From positions 1 through 36,829 of the forward strand of contig JAUZOM010000018.1 in the NCBI GenBank assembly GCA_030706465.1: 36,829 nucleotides of DNA, in the 5' to 3' direction. The stretch comes from Bacteroidota bacterium (GTDB lineage Bacteria; Bacteroidota; Bacteroidia; Bacteroidales; Paludibacteraceae). Positions 1-36,829 of the stretch are shown one piece after another. Each line of letters starts with the position of its first letter. The first letter of the stretch is position 1. The translations under genes were made by a program, and so were the position numbers. The notes beneath the pieces were generated by a model. The model was not told the DNA's origin. It was given only the letters and a program-made list of their open reading frames with translations, and did not search any database.

Positions 1-576
1 CATGATTATTTCTGGCGTCATTATGTTGCCTTGCCTGCCAAAGGGGAAATTGGAATCTTTAACCGTTCACATTATGAAAACGTATTGGTTACAAAAGTTC
101 ATCCCGAGTTTATTTTGAATGAAAAGCATGACAGCATTAAGACGATAAAGGACATTGATAAATCGTTCTGGCAAAAAAGATACAAACAGCTATGCCGCTT
201 TGAGAAAAACCTGATAGAAAACGATACTACCATACTGAAATTCTACCTGCATGTTTCGAAAGAGGTTCAGAAGAAACGTTTCCTGGACAGAATAGACGAT
301 CCGACAAAGAACTGGAAATTTTCGGCAGCCGATTTAAAGGAAAGAGCTTTTTGGGATGACTATCAGCAGGCATACGAAGATGCCATTGCAAATACCAACA
401 CAAAGGCTGCTCCCTGGTTTATAATTCCGGCGGATCAAAAATGGTATTCCCGCTATATAGTCGGGAAAATTATCTGTCATGAACTTAAAAAGCTTAATTT
501 ATCATATCCGACATTATCTGAAAGCGAAAGGAAAGCCTTACTAAAAGCCAAGGAAACCTTGCTAAAGGAAAAATGA
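1..576 (+). CDS. ppk2: PPK2-type polyphosphate:nucleotide phosphotransferase, 3' part
   Basis: The frame is open from base 1, so the gene starts upstream; 191 codons plus the stop are visible. The peptide opens HDYFWRHYVALPAKGEIGIF and continues with FNRSHYE, ERIDDP-like DRIDDPTKNWKFS, and APWFIIPADQKWYSR. These are the characteristic blocks of the PPK2 P-loop kinase family (RIDDPxKxWK and APWxxIPADxK), in the usual order. The Walker A region must lie upstream of the window. Known family role: transfer of phosphate between polyphosphate and nucleotides in the cytoplasm. The subclass cannot be told from this part alone. The first ATG/TTG inside the window (position 31) is internal and not the true start. 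The tail is rich in Lys and Glu (KALLKAKETLLKEK). No functional link to the polysaccharide genes downstream is evident. Confidence 0.9.
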   Translation, partial: HDYFWRHYVALPAKGEIGIFNRSHYENVLVTKVHPEFILNEKHDSIKTIKDIDKSFWQKRYKQLCRFEKNLIENDTTILKFYLHVSKEVQKKRFLDRIDDPTKNWKFSAADLKERAFWDDYQQAYEDAIANTNTKAAPWFIIPADQKWYSRYIVGKIICHELKKLNLSYPTLSESERKALLKAKETLLKEK

Positions 577-640
577 AATAGAAATAGATAGAAATACTTT
601 GAAATACATGGATATAGGTGGAAATAAATGGAAATAAGTA
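575..640 (+). repeat. Phased GAAATA decamer repeat
   Basis: Directly after the PPK2 stop, GAAATA recurs at 575, 581, 591, 601, 621 and 631, with a variant GATATA at 611. From 581 the period is exactly 10 bp, close to one DNA helical turn, with four variable bases between hexamers. The last unit runs into the left end of the 128-bp element that starts at 635. No function is known to me; it may be slippage-derived. Confidence 0.75.
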
Positions 641-762
641 CATCATGGGAATTAGTTTATATTATTCAAGACATACCTAACAGGTTTTAAAAACCTGTTA
701 GGTATCCTATTTCGCTAAAAATATCTTTTAAATTGAATAAACTAATTATCGTTCAATACTTA
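635..762. mobile_element. 128-bp MITE-like element, copy 1
   Basis: A near-identical 129-bp copy lies at 17541-17669. The ends form an imperfect inverted repeat: TAAGTA and ATTAGTTTA are shared by the left end and the reverse complement of the right end (about 18 of 25 positions). The centre is a perfect palindrome at 675-703, with 14-bp arms ACCTAACAGGTTTT and a single central A. No open reading frame is present, so it is a candidate non-autonomous mobile element or a structured dispersed repeat. I saw no clear target duplication. The rest of the 577-829 gap holds the decamer repeat and, at 801-827, a short GAATTATGAATTACGAATTA repetition; no gene is seen. Confidence 0.7.
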
Positions 763-829
763 TTTAAATTATATGACATTATTCACTTGCTATTACTTTT
801 GAATTATGAATTACGAATTATGAATGATC

Positions 830-2377
830 TTATTTCACGCCATTCATTAGTTTCTGCAGCCACTTAGACAGTCCGAAAAGGATAATGGACGCTATACCGG
901 ACATGATCACAAAGAGCATAAAGAAGTCGTATAAGGTGGTAATATGATACCCTAAGATGGCCTTCGTTTTTCCGACCTCGGGATACAACCCGCTGAGCAT
1001 ACCGGCAAATTTATTCGCCGCGGCATTGGACATGTACCACACCCCCATCAGCAAAGAGGCAAACCGGATAGGCGCCAGTTTATTGACCATCGACAATCCA
1101 ATCGGCGACAACATTAATTCACCCATGCTGTGGATGAAATACAGGCTTGTCAACCAGAGCATGCTCACTTTCACGCCGGGAGCTACATCCCGTACGCCCA
1201 AGGCAATGACCAGATAGCCCAGGGCCAGCAGGAACAATCCCATGGCTTGCTTGATGGGCGAAGCCGGTTCCAGGTTCTTACGACCCAACTTAATCCACAA
1301 CATGGAAAGTAACGGGGCAAACAGGACCACAAAAACCGGATTAAACGACTGAAAGTAACTGGCGGGCATGACCCAACCCAGGATATGGCGGTTGGTCTGT
1401 TCATCGGCAAAGAAAGTCAGGGAGGCACCGGCCTGTTCGAAAGCCGACCAGAAAAATATCACGAAGAAGGCGATGATATAGATCACCCAGATACGTTGCC
1501 GTTCTATTTTAGTAATCGACCGGTCGGAAATAACATAGGCGGGAATGATAATACACAAAGCAAAGATAGCGGCTCCAATCAGATCGAAACCCAGGGCAAA
1601 ATGGAATACCGCATACAACGCGGCCGTGCCGATTCCCCAGATGAGGAGAGACGCCAGGTTTTGATTCAGACTCTTTCCCGGAGCAGCTTCTTTTTCCGAT
1701 TTATGGGTGGTCACCTTTCCGGCAGCCACAACGCCTAATTGTTCGCCTTTCGGTCCAACCAAAAATTTGTCCTTCCATCCGATAAACAAGATCAAACTAC
1801 CCATCATTCCCACTGCTGCTGCCAGAAAGCCCCACTTGAAATCGGCCGGGTTACCTGTATCGCCTACAAATCCGCAGAGTAAAGGCGCAATGAATGCACC
1901 GACATTGATCCCCATATAAAAAATAGTGTAAGCCGAATCCAGCCGTTTATCGCCGGGTTCATACAGGCTTCCAACCACGGTGGAGATATTGGGCTTGAAG
2001 AAACCATTTCCAAAAATCAACAGGGCCAGGCCCCCATACATAAACCACCGGGCAAATTCCCCACTCTGGTAATACAACGCGCTGGTAAACATAAATAACT
2101 GCCCCAGCATCATCATGACCGCGCCCCAGAGGATGGACCGCCGCATACCCCAGTAATGATCGGCCACATAACCACCGATCAGCGGGGTCAGGTAAACCAA
2201 TCCGGTATAATTCCCATAAATGGTTGAAGCTAATTGTTTATCCATCAATAACGCTTTGATAAGATAAAGTGCAAAAAGTGCACGCATCCCGTAATAGCTG
2301 AAACGCTCAGACATTCCGGTAGCGAAAACAAAGTAAAGGCCTTTCGGATGACTTTGTTTTGGTTGGTTTGTTGACAT
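830..2377 (-). CDS. POT/PTR-family proton-dependent oligopeptide transporter, ExxER variant
   Basis: A 515-residue major-facilitator protein of usual POT length with about 14 predicted membrane segments. The N-terminus carries the POT signature GMSERFSYYGMRALFALYL (residues 21-39), followed by GGYVADHYWG (about 68-77), FGNGFFKPNISTVVGSLY, and later a FWSAFEQAG block (about 310-318), all typical of bacterial di/tripeptide transporters. Known role: uptake of small peptides across the inner membrane with protons. Oddity: the first Glu of the E-x-x-E-R proton-coupling motif is Gly (G21-M-S-E24-R25), so coupling or substrate may differ from the standard family. It is transcribed away from the polysaccharide locus and is alone on its strand. 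The start ATG (2375-2377) gives a short polar N-terminus before the first helix, as expected. Confidence 0.9.
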   Translation of the reverse strand: MSTNQPKQSHPKGLYFVFATGMSERFSYYGMRALFALYLIKALLMDKQLASTIYGNYTGLVYLTPLIGGYVADHYWGMRRSILWGAVMMMLGQLFMFTSALYYQSGEFARWFMYGGLALLIFGNGFFKPNISTVVGSLYEPGDKRLDSAYTIFYMGINVGAFIAPLLCGFVGDTGNPADFKWGFLAAAVGMMGSLILFIGWKDKFLVGPKGEQLGVVAAGKVTTHKSEKEAAPGKSLNQNLASLLIWGIGTAALYAVFHFALGFDLIGAAIFALCIIIPAYVISDRSITKIERQRIWVIYIIAFFVIFFWSAFEQAGASLTFFADEQTNRHILGWVMPASYFQSFNPVFVVLFAPLLSMLWIKLGRKNLEPASPIKQAMGLFLLALGYLVIALGVRDVAPGVKVSMLWLTSLYFIHSMGELMLSPIGLSMVNKLAPIRFASLLMGVWYMSNAAANKFAGMLSGLYPEVGKTKAILGYHITTLYDFFMLFVIMSGIASIILFGLSKWLQKLMNGVK

Positions 2378-2444
2378 AAATTAGTAGATTATTTTTAGCA
2401 GATTAAAAAAAATGAACGCTGTAAGCCGGCGTTCTGTAGTTTTT

Positions 2445-2476
2445 GACTCATTGAGAACAATGAGTCTGCAAAAATA
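2445..2476 (-). promoter_or_regulatory. Possible promoter with overlapping dyad upstream of the POT gene
   Basis: On the minus strand TATTTTTG (2476-2469) fits the Bacteroidota -7 consensus TAnnTTTG. No good -33 TTG is placed for it. Immediately downstream, where transcription would begin, is a perfect dyad GACTCATTG-AGAA-CAATGAGTC (2445-2466; 9-bp arms, 4-nt loop). It could be an operator or a 5' leader hairpin. This is a prediction from sequence only. Confidence 0.35.
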
Positions 2477-2779
2477 GACTTTTTGATCGAAATAAAAGCC
2501 TCTTTAGTTCATTGAATTCAATTTTTATACAATTTCATAACAGTTTATGTCTACCTGTGATTCAAGGTCCTCTATCCATGCAACTGAAAAAATAGCGTGC
2601 TGATGGGACAGCATGGATTCGAGGTTCTGAATTGAAATTGAATAAAACAGGGTACACGGGGTTATTCACATCGGGAACACCGGCTGATTAAAGAACTGTG
2701 TCGTAAAAAAGAGACTGCGCTGTCCTAACCCGGACAAGCCGGAGCCGATTGGTATTAATATTCATTTTATTTTACGTAT

Positions 2780-2810
2780 TTTGTGTATTGAAAACAAATG
2801 TTTATCTTTG
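2780..2810 (+). promoter_or_regulatory. Bacteroidota-type promoter for the DUF6588-like gene
   Basis: TTTG (2780-2783), 19 nt, then TATCTTTG (2803-2810) matches the Bacteroidota sigma-ABfr consensus in both boxes and spacing. A start near 2817 would leave a leader of about 180 nt before the ATG at 2997. The leader contains CCGGAT and ATACCGG stretches that could pair, but I recognise no riboswitch. The rest of the 2378-2996 gap has no gene. Confidence 0.65.
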
Positions 2811-2996
2811 CATCATAAGGCTATAACAACCAAAGAATACCGGATAAAAAACAGCTCCTCGCCTTTTTATGGAGATAGAGAGGACCGGATCGAATACCGG
2901 CTAGAATGGACAACACGGCGATGCAAAAGAGTTTCCATCGACCTTGAAGAATAAAAATTATTCCCGAGAATATTACACTTCCAAAAAATTATTGTT

Positions 2997-4151
2997 ATGA
3001 AAAAAATCTTTGCTTCTGTAATGACAGTCCTGTTAGCAGGCAGTTATTTTTCCATTGCAAATGCCCAGGATGATATTTCCAATATCTTCAAAGCTGGAGT
3101 TGCCGACCTAAACACAGTCGCTAACGGATACCTGAAACCGGCCGGGAATAGTTTTTCCGCAGGATTAGGTTCCAACTGGTACAATACGGCAGCAGTACAT
3201 AAGACCTTTGGGTTTGACTTAACAATTGGTGCAGGCATTATCCAGTCTCCTGCTTCCGACCAGACATTCAGCTTAATCGGCTTAAAAAGTTTAACGCCTA
3301 CCGGTAGCACCCAGGCCCCCTCGTTTACCGGGAAAGGAGATGGTGTGGAACTAACCCTGATGCAACCGCGAACTTTATCTAATGGTAATCCAAACCCTCT
3401 TTGGACAAATCCAAGTACCAGAAATATAGTTTCTTTCACCACCCCTTCGGCCGTTTCGAAGTATATCCCTACCGCCAGTATTCAATTCACCATCGGGTTA
3501 CCTGTTATCAATGACGTATCCATCCGGTTTACACCAACTGTAAAAGCAAAAGGATTTGAAACTTCCTTATGGGGAATTGGGATTAAGCATAACATTAAGC
3601 AATGGATTCCGGTTGTAAAAGACCTTCCTTTCGATGCCGCCGTGGTATTGGCCTACTCCAAATTCAGTTTAAACTATGCATTCCCCACTTCCGCCCAGAT
3701 TACTCCGGATAAATTAGTCGGCGAAAATCTTTCCTATGCGCCGGACGCCAATTTGAACGACTATACCACCCAGGGAATGAAAATCAGTGCATCGGCAGGA
3801 ACAGCCAATCTTGTTTTTTCCAAGAAGCTGGCTTTTATTACCCCTTATATAGGATTCGGGGTGACAAGCTCAAATTTTGATTTGACGATGGAAGGCAATT
3901 ATCCTACCCTTGGAGACCCGAAAACCCATACGGTAAGTGGTGTATCTGTTCCGGATCTGGATCAAAACGGCAAACCCATCATGCAAATTAAAAATATCGC
4001 CGATCCGGTAAAAATCAGTTCGAGCGAAGTCATGACCAATGCGACATTAGGACTTCGCTTGAAATTACTGGGGGTTATTGCTTTCCATGCCCAGTATGCT
4101 TTCCAGAAATACCCGGTAGCATCCGCCGGCTTTGGGTTGACGTTCAGATAA
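2997..4151 (+). CDS. Secreted barrel-like outer membrane protein, DUF6588 type
   Basis: A 384-residue protein with a Sec signal peptide (MKKIFASVMTVLLAGSYFSI, predicted cleavage after ANA at residue 23). The mature start, DDISNIFKAGVADLNTVANG and then GFDLTIGAGI, resembles the Bacteroidota DUF6588 family as I remember it. The body alternates short hydrophobic and polar strands (for example VSIRFTPTVKAKGFETSLWG, AFITPYIGFGVTSSNFDLTM, LGLRLKLLGVIAFHAQYAF) and ends in Phe-Arg (GLTFR), consistent with an outer-membrane beta-barrel assembled by BAM. Function is not known to me. It has its own strong promoter and a terminator-like palindrome downstream, so it appears monocistronic. Confidence 0.7.
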   Translation: MKKIFASVMTVLLAGSYFSIANAQDDISNIFKAGVADLNTVANGYLKPAGNSFSAGLGSNWYNTAAVHKTFGFDLTIGAGIIQSPASDQTFSLIGLKSLTPTGSTQAPSFTGKGDGVELTLMQPRTLSNGNPNPLWTNPSTRNIVSFTTPSAVSKYIPTASIQFTIGLPVINDVSIRFTPTVKAKGFETSLWGIGIKHNIKQWIPVVKDLPFDAAVVLAYSKFSLNYAFPTSAQITPDKLVGENLSYAPDANLNDYTTQGMKISASAGTANLVFSKKLAFITPYIGFGVTSSNFDLTMEGNYPTLGDPKTHTVSGVSVPDLDQNGKPIMQIKNIADPVKISSSEVMTNATLGLRLKLLGVIAFHAQYAFQKYPVASAGFGLTFR

Positions 4152-4278
4152 AAGGGATTGGACAGAGCTATACCCGGAAGTAAGAACCGCCAGGATCAGA
4201 ATTAGATGGTTGGTTTATCCCGGGACCTACTTCGAAGCAACCTTCATTCGCGATTGAAAATCACGAACCCGGGTCCGG

Positions 4279-4340
4279 AAATAAGCTTGAAATAAAAAAA
4301 GATGGTCGTACGACCATCTTTTTTTATTTCAAGCTTATTT
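4279..4340. terminator. 62-bp perfect palindrome, likely bidirectional terminator
   Basis: Positions 4279 and 4340 are the ends of an uninterrupted palindrome centred between 4309 and 4310 (TCGT|ACGA). Each arm contains AAGCTTGAAATAAAAAAAG and then GATGGTCG. As RNA it forms a GC-rich top (GATGGTCG/CGACCATC) followed by a run of seven U, the layout of an intrinsic terminator, and it works in either direction. It lies 127 nt after the DUF6588-like gene and insulates it from the polysaccharide locus. Confidence 0.8.
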
Positions 4341-5237
4341 TGTTTATACAATTCTCAGCCCACTGTTATTTAAATTTGACTAAAGCGGAACAGATTAAAC
4401 AATAGCAGGTACTGAACCGGAAATGGAACTACCTGTTGCAACATGCCTGAACTTCGATACCGAATTGGAACACATCATGGAAAATTACGACACAAATTTA
4501 AGAATTTAAATTTTTTTACTCCTGATAACCAATATTTCAGTTAAATTCTAAAACTTTTTGACTTAATCCTTGTTCTCATTCTATAATGATAATCTTTATT
4601 AAACTATCGAATCAAATATCGGTAATCAGATCAGCAATTTTATAAAATTTATTGATTTTAGTTTATAGATATTTAATTATCAAGATAGAATTGTATGAGT
4701 AGAGTCTCAGGAGGATGAATATCGATGAATTGATTGAAATAAGAAGAAAACACAAGGTGTCACTTCAACTCAAAAGAAACAAAATGTGTACTCTCCTATC
4801 AGTTCTTCTTTGATTGAAAAAATCAAAGAGCTCAAAAGAAATCAATAATATAAAGCTTATCATTATGTATCCCGGCATTCCATGCCCCGTGGACACAGTG
4901 AATAATTAGCGCAGATCCGCTCAATGTAAAGCTGGAAGTTAAAACGACAGCAAAAACAAACGGCAAATTGCATTCATCGTCACCGCCGGGTTGGAATTTA
5001 AAGCCTGAAAATAAATTAATTCGTTGCTTCCTCCTGGGACTGACGAACATTCTTATGCAAAGAAGCAAATAGAATATTATAAATTGATTGGAATAACGAC
5101 GGGTTACTATTTAGATTTTATTCTACAATTAAAGTTGATTCATTAAGCACAACAAAAAAAAGCAACAACCAATCACGTAGCAGTCCCAACTAATTTTCAA
5201 AAACAAAAAAAATTTCATCCACATTAAAATTGGCCTT
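4341..5237 (+). other. Gene-poor leader region of the polysaccharide locus
   Basis: About 900 bp without a convincing gene. TAAATTTG (4371-4378) resembles a -7 box but lacks a -33. TTGACT-N18-TATAAT (4558-4587) is a near-perfect classical sigma70 pattern, which in Bacteroidota may be coincidence. A 32-codon reading frame (4715-4813, MNIDELIEIRRKHKVS...) is followed in another frame by a stretch ending IEKIKELKRNQ-stop (about 4852); together they may be a decayed small gene. The 78-codon minus-strand frame at 4832-5068 lacks features of a real protein. No UpxY-like antiterminator is present. Confidence 0.4.
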
Positions 5238-6065
5238 ATGGATTTTAAAAAAGCAAATTTTCCTCTAATTTTATTTTTGAGTATCCTCTTTATGAGTTCT
5301 TGCGCAAATGTAAAAGACATTGCCTATTTTCAAAAAGTTGACAACAAAGTTGTTCCATTAAAAAATCAAAGGAATTCTTCGGGTTTATATGACGCACATA
5401 TAAAGGCGAAAGATATACTAAGTATCACCGTAGTGAGTACAGAACCAGAAACCTCCAAGATCTACAATCTGGTAGTACCACAAATCTCCGATGACGCAAA
5501 TCAAAATTCTCTTTTATCACAACCTACCTTGCAGTCGTATCTGGTTGACAATGATGGTAATATTGATTTCCCAGTTTTTGGTAAAATAAAAGTAGCCGGG
5601 CTTACCCGCAAAGAAGTTGAATTATTGCTTCTGGAAAAGTTGTCAACAGCCTTTAGTAAAGAAATCCCTATTGTTACCATACGAATTGTCAATTACTCGG
5701 TAAATATATTGGGGGAAGTACAACGCCCGGGTAAATTTACAACCACGAATGACAGGCTGACTATTTTTGAAGCCCTTGCACTGGCCGGGGATTTAACTAT
5801 TTATGGGCGCCGCGACAATGTAAAAGTGTTGCGTGAAAATGCCACCGGTTATAAAGAATATATTACATTAAACCTGAATGATAAAAATATCATTTATTCA
5901 CCGGGCTATTATCTGGAACAAAACGATGTGGTCTATGTAGAACCAAACAAATCCAGATCCAGGTCGTCAAATTACGGTGCCGCAGAAACATTTGGGATTT
6001 CCTCCCTGTCGGTCTTGTTAACGTTAACCAGTTTAATTTTTACGGTTTTCAAAATAAAAATATAA
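5238..6065 (+). CDS. wza: Wza-like polysaccharide export lipoprotein
   Basis: A 275-residue lipoprotein. The N-terminus has a basic start, a hydrophobic core and a lipobox-like MSSC with Cys22 as the likely lipidated residue. Residues about 50-150 form the polysaccharide export domain (KAKDILSITVVS, DNDGNIDFPVFGKIKVAGLT, EVELLLLEKL). It is followed by one SLBB-type beta-grasp unit (VNILGEVQRPGKF, LTIFEALALAGDLTIYGRRD, QNDVVYVEP; about 153-235). The C-terminus ends in a hydrophobic segment of about 20 residues, as in Bacteroidota Wza proteins. Known role: the outer-membrane channel that exports polymer in partnership with a Wzc co-polymerase. It is the first gene of the locus, 74 nt before the Wzc-like gene. 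Its start ATG is fixed by the signal sequence. Confidence 0.92.
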   Translation: MDFKKANFPLILFLSILFMSSCANVKDIAYFQKVDNKVVPLKNQRNSSGLYDAHIKAKDILSITVVSTEPETSKIYNLVVPQISDDANQNSLLSQPTLQSYLVDNDGNIDFPVFGKIKVAGLTRKEVELLLLEKLSTAFSKEIPIVTIRIVNYSVNILGEVQRPGKFTTTNDRLTIFEALALAGDLTIYGRRDNVKVLRENATGYKEYITLNLNDKNIIYSPGYYLEQNDVVYVEPNKSRSRSSNYGAAETFGISSLSVLLTLTSLIFTVFKIKI

Positions 6066-6139
6066 AAGGCAGAATTGGTTTTCTGGTTAAAAAAATTTTA
6101 GCTTCATTGATATTAAAAAATCTAATTATATAATTAATT

Positions 6140-8548
6140 ATGAATAAATATTCAGATTTGGAAGAAGAACTCGAAAAACCCATTGATTTTCTGGGTATCT
6201 TCTATAAATATATATCGTACTGGAAATGGATAATTGCTTCCCTGATTATCTGTGTGGCTATTGCAGAAGTCTATCTGAGAGTCACGACTCCCTACTACCA
6301 GGTTACTACCTCCGTTTTGTTAAAAGACGACCAGAAAGGAAACGGGACACCCGAGATGAATGCTTTTAAAGAAATGGGACTTCTTTCGGTCAAAAACAAC
6401 GTAGATAACGAGTTAGAGATGTTAAAAACAACAACCCTAACAGAAGAGGTTGTCCGTGAGATGGGAATCTATACCAGTTATAAAAGAATTGGAACATTTC
6501 AGATTTTCACTAAACCGGGAATTGATGAAAAATATACCCGAATCAGGACATTTAATAATAAGGTCCTGTACGGGTCTGAGTGTCCCCTACTGATAAGTTT
6601 ACCGGATGCCGTACTGGACACGTTGAATACAGACATCAAATTTGAAGTTTTGGTTCATCCAAGCGGGGTATATGAATTTACAGGAAACTACCTGAATAAC
6701 AGCTATAATGTGAAAGCATCAATTTCAGACAAACAAGTCGTATTACCGTTTGGAAAGATTTTAATAAAAAGAGGGAATTTCAGGCCGGCTAACGACATGG
6801 AGATTGCAATTATCCTGCAAGACCCCACGAAGTGTGCGGATGAAATTACACAGCAGTTGCAAATGGAATTAACAACCAAAACAACTTCGGTAGTAAAAAT
6901 AACCTTTAACACCACAAATGTAAACCTGGGTAAGGATTTTTTGAAAAAACTCATAGAAGCCTATAACCGGGAGGACCTAAATGATCAAATAACGATTGGT
7001 AATAAAACTGCCCAGTTTATTGATGACCGGCTGATGACGCTTACGAGGGAACTTGGGGATGTAGAAGCCAAGGTTGAAAACTACAAACAGGTACAGGGGT
7101 TGACCGACATTAATTCGCAATCGGCTATGTATGTTCAGCAAACCGGTGATTATGCCCAGAAACGCCTGGAGGTAGGAACTCAGTTATCTATTATATCCGA
7201 CATAGATGACTACATGCATAAAAAAGAAAACCGGTACCAGCTTATCCCGGTCAGTTCGGGCATTAAGAGCCAGGACCTGAACGAATTAATTAATAATTAC
7301 AATAAGTTATTATTGCAACGGAATCGACTCTCCCGTATAGCCTCCAATAATAACCAGGTTATGATTGATCTGACAAATCAGATTGAATCCATGTTTAGTA
7401 CGGTCCAATCCAGTGTACGAAATGAGAAGAGAAACTGGCAAATCACTCAACAGGATATTTCAAATAAAAGCAACGAGAATACAGCCCGGATAAGAGCTAT
7501 ACCCCGTCAGGAACGCGAATATACCGAAATAAAACGCCAACAAGGAGTCAAGGAAGCCCTATTTTTGTATTTACTTCAGAAAAAAGAAGAAAAATACCTG
7601 AATACATCGGTGGTAGCACCTATTGCCAAAATAATAGATACTTCACGTAGCGATGGCAATCCTATCTCACCTAAAAGAATGATCATTCTATTAATTTCAA
7701 TCATCATTGGTTTGATTATACCGGTTATCGGAATTAAGATTCGGGATTTACTTCGATATCAGGTTGAGAATAAAGAAGAGCTGGAAAAATTATCCATTGT
7801 TCCGGTCTTGGGTGAAATTCTTAAGAGTGAAGATAAAAACGATGTAATAATTCGGGAAAACAGTACCGATAGTTTCACTGAATTGGTGCGACTGTTACGA
7901 ACAAACCTCTTGTTTGTATTGGATAGCCCCGAAAAAAAGGTAATTAATATGGTTTCGAGTATGGCCGGCGAGGGAAAAACCCTTGTATCTATAAACTTAG
8001 CCATGAGTCTGGCTCTTCTTGACAAAAAAGTCCTGCTAATTGGCCTGGATATCCGGAAGCCCAAGTTGGACGAGTACCTGGGGATGGACAATACTACCGG
8101 AATAACCTTGTTTCTTGCAGGGCATATGAATCAGCATGAACTTATAAGACCCTCGGGTATCCATCCCGGATTATTCGTGATCACAGCAGGGCCCAAGCCA
8201 CCAAACCCCAGTGAGCTCCTGGCAAAACCGGCATTGGACGAACTGATAACTGAACTTCGTAAACAGTTTGACTATATCGTAATTGACACAGCTCCCCTGG
8301 GAGTGGTATCCGACAGCTTTTCACTGAACCGCATGTCCGATGTGAATCTTTATGTGGTAAGGGCAGATTTCACACCCAAGAAGAGCATTGAAGAAGCAAC
8401 CAATCTTTTTATCAACAAAAAGCTAAAAAACATGTATTTTGTTTTAAATGCCATCGATAGGAAGAAAAACACCTATCGTCATGGCTATGGCAAAAAATAC
8501 ATTGATGGGTATGGGTATGAAACTGAATCGAGAAAGAAAAAAAAATAG
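6140..8548 (+). CDS. wzc: Wzc-like polysaccharide co-polymerase / tyrosine autokinase
   Basis: An 802-residue bitopic inner-membrane protein. Order: cytoplasmic start, first membrane helix (about 28-47), Wzz-type periplasmic domain, coiled coils (about 285-480), GNVR-type PISPKR segment, second membrane helix (about 514-535), then a BY-kinase domain. The kinase has Walker A MAGEGKT (608-614), Walker A' VLLIGLDIRKP (631-641) and Walker B YIVIDTAP (712-719). The tail carries Tyr at 779, 783, 787, 791 and 793, the expected autophosphorylation cluster. Known role: control of chain length and of Wza-dependent export by cyclic phosphorylation. No Wzb-type phosphatase is found in the window, so it must be encoded elsewhere. 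It is co-directional with the flippase 25 nt downstream. Confidence 0.94.
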   Translation: MNKYSDLEEELEKPIDFLGIFYKYISYWKWIIASLIICVAIAEVYLRVTTPYYQVTTSVLLKDDQKGNGTPEMNAFKEMGLLSVKNNVDNELEMLKTTTLTEEVVREMGIYTSYKRIGTFQIFTKPGIDEKYTRIRTFNNKVLYGSECPLLISLPDAVLDTLNTDIKFEVLVHPSGVYEFTGNYLNNSYNVKASISDKQVVLPFGKILIKRGNFRPANDMEIAIILQDPTKCADEITQQLQMELTTKTTSVVKITFNTTNVNLGKDFLKKLIEAYNREDLNDQITIGNKTAQFIDDRLMTLTRELGDVEAKVENYKQVQGLTDINSQSAMYVQQTGDYAQKRLEVGTQLSIISDIDDYMHKKENRYQLIPVSSGIKSQDLNELINNYNKLLLQRNRLSRIASNNNQVMIDLTNQIESMFSTVQSSVRNEKRNWQITQQDISNKSNENTARIRAIPRQEREYTEIKRQQGVKEALFLYLLQKKEEKYLNTSVVAPIAKIIDTSRSDGNPISPKRMIILLISIIIGLIIPVIGIKIRDLLRYQVENKEELEKLSIVPVLGEILKSEDKNDVIIRENSTDSFTELVRLLRTNLLFVLDSPEKKVINMVSSMAGEGKTLVSINLAMSLALLDKKVLLIGLDIRKPKLDEYLGMDNTTGITLFLAGHMNQHELIRPSGIHPGLFVITAGPKPPNPSELLAKPALDELITELRKQFDYIVIDTAPLGVVSDSFSLNRMSDVNLYVVRADFTPKKSIEEATNLFINKKLKNMYFVLNAIDRKKNTYRHGYGKKYIDGYGYETESRKKKK

Positions 8549-8573
8549 ACTAATAATATCTAATTCAATATAA

Positions 8574-10127
8574 ATGCAACCCGCTCAACGTGTAGCTGTA
8601 AATACCAGTTTTCTTTATGCCAGGATGGGCATTACCGTTTTTATCTCACTCTACGCTACCCGGTTGATTTTAGGAGCATTGGGTGTTGAAGACTTCGGTA
8701 TTTTCAATCTGGTGGGAGGAGTCATTGCCATGCTGACTTTTTTAAATAATGCCATGGCAACAGCTACCCAACGGTTTATGTCATACTCACAAGGAGATGG
8801 CAGATTGGATCGCCAAAAGCAAATTTTCAATGTGAGTGTAATATTGCATATCGTAATAGCGGTTCTCATTTTGCTGCTGCTGGAAGGAACCGGATATTTT
8901 TTGTTCAATGGCATACTTAAGATCTCTGAAGCCAGAATGGATGCGGCTAAACTTATTTATCAGTTTATGATTATAAGCACCCTATTTACGGTCATTTCAG
9001 TACCTTACGATGCGGTGATTAACGCCCACGAAAACATGCTGTTCGTAGCCATTCTCGGGATTATTGAAGCCGTATTGAAACTGGCTATTGCATTCTTTAT
9101 ATTAAAGGCCCCCTACGACAAGTTATCTGCTTTCGGGTTATTGATGGCAGCTCTTTCGGTTTTTCTTTTGATACTGCGCCGGATTTATTGCCACCGGGCT
9201 TATGCCGAATGTGAATTTAATATCCGAAGGTATTATGACAAACCATTGTTTAAAGAGATGACAAGCTTTGCCGGATGGTCATTCCTCGGTTCCTCAAGCA
9301 GCATGTTAGGCTATTATGGACAAGGGATTGTATTAAACATGTTCTTTGGCACGGTTGTCAATGCAGCACAAGGAGTGGCAGGACAGATAAGCGGACAATT
9401 GGGAGCTTTTGCGGGCACTATGCTAAAAGCACTAAATCCTGTTATTGCCAAAAGCGAAGGTGCCGGTGATCGGACCAGGATGTTGAAAGCATCCATGCTG
9501 GGAAGTAAATTATCTTTCTTTTTACTGGTCATATTTTATGTCCCTGTAATAATTGAAATGCCCTATATCTTCCATTTATGGCTTAAAAACGTACCTGATT
9601 ATGCCATCATTTTTTGTCGGTTGCTGCTACTGCGTAATTTGATTGAACAATTATACATTACATTGGCATCCTCCATAGCAGCCGTAGGGAATATAAAAAA
9701 TTACCAGATTTATTCTTCCACACTCTATGTAATACCGCTTATCGTTTCATACTTTCTATTTCTTTTGCATTATTCACCCTCAGTTTTATATGTGGTTTTT
9801 CTAATTTTCGCATTAATTAATCTGTTAGTTACCATGTACTTTGCCCGTGTAATTTGCGGATTATCAATTATGGGTTACTTAAAGACTGTGGTTTTACGCT
9901 GCATTCTATCTTTCGGATTAATATTTGCAATATCAGCTATTCCATTTCCATTAATGCACGAAGGCCTGATTCGGCTGTTGTTTGTGGTTGGAATTAGTTT
10001 TGTATCGTTTTCTTTTACAATCTGGTTTATCGGATTTACACAGGACGAACGTCGAATGGCCAGTCAAATGATTAGAAATTTTCTCAGAAAAATTAAGATT
10101 ACTCACAAAACTTTCGAAACAAACTGA
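8574..10127 (+). CDS. Wzx-like polysaccharide flippase
   Basis: A 517-residue integral membrane protein with 12-14 hydrophobic helices and no signal peptide. The N-terminal stretch TRLILGALGVEDFGIFNLVG, with NNAMATATQRFMSYSQG after it, is the pattern I associate with MOP-superfamily oligosaccharide flippases of Bacteroidota capsule loci. Known role: moving undecaprenyl-PP-linked repeat units across the inner membrane. It follows the kinase by 25 nt, so the two are probably cotranscribed. The specific lipid-linked substrate cannot be inferred. Confidence 0.88.
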   Translation: MQPAQRVAVNTSFLYARMGITVFISLYATRLILGALGVEDFGIFNLVGGVIAMLTFLNNAMATATQRFMSYSQGDGRLDRQKQIFNVSVILHIVIAVLILLLLEGTGYFLFNGILKISEARMDAAKLIYQFMIISTLFTVISVPYDAVINAHENMLFVAILGIIEAVLKLAIAFFILKAPYDKLSAFGLLMAALSVFLLILRRIYCHRAYAECEFNIRRYYDKPLFKEMTSFAGWSFLGSSSSMLGYYGQGIVLNMFFGTVVNAAQGVAGQISGQLGAFAGTMLKALNPVIAKSEGAGDRTRMLKASMLGSKLSFFLLVIFYVPVIIEMPYIFHLWLKNVPDYAIIFCRLLLLRNLIEQLYITLASSIAAVGNIKNYQIYSSTLYVIPLIVSYFLFLLHYSPSVLYVVFLIFALINLLVTMYFARVICGLSIMGYLKTVVLRCILSFGLIFAISAIPFPLMHEGLIRLLFVVGISFVSFSFTIWFIGFTQDERRMASQMIRNFLRKIKITHKTFETN

Positions 10128-10262
10128 AAAGGTAGAGATAACGAATGGTTGTCGACATTTAATGAAATCAACAAAATCAATTGTGGAAGCTGTTTGAGTA
10201 CTATACAACACAAAGCAGCACTGCAGAACGACACCTTATAAATTTAATCAGAATAAAATCAT

Positions 10263-10868
10263 ATGAACAATCTTAAATATTTATTAACTCCGCTATTAAT
10301 TCCTCATCTTTTTTGTTATTTTTTATTCGAGAATAAAGATTTTATCAAAGCTGACATCTTAGTTTTTTCAAAGAAATATGGTTATGATGATCAATATGGA
10401 ACAATAAGCAAATTAATTAAAACCCTTTTATTTTATCCTGAATATAGAAATGTATTTTACAAGCGGATTGGGGGAATAAGCAAGAAATTACATATTGGTT
10501 TTTTATTAGAAACATTGTTACCCGGTTTTAGATTTTTATGGATTGGCACCCCCGGTGAAAAGATAGGAAAAGGCTTATTTATAGAACACGGCAACTCCAC
10601 AATCATTTATGCAAAAAGTATTGGCGATTATTGTTGGATAAATCAGAATGTTTCCATAGGTGAAAGTGGAAAAGGGATACCTCAGATTGGAAGTAATGTC
10701 AGAATTGGCACCGGTGCTGTTGTGCTTGGACCAATAACGATAGGGGACAACGTTATAATCGGAGCAAATGCCACTGTAGTAAAAGATGTGCCTGCTAATT
10801 GCACTGTTGTACCATCACCAAGTTATATTATTAGAAGAGATGGAATGAGGGTTACAGAAAAACTCTGA
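10263..10868 (+). CDS. Serine-acetyltransferase-like hexapeptide acyltransferase
   Basis: A 201-residue protein. Residues about 100-185 are a left-handed beta-helix built from hexapeptide turns (IGKGLFIEHG, IGDYCWINQNVSIG, IGSNVRIGTGAVVLGPITIG, NVIIGANATVVKDVPANC). His109 sits where the catalytic His of CysE-like enzymes is found. The N-terminal 100 residues are helical and do not look like a full CysE N-domain. In polysaccharide loci such proteins O-acetylate sugars (WcaB/colanic-acid type), which I infer here; serine acetylation cannot be excluded by eye. It is 135 nt after the flippase and 95 nt before a GT4 gene. Confidence 0.82.
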   Translation: MNNLKYLLTPLLIPHLFCYFLFENKDFIKADILVFSKKYGYDDQYGTISKLIKTLLFYPEYRNVFYKRIGGISKKLHIGFLLETLLPGFRFLWIGTPGEKIGKGLFIEHGNSTIIYAKSIGDYCWINQNVSIGESGKGIPQIGSNVRIGTGAVVLGPITIGDNVIIGANATVVKDVPANCTVVPSPSYIIRRDGMRVTEKL

Positions 10869-10963
10869 CAATAATTCCACTTGGTATAATTGTACTAAAT
10901 GAACGACTCGCATTTGCCAACAAAGTTAAAGATCAATGTTATTGACAATTACAATACCAGGAA

Positions 10964-12232
10964 ATGAAGAATAAGAAAAAAATACTATGGTTTAGTCTAT
11001 ATCCGTTTCGGGAGGAAAATATGCGATCGACGGGAACTTGGTTAGGTTCCATGATACAGGCTTTACTTGAAACAGATGAAGTAGAACTCTATAACGTTGC
11101 ATTTGGGAACGTAGAGGAACCTACCCGAAAAGATTGTAAGAAGGTATCACAATGGATAATACCACATGAAAAAATAAATAAAAAAGGATTGCCTTCCCGT
11201 AAAACCATTAACTATATAAAAAAACTTGAAGCTGAAATCAGCCCTGACTTAATTCATATTTGGGGAACTGAAAGCTATTGGGGCATGCTGGCAGCTCAAA
11301 AGATATTATCAGCACCCGTTCTTTTAGATATGCAGGGAATCATAGTTGCCTGTGCAAAAGTATATTATGGAGGGCTTACCAATAAAGAGCTTATCGAATG
11401 TATCGGACTGAAAGAGATATTGTTACCTATTCGCCATTTATATTTCAGAAAACGTGGATTTGAAAAAAAAGGAATCCATGAACGTTACATCATTCAGAAT
11501 ACTCCTTTTATATCCGTACAGTCAGAATGGGTAAAAACCTATATTGAGCATGAAAATCCGGTATGTAAAATTTTTCCTACCGGGATAATGCTGCGAAAAG
11601 AGTTCTACGAAGCCCAACCCTGGACTATCGAGAATAGAGAAAACCCGGTAATATTTACTTCAAGTTCGGGTTCTGTGTCTTATAAGGGATTACATGTATT
11701 ATTTAGAGCCATAGCTGTATTAAAACAAAAATTCCCAACCATTCAATTACGAATAGCCGGTATTATCCAATATGCAAAATACGGTTACATTAGAGATGGA
11801 TATTCCGCCTGGTTACTAAAAGAAGCAAAGAGATTAGATATAGTTGATTCAATTGTGTGGTTAGGGGGGCTGAATGCTGAAGAAATAGTCGATCAATTTC
11901 ATGCTGCTTCTGCAGTGGTTATACCTTCATATGTAGAATCGTATTGTTTGGTATTAGCTGAAGCAATGATAGTAGGAGTACCAACAGCTGTTTCGTATGC
12001 GGGTGCAATGCCTGAACTGGCACGCCATAATGAATCGGCACTCTATTTTCCGGTGGGCGATTATATGTCTTGTGCATGTCAAATAGAAAAGCTATTATTT
12101 AATAAAGCATTGGCAGAAAAACTTTCCAAACAAGCCAGAGAGGAGGGGTTAAACAGAAACAATGCGAATAAAGTTGTGAAAAGACAACTTGAAATTTATA
12201 ACGAAGTAATTGATCAAACTACTGGCAACTAA
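10964..12232 (+). CDS. GT4-type glycosyltransferase
   Basis: A 422-residue GT-B fold enzyme. The N-terminal domain starts KKILWFSLYPF. The C-terminal Glycos_transf_1 domain shows ENPVIFTSSSGSVSYKGLHV, then IVWLGGLNAEEIVDQFHAA, then the E-x7-E donor-site motif (E325-SYCLVLA-E333) and GVPTAVSYAGAMPELARHNE. Family role: retaining transfer from a nucleotide sugar to the lipid-linked acceptor on the cytoplasmic face. Donor and acceptor are unknown. It is longer than the other GT4 proteins in the locus and not clearly paralogous to them. The 217 nt after it, up to the polymerase, hold only a 64-codon overlapping frame that I do not accept as a gene. Confidence 0.9.
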   Translation: MKNKKKILWFSLYPFREENMRSTGTWLGSMIQALLETDEVELYNVAFGNVEEPTRKDCKKVSQWIIPHEKINKKGLPSRKTINYIKKLEAEISPDLIHIWGTESYWGMLAAQKILSAPVLLDMQGIIVACAKVYYGGLTNKELIECIGLKEILLPIRHLYFRKRGFEKKGIHERYIIQNTPFISVQSEWVKTYIEHENPVCKIFPTGIMLRKEFYEAQPWTIENRENPVIFTSSSGSVSYKGLHVLFRAIAVLKQKFPTIQLRIAGIIQYAKYGYIRDGYSAWLLKEAKRLDIVDSIVWLGGLNAEEIVDQFHAASAVVIPSYVESYCLVLAEAMIVGVPTAVSYAGAMPELARHNESALYFPVGDYMSCACQIEKLLFNKALAEKLSKQAREEGLNRNNANKVVKRQLEIYNEVIDQTTGN

Positions 12233-12449
12233 TTATCTCGGATATTTTATACGCGAAACGTGCAGCGAAATAATTCAACGACAATTGGCGGACCGGTTTT
12301 CTGTTGGAAATGGGAAGATAAATGAACAAATGAAGGGATTTAAGAACTTGTACGCCCATCCTGTTGTAACGTATTTAACGAGACGCCCCAACATATTAAA
12401 TTAAGGGGAAAAGCAAGCATGGTTGTAATTAAAGGCACTTGTAAAAAAG

Positions 12450-13841
12450 ATGAAGTACAGGTGGACTAACAAGCCCCGTTCCGATAAAAATAATACAAAA
12501 ATGACCAAAAGACAATTATTACTAAATACTATCTCATTTACAATACTACCGGTTGCTGTTTTTTCAGTAACTCCATACCCCGGCATATTTACCAATGCCA
12601 TTGTCCTCCTACAAAACACAACTTTTTGGTGGATGATAGAAGCATTGGTTTTACTTGCATTCTTAACTATGAATCGCTTCTTTTATGATCGCGTTAATTC
12701 TAAAAACCTGAGAGTAGTCGGGTGGTATCTCATTTGGAATATTTTCTGTTTCTTTAGGGGGGCGTTTATTGCCGAAACTTATTGGGATTGGAAAGGACTG
12801 ATTGGAAACACAATGGCTTTGCTTATTCCCATTGTTGCTTACCTGGGGACCAATAAAGAGATTTTGCAATCCATGTTGTCGTTTTATGTAAAATATACCT
12901 TACCGCTTTTTTTCGTTTTCATTTTACTTATTAGTACCGATGCGTATGGTTTTTATTTGGTACCAGTCAGTTTCCTAATGTTGTTCTTCCCCATTTTAAC
13001 CACCCGCTGGAAGGTAGTCGTAGCAGCCTTTACCATGTTGGTACTATTGATAGACTTTGATGCGCGTAGCAACGTAATTAAATTCGGAGTGCCTATTGTG
13101 TTATTGCTTGTCTATTATTTCAGGAGATTCATCTCCATAAAATGGTTGGAGCTATTGCGTAACATTCTTATTATATTACCTATAGTACTATTTTCATTAG
13201 CAGCAAGTGGTATCTTTAATGTATTCAATATGGATAACTACATAAAGGGCAATTATGAGCAAGTGAAACGTGATGCAAAAGGTGAAAAAGTAGAAAACAA
13301 TCTTAAGGCTGATACCCGTACATTTTTGTATGTAGAAGTTTTGTTCACAGCAAAAAAGTATAACTGTTGGTGGATCGGGCGCAGTCCGGCCAGAGGAAAT
13401 ATAAGTGAAGCCTTTGGTGAAGAAGATGAGAATCACCGGGGTGAACGGTTAAGCAATGAGGTCGCTATTCTGAATGTTTTTACATGGAGCGGAATTATAG
13501 GCGTTTTACTCTATCTGCTCGTATTTTATAGAGCATCTTTTATAGCCTTAAACCGATCGAACAATATTTTTAGCAAAATGATTGGGATGTTTATAGCTTT
13601 TCGATGGTTATATGGCTGGGTGGAAGATGTTAATAATTATTCCTTGAATTTTTTTATGCTTTGGCTCATGATAGGCCTTTGTTTTTCAAAGTCATTCAGA
13701 GCCATGTCTAACAAGGAAGTGACTTATTGGGCACGTGGAATTTTTAATATAAACTATAAAAAGTTATCCGGAAAGAAAATGGTTGAATCGATAAGTGAAG
13801 AAGCAACAATTAGCAATACTTATCACAGGTCACCGTTGTAA
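12450..13841 (+). CDS. Wzy-like O-antigen/exopolysaccharide polymerase
   Basis: A 463-residue polytopic membrane protein with roughly 10-11 helices and a large hydrophilic loop around residues 265-335 (GNYEQVKRDAKGEKVENN ... RSPARGNISEAFGEEDENHR). One large periplasmic loop near the C-terminal third is typical of Wzy polymerases, which share little sequence. It is the only protein in the locus with this architecture, so the polymerase role is inferred from topology and context. An alternative start at 12501 (MTKRQLLLNTISF) would remove 17 polar residues and put the first helix closer to the N-terminus; both are possible. Confidence 0.72.
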   Translation: MKYRWTNKPRSDKNNTKMTKRQLLLNTISFTILPVAVFSVTPYPGIFTNAIVLLQNTTFWWMIEALVLLAFLTMNRFFYDRVNSKNLRVVGWYLIWNIFCFFRGAFIAETYWDWKGLIGNTMALLIPIVAYLGTNKEILQSMLSFYVKYTLPLFFVFILLISTDAYGFYLVPVSFLMLFFPILTTRWKVVVAAFTMLVLLIDFDARSNVIKFGVPIVLLLVYYFRRFISIKWLELLRNILIILPIVLFSLAASGIFNVFNMDNYIKGNYEQVKRDAKGEKVENNLKADTRTFLYVEVLFTAKKYNCWWIGRSPARGNISEAFGEEDENHRGERLSNEVAILNVFTWSGIIGVLLYLLVFYRASFIALNRSNNIFSKMIGMFIAFRWLYGWVEDVNNYSLNFFMLWLMIGLCFSKSFRAMSNKEVTYWARGIFNINYKKLSGKKMVESISEEATISNTYHRSPL

Positions 13842-14167
13842 GTGAAAATCGATTTATTACTAATTCATTTTTAAAGTCCATTATTTAAGTAATGGTCAAG
13901 AAATAATGTCTTTCTATGGAATCCGGCCTCTCTCTAAACCCCTCTCCCAAGGAGAAGAACTTTGCCGGGCGCTAAGAAGAAAATTATAGCTCATTCTATT
14001 CGTTCGATTACTTTACAGCGACCGGAATCTTAATAGAAGCGAATATTAATTACAATCATTCAGGACATGTTTAAGATAAAAATTAATTAGACTCTCAAGC
14101 GGTGGATTCGAAAGATGAAGGTTATCAATTTAATATTTAATAATAGTGGATTAATATAAGGTTATCA
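13842..14167. other. 326-bp spacer without gene
   Basis: No open frame of note. It contains a weak dyad CCATTATTTAAGTAATGG (13878-13895) shortly after the polymerase stop, without a U-tract, and a stretch CCCCTCTCCCAAGGAGAAG (about 13938-13956), a small CTCTCC/GGAGAA inverted repeat. Nothing else is recognised. Confidence 0.5.
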
Positions 14168-15058
14168 ATGAAAAAAATCGCAATTTTACTTACATGCCAT
14201 AATAGGAAAGAAAAAACTATTAATTGTTTAAAATCTTTGCATCAGGCGCTCGAGTCATCTGATCACAAGATTAAATTTGATATCTATTTGGTGGATGATG
14301 GTTCAACGGATGGGACTTCGGAGCAAGTTTCGTTGCATTTCCCGGAGATAAATCTAATCAAGGGGTCTGGCGAATTGTTCTGGGCCGGAGGTATGAGGCT
14401 GGCATGGAAAACCGCTTTAACCAAAGATCCGCATTATGATTCTTTCTTACTTTTAAATGATGATGTAATGCTGATGGAGAATTTTCTTATTGAGCTATTA
14501 AGCACCCACGAATATTGCCTGGAACATTATAATCGGCCGGGAATCTATGTCAGCTCGACTAGGGATCTGATTAATTCAAAGATTTCTTATGGTGGAACCC
14601 TGATTAAACACAAAGGAATAAAATTAAAATCAGTTAGAATTAATCCGGGTGATGTTCCTTTACCCTGTTCGATGGCGAATGCCAATATTTTAATGGTAAC
14701 AATGGACGTTGTAAAGGCTATTGGCATCCTAGATCCAACGTACACACATCAATTTGCCGATTATGATTATTCACTCACCGCAGCTAAAAAAGGGATTCCG
14801 GTCTTAGTGTGCCCCGGGGTTGGCGGCAAGTGTATGAATGACCATGAAAAAAGCTGGCTTTCAGCTGACACCTCTTTGAAAGACCGGATCAGTTATCTGT
14901 ATAGCCCTTTAGGATTAGCATATAAAGAGCAAATCTATTATTTAAAGAAAAATTTCAAATATCAATTGCCTTATTATTTTATTATGCTTTGGTTAAAAAC
15001 ATTATTCCCGTTTATTTGGGATGAATTTAAAAAGAATCCGGGCCAAACAACCATATGA
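14168..15058 (+). CDS. GT2-type glycosyltransferase
   Basis: A 296-residue GT-A enzyme. The N-terminus IAILLTCHNRKEKTINCLKS is the nucleotide-binding start. DDGSTDGT (43-50) and LLLNDDV (94-100) give the two acidic motifs, the second being the DxD-like metal site. GELFWAGGMRLAW (68-80) is typical of rhamnosyltransferase-like members of GT2. A hydrophobic segment near residues 270-285 may lie on the membrane. It is an inverting transferase by family; the donor is unknown. It is the only GT2 in the locus, and it sits between two long spacers (326 and 387 bp), suggesting it could be its own transcription unit or a separate acquisition. Confidence 0.9.
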   Translation: MKKIAILLTCHNRKEKTINCLKSLHQALESSDHKIKFDIYLVDDGSTDGTSEQVSLHFPEINLIKGSGELFWAGGMRLAWKTALTKDPHYDSFLLLNDDVMLMENFLIELLSTHEYCLEHYNRPGIYVSSTRDLINSKISYGGTLIKHKGIKLKSVRINPGDVPLPCSMANANILMVTMDVVKAIGILDPTYTHQFADYDYSLTAAKKGIPVLVCPGVGGKCMNDHEKSWLSADTSLKDRISYLYSPLGLAYKEQIYYLKKNFKYQLPYYFIMLWLKTLFPFIWDEFKKNPGQTTI

Positions 15059-15445
15059 TCTGTTTCCGGACGAATCTGATCTTACATTTGATTTTACAAT
15101 ATAGTTTTAACAAATAAATAATTCTACCGGATAGATCGTGAAAATAAGCCTGAATTGCCAGGAAAGAACCGCTTAGCCATCAAAAATTAGTTTCAATAAA
15201 AGAATGGAGGATTATAATCTTATTATCTTTTTATATTCTCCCCCAACGCATCTTTACCGGCTTCCGTTTTAGGTAAAAAGTGGAAAAGGAGAGATTTCGC
15301 TGGGGATTCGATAAAGCTTCCGGTAGACGAAGCAGATAATAAAAGATCCAATCCCGGTGACTCTTAATTGTAAAATTATAGATTTTCCACAACAGATCCA
15401 ACAAAACCAATTAAATTATACACCAGTTACATAAGAATTAAGATA
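15059..15445. other. 387-bp spacer, possible coding remnant
   Basis: No gene is supported. A short open stretch ending at 15366 reads KKWKRRDFAGDSIKLPVDEA and a few more residues before a stop. It has a plausible protein composition but no start, and the other frames nearby are broken. It could be the tail of a deleted gene. I did not recognise its family. Confidence 0.3.
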
Positions 15446-16207
15446 ATGAAAAATATTATTATAAATGCAGATGATTTTGGCAAAAATAAAGAGGTAAACC
15501 TTGCTATCATGGCATTGATGGATTCAAATCTCTGTATGGATACCACACTCCTTGTAAATTTTGAGGACTCCGCGCAGGCAGCTGATCTGGCGACCTCAAC
15601 GAAAAAAAAGAATAATGTGGGTATCCACCTCAATTTAACGGAAGGTTTCCCTTTGACCGCTAAAATCAGAAATGAAAGCCGGTTCTGTGACAAGGATGGT
15701 TTGTTTCATTACAATAAAGTCAAACGAATCGTACACCTTACCAGTTCGGAAAAGAAAGCCGTTCAGGAAGAACTGACAAGCCAAATACAATTATGCCGGA
15801 AACTTGGGATTCCTATTTCGCATGCCGACTCGCATAACCATGTTCATGAAGAGCCGGGAATGCTCCTTTTGCTTATTGATATTTTGAGAAAAGAGAATAT
15901 CCCTTTTTTAAGGCTTACAAACAACATTGAAAAAACATCCTTTGTAAACAGATTTTACCGGGATTCATATAATTCCATATTATATTTTCACAAACTAACC
16001 AGGACTGATTATTTTGGAAGCACTTTAAATTTACGGAATTACAAAAAGCCATTTAAAGAAAATTCAATCATTGAACTCATGGTTCACCCGGGACAAATAA
16101 TTAACAATCAAATTTATGACGTTTACTCGAAAGAAAATCTAAGCCTGCATTTACCTGGAATAATTGAAGGAAACAGATTAACGTCTTATCATCAATTTGC
16201 TAAATAG
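15446..16207 (+). CDS. YdjC/ChbG-family carbohydrate deacetylase
   Basis: A 253-residue protein with the whole YdjC signature: NADDFG (7-12, metal-binding Asp pair), GIHLNLTEG with His61, HADSHNHVH (126-134) and ELMVHPG near residue 213. These are the metal and catalytic residues of the family, which removes acetyl groups from N-acetylated sugars such as chito-oligosaccharides. In a polysaccharide locus it would create free amino groups on the repeat unit or its lipid-linked precursor (inference). It is cytoplasmic, with no signal peptide. It is followed after 50 nt by a GT4 gene, so it probably acts at the same assembly step. Confidence 0.9.
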   Translation: MKNIIINADDFGKNKEVNLAIMALMDSNLCMDTTLLVNFEDSAQAADLATSTKKKNNVGIHLNLTEGFPLTAKIRNESRFCDKDGLFHYNKVKRIVHLTSSEKKAVQEELTSQIQLCRKLGIPISHADSHNHVHEEPGMLLLLIDILRKENIPFLRLTNNIEKTSFVNRFYRDSYNSILYFHKLTRTDYFGSTLNLRNYKKPFKENSIIELMVHPGQIINNQIYDVYSKENLSLHLPGIIEGNRLTSYHQFAK

Positions 16208-16257
16208 TTATAGGGAGAATACTGTTAAGCAAGTTTTTATTAGAAACGAGAGAAAAT

Positions 16258-17412
16258 ATGAAGAGAAAATTATTAGTATTCCATCCGGCATTAGCTCCTT
16301 ATCGGATAGATCTTTTTAATGGATTAAATGAAACCTTTGACGCTGACTTTTATTTTTTTCGTAGAAGCTTGATTTCACAAAAGTTTGATGTTACAAAATT
16401 AGAAAGTCAATTAAATTTCACACCAAAATTTCTGACAACAGGATTGAATTTGTATCATAAGAAAGGAATGATACGATTCGGTTATTTAAAAAAAATCATT
16501 CTTCATAAACCGGACATAATTATATGTTCTGAATTTAATATATTAACATTCCTGACAGTTCTATTTACAAAAGCATTTTTTACCCAAACGGAAGTATACA
16601 CCTTTTGCGATGATAGTGTAGATGTTGCAAAGAAAAGCTCCATCGCACGAAGGATAGGAAGATTCGTGGAATTAAAATTATTGGATGGAATCATTTTGGG
16701 AAATGATTTTGCGGAAGACTGGTATAATAAAAACTTTCCTAAAGTTCAGACCATTGTTTCTCCTATCATACAAAAGGAGGAAAGAATTATGTCTATCATT
16801 AATAGTGCCCAACAGATATCTGCCGAATACACTAAAAAGTATAATCTAAAAGATAAAAACCTATTACTTTTTGTAGGCCGACTGGTAGAAGTTAAGAACT
16901 TAAGATTTCTTTTGGAAGTTTTTTCGCACTATATAGTAACAAACCAAAATGCAGTATTGATATTGATAGGCGATGGTGACAAAAAGACTGAGCTGATAAA
17001 GCAGGTTGAAGAGTTGAAAATCCAGGATAACATTATCTTCGCTGGTCGTTTTGAAAATGAAGAGCTTTATGCCTGGTATCGAATTGCAGATTATTTCATT
17101 CTTCCCAGTATATCGGAGACTTTTGGTGCAGTTGTAAATGAATCATTAATAGCCGGGGTTCCTGTGATATGTTCGAATCTGGCCGGTGCCTCCAGCCTGA
17201 TCAATAAAAAAAACGGTGTAACCTTTAATCCAAACGATCCGGAAGAATTACTTTCAGTTTTTAAAGAAACTTTAAACAAAAAAAGGCCATTAAAGAATCA
17301 TTTATCAACTGATGATTCATTGATGCCCTATACTTTTAATCAGCGAATGACCAAGCTAATCTCTTTTTTAAAACACGACAATCCGAAGAAAACACCCGAA
17401 GAATCAATCTGA
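16258..17412 (+). CDS. GT4-type glycosyltransferase (paralogue pair A, first copy)
   Basis: A 384-residue GT-B enzyme beginning KRKLLVFHPALAPYRIDLFN. The C-terminal domain has LLLFVGRLVEVKNLRFLLEV, LIGDGDKK, and the E-x7-E motif ETFGAVVNE (287-295) followed by AGVPVICSNLAGASSLI. Strong similarity in the acceptor region (LAPYRIDL, YFFRR, then a spaced LNF block) and in the C-domain shows that the gene starting at 17724 is a diverged paralogue. The donor sugar is unknown. A 128-bp-type element lies in the 311-bp spacer between the two copies. Confidence 0.9.
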   Translation: MKRKLLVFHPALAPYRIDLFNGLNETFDADFYFFRRSLISQKFDVTKLESQLNFTPKFLTTGLNLYHKKGMIRFGYLKKIILHKPDIIICSEFNILTFLTVLFTKAFFTQTEVYTFCDDSVDVAKKSSIARRIGRFVELKLLDGIILGNDFAEDWYNKNFPKVQTIVSPIIQKEERIMSIINSAQQISAEYTKKYNLKDKNLLLFVGRLVEVKNLRFLLEVFSHYIVTNQNAVLILIGDGDKKTELIKQVEELKIQDNIIFAGRFENEELYAWYRIADYFILPSISETFGAVVNESLIAGVPVICSNLAGASSLINKKNGVTFNPNDPEELLSVFKETLNKKRPLKNHLSTDDSLMPYTFNQRMTKLISFLKHDNPKKTPEESI

Positions 17413-17540
17413 AAAATCATATTTCCTTTTAAACCGGTCAACATAGTAAAACAGGTTTGCCAACCGGGAATATCCCCAGGTTTTATTTTAGCAGACCATC
17501 TTGATTCTGCAGGTATTGAAAAGCCAGGGCTATTTTATAA

Positions 17541-17669
17541 TAAGTACATCACGAAAATTAGTTTATATTATTCAAGACACACCTCACAGGTTTTAAAAAC
17601 CTGTGAGTATCCTATTTCGCTAAAAATATCTTTTAAAAATTGTATAAACCAATTATAGTTCAATACTTA
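17541..17669. mobile_element. 128-bp MITE-like element, copy 2
   Basis: The same element as at 635-762 in the same orientation, starting TAAGTACATCA and ending GTTCAATACTTA. The central hairpin (17583-17607) is CTCACAGGTTTT-A-AAAACCTGTGAG. Relative to copy 1, an A-to-C change in the left arm is matched by T-to-G in the right arm, so pairing is kept. The block GTATCCTATTTCGCTAAAAA is unchanged. It occupies most of the gap between two paralogous GT4 genes. Confidence 0.7.
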
Positions 17670-17723
17670 GCACGCTATTAATTAGTTATAGAATATTAAA
17701 GACTAATCATCTTATCGGAATCT

Positions 17724-18821
17724 ATGAATAATCTTTTTTTTCGCGCAACACTAGCCCCCTACAGATTAGATTTGTATAATGCCTTGCATACTTATCTCAA
17801 TATGGAGCTGTATTTTTACAGAAGAAAAGATTTATCCCAAGATACCAACATGGAGCTATTGGAGCAGCAATGTGAATTTACTTCTCATTATTTAGACGGG
17901 TATGAATTAGGTGGTAGTTCGAGAAAGTTATGTAAAGGGATATACCGTCTTCTTAAATCCAACAAACCAGACATTGTCATTGTCCCTGAATTTCAGATAG
18001 TAGCTATTCAAGTTTGGATCTGCCGGTTCCTACTAAAAAAGAAATTTAAGATTGTTTCTATGTGTGATGACAGTAATGATATGATTGTCAATAGAAACAA
18101 TTTTACAATCATACATGAATATGCAAGAAGGATACTTATCCCACTACTGGATGATATAATTGTTGTCGAACCGAGAGTCAGGGATTGGTACCAACAACAT
18201 TATACAAAAGGGATATGGTTTCCGATTATCCGGGATGAAAATAAAGAAATTAAGGATTACCAACGTGTTATTCCTTTAAGTAACGTTCTCAACGAAAAAT
18301 ACAACTTAACAGGAAAGAAAGTAGTCCTCTTTGTTGGAAGACTTGTGGCCTTAAAAAACTTATCCCGCTTTCTCACTGCAGTTGAGAACTTAAAGGAAGA
18401 TTGTGCCATTATCATTGTCGGGTCAGGCGAAGAAGAAATCCCATTAAAACAACAAGCTAAAAGAATTAATAAAACCATAATCTTCACAGGCCGTTTAGAA
18501 GGAGATATCTTACGGGCCTGGTACAATGTGAGTGATGTCTTTGTTTTATTAAGTGTGCAGGAGGCATTTGGGGCAGTTACGAATGAAGCCTTATTGGCCG
18601 GGAACTATGTACTCGTTTCAGAGAAAGCAGGTTCTAATTGCTTGATTGAAGAGCATGTTAATGGATACGTGGTCGATCCATATAATATCGATATGATTAC
18701 AGAAAATCTGGATAGATTGCTTTCGAACATAAAGAGTAAGAATGAACATATTACGTTAAAGCCTAATTTAATGAAAGTTTCATTTAATGAAAGGGTTAAT
18801 AATTTAATAAAAGCATTGTAA
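17724..18821 (+). CDS. GT4-type glycosyltransferase (paralogue pair A, second copy)
   Basis: A 365-residue GT-B enzyme with FRATLAPYRLDLYNALHTYL at the N-terminus, VVLFVGRLVALKNLSRFLTA, IVGSGEEE and E-x7-E EAFGAVTNE (280-288). It is a paralogue of the gene starting at 16258. Its N-terminus is shorter: the first beta-strand present in the paralogue (LLVFHPA) is here reduced to NNLFFRAT. The start may therefore be slightly mis-set or the strand altered. The stop (18819-18821) is followed after 3 nt by the LicD-like ATG, so the two are certainly cotranscribed. Confidence 0.88.
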   Translation: MNNLFFRATLAPYRLDLYNALHTYLNMELYFYRRKDLSQDTNMELLEQQCEFTSHYLDGYELGGSSRKLCKGIYRLLKSNKPDIVIVPEFQIVAIQVWICRFLLKKKFKIVSMCDDSNDMIVNRNNFTIIHEYARRILIPLLDDIIVVEPRVRDWYQQHYTKGIWFPIIRDENKEIKDYQRVIPLSNVLNEKYNLTGKKVVLFVGRLVALKNLSRFLTAVENLKEDCAIIIVGSGEEEIPLKQQAKRINKTIIFTGRLEGDILRAWYNVSDVFVLLSVQEAFGAVTNEALLAGNYVLVSEKAGSNCLIEEHVNGYVVDPYNIDMITENLDRLLSNIKSKNEHITLKPNLMKVSFNERVNNLIKAL

Positions 18822-18824
18822 ATC

Positions 18825-19514
18825 ATGGCAATCTTAAAAACCAATCGGGGCCCCTATAAATTTAAACAGTTAGATTTATTTCTGGGGAAAAAGCAGATTA
18901 ATAAAGAGATTGCAAGAGACAATATTTTGGACATAAAGAAAATACTGGATAAGGGCGACCTATACTTTGGGCTTATTAACGGCACTCTTTTGGGCGCTGT
19001 TAGAGAGCATGATTTTATATCACACGATGAAGATACCGATTTATTTGTATTGAGTGAGGAAGAAGAAAAATTAAAATTATTGTTCTTTGATATGAAAGAG
19101 TCTGGCTTTGATTTAATCCGATATGATCGTCGTGGTTTATATTCCGTAATGCGCTATGGGGAATATATCGATTTCTATATCTTCCGGCCTTTTCAAAACG
19201 GAGTCAGGTATAGTGGCTCTGATTATGTTTTGGAAAAACATCTTTCAAATACAATTGAGATTTATTTTCAAGATGAAAAATTTAGAGTTCCTGCAGATTA
19301 TGTTGAGTTCTTAGAAATATACTATGGAAACAACTGGCAAACGCCTATTGTATGGACAACCTACGACCTATCAAGATTTCAAATATTCAGAGAAAAACTG
19401 ATTGTAAAAATAAAAAGGGCATTACCCAATAAATTGTTTGAAAAGTTGCAATATGCTCATGCGATTAGAAAACGAGAACTTTTCTTTTATCGGATTAAAG
19501 CAATAAGCTATTAA
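18825..19514 (+). CDS. LicD-family phosphotransferase-like protein
   Basis: A 229-residue protein. The core LINGTLLGAVREHDFISHDE (50-69) followed by DTDLFV is the LicD signature, with Asp68, Asp70 and Asp72 in the nucleotidyltransferase-fold active site. YGEYIDFYIF and PADYVEFLEIYYGNNWQTP are also in place. Known LicD proteins move phosphocholine, or other phospho-substituents such as phosphoribitol, from a nucleotide-activated donor to a glycan. The donor is not indicated here. It is 3 nt after the GT4 gene and 134 nt before an APH/choline-kinase-like gene, which suggests a shared decoration pathway (inference). Confidence 0.85.
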   Translation: MAILKTNRGPYKFKQLDLFLGKKQINKEIARDNILDIKKILDKGDLYFGLINGTLLGAVREHDFISHDEDTDLFVLSEEEEKLKLLFFDMKESGFDLIRYDRRGLYSVMRYGEYIDFYIFRPFQNGVRYSGSDYVLEKHLSNTIEIYFQDEKFRVPADYVEFLEIYYGNNWQTPIVWTTYDLSRFQIFREKLIVKIKRALPNKLFEKLQYAHAIRKRELFFYRIKAISY

Positions 19515-19648
19515 ATAAAATTTAAATCGTATTTTTACATTGCACTATCACAACAAAAACAGATATAACAATCCGCATAGTAGTATACTTTGACGGGAAC
19601 TTAAAAGGTTATATCAAACCAAATTTCAAACATATACACTAAAACAAT

Positions 19649-20566
19649 ATGCGGTATTATTATTTCAACCCCATAAATAAAAGATTTTATTTCCCGGAAG
19701 GTTTTCATAATTATCCGGTATTTAAAACATTTTATCATCCCTATAAAATAAGTGCAAAACTCATCTGGAAATTTTGGCAAACGTCTGAAATGCTCCGAAC
19801 TCTTTTCTCAACAACCCAGCCTGAAAAGATTTTGCCCATTGAGCAAATAAAACAATATATATCACCGGATTCAATTATGGCATTCAATCTTGGAACTGAA
19901 GGCGTTGAAAAAAAGATAACTATTTTAGGAGTAAATACGAAAACAAATAATCTGTTCTTTATTAAATATGCCACCAAGCCAATTGCTGCGAGGAATGTAT
20001 TGAACGAAAGCATTGTTTTACAACAATTATCGCACCTGCCATTTGTCCCTAAATTACAATTGAGTGTTCGGCAAGAGAATTGTTTCACCTTAATCAAGAC
20101 AACGGTTTTGCAGGGAGCAAAAATGAAACAACAGCCTTCGGATGAACAAATGCTGACTATACTTTTCACGTTATCAGCCCAGCAACTGAAAAGTAACCGG
20201 GAATATGATTCCGATTTACGAACTTGTTTTGCCCATGGGGATTTTTGTCCCTGGAATATGTTAATTAATGACGGAAATATCGGAATATATGATTGGGAAA
20301 TGGCCGGCCAGTATCCTTTAGGTTACGACCTCTTCACCTGTATTTTTCAATTTGAGTTTTTAGTGAGCGAAAAGTTGCGGTTTAACCAGATCCTGAAGGA
20401 AAATGCGAACCTGATTCAACATTATTTCAGCTATTTTCAGATAACAAATTGGAAACCCTATTTACATAAATTTTCAGAGTTAAAGTATTTATTGGAGTCA
20501 GAAAAGCATAATGATGACTTGATTGATTCTTATTTTCAATTAGAGAAGTATGTAGCCAATCTATAG
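19649..20566 (+). CDS. APH/choline-kinase-fold phosphotransferase
   Basis: A 305-residue protein. The first 90 residues (MRYYYFNPINKRFYFPEGFH ...) are aromatic-rich and not kinase-like by eye. The C-terminal part has the small-molecule kinase motifs AHGDFCPWNML (195-205, Brenner motif, Asp198 catalytic) and IYDWEMAGQYPLGYDL (Asp215, metal), as in aminoglycoside and choline kinases. No drug-resistance role is suggested. Beside a LicD-like gene it may phosphorylate an amino alcohol or sugar used for decoration, but no LicC-like cytidylyltransferase is present. The N-lobe lysine is plausible at FFIKYATKP. It forms a tight group with the flanking GT4 gene (54 nt). Confidence 0.8.
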   Translation: MRYYYFNPINKRFYFPEGFHNYPVFKTFYHPYKISAKLIWKFWQTSEMLRTLFSTTQPEKILPIEQIKQYISPDSIMAFNLGTEGVEKKITILGVNTKTNNLFFIKYATKPIAARNVLNESIVLQQLSHLPFVPKLQLSVRQENCFTLIKTTVLQGAKMKQQPSDEQMLTILFTLSAQQLKSNREYDSDLRTCFAHGDFCPWNMLINDGNIGIYDWEMAGQYPLGYDLFTCIFQFEFLVSEKLRFNQILKENANLIQHYFSYFQITNWKPYLHKFSELKYLLESEKHNDDLIDSYFQLEKYVANL

Positions 20567-20620
20567 ACTATTATTGCTTCCTTATTTTTTTCAATTTATA
20601 ATTATTAGTAAGTCAATACG

Positions 20621-21715
20621 ATGAAAAACATTCTTTTTATCCTCCATCTTCCACCGCCGGTACATGGTTCTTCTATCGTTGGCCAAACAATTAAGAATAG
20701 CACACTCATAAACAGTTCTCTCGATTGTCGCTATATAAGCTACCTCATTTCCAGCACTATCGATGAAATAGGCAAAATGAGCTTCTTAAAGATATATCGG
20801 TTTCTTATTGTCTGGTCTAGGTTATTGGTGGAAATTATAAAACATAAACCTGAAGTTTGTTACCTGACATTGACAAGCAGGGGTGCCGCTTTTTACAAAG
20901 ATGTTTTGTTGGTGGCTACATTGCGTTTCTTTCGCATAAAACGGGTATATCATCTTCACAACAAAGGCGTTAGCCAAAATAATTCAAAAAAATTAAATAA
21001 TATTCTTTATAGGTATGTATTTAATGATGCTGACATAATTCTCCTTTCAAATCAGTTATACCATGATATTGAAGCCTACGTCCCGCAGTCGCGTGTGCAT
21101 ATTTGCCCAAATGGAATTGAAGACACTTCTGGAAATTTTAAACCTCGTCTTTTCCCAAAAGAGAGACCTGTAAAGATCCTGTTTTTATCAAACTTGATTG
21201 AATCCAAAGGAGTTTTTGTATTGATAGATGCCTGCTCCATTTTACGACAAAAAGGGATCAACTTTGAATGTGATTTTATTGGTGCTGAGGGAAATTTGAA
21301 TGCTGCTCAATTCAATGAAAGAGTCAGACAAAATCAATTATCGACAAAAGTCAGATTCCTGGGTAAAAAATATGGCAAAGAGAAGCAGGAAGCATTCGCG
21401 GATGCGGAAATTTTCGCATTCCCCACTTATTATTCCAATGAGTGTTTTCCATTGGTACTCTTAGAAGCCATGTGCGATAGTTTACCGGTTGTAACTACAT
21501 TTGAAGGAGGAATTCAGGATATCGTTGAAGATGGTATGACAGGTTTCCTGGTTCCTCAGAAAAATGCGGAAGTATTAGCCGAAAAATTAGAAGCATTAAT
21601 TAAAAATTCGGAATTGCGTCAACTGATGGGAAAGGCCGGAAGACAAAAATACGAAAACGAATTTACCTTAAACAAATTTGAACATCGGATGAAGGAAATT
21701 CTTGAACAAATTTAA
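20621..21715 (+). CDS. GT4-type glycosyltransferase (paralogue pair B, first copy)
   Basis: A 364-residue GT-B enzyme starting KNILFILHLPPPVHGSSIVG, with the glycine-rich loop that binds the acceptor side. The C-domain has ILFLSNLIESKGVFVLIDAC, then FPTYYSNECFPLVLLEAM with E-x7-E E274...E282, and PVVTTFEGGIQDIVEDGMTG. It is closely related over its whole length to the gene starting at 28464 (same first 17 residues), so the pair arose by duplication about 8 kb apart. Donor unknown; such proteins are common in Bacteroidota capsule loci. Confidence 0.9.
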   Translation: MKNILFILHLPPPVHGSSIVGQTIKNSTLINSSLDCRYISYLISSTIDEIGKMSFLKIYRFLIVWSRLLVEIIKHKPEVCYLTLTSRGAAFYKDVLLVATLRFFRIKRVYHLHNKGVSQNNSKKLNNILYRYVFNDADIILLSNQLYHDIEAYVPQSRVHICPNGIEDTSGNFKPRLFPKERPVKILFLSNLIESKGVFVLIDACSILRQKGINFECDFIGAEGNLNAAQFNERVRQNQLSTKVRFLGKKYGKEKQEAFADAEIFAFPTYYSNECFPLVLLEAMCDSLPVVTTFEGGIQDIVEDGMTGFLVPQKNAEVLAEKLEALIKNSELRQLMGKAGRQKYENEFTLNKFEHRMKEILEQI

Positions 21716-21724
21716 TTAAATTAT

Positions 21725-21855
21725 TAGTATTCTCCGATAAGCCTAATTATCAAAAAGTACGCTAAGACGCAATGACACAATCTGCTGTTTTTAAGTTGTA
21801 TAATTTTAGCGTCTTCGTGTATTTGCGTACAAAAAACACGTTGAGGAGTGGACTC
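21725..21855. mobile_element. 131-bp MITE-like element, copy A
   Basis: It matches 36372-36502 in the same orientation and at the same length, about 88% identical by eye. Ends are TAGTATTCTCC (left) and GGAGTGGACTC (right); copy B shows the inverted repeat better. Inside, GTACGCTAAGACGC and GCGTC...GCGTAC can pair imperfectly. It has no reading frame. It fills most of the 198-bp gap between the GT4 gene and the first acyltransferase gene. Confidence 0.7.
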
Positions 21856-21913
21856 AACTTTTGTAATTTAAAATTATTCACAGAAAAACCAGTTGTTCCA
21901 TTAAAAATAATCT

Positions 21914-22933
21914 ATGATTTCAATTGAATGTTTCAACGGATTGCCAATAGAACATGAATCCTTTCTGATCGAAAGATATAATTCATTCTTTACTACCTGC
22001 CGGTATTTGGAATTATATTATACTGCTTTCGATATAAATTACATGCTTGTATATAAAAATAGTGACCTGATTGAATTATTAATATTCGGAAATAAAGGAG
22101 ATACTTCTACATGCTTCAATTTGCTCGCTAAAATTGATCAAGACATCATGCTGGAATGTACTAAAAGATTATTAGAGGCATATCCTTCGGTACAGAAAAT
22201 TGAAATTGTAGCATCCTATAAAAATTACGCTTTAAAAAGGTCTTTTTTGACTTCTACATTTGATGACTACATTTTAAACTTACCTGCGACAATGGATGAT
22301 TATTATTTGGGACTTGGCCGTAGTACACGTCAAACTATAAAAAATCGCAAAGTAAGGTTGTTAAGGGATTACCCGGACGTTAATTTTGTTACAAAACAGG
22401 GAACTGAGATTGAAGAAAGTATTATTGATAGTATCATACGATTGAATACAGAACGAATGATACAAAAAGGAATAGTTCCCGGAAGAAACAATACCGACAA
22501 ACATAATATTTATAGCTATTCACAACACTATGGTTACGTAGTCTATTTAGAAATAGATGGCGTAATGGCAGCTGGTGCCATATCTTACATATTAAATAAA
22601 AAAATATACGGACATTTAATCGCACACGATAATAATTTTTCCCGATACAACTTAGGCGAAATATGTGCATTTTATTTAATTCAATCTTCTATTGAAAAAG
22701 GATTATCAGCACTTCATCTTCTATGGGGGAAAAGCGATTTAAAAAAAAGATTATTGGCAAAACCGCATTTATTGTTTTCCTATGTTATCTATAGATCATA
22801 TTCTTTAGGTTATATTTTTAATAAAGCCAAAACGACCGTTCTTCTTATTATGATTAGAATTGAACAATCAGATTTTATTAAACCTCTTAGAAATGCCATT
22901 AAAGGCTATCGAAGAAAAAATTGGAAGGGATAA
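21914..22933 (+). CDS. GNAT/FemAB-like acyltransferase, tandem copy 1
   Basis: A 339-residue soluble protein. A basic segment RSTRQTIKNRKVRLLRDYP (136-154) precedes the C-terminal GNAT-like half with YLEIDGVMAAGAISYILNKK (211-230), AHDNNFSRYNLGEICAFYLI (237-256), and GLSALHLLWGKSDLKKRL (263-280). This layout is that of the CelD/BcsL and FemAB-like acetyltransferase group (Acetyltransf_6 in Pfam terms, from memory). These transfer acyl or aminoacyl groups to sugars or peptides; the substrate is unknown. It is the first of three equal-length tandem copies and has a 5' flank unlike the other two. Its 3' end and 3' flank are nearly identical to those of copy 2. Confidence 0.75.
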   Translation: MISIECFNGLPIEHESFLIERYNSFFTTCRYLELYYTAFDINYMLVYKNSDLIELLIFGNKGDTSTCFNLLAKIDQDIMLECTKRLLEAYPSVQKIEIVASYKNYALKRSFLTSTFDDYILNLPATMDDYYLGLGRSTRQTIKNRKVRLLRDYPDVNFVTKQGTEIEESIIDSIIRLNTERMIQKGIVPGRNNTDKHNIYSYSQHYGYVVYLEIDGVMAAGAISYILNKKIYGHLIAHDNNFSRYNLGEICAFYLIQSSIEKGLSALHLLWGKSDLKKRLLAKPHLLFSYVIYRSYSLGYIFNKAKTTVLLIMIRIEQSDFIKPLRNAIKGYRRKNWKG

Positions 22934-23557
22934 TTTCCGATATTGAACTTCATTTACTTCCCCAACGAAGTTTCCTTTAAATTGCCTTCTCAAATCAGGA
23001 TACAAGAACTATTGAAAACGATTTTAAGCGCGTCATTCCGTAATGGTTGATAACCTGTAAAAAGAATGAATCTTCTTTCAAACAAAATAAAAAAAACAAA
23101 CAAAAAGCTTGCTACATTGATTAAGTAACAGAAACTAAATAATGTTGTATTATTTTAATTTAAATACGGGAATAAGGGTTAGGTCTTTTTGCTTAATATT
23201 TCTCTTATGTAACTAAATTTTAATTAGCACAATATCAGCATTTTATAAAGTTGCTTTTATTGGGGCTTTTAGCATCCTTTTGAGGGACTACTAAGGGGTA
23301 AAAACAAAAATAAGGTTTTTAATTTAAAGCCCTTATTTTTTAGGCAGTAACCCTCCGTAGAAAACCTAACTCCCTCCTATTAAAACCCTTATTTTCTTAT
23401 TTAGAAAAACTGTTTTAGTCGTATTTTTCATGAAATAAAACAGGACAATATATTGTTCCTACTACTTAAGTTGAAAATCCATAGATAATTTCTGCCTAAA
23501 ATTAGCCCCCAGATAATGATAACAATATGTTTTTTTACGCACTTTTATAATTAATGT
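22934..23557. repeat. Duplicated spacer 1, interrupted by a 341-bp insertion
   Basis: Positions 22934-23124 match 24578-24768 (3' flank), and 23470-23557 match the rest of 24578-24856 (5' flank). The length is 624 bp against 279 bp in spacer 2; the difference, 345, equals the 341-bp element plus a 4-bp target duplication. Both spacers keep AGTTTCCTTTAAATT and GATAATGATAACAATATG. No gene is present. Confidence 0.85.
23125..23465. mobile_element. 341-bp MITE-like insertion with TTAA duplication
   Basis: TTAA occurs at both borders (23121-23124 and 23466-23469). The ends are an imperfect inverted repeat: GTAACAGAAACTA (23125-23137) against GTAGTAGGAACAA read from the right end (23465-23453), 9 of 13 matching. 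The empty site is preserved in the second spacer as CATTGATTAGGTTGAAAATC. Inside, AAAAATAAGG and CCTTATTTTT form a 10-bp stem, and AATAAGGG-type repeats recur. It has no reading frame, so a transposase would have to act in trans. Confidence 0.75.
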
Positions 23558-24577
23558 ATGATATCAATCGAATGTTACAGCGGATTGCCAATAGAATATG
23601 AATCTTTCCTAATAGAACGGTACAATTCATTTATAACCACTTGTCGGTATATCGAAGTATATTGTACTACTTATGATATAAACTACATGCTTGTATATAA
23701 GAACAATACCCTGATTGAATTATTAATATTTGGCAATAAAGGGAACACCTCTACATGCTTTAATTCACTTGTTGATATTGACCAAAATATCGTTGCAGAA
23801 TTCACAAAAGAAATTTTCGAGAAATACTCTTCCATTCAAAAGATTGATATCGTAGCCTCTTATAAAGAATATACCTTTCCAAAAGCTGTATTGTGCCCGA
23901 GATCTGATGATCATATTTTATACTTGCCTTCTACTATGGAAGATTATTATTCGAAACTTGGGTCAAGCACCCGCCAAACCATAAAAAATCGTAAAGTAAG
24001 GTTGTTGAGGGATTACCCGGAAGTTAATTTTGTCACTAAATATGGCGACGAGATTGAAGAGAACATTGTGGATAAAATCATACAATTGAACTGCAATCGA
24101 ATGAAAAACAAGGGAATAATTCCCAGAATAGATGACACCTATAAGAATAATATCTTTAAGTATTCACAGTACTACGGATGTGTTGCCTATCTGGAAATAG
24201 ATGGAATGGTTGTGGCGGGCTGTATATCTAGTATAATAAATAAAGGTATTTTCGGACATGTGAATGCACATGATGATAATTTTTCTAAATACAATATAGG
24301 CGAAATCTGCGCATTTTACATAATACAAACTTCCATTGAAAAAGGATTATCAACATTTCATCTTCTATGGGGGAAAAGCGATTTAAAAAAAAGATTATTG
24401 GCAAAACCGCATGTATTGTTTTCCTATATTATCTATAGATCATATTCTTTAGATTATATTTTTAATAAAGCCAAAACGACCGTTCTCCTTATTATGATTA
24501 GAATTAAACAATCAGAATTTATTGAACCTCTTAGAAATGCCATTAAAGGCTATCGAAGAAAAAATTGGAAAGGATAA
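23558..24577 (+). CDS. GNAT/FemAB-like acyltransferase, tandem copy 2 (chimera)
   Basis: A 339-residue protein with the same domain order as copy 1. Its N-terminal three-quarters follow copy 3 (YSGLPIEYESFLIERYNSF, SLVDIDQ, EFTKEIFEKYSSIQKIDIVA, KIIQLNCNRM, SQYYGCVAYLEIDG). From about residue 258 it follows copy 1 almost exactly (EKGLS.FHLLWGKSDLKKRL, YIFNKAKTTVLLIMIRI, GYRRKNWKG). Its 5' flank also matches that of copy 3 and its 3' flank that of copy 1. This is the expected product of one unequal crossover between copies 1 and 3, with the junction near 24290-24340. It is intact and presumably expressed. The hybrid may combine one copy's acceptor half with another's acyl-CoA or aminoacyl half. 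Confidence 0.75.
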   Translation: MISIECYSGLPIEYESFLIERYNSFITTCRYIEVYCTTYDINYMLVYKNNTLIELLIFGNKGNTSTCFNSLVDIDQNIVAEFTKEIFEKYSSIQKIDIVASYKEYTFPKAVLCPRSDDHILYLPSTMEDYYSKLGSSTRQTIKNRKVRLLRDYPEVNFVTKYGDEIEENIVDKIIQLNCNRMKNKGIIPRIDDTYKNNIFKYSQYYGCVAYLEIDGMVVAGCISSIINKGIFGHVNAHDDNFSKYNIGEICAFYIIQTSIEKGLSTFHLLWGKSDLKKRLLAKPHVLFSYIIYRSYSLDYIFNKAKTTVLLIMIRIKQSEFIEPLRNAIKGYRRKNWKG

Positions 24578-24856
24578 TTTCCGTTATTGAACTTCATTTA
24601 CTTTCTCAACAAAGTTTCCTTTAAATTACCGACTCAAATCAAGATACAAAGGACTTATTGAAAACGATTTTAAACACGTCATTCCGTAATGGTTGATAAC
24701 CAGTAAAAAGAATTAGCCCTCTTTCAAACAAAATAAAAGAAACAAACAAAAACCTTGCTTCATTGATTAGGTTGAAAATCCATAGATAATTTCTGCCGAA
24801 ATTAGCCCCTGGATAATGATAACAATATGTTTTTTACACACTTTTATAACTAATGT
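24578..24856. repeat. Duplicated spacer 2 (empty site)
   Basis: A 279-bp spacer between acyltransferase copies 2 and 3, the uninterrupted counterpart of 22934-23557. GATTAGGTTGAAA at about 24765-24777 marks the place where the other spacer carries the 341-bp element. No gene is present. Confidence 0.85.
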
Positions 24857-25876
24857 ATGATTTCAATTGAATGTTACAGCGGATTGCCAATAGAATATGA
24901 ATCCTTTCTAATAGAGCGGTACAATTCATTTATAACCACTTGCCGGTACATTGAAGTAAATTATAGCTCCTATGAAATCAATTACATGCTTATATATGAG
25001 AATGACATCCTGATTGAATTAATATTATTCGGGAATAAAGGGAACACTTCTACATGCCTTAATTCTCTTGTTGATATTGATCAAGATATCGTGGCAGAAT
25101 TCACAAAAGAAATTTTCGAGAAATACTCTTCCATTCAAAAAATTGATATTGTAGCCTCTTATAAAGAATATCTCTTGCCAAAAGCTGTATCGTGTCCGAA
25201 ATCTGATGATCATATTTTGAACTTACCCCAGACGATAGATGATTACTATTTGGAACTTGGATATCACACACGCAAAAACATTAAAAATCGTAAAGTACGT
25301 TTATCAAGGGATTACCCGGGAGTTAGTTTTGTTACTAAATACGGTGATGAGATTGAAGAGAATATTGTGAATAAAATCATACAATTGAACTGCAACCGAA
25401 TGAAAAAGAAGGGAATAATTCCCGGAATAGACTACACGTATAAGAATAATATCTATAAGTACTCTCAGTACTACGGATGTGTTGCCTATCTGGAAATAGA
25501 TGGGGTGATTGCAGCGGGTTGTATAGCTACTATATTAAACAAAGAAATATTCTTACATGTTATAGCCCATGATGATAGTTTTTCTAAATACAATGTAGGG
25601 GAGGTATGCATATTTAATTTAATCCAATTCTCGATTGAGAAAGGAATTTCAACAGTCCATTTTTTATGGGGAGAAACTGAACTGAAAAAAAGATTTTTAG
25701 CTAAACCTCATTTATTGTTCACCTATGTTCTATTTAGATCCTATTCCCTTGAATACATTTTAAGAACCGTTAAAACAATATTTTTCAGCGTTTTGAGCAA
25801 ATTTGGGTATTCTAAACTCACCCAACCGTTTAAAAATGCAATTAAATTTTACCGCAAAAAGAGCTGGAAGGTGTGA
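24857..25876 (+). CDS. GNAT/FemAB-like acyltransferase, tandem copy 3
   Basis: A 339-residue protein, same length and architecture as copies 1 and 2. The N-terminus is close to copy 2 (YSGLPIEYESFLIERYNSF, GNTSTCLNSLVDIDQDIVAE). The central basic segment is changed (YHTRKNIKNRKVRLSRDYPG against RSTRQTIKNRKVRLLRDYP in copy 1). The C-terminal third differs most (FLWGETELKKRFLAKPH, then SLEYILRTVKTIFFSVLSKF, ending FYRKKSWKV). This divergence points to a different acceptor or a membrane-peripheral tail of different character. It is followed after 57 nt by the NodB-type deacetylase gene, suggesting linked deacetylation and acylation (inference). Confidence 0.75.
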   Translation: MISIECYSGLPIEYESFLIERYNSFITTCRYIEVNYSSYEINYMLIYENDILIELILFGNKGNTSTCLNSLVDIDQDIVAEFTKEIFEKYSSIQKIDIVASYKEYLLPKAVSCPKSDDHILNLPQTIDDYYLELGYHTRKNIKNRKVRLSRDYPGVSFVTKYGDEIEENIVNKIIQLNCNRMKKKGIIPGIDYTYKNNIYKYSQYYGCVAYLEIDGVIAAGCIATILNKEIFLHVIAHDDSFSKYNVGEVCIFNLIQFSIEKGISTVHFLWGETELKKRFLAKPHLLFTYVLFRSYSLEYILRTVKTIFFSVLSKFGYSKLTQPFKNAIKFYRKKSWKV

Positions 25877-25933
25877 TTGTTAGTACGGGCTAGATTATAA
25901 AGATAATTCTTATCACTTAAAAAATCAACAAAC

Positions 25934-26713
25934 ATGATTTTAACTACAAGTTGGGATGATGGTCATCCCCTTGATCTCAAATTATTGGGATTGCTTGAGA
26001 AATATAATTTGAAAGCAACTTTCTATATACCCTTATCGAATTCAGAGAATCCGGTTATGGGAAAGAGCCTTATACAAGAGCTCTCAACCTATCAGGAAAT
26101 CGGAGGGCATACTATAAGTCACACCTATTTGAATCATCTGAGTGATCCGGTTGCAAAATATGAAATAACGCAATGTAAAGTTCTTTTAGAGGAAATTATT
26201 GGTAAGCCGCTATATGCCTTTTGTTTCCCGGGTGGTAAATTTTCAAATCGGGATGTTTTATTTATGAAAAATGCAGGTTATTTGTTTGGAAGAACAACAA
26301 ATCTGTTGTCTGCCTCGAATCCTAAGTTCAACTTAATGAATACTTCAATCCAAACTCAAAACCATTCAAGCACCACCTTATTGCGCCATTGTATAAAACG
26401 ATTCAACATAGGACCAATCCTACACAATTCTTTTTTCCTCCCATTTAATAAAAGCTTTCTTAAACTGGCGGAATATAACCTTTTAAAATGTAGGGAATCA
26501 AACAGTGTGTTTCATATTTGGGGCCATTCCTGGGAGATAGAGCGGTTTAATTTATGGAATCAGTTAGAAGATTTATTCAAACTAATAAGTTCCCTCGATC
26601 GGATAACCTATTTGAATAACACGGAAACCTGGAAGTCTATTTGTGAAAAATCGAAGACCAGAATACTTTCTTTTAATAAAAATGACAAAGAAACAGTTGG
26701 AATAACTTTGTAA
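25934..26713 (+). CDS. NodB-type polysaccharide deacetylase
   Basis: A 259-residue protein with no signal peptide, so probably cytoplasmic. Motif 1 is TSWDDGHPLD (Asp8 and Asp9) and motif 2 is GGHTISH (His59, His63), the CE4 metal site. KATFYIPL and YAFCFPGGKF fill the expected barrel strands, and GYLFGRTTN follows. The last HIWGHSWEIERFN gives the leaving-group His. All the usual catalytic residues are present. Known family role: removal of N- or O-acetyl groups from carbohydrates. Acting before export, it likely modifies a lipid-linked intermediate. It is between the acyltransferase triplet and a GT4 gene. Confidence 0.9.
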   Translation: MILTTSWDDGHPLDLKLLGLLEKYNLKATFYIPLSNSENPVMGKSLIQELSTYQEIGGHTISHTYLNHLSDPVAKYEITQCKVLLEEIIGKPLYAFCFPGGKFSNRDVLFMKNAGYLFGRTTNLLSASNPKFNLMNTSIQTQNHSSTTLLRHCIKRFNIGPILHNSFFLPFNKSFLKLAEYNLLKCRESNSVFHIWGHSWEIERFNLWNQLEDLFKLISSLDRITYLNNTETWKSICEKSKTRILSFNKNDKETVGITL

Positions 26714-26789
26714 AAATAATTCTTTTAGGATGTGGACATTTCCATTAAAGCTCTATTGAACCGGATAAACTTACAAATAAAATTCAAAG

Positions 26790-27920
26790 ATGAAGAAAGT
26801 AGCATTCATAAATATCTTATTGCCTCAATATAGGACTGATTTTTTTCACTTATTAAAAGAAGTATTATTGAAATATGATATTGAGTTGGAAGTGATTTAT
26901 GGGAAAAGCAATGATGTAAACGCTCTAAAAAACGACGAAGTAGATATAGAATGGGCAAGATATATTCCAAATAAAACTTTTAAAATCGGAAAAACAGAAC
27001 TAATCTTTCAACCATGTCTGAAAGACATGAAAGATAAAGATCTGGTGATTATAGAAAATGCAAATAAGTTGTTGATTAATTATTATTTGATTGCTGTACG
27101 TAAATTTTCAAAATACAAGCTAGCCTATTGGGGTCACGGCAGAAATCTCCAGGAGGATCAAAATAGTTGGCGGAATAAATTTAAATACCTGTTCTTAGAT
27201 AAATGCGACTGGTGGTTTGGTTATACAAACACAACTAAAAACATCTTAACATCAAGAAATTTTCCTTTAAACAGGATTACAGTCGTTCAGAATACAATCG
27301 ATACTCGTGGTATCCGGAAATATTATTCAGAAATAACTGAAAGTGAAACAGCTGAATTACGGAATGAACTGGACATATATAATGGTACGGTAGCCTTGTA
27401 TTGTGGAGGCATGTATCCCGAAAAGAACTTTGATTTTATCCTCAGGACCTGCTACCTGGTGAAACAAGAAATACCGGATTTTCATATGATTTTTATTGGA
27501 TCTGGCATCGAAGCAGCTAAAATTATTAAGGCTTCAGAATCGAATGCGTGGATACATTATGTCGGCTCAAAGTTTGGAAAAGACCGTATAAAGTATTTCA
27601 AAATTTCACACATTCAGTTGATGCCATACTATGTAGGCCTTGGATTAGTGGACTCCTTTGCATTAGAAACCCCACTCATAACGACTTCAAATCCTTTTCA
27701 CGGGCCTGAAATCGATTACCTGGAAAATGGAATTAACGGGTTTATGACAAAAGACAACATAAATGACTATTCCTCAAAAGTAATTGATGTCTTGAAGAAT
27801 AAAAGTTACCTGGATTTAGTAAAGGGGTGCAAATTATCAGCTGAAAGAATAACACTTGAAGTAATGGTCGAAAATTTTAAAGATGGAGTATTGTTATGTT
27901 TAAATACGTTGAAAAAGTAA
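26790..27920 (+). CDS. GT4-type glycosyltransferase, divergent
   Basis: A 376-residue GT-B protein: KKVAFINILLPQYRTDFFHL at the N-terminus, KLAYWGHGRNLQ in the middle, and a C-domain with TVALYCGGMYPEKNFDFILR, MIFIGSGIEAAKII and IHYVGSKFG. The usual E-x7-E is not clear; instead there is GLGLVDSFALETPLITTSNP, with only the second Glu (residue about 296) and an Asp upstream. This variant is known in GT4 subgroups and does not by itself mean inactivity. It is not a close paralogue of the other GT4 genes here. Donor unknown. Confidence 0.85.
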   Translation: MKKVAFINILLPQYRTDFFHLLKEVLLKYDIELEVIYGKSNDVNALKNDEVDIEWARYIPNKTFKIGKTELIFQPCLKDMKDKDLVIIENANKLLINYYLIAVRKFSKYKLAYWGHGRNLQEDQNSWRNKFKYLFLDKCDWWFGYTNTTKNILTSRNFPLNRITVVQNTIDTRGIRKYYSEITESETAELRNELDIYNGTVALYCGGMYPEKNFDFILRTCYLVKQEIPDFHMIFIGSGIEAAKIIKASESNAWIHYVGSKFGKDRIKYFKISHIQLMPYYVGLGLVDSFALETPLITTSNPFHGPEIDYLENGINGFMTKDNINDYSSKVIDVLKNKSYLDLVKGCKLSAERITLEVMVENFKDGVLLCLNTLKK

Positions 27921-28463
27921 AGACCCTGTTTTCCATAGGATAAACTGCCCTAAACGGATTGTTAGGCCTGAAACGTTTCTTTTTTAAAGAATAGACATTG
28001 TATCATTAACCTAACAAATATTGATCCCTGTAATTTGGATCCTTGTGTTTTATGTCGATTAGATTTAATAGTACTTATTTCAACTTTACTAAATTATATC
28101 ATCCGTGATTATAAAAAAGTCCAATCTGTTTTATAATCGGACTATGGTTAATGCCGTTGCAAAACAACTGAATAGGCCAATGAGACGAAGTCGAAATTGG
28201 ACTCTGGTATTGGTGCATACGGTGTTAAAACAAAACAAATAATTTAACCCACACTAGTCACACCAGGACACAAAAACAAAATAAGAAAGAACACGATAGT
28301 CAACTATCGGTCGGAACTGTCATATTATAAACTTAGGAAGCTAGTTGAGCATATTAATTCTATTGTGAATCAGCGTCTCTATTGTGGTTCGCTCTTTATT
28401 TTGACAAAGTGGGATTATTAACAAATAGGGCAACTAAACTTTTCCTGGAAATTTACAACCAAA
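27921..28463. other. 543-bp spacer
   Basis: No convincing gene apart from a possible short frame at 28144-28242. AT-rich, with scattered imperfect repeats (for example AGTCAACTATCGGTCGGAAC). No terminator or promoter of good quality is seen. Confidence 0.4.
28144..28242 (+). CDS. Possible 32-residue small protein
   Basis: Reads MVNAVAKQLNRPMRRSRNWT and twelve further residues to a TAA. The frame is open upstream as KKSNLFYNRT. Its basic, helical composition (NRTMVNAVAKQLN ... WTLVLVHTVLKQ) loosely recalls short Bacteroidota proteins with a C-terminal ALKxAW-like helix, but I cannot name a family. No ribosome-binding site is evident. It may be a remnant or chance. Confidence 0.2.
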   Translation: MVNAVAKQLNRPMRRSRNWTLVLVHTVLKQNK

Positions 28464-29564
28464 ATGAAAAACATACTTTTTATTCTTCATTTACCACCTC
28501 CGGTGCATGGTTCTTCTAGAGTAGGCCTATTAATTAAGGAGAGTACACTTATAAACAATGCGTTTGAATGCCGCTATATAAATATCCTGGCTTCCCGTAA
28601 ATTAAATGAAACGGGGCAAACGAGTTACCAGAAAATTTTCCGGTTTGTCGGTCTATGGTTCCAACTGTTAATCGAGATTATTAAGAAAAAACCAGATATT
28701 TGTTATATGGCATTAACATCAACTAGGGCAGCCTTTTATAGGGATGTATTGTTGGTTGCCCTGTTACGTTTTTTCCGGATCAAGCGTGTGTATCATCTAC
28801 ACAACAAAGGAGTTAAACGTTGTCAAAGATCAAAGATAAATAGGCTGCTCTACCGTTTTGTATTCAAGGATGCAGATATAATCATACTTTCAAAACTTTT
28901 GTATAAAGACATTAAGACCTACGTACCCGTATCACGGGTCTATATTTGCCCGAACGGAGTTGAGGAGACTCCTGCAAATATAAAAAACCGAAAAATTAAG
29001 CCGGAGGATCCAGTTCAAATTCTTTTCTTGTCAAATCTCATCCTGTCCAAAGGTATAGTCGTGTTATTGGATGCCTGTAGCCTACTGAAAGAAAAAAAAA
29101 TAGATTTCAAATGTCATTTAATAGGAGGAGAAGATGAGCTGAATGCTTTTCAACTCAACGATTATGTAAAGCAAAAAGGATTAGAAGAACATGTTGACTA
29201 CCTTGGAATGAAATACGGAAGGGAAAAAAGAGCAGCATTCGCTCGGGCGGATATATTTGCATTCCCCACTTGCAATGATTGTTTTCCCTTGGTATTGCTT
29301 GAAGCCATGTGTGATGGTTTACCGGTAGTATCTACTTTTGAAGGAGGAATTCCTGATATAGTCGAAGAAGGGATAACCGGTTTTCTGGTTCCGCAAAGAA
29401 ATGCAAAAGCGCTGGCGGAAAAATTAGAAGTGTTGATTAAAAATCCTGAATTGCGTCAACAGATGGGAAAAGCCGGAAGATTGAAATACAAAAAGGAGTT
29501 TACATTGGAGATATTTGAACAGCGCTTGAAAAATATCCTGCAACATTTGAGCTATCAGGAATGA
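28464..29564 (+). CDS. GT4-type glycosyltransferase (paralogue pair B, second copy)
   Basis: A 366-residue paralogue of the gene starting at 20621 (identical MKNILFILHLPPPVHGSS start; the same AFYRDVLLVALLRFFRIKRV and VYHLHNKGV blocks; the same C-terminus style EFTLEIFEQRLKNIL). In the donor motif the first Glu of E-x7-E is Asp: NDCFPLVLLE (Asp272, Glu280), with two residues missing before it compared with FPTYYSNECFPLVLLE. This may change donor use. The C-terminal QQMGKAGRLKYKKEF is the source-like sequence of a fossil about 1 kb downstream. Confidence 0.9.
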   Translation: MKNILFILHLPPPVHGSSRVGLLIKESTLINNAFECRYINILASRKLNETGQTSYQKIFRFVGLWFQLLIEIIKKKPDICYMALTSTRAAFYRDVLLVALLRFFRIKRVYHLHNKGVKRCQRSKINRLLYRFVFKDADIIILSKLLYKDIKTYVPVSRVYICPNGVEETPANIKNRKIKPEDPVQILFLSNLILSKGIVVLLDACSLLKEKKIDFKCHLIGGEDELNAFQLNDYVKQKGLEEHVDYLGMKYGREKRAAFARADIFAFPTCNDCFPLVLLEAMCDGLPVVSTFEGGIPDIVEEGITGFLVPQRNAKALAEKLEVLIKNPELRQQMGKAGRLKYKKEFTLEIFEQRLKNILQHLSYQE

Positions 29565-30108
29565 TCAGATCGAAAGTCATTGGAAATAACTAACATCGCA
29601 TTTTCTATCCATGACATTCTATTTAAAGAATCGTTCTGCCTGATATATTGCGGAAACAAGTCCGAATTACCCGGAAAGAACTGTTGGATTATAAAAAATT
29701 AATATCTGGACAAGAATGAGGTGTATGGTGACCCATTATCTTTGCAGTTGCTTTTTTAATCCACATCCAACGGATCTTAACATGCTTCTGCTTCAGGTAT
29801 AATATAAAATCTATCTGAACCCTATCCAGACTTCAAACAAATGGAGAAAGAAACCTGTTGTTTTGTTGTTTAGCAGGAGCGTAATCTGAATGAAGAACAG
29901 TTACGGGATAAAAAAAGCAGGATGCTTAAAAAATGATACGGGATAGGGCCTGAACCCGCGATTTCCAAATCGCGAACCCCATTAAATTGACTATTCCCAA
30001 TTATAAAGCCTATTGAGTACAATCATTATTTTTCCTAACCTGGACAAGTCCGGACGAGAAAAGAAATAGTAATCTGTGTAATAGCAGAAAACACAACCAC
30101 ATCTTTTA

Positions 30109-30312
30109 ACCCCGTTAGGGGTACAATGATTGTAATTAACTATATATCAACATACATCTAACTCCGTAGGTGTGAAATTATTTATTACCTTTTCCTGATT
30201 TCTTTCTTTTATTTCCTTGCGAACCTTATTGTTCCGCGCTATGGCTTACATAGACTAATGATAGGATACGATTTTTTTGTGTCCGCCTTTTTTATGTCAC
30301 CCCTAACAGGGT
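30109..30312. repeat. REP-like palindrome cluster
   Basis: Three short hairpins: ACCCC-GTTA-GGGGT (30109-30122, perfect), ACTCC-GTA-GGTGT (30161-30173, one mismatch) and, inverted relative to the first, ACCCC-TAAC-AGGGT (30299-30312, one mismatch). The outer two are reverse complements extended by AACCC-type flanks, so the unit reads as an inverted pair. Such CCCGTTAGGGG-style elements are scattered in Bacteroidota genomes and resemble REPs linked to RAYT-type transposases; that link is from memory. Confidence 0.55.
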
Positions 30313-30550
30313 TCACATTCCGTGTTACACTTCATTGCTACAGCCAAGTCAACCATACGAGTTTAAAGACATCACTCTGTTTGCAAATCAATATTATACA
30401 AAAAAATACGTCAATTTAAGACAGAAGACACTAATTAATAATGCCATAATATCCTAATGTACAATAAAAAAAACAGACACACCAAGACACGAATTCGCAA
30501 ACGAGACTTATAATAATATCTTTTTAACTAAATTGAAAGTAGTGACCGGA

Positions 30551-30625
30551 AATTATGAATCGAATCAACAGATGGGAAAAGCGGGAAGTATAAAATGCAA
30601 AAAAACGGCGAATATTGCCAAATAA
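30551..30625 (+). pseudogene. Fossil 3' end of a GT4 gene
   Basis: The frame from 30551 reads NYESNQQMGKAGSIKCKK, followed by six more residues and a TAA. It aligns with NPELRQQMGKAGRLKYKK near the end of the GT4 protein encoded at 28464-29564 (12 of 18 residues), and the DNA TCAACAGATGGGAAAAGC is identical. Nothing of the rest of the gene is visible upstream, so a former copy seems to have been deleted or recombined away. Confidence 0.7.
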
Positions 30626-30813
30626 AGGTAAAAATAAATGCTACAACAAATTTTAGAAAAGTCACATATATTATTACTTAATGTTTCTCCTTAATTAAAC
30701 TTTACAAGTCCATAAATGTTATAATTTACCGGACTGCCTGTTTAATCTATCAAAGCAATAATTATACTATGGAATTATACTGTTTTTAATTACTACTTTT
30801 TAAAGAAATAATT

Positions 30814-31518
30814 ATGTTACAAAGTTACACTTTATTCAATCAACCGTTAACGGCAATTAATCAGCCGCGGGCACTTATAAATACACTCAATGCTCATTCA
30901 TTTAATACCGTCCAAAAAGATGAGGATTTTCATCAGGCTCTTCAATACAGTGATATATTATTACCGGATGGGATTAGTGTGGTGTGGGCCATGCGCATGT
31001 TAACAGGAAAAAAGCTGCAAAAAATAGCGGGTGCCGATTTGTTTTTCTATGAAATGAAACGCATTAATGCTTTGGGTGGTAGATGTTTCTTCCTGGGCAG
31101 TTCGGAGGAAACATTACAAAAAATACGCAAAAGAGCTGCAAAAGAATATCCAAACGTTCAGGTTTACACGTATTCACCGCCCTTTAAAGCTGAATTCAGT
31201 GAAGACGAGAACAGCAGGATGATTAATGCGGTCAATGCGGTTAAACCGGATGTCCTGTTTGTTGGCATGACGGCCCCGAAACAGGAAAAATGGGCCTACC
31301 GCCATTTCGATCAGCTGCAGAGCGGACATGTGTGCTGCATCGGTGCTGTTTTCGATTTTTATGCCGGTACGATCGACCGGGCACCAAATTGGTTGATACA
31401 AATAGGTCTGGAATGGTCGTATCGCTTATTCAAAGAACCTCGCCGGATGTGGCGAAGATACCTGATAGGTAATGCAAAGTTTATTGGCTATGTGATGATG
31501 GAAAAGATACGAAACTGA
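30814..31518 (+). CDS. WecG/TagA/CpsF-family glycosyltransferase (GT26)
   Basis: A 234-residue protein of normal family length. Motifs: LLPDGISVVWA (49-59), QKIAGADLF (69-77), GGRCFFLGSSEETL (88-101), DVLFVGMTAPKQEKW (146-160), VCCIGAVFDFYAG (173-185) and the C-terminal basic segment EWSYRLFKEPRRMWRRYL. These are the full set for GT26, whose members add the second sugar (often ManNAc or a relative) to an undecaprenyl-PP-linked sugar at the membrane. It precedes the WcaJ-like gene by 191 nt, and the pair likely carries out the first two assembly steps. Confidence 0.93.
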   Translation: MLQSYTLFNQPLTAINQPRALINTLNAHSFNTVQKDEDFHQALQYSDILLPDGISVVWAMRMLTGKKLQKIAGADLFFYEMKRINALGGRCFFLGSSEETLQKIRKRAAKEYPNVQVYTYSPPFKAEFSEDENSRMINAVNAVKPDVLFVGMTAPKQEKWAYRHFDQLQSGHVCCIGAVFDFYAGTIDRAPNWLIQIGLEWSYRLFKEPRRMWRRYLIGNAKFIGYVMMEKIRN

Positions 31519-31638
31519 CAGGCATACTGGTAAACTCCGTTTCCACCCCATGACTTGCTGAAAATGCACCCTAGGACAACTGGGATTAGAAACAATAAAA
31601 GTACAACAAAATAAAAACTTATCTCCGATCGTATAGCA

Positions 31639-31646
31639 TAGCTTTG
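31639..31646 (+). promoter_or_regulatory. Possible -7 box before the initiating transferase
   Basis: TAGCTTTG fits the Bacteroidota -7 consensus and is 63 nt before the ATG at 31710. There is no good -33 TTG at the required distance, so this is weak. It may give the WcaJ-like gene its own expression. Confidence 0.3.
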
Positions 31647-31709
31647 TATTACATGATTTATATCTGTTTATTACGATAATTTTCTATAACCTTTAAAATA
31701 ACCTTTACT

Positions 31710-33089
31710 ATGAAAACGAATGAAAGCGGACTTAAATTTCTATATTTAGCCGTTGACCTGATCATTCTAAATATTGCGATTGCTGTAATTTTTTTAATAA
31801 CTCCGTTCATAAAGGAATTAAATTATCATGATATTAGCTTATATATATTGCATGCTAATTTTTCGTGGGTAATTACCTATTCTTTTTATTCAATCAGGAA
31901 TCTGTACATTCACGATTACTTTTTAAACAGAGTGAAGCGGATCAGCAAACGGATCGTGATGTTTGTTATGGTATCTTACGTGCTGGCTCAATTATTTTTA
32001 CCAAGAACCTTTTCGCGTTTCTTCTTATTGGAATATACCGCTCTTTTCTATGTCGGTAAATTGATTGTTTACTATATTGTATACCGGTATTTGAGATATA
32101 TCCGTGCTAAAGGTTTTTACATCCATCGGGTATTAGTCCTTGGCTCGAACGACATGAGTATTTTTCTGCGTAATTTAATGAGCAGCAACCCTATGTTGGG
32201 ATATAAGTTTATCGGATACATTGCCGATAAACCTGAATTGAATAGAAAAGATGTAATGGGACAACTGGAGGAGTTGGCTCCGTTGGTTGAAAAACATCAA
32301 ATCGATATTCTTTTTGTAACAGACTCGGCGTACAGCGATTCAACCAGGACTAAGGAATTACTGGCAACCTGCAACAAGTTAGGGGTAAGACTGAGATTTG
32401 TACCGGAAAATCAATACTGGTTTAAGTTCCGAAAGAACTTGGAATCGGTGGGCTCCTTAGTGGTTGTGAATCCCCAGGAAATACCCCTGGATGATTTGAA
32501 TTCACGTTTCATTAAGCGGATTTTTGACATATTCTTTTCATCTATGGTGATATTATTCATTATCAGTTGGCTATTTCCGATCATCTGTATATTGATTAAG
32601 CTGAGCTCCAAAGGACCGGTATTTTTCCGGCAAGAACGAACCGGGATTAATAATAAAAGTTTCACCTGCCTTAAATTCAGGAGTATGTGCCTCAATAAAG
32701 ATGCCGACACCAGGCAGGCCACACAGGGTGATAGCCGCATAACGGCGATGGGTCGTTTCCTACGTAAATCAAACCTGGATGAGTTTCCCCAATTCTTTAA
32801 TGTTTTAGTTGGACAAATGTCGATTGTAGGACCACGCCCGCATATGCTCAAACATACCGATCAATATTCGGAACTAATAGAATACTACCGGGTACGCCAT
32901 TATGTGAAACCGGGTATCACCGGCTGGGCGCAAGTAAACGGATACCGGGGGTTAACAGATGAACTCTGGAAGATGGAAAAAAGAGTGGAATATGATATGA
33001 TTTACCTTGAGAACTGGACCTTATGGTTGGATATTAAAATTATATTTTTAACAATATTCGGTAAAAGAACACGGATGAACGCCGGATAA
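31710..33089 (+). CDS. WcaJ-like undecaprenyl-phosphate sugar phosphotransferase
   Basis: A 459-residue polytopic protein. Four or five N-terminal helices (to about 125) lead to a CoA-binding-like Rossmann domain (VLVLGSNDMSIFLRNL, then YKFIGYIADKPE). The catalytic bacterial sugar transferase domain starts near residue 267 with FIKRIFDIFFSS, a membrane-dipping helix, then RQERTGINNKSFTCLKFRSM, FLRKSNLDEFPQFFNVL, MSIVGPRPH and YVKPGITGWAQVNGYRG. The DE pair in LDEFPQ is the expected catalytic motif. Known role: transfer of a sugar-1-phosphate (usually glucose or galactose) to undecaprenyl phosphate, the first committed step. Being last in the locus is a common arrangement. A strong terminator follows. 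Confidence 0.93.
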   Translation: MKTNESGLKFLYLAVDLIILNIAIAVIFLITPFIKELNYHDISLYILHANFSWVITYSFYSIRNLYIHDYFLNRVKRISKRIVMFVMVSYVLAQLFLPRTFSRFFLLEYTALFYVGKLIVYYIVYRYLRYIRAKGFYIHRVLVLGSNDMSIFLRNLMSSNPMLGYKFIGYIADKPELNRKDVMGQLEELAPLVEKHQIDILFVTDSAYSDSTRTKELLATCNKLGVRLRFVPENQYWFKFRKNLESVGSLVVVNPQEIPLDDLNSRFIKRIFDIFFSSMVILFIISWLFPIICILIKLSSKGPVFFRQERTGINNKSFTCLKFRSMCLNKDADTRQATQGDSRITAMGRFLRKSNLDEFPQFFNVLVGQMSIVGPRPHMLKHTDQYSELIEYYRVRHYVKPGITGWAQVNGYRGLTDELWKMEKRVEYDMIYLENWTLWLDIKIIFLTIFGKRTRMNAG

Positions 33090-33169
33090 ATCTCTCAGGT
33101 TTTTATTCAAGCAAAAAAAACTAATCCCGGATAATTCTTCAGACAAAATTTATCCTTTGGCCACCCTAC

Positions 33170-33206
33170 GAGGTCGTATCAAAACATAGTTGATACGGCC
33201 TCTTTT
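33170..33206 (+). terminator. Intrinsic terminator ending the polysaccharide locus
   Basis: GAGGTCGTATCAA (33170-33182), a 7-nt loop, then TTGATACGGCCTC (33190-33202) followed by TTTT. The 13-bp stem has one T-G position that is a wobble pair in RNA. It lies 81 nt after the WcaJ-like stop. Confidence 0.85.
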
Positions 33207-33709
33207 CGTATCAACTTGTTTGCTTATTGATGATTTTTAACGCTATATCATTCGTATTTTATCTTCGTCTGAATGCAGCTTGAAACAAGAACGAAAATTA
33301 TTGATCATAAAGAGCAAAACAGGAGAATGAAAAGTATATTATACTTTATTCAGATTAAGTTACTATATGATTGAAAACAAAGTATTTACCACTAAGCCAC
33401 TTAATACACTAAGTAACCCGAAGATTAAATTCATACTAGGGACACACGATTTCCATATCGCGTTCTTTATCCATTTCGGAAAGACTTATCTAAAACCAAG
33501 GCAGTAATTTTAACTTTTTATAATTCAATATAGATTATTTTTGTCATAATTTATACATTTAACAAAAAAACATATAATTTCTTCTAAAAGTATTCGCATA
33601 TTTGTATCGTAGATATTCTCCGATATAAATTGCTTTTCATTCTTTAAAATTATTTAGTTTTAAACTTTTGAAGTGCGGTGTCAGCACGATAATCACTGAC
33701 GGTCATATC
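33207..33709. other. 503-bp spacer upstream of the T9SS protein gene
   Basis: No gene seen. It contains a CACGATTTCCATATCGCGTTC stretch (33446-33466) related to the hairpin at 29957 and a CACTAAGCCACTTAATACAC repetition near 33391. CATATTTG (33597-33604) is close to a -7 box but not a full match. Confidence 0.4.
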
Positions 33710-35980
33710 ATGAAAAAATTTTATGCTTTATTTGTTGGGCTCATGTTCTGTTTTTTGCTACAGGGCCAGATGAACCAGTTAAACAACTCCCTAATGTATG
33801 GAGGAAAAATTAAGGCGTATGCCAGGAACTCTTCCTGTGTTTTAGTATCTACCAAAGGCGGAATATTTAAAACAAGCGACTGGGGACAAAACTGGATTAA
33901 CGGTACTCAAACGTTTAATCCCTTTTCGGTGAATTCCGATAAAATTGTAAGCATTGGCAATGATTTTTATGCACAGAGCAATACCTATGCAGGAAATTCA
34001 ATTTACAAGAGCAATGACAATGGCCTGAATTGGTCGCAATTACCCTCTACCACCTGGGGAACAGTGTCCTTAGGAAAATTGGCAAACACGTTGTATGTGA
34101 TTGGCAGTAATTATGTAACAGGGGGAGCTCTGTATGCTTCTATCGATGGGAGTAACTGGACCCAGAAGGCAACTATATGGACCGGTAGCAACCAGCCAAG
34201 TGGAACTTGCGAATTGTTATCGTTCAACCAGGATAAACTTTACCTTATTTTACAGAATAGTTTATATTACACGACCGATGGCAACACGTTGAATCCGGTT
34301 TCTGTAAGCGGACTTGACATATCGAGTTTTTCTGATAATTCTGACAATATTCAGGGAGACGCGTCAGGTAATTTATATTATTACAATAATAACAACAACA
34401 ATGCGGTTTACAAGTATAATTTTACGTCCGGAACCTGGAGTAATCTTATTACCGGGAAAATGCCGGACAATTATCAGATAATGGGATTCTCCGCTACAGA
34501 TAATGCTTTATTTCTTGTTGTCATGAATCCTGCCATGGACATAAAATTTTACAAATCAACCGACCAGGGCGCTACTTTCACAGAACAAACCGCTACCGGT
34601 TTAACAACTCCTATGATAAGTAATATTATTGAAGCTTCTGCTAACGTATTTATCGGGAATGGCTTGTATAACGAAATTTTAGTCTCCTCCACAGGAGGAA
34701 GCTCCTGGTCGGAACCGGTCAATCAATTTACAGCTTCCTATGCGGGAGATCTTACCCTCTCGGGTAGCACACTGCTCTTTACGTCAGAAAACAGAGGTAT
34801 CATAGCTTCGTCGAATCAAGGGGCAAATTGGGGTACTGCCAATACCGGAATACCCGGTTTTGGAGGAATAGCCTATTTTGTCAACGAAATAATGCAAGTA
34901 AAGGACACGCTTTTTTCAATCCTTCAACCAAGTCCGTTTTCGGATCTGGTCACGCTCTACAAATCGTCAAACAATGGAAACTCCTGGTCAGTTTCACCTT
35001 TTCCATCACCTTACTCCAAAGGGAATCAATATACCTTTGCCGGAAAATGTGATTCGGCCTTATTTGTCAATTATTTTGACTCTATCAGTTCTAAATATGC
35101 TTTAATCGTTACGTTTAATAACGGGACTTCTTGGGCAAAGCCCAATAGCCAGAACACTGATCAGCTTACCTTTTTGAAAGGGACCAAGAAGTGTTTATTT
35201 GCATTTACGGCCTACCCTGAAGAATGGAATGATTTCAGCAATGTGTCTAAAGCCAATAGCTTTGGTCTTAGCTTTACCAACATAAACCCGAATAATTTAT
35301 TCAACAGCAATTTCCTGATCAAGCGGGTATCCGATAGGCATGGAAATAAACAGGATCCCATCCTGGATTTTGACTTGGCAAACAATAAAGCAATATTTGT
35401 TGTAACCGACAGAACGATGGGCAATATAGACAGGCTGTATTTGTACAATAACGGAACAAATGCGTGGTCGGAAATCTATACAACCGGACTTCCGTCTAAC
35501 TATGTGGCAAATTGCATAAAAAACACGGGCAATAACAATTGGCTTCTGGCAACAAACCTGGGTTTATACCAAAGCACGAATGGCGGGGCCAACTGGACCC
35601 TTACCCACGACATAAACTCCTGGCAAAAAGGAATCACCGTCAATAGAATTCATCGGGTTAATAATGAAGTGTTTTTAGGTACTTTAGCAAATGGAATTTG
35701 GACGGTTAACCTATCTACCGGAATTGCTGAACCCATGGCAGAAAGTGATCTATTAACCTATCCAAACCCGACTGCAGACATTCTAAACATCAGCATTCCT
35801 GATTACACCGGTAAAAATGCCCGTGTTACACTGTACGACATGGATGGAAAAATAATTATGGCAACTACTGCCAACAGCAAACTATTCCAATTGGACTTAC
35901 ACCGGGTAGCATCCGGTAATTATTTACTGGTTATAGATTCAAATAGCCGTCTGTATAAAAAGTCGATCATTCGCAACTAA
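33710..35980 (+). CDS. T9SS-exported Asp-box (BNR) repeat protein
   Basis: A 756-residue secreted protein counting from the ATG at 33710, which starts a clean signal peptide (MKKFYALFVGLMFCFLLQGQ). An in-frame ATG at 33668 would add 14 non-signal residues and is unlikely. About nine Asp-box-like repeats (S-x-D/N-x-G-x-x-W) are spread through the body: TSDWGQNW (55-62), SNDNGLNW, STDQGATF, SSNQGANW, SSNNGNSW, STNGGANW and others, so a beta-propeller is likely. The last 75 residues (LLTYPNPTADILNISIPD ... KKSIIRN) form a type A T9SS sorting domain. Expected to be surface-anchored or released. Catalytic sialidase residues are not recognisable, so a glycan-binding or adhesive role is as likely as an enzymatic one. 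The terminator upstream separates it from the polysaccharide operon. Confidence 0.85.
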   Translation: MKKFYALFVGLMFCFLLQGQMNQLNNSLMYGGKIKAYARNSSCVLVSTKGGIFKTSDWGQNWINGTQTFNPFSVNSDKIVSIGNDFYAQSNTYAGNSIYKSNDNGLNWSQLPSTTWGTVSLGKLANTLYVIGSNYVTGGALYASIDGSNWTQKATIWTGSNQPSGTCELLSFNQDKLYLILQNSLYYTTDGNTLNPVSVSGLDISSFSDNSDNIQGDASGNLYYYNNNNNNAVYKYNFTSGTWSNLITGKMPDNYQIMGFSATDNALFLVVMNPAMDIKFYKSTDQGATFTEQTATGLTTPMISNIIEASANVFIGNGLYNEILVSSTGGSSWSEPVNQFTASYAGDLTLSGSTLLFTSENRGIIASSNQGANWGTANTGIPGFGGIAYFVNEIMQVKDTLFSILQPSPFSDLVTLYKSSNNGNSWSVSPFPSPYSKGNQYTFAGKCDSALFVNYFDSISSKYALIVTFNNGTSWAKPNSQNTDQLTFLKGTKKCLFAFTAYPEEWNDFSNVSKANSFGLSFTNINPNNLFNSNFLIKRVSDRHGNKQDPILDFDLANNKAIFVVTDRTMGNIDRLYLYNNGTNAWSEIYTTGLPSNYVANCIKNTGNNNWLLATNLGLYQSTNGGANWTLTHDINSWQKGITVNRIHRVNNEVFLGTLANGIWTVNLSTGIAEPMAESDLLTYPNPTADILNISIPDYTGKNARVTLYDMDGKIIMATTANSKLFQLDLHRVASGNYLLVIDSNSRLYKKSIIRN

Positions 35981-35998
35981 TACCGTTTGCACAATCGA

Positions 35999-36190
35999 GA
36001 AGGAGAGAAACTGGATTATATCCCGTTTCTCTCCTTCTTACTCCACCGTACGTACCGTTCGGTATACGGTGGTTTCTTGCTTTACATCTCCCGATGGGCG
36101 GATGTTGTTCTCAGTTATCCCGTTGAGTATCGTCACTCTAACTTATCCTTCGGATTCCGTCCTATTCTTCTGTTAGGAGCCTCATTTTTG
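35999..36190 (-). ncRNA. Degenerate 3' end of a group II intron (domains V-VI)
   Basis: On the minus strand, 36072-36043 folds as a group II domain V: lower helix CCACCGTAT/GTACGGTGG, a 2-nt AC bulge, a short ACC/GGT helix and a GNRA-like GAAC loop. It is followed by a long hairpin (36037-35999; 16-nt arms GAAGGAGAGAAACGGG, one mismatch) in the place of domain VI, then CTCGATT at the 3' end. The sequence to about 36190 resembles the region just before domain V in introns with reverse transcriptases. No intron-encoded protein or 5' half is present. The catalytic triad position reads CAC rather than AGC or CGC, so it is probably inactive. The intron end lies immediately after the T9SS gene. Confidence 0.55.
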
Positions 36191-36371
36191 AGCATCTAAC
36201 TCATTTATCTGTAACATTCATTTACTATCCTACTGCAAGATTCAGCCCTTCAATGAATTGTGAGTCCTCTGTATTTTTCCTTCTTGTGCCATCTGTGTCT
36301 ATAAAACAGTCCAACCTGTTCATAGAATCCAAATTAACGTTTTGTGTTTGCAAAATTCAGATTTATTGTAT

Positions 36372-36502
36372 GAGTCTTCTCCGATAAGTCTAATTATTAA
36401 AAGGCACGCTAAGACGCAATGACGCAAAGTTCTGTTTTTAAGTTGTATAATTTTAGCGTCTACGGGTCTTCGCGTACAAAAAACACGTTGAGGAGTGGAC
36501 TC
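36372..36502. mobile_element. 131-bp MITE-like element, copy B, with 6-bp target duplication
   Basis: Ends GAGTCTTCTCC (left) and GGAGTGGACTC (right) are an imperfect 11-bp inverted repeat. TTGTAT directly flanks both sides (36366-36371 and 36503-36508), which is the expected 6-bp target-site duplication. It matches 21725-21855. No coding capacity. Confidence 0.75.
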
Positions 36503-36657
36503 TTGTATAAATTCCTCAATAACTCCAACTTATTTTCAACGAGAGTTAAATAATGTGAGTAACCGGGTTGGTTAAGCTCTTTTAGTCCCTGCCTTTCTCC
36601 TACGAGTCTGTGCAGAAACTCCTGCGTAATTCCCGGGAAAGTTATTATATAATACAT
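36460..36657 (-). CDS. Possible truncated small protein running into an element
   Basis: A 65-codon frame reading MYYIITFPGITQEFLHRLVG, then a helical Leu-rich middle (YSHYLTLVENKLELLRNLY). The composition looks protein-like. The last 14 or so residues are read from the 131-bp element (36502 downward), so the natural C-terminus may have been replaced by the insertion. I do not recognise the family. No promoter is seen in the AT-rich DNA before it. Confidence 0.3.
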   Translation of the reverse strand: MYYIITFPGITQEFLHRLVGERQGLKELNQPGYSHYLTLVENKLELLRNLYKSPLLNVFFVREDP

Positions 36658-36829
36658 ATATAATACATATACAATACTTATTTAATACATAGTAAATACA
36701 TATTTACATAAATATGTATTATATTTGTATTTAATTTGTAATTTTAATTTATTTAATGACTTTGTCATCACTTCCGTTTACGGAATTACATAGGAGGTTT
36801 GCAGGAGGTAGAAAGAAGAGAGATTAACG
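36645..36829. repeat. AT-rich ATACATAT repetition with dyads
   Basis: AATACATAT-type units repeat irregularly from 36652. A perfect dyad AATACATATTTA-CA-TAAATATGTATT spans 36695-36720, followed by TATATTTG, a -7-like box pointing right, and small hairpins ATGAC-TTT-GTCAT and TTCCG-TTTA-CGGAA. This may be the promoter region of a gene beyond the window. Confidence 0.4.

Follow-up and report, generated by a model that had tools for sequence, protein, structure and literature searches.

The middle one of three tandem acyltransferase genes in a bacterial polysaccharide locus is, judged by the pattern of its nucleotide differences, a natural hybrid of its two neighbors (copies 1 and 3) that was made by recombination between copies. 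The best explanation, and one that we regard as quite likely, is that copies 1 and 3 of a tandem pair underwent unequal crossover and that further recombination among the copies followed. Hybrid formation by unequal crossover is a textbook mechanism. The event is of this familiar kind; the array probably arose in more than one step.

The locus

The window, that is, the whole stretch of DNA analyzed, is an entire 36.8-kb contig from a 4.34-Mb Paludibacter-like draft genome (337 contigs, 94% complete, 3.05% contamination). Domain searches locate a polysaccharide locus in it, with several glycosyltransferases, a WecG/TagA-type transferase and a WcaJ-type sugar-phosphate transferase; our reading of the ORFs suggests genes for export, a flippase and a polymerase as well. 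The gene adjoining the acyltransferase array (25934-26713, forward strand) encodes a polysaccharide deacetylase (PF01522 by domain search), a relative of which is present in eight of the eight polysaccharide-locus stretches that were fetched from acyltransferase-bearing relatives (seven with gene pairs, one with a single gene). An Rfam search produced nothing at the gathering threshold, and word searches of the literature turned up no paper on the array, as judged by titles or the opening of abstracts.

Copy 1 (21914-22933), copy 2 (23558-24577) and copy 3 (24857-25876) all lie on the forward strand and each encode 339 residues, as the preliminary description said and the ORF coordinates confirm. 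All three exceed the curated cut-off of 22 bits for PF13480 (Acetyltransf_6, GNAT-like), with scores of 36.7, 33.3 and 34.7 bits, respectively; the best-matching stretch covers positions 136-278 of copy 1, 137-278 of copy 2 and only 209-278 of copy 3. NCBIfam has no match for any of them. A search of the source genome with the copy 2 protein returns three matches, which are the array copies themselves, and none besides. In register, nucleotide identity is 78.8% for copies 1 and 2, 80.3% for copies 2 and 3, and 71.3% for copies 1 and 3. All three copies are probably in use, since each ORF is intact and whole-gene dN/dS is 0.19-0.21 in all three comparisons.

Spacers, flanks and the repeated unit

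The spacer between copies 1 and 2 (22934-23557, forward strand, 624 bp) is homologous throughout, apart from an insertion, to the spacer between copies 2 and 3 (24578-24856, forward strand, 279 bp). With the insertion set aside, the two align over their full length with 247 of 277 positions identical (in two parts, 170/190 on the left and 80/85 on the right), which bears out the earlier claim that they are one and the same sequence. No match to spacer 2-3 was reported outside the array when the genome was searched with it. The insertion (23124-23466, no strand assigned) has the ends AGTAACAG...CTACTACT and is bracketed by TA at 23122-23123 and 23467-23468; we take it to be a MITE of the TA-target kind. 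It is a dispersed repeat of this genome, with at least 49 matching pieces including its own (the best 40 of 101 candidates were scored), several of which are two halves of one copy. Since spacer 2-3 holds the empty site, the insertion must be later than the duplication of the spacer.

Sequence comparison finds no homology to the spacers in the 5' flank of copy 1 (21716-21913, forward strand), within which 21722-21855 is another dispersed repeat of the genome, or in the 3' flank of copy 3 (25877-25933, forward strand). The outer flanks of the array being unlike the spacer, the repeated unit begins and ends inside genes. Its first occurrence (22691-24334, forward strand) consists of the 3' end of copy 1, the spacer and the 5' part of copy 2; its second (24335-25633, forward strand) consists of the 3' end of copy 2, the spacer and the 5' part of copy 3. 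The left end of the first and the right end of the second are placed by the position of the switch in copy 2. The corresponding register offsets are 1644 and 1299.

Only the genes are repeated in a two-copy array with dissimilar flanks; unequal homologous exchange must therefore take place within them and leaves a hybrid with a 3-type start and a 1-type end in the middle. The preliminary description argued along these lines, and its logic is sound: the spacer is duplicated, the outer flanks are single and the middle gene goes from 3-type to 1-type, with extra patchiness that is dealt with below.

The switch in copy 2

In 60-bp windows, copies 2 and 3 are 0.90-0.97 identical in parts of the 5' half and only 0.53-0.77 from about codon 241, while copies 1 and 2 are 0.95-0.98 identical from about codon 261 to the end of the gene. 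The best single break in copy 2 falls at gene sites 738/744 (window 24295/24301), with a 2-lnL interval extending to 24311. To its left 136 sites are 3-like and 43 are 1-like; to its right the counts are 5 and 82. Third positions alone give 67:19 and 3:42. None of 20000 shuffles of the site pattern reaches the observed walk statistic, and a two-state HMM on copies 1 and 2 begins their high-identity stretch at gene position 778 (window 24335). Together, best break, interval and HMM boundary delimit a switch zone at 24295-24334 on the forward strand, codons ~246-259. The abrupt change of nearest relative that had been placed near 24290-24340 is accordingly there, and site pattern, shuffles and trees agree that copy 2 is a hybrid of copies 3 and 1. 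The likeness of its 5' part to copy 3 holds overall and is patchy in detail. The last ~80-93 residues are exchanged by the swap, which starts near the end of the single PF13480 match and not between domains.

Trees were made of 25 genes, the three of the window and 22 of relatives; the distant matches L026-L028 and the 20 loci of the contig search described below (L050-L069) were excluded. One relative, G019a2, which is shortened and has one in-frame stop, was included in the first half-gene trees and in the 25-gene N-half tree and omitted from the AU-test tree (21 relatives) and the clade tests. G010a1, which also has one in-frame stop, was retained. N-half trees join copies 2 and 3 (bootstrap 98 and SH-aLRT 99.2 with 22 relatives; 100 and 99 with 21), and C-half trees join copies 1 and 2 (100 and 98.7; 100 and 99). 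In the AU test of the C half, placing copies 2 and 3 together is rejected (p = 2.3e-5). For the N half, placing copies 1 and 2 together is 21.9 lnL units worse and is not rejected (p = 0.095); holding the two together with the A lineage (described in the next section) and the lone copies is rejected (p = 0.0175).

Relatives and their gene pairs

The comparison set contains one genome per species, and many of its 48 genus genomes are fragmented. The acyltransferase family is carried by 10 of the 48, the source genome included, and by 13 of 300 genomes sampled from the taxonomic family, three of these lying outside the genus and yielding distant matches. Eight two-gene arrays are found in seven of the 48 genus genomes; among these 48, many of them fragmented, the source genome alone has a run of three. 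In the N-half tree of 25 genes all eight pairs consist of one A and one B member (split support 85/96, which we consider moderate support for two lineages). Copies 2 and 3 fall on the B side and copy 1 at the base of the A side, on or near that lineage, alongside five lone copies. The order is A-B in five pairs and B-A in three, and the seven fetched stretches with pairs share polysaccharide-locus genes. No relative of the deacetylase was found at E 1e-8 in five stretches around lone copies. A pair of the two types is thus what carriers in the genus usually have, and a two-copy ancestor of our array, deduced by type only, is plausible because the relatives' eight pairs each join the two N-half lineages.

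The spacers of the relatives' pairs have no likeness to the array spacer. A single 25-base match to it occurs elsewhere in one of the relatives' stretches (L033).

Searching genome contigs with copy 2 alone as the query gave 24 pattern matches and no relatives. The same search with an alignment (A1) of 23 of the 25 genes, from which G019a2 and G010a1 were left out on account of their in-frame stops, gave 20 loci: 12 close (11 from Paludibacter sp. and one from a Bacteroidales bacterium) and eight distant, at 27-30% identity, from Geobacter and relatives, Herminiimonas, Noviherbaspirillum, Keguizhuia and Desulfuromonadales.

Three relatives, G037a1, G010a2 and G002s, have a B-type N half, and a clade test weakly rejects placing their C halves with those of the other B genes (p = 0.027). 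One might imagine that Paludibacter loci keep an A/B acyltransferase pair whose C-terminal ends have been repeatedly exchanged, and that the hybrids (copy 2, to which these three genes could perhaps be added) diversify the acylation of the surface polymer. We think this rather improbable. If it were true, the genus would offer a natural test set for which portion of these enzymes determines the choice of acceptor or acyl group.

Unequal divergence and patchiness

If nothing followed an unequal crossover, both sides of the repeated unit should be equally diverged. They are not. Over codons 258-339, copies 1 and 2 have a synonymous divergence (dS, Nei-Gojobori) of 0.06; for copies 2 and 3 over codons 1-248 it is 0.50, approximately eight times as much. 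In counts, ~3 of 52 synonymous sites differ past the switch and ~54 of 150 before it (Fisher test, p = 1e-5). The assertion that a single crossover predicts exactly the array that is seen therefore fails, and later conversion or replacement must be added. Even the blocks in which copies 2 and 3 are most alike differ more at third positions (27/165) than do the 3' ends of copies 1 and 2 (3/80; p = 0.0035). The spacers, with 25 differences in 275, are not distinguishable from the latter (p = 0.16) and are less diverged than the former (p = 0.03).

Copies 2 and 3 are 0.91-0.94 identical in three blocks (gene bases 1-92, 153-362 and 451-647), which alternate with blocks of 0.69-0.72 identity (93-152, 363-450 and 648 to the switch). 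Their differences are clustered in codon shuffles (p = 5e-5). The limits of these blocks, and the tests based on them, were chosen after inspection of the data. Interlocus conversion is expected to produce blocks of raised identity, as are seen here; replacement of blocks looks alike, and a two-state Viterbi path for copies 2 and 3 (sites 1-738) is no better than a homogeneous rate (-311.2 versus -301.9). At third positions the alike blocks have 27/165 differences and the first two divergent blocks have 24/50, which suggests either older alleles in the divergent blocks or recent homogenization of the alike ones. Selection on the protein may contribute to the patchiness, since two fixed segments have overlapping dS (0.54 at codons 149-205 and 0.56 at codons 223-248) and differ more in dN (0.06 versus 0.18). 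Constraint as the cause of the patchiness is disfavored: mean identity within the family, taken block by block, does not have the pattern of copies 2 and 3. A caveat concerning constraint is the mild clustering that differences between copies 1 and 2 also have there (p = 0.009); for copies 1 and 3 the value is p = 0.069.

Did the divergent patches in the 5' half of copy 2 come from copy 1? In two of them (codons 32-51 and 122-150), 25 sites are 1-like and 13 are 3-like, as against 12:106 in the alike blocks. A fairer contrast sets 25 sites at which copies 1 and 2 agree against 12 at which copies 1 and 3 agree, and by these counts is weaker. The patches having been chosen for their difference between copies 2 and 3, there is only a lean towards a copy-1 origin.

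A proposed history of the array

The history that we infer would start from a tandem pair of long-diverged paralogous acyltransferases, one of the copy 1 type and one of the copy 3 type. Copy 1 on one sister chromosome would have paired with copy 3 on the other, with crossover inside the genes generating a three-copy array in which the spacer is duplicated and the middle gene has a 3-type start and a 1-type end. Afterwards, copies 1 and 2 would have undergone conversion at their 3' ends, or copy 2 or copy 3 would have had patches of its 5' half replaced, or both; a MITE-like element entered spacer 1-2 as well. The hybrid gene probably encodes an acyltransferase that functions in the polysaccharide pathway.

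Gene conversion could instead have done all of the work. A third gene of the copy 3 type would have existed beforehand, the 3' end of copy 1 and adjoining spacer would have overwritten those of copy 2, and copies 2 and 3 would have undergone further conversion. The smaller silent-site divergence of the 3' ends of copies 1 and 2, relative to the 5' halves of copies 2 and 3, is what one would then expect, as is the likeness of copies 2 and 3 in blocks that do not track conservation in the family. But an earlier event is still needed to supply the third gene and the second spacer, and whole-gene tandem duplication predicts a spacer-like outer edge, none of which is found at the 5' or the 3' side. 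We regard conversion alone as unlikely, if the most serious competitor to crossover followed by recombination.

Homologous recombination with a related strain or species could have brought in copy 2, wholly or in part, or the divergent patches in copies 2 and 3; such import could also be a later step within our preferred history. As a separate explanation it seems to us decidedly unlikely. The copy 3 protein is 90% identical to the B gene of genome G037 over codons 122-150 (62% to copy 2) and 82% identical to the B gene of genome G019 over codons 217-250 (65% to copy 2), but nucleotide identity of these matches is just 0.78 and 0.76, respectively, and the best relative of copy 3 over codons 217-259 reaches only 0.80, pointing to no recent donor among the genomes compared.

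A single unequal crossover, with all differences ascribed to point mutation thereafter, has the merit of explaining the anatomy in one step; the alike blocks are broadly similar in overall nucleotide divergence (4-11%) and the two-state path for copies 2 and 3 is no better than a homogeneous rate. We nevertheless count it as highly improbable: the clustering of differences between copies 2 and 3 speaks against it, and the unequal synonymous divergence of the two sides rules it out. Wrong joining of copies or strains by the assembler, for which the many contigs and the contamination of the draft might be cited, is equally improbable, because exact direct repeats in 21601-26000 are at most 56 bp long, below ordinary short-read length, so that ordinary reads should bridge the array, and because copy 2, having differences from each parent throughout, is no plain join.

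Function and comparison with known systems

The PF13480 domain and the neighboring genes make it most likely that the three enzymes acylate sugar amines on the polymer or its precursor. A sequence search of the PDB with alignment A1 gave no convincing solved relative (the best match, at E 0.47, is a molybdopterin synthase subunit). The proposal that the locus generates new acyltransferase specificities by 'domain shuffling' is speculation. The array offers a clean case, on a single contig, of a two-gene array in a polysaccharide locus growing to three with a hybrid enzyme as the unavoidable product.

HfsK is described as a putative GNAT/FemX-like acyltransferase of Caulobacter holdfast polysaccharide that is proposed to share a pathway with the deacetylase HfsH (PMC5362036). 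The resemblance, which is one of description, is that an exopolysaccharide pathway includes both a putative GNAT acyltransferase and a polysaccharide deacetylase. Acylation in our locus perhaps follows the action of the adjacent deacetylase, as has been suggested for HfsK and HfsH. A difference is that the array and its relatives have two or three acyltransferases in tandem.

A parallel for the recombination is Mycobacterium tuberculosis P001-N1377, in which a hybrid PPE segment lies at the center of a tandem duplication (PMC12046097). There too, nearby paralogous segments have recombined to yield a duplication with a recombinant third segment in the middle. That event is recent and spans 7.3 kb, and its new coding copy is identical to ppe57 (PMC12046097); in contrast, the acyltransferase unit is ~1.3 kb, its breakpoint is well inside the coding region, and it is old and has undergone later changes. 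Interlocus gene conversion has tracts that average about 200-500 bp, according to a review section with data from yeast, mouse and hamster (PMC3924818). Our blocks of raised identity between paralogues, at 92-240 bp, may be comparable; the array has, in addition, changed in copy number and duplicated its spacer.

Repeats and flanking genes

The spacer between acyltransferase copies 1 and 2 holds a MITE-like dispersed repeat (window 23124-23466), for which a genome search with a 339-base query returned at least 49 matching pieces. Among the matches listed, the outer pieces of the repeat (about 1-77 and 162-339 of the query, some of them shorter) lie adjacent to one another with the inner part missing on at least 14 contigs, and about 71-194 of the query is matched alone at at least nine other places. 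Because the outer pieces adjoin without the inner part and the inner part also occurs by itself, the element seems to be one repeat nested inside another. Another dispersed repeat, ~135 bp long, is present close upstream of copy 1 (21722-21855) and again past the last large ORF (36369-36502); a genome search places it at no fewer than 38 sites, its own included (the best 40 of 73 candidates being scored).

The acyltransferase array lies between two paralogous glycosyltransferase genes (20621-21715 and 28464-29564), whose nucleotide identity is uneven along their length: 0.83 over codons 1-20, mostly about 0.55-0.73 in the middle and 0.72-0.88 over codons 261-340. Since identity is patchy, this flanking pair may also have been touched by conversion. 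The polysaccharide locus that contains the array also includes a second deacetylase-like gene (15446-16207), with NCBIfam matches, scoring below the cut-offs, to chitin disaccharide deacetylase/HpnK-like families.

Acyltransferase genes in relatives

One stretch from a relative (L030, G019:C99, 5445-18053) carries two acyltransferase pairs on the same contig, with some 8.5 kb between them; in the first pair, the second gene is truncated and has an in-frame stop. At loci L037-L041, in five genomes, an acyltransferase gene stands alone, in stretches that yielded few or none of the window locus's other genes. These lone copies fall into a single clade in gene trees (support 97-100), a distinct branch within the acyltransferase family.
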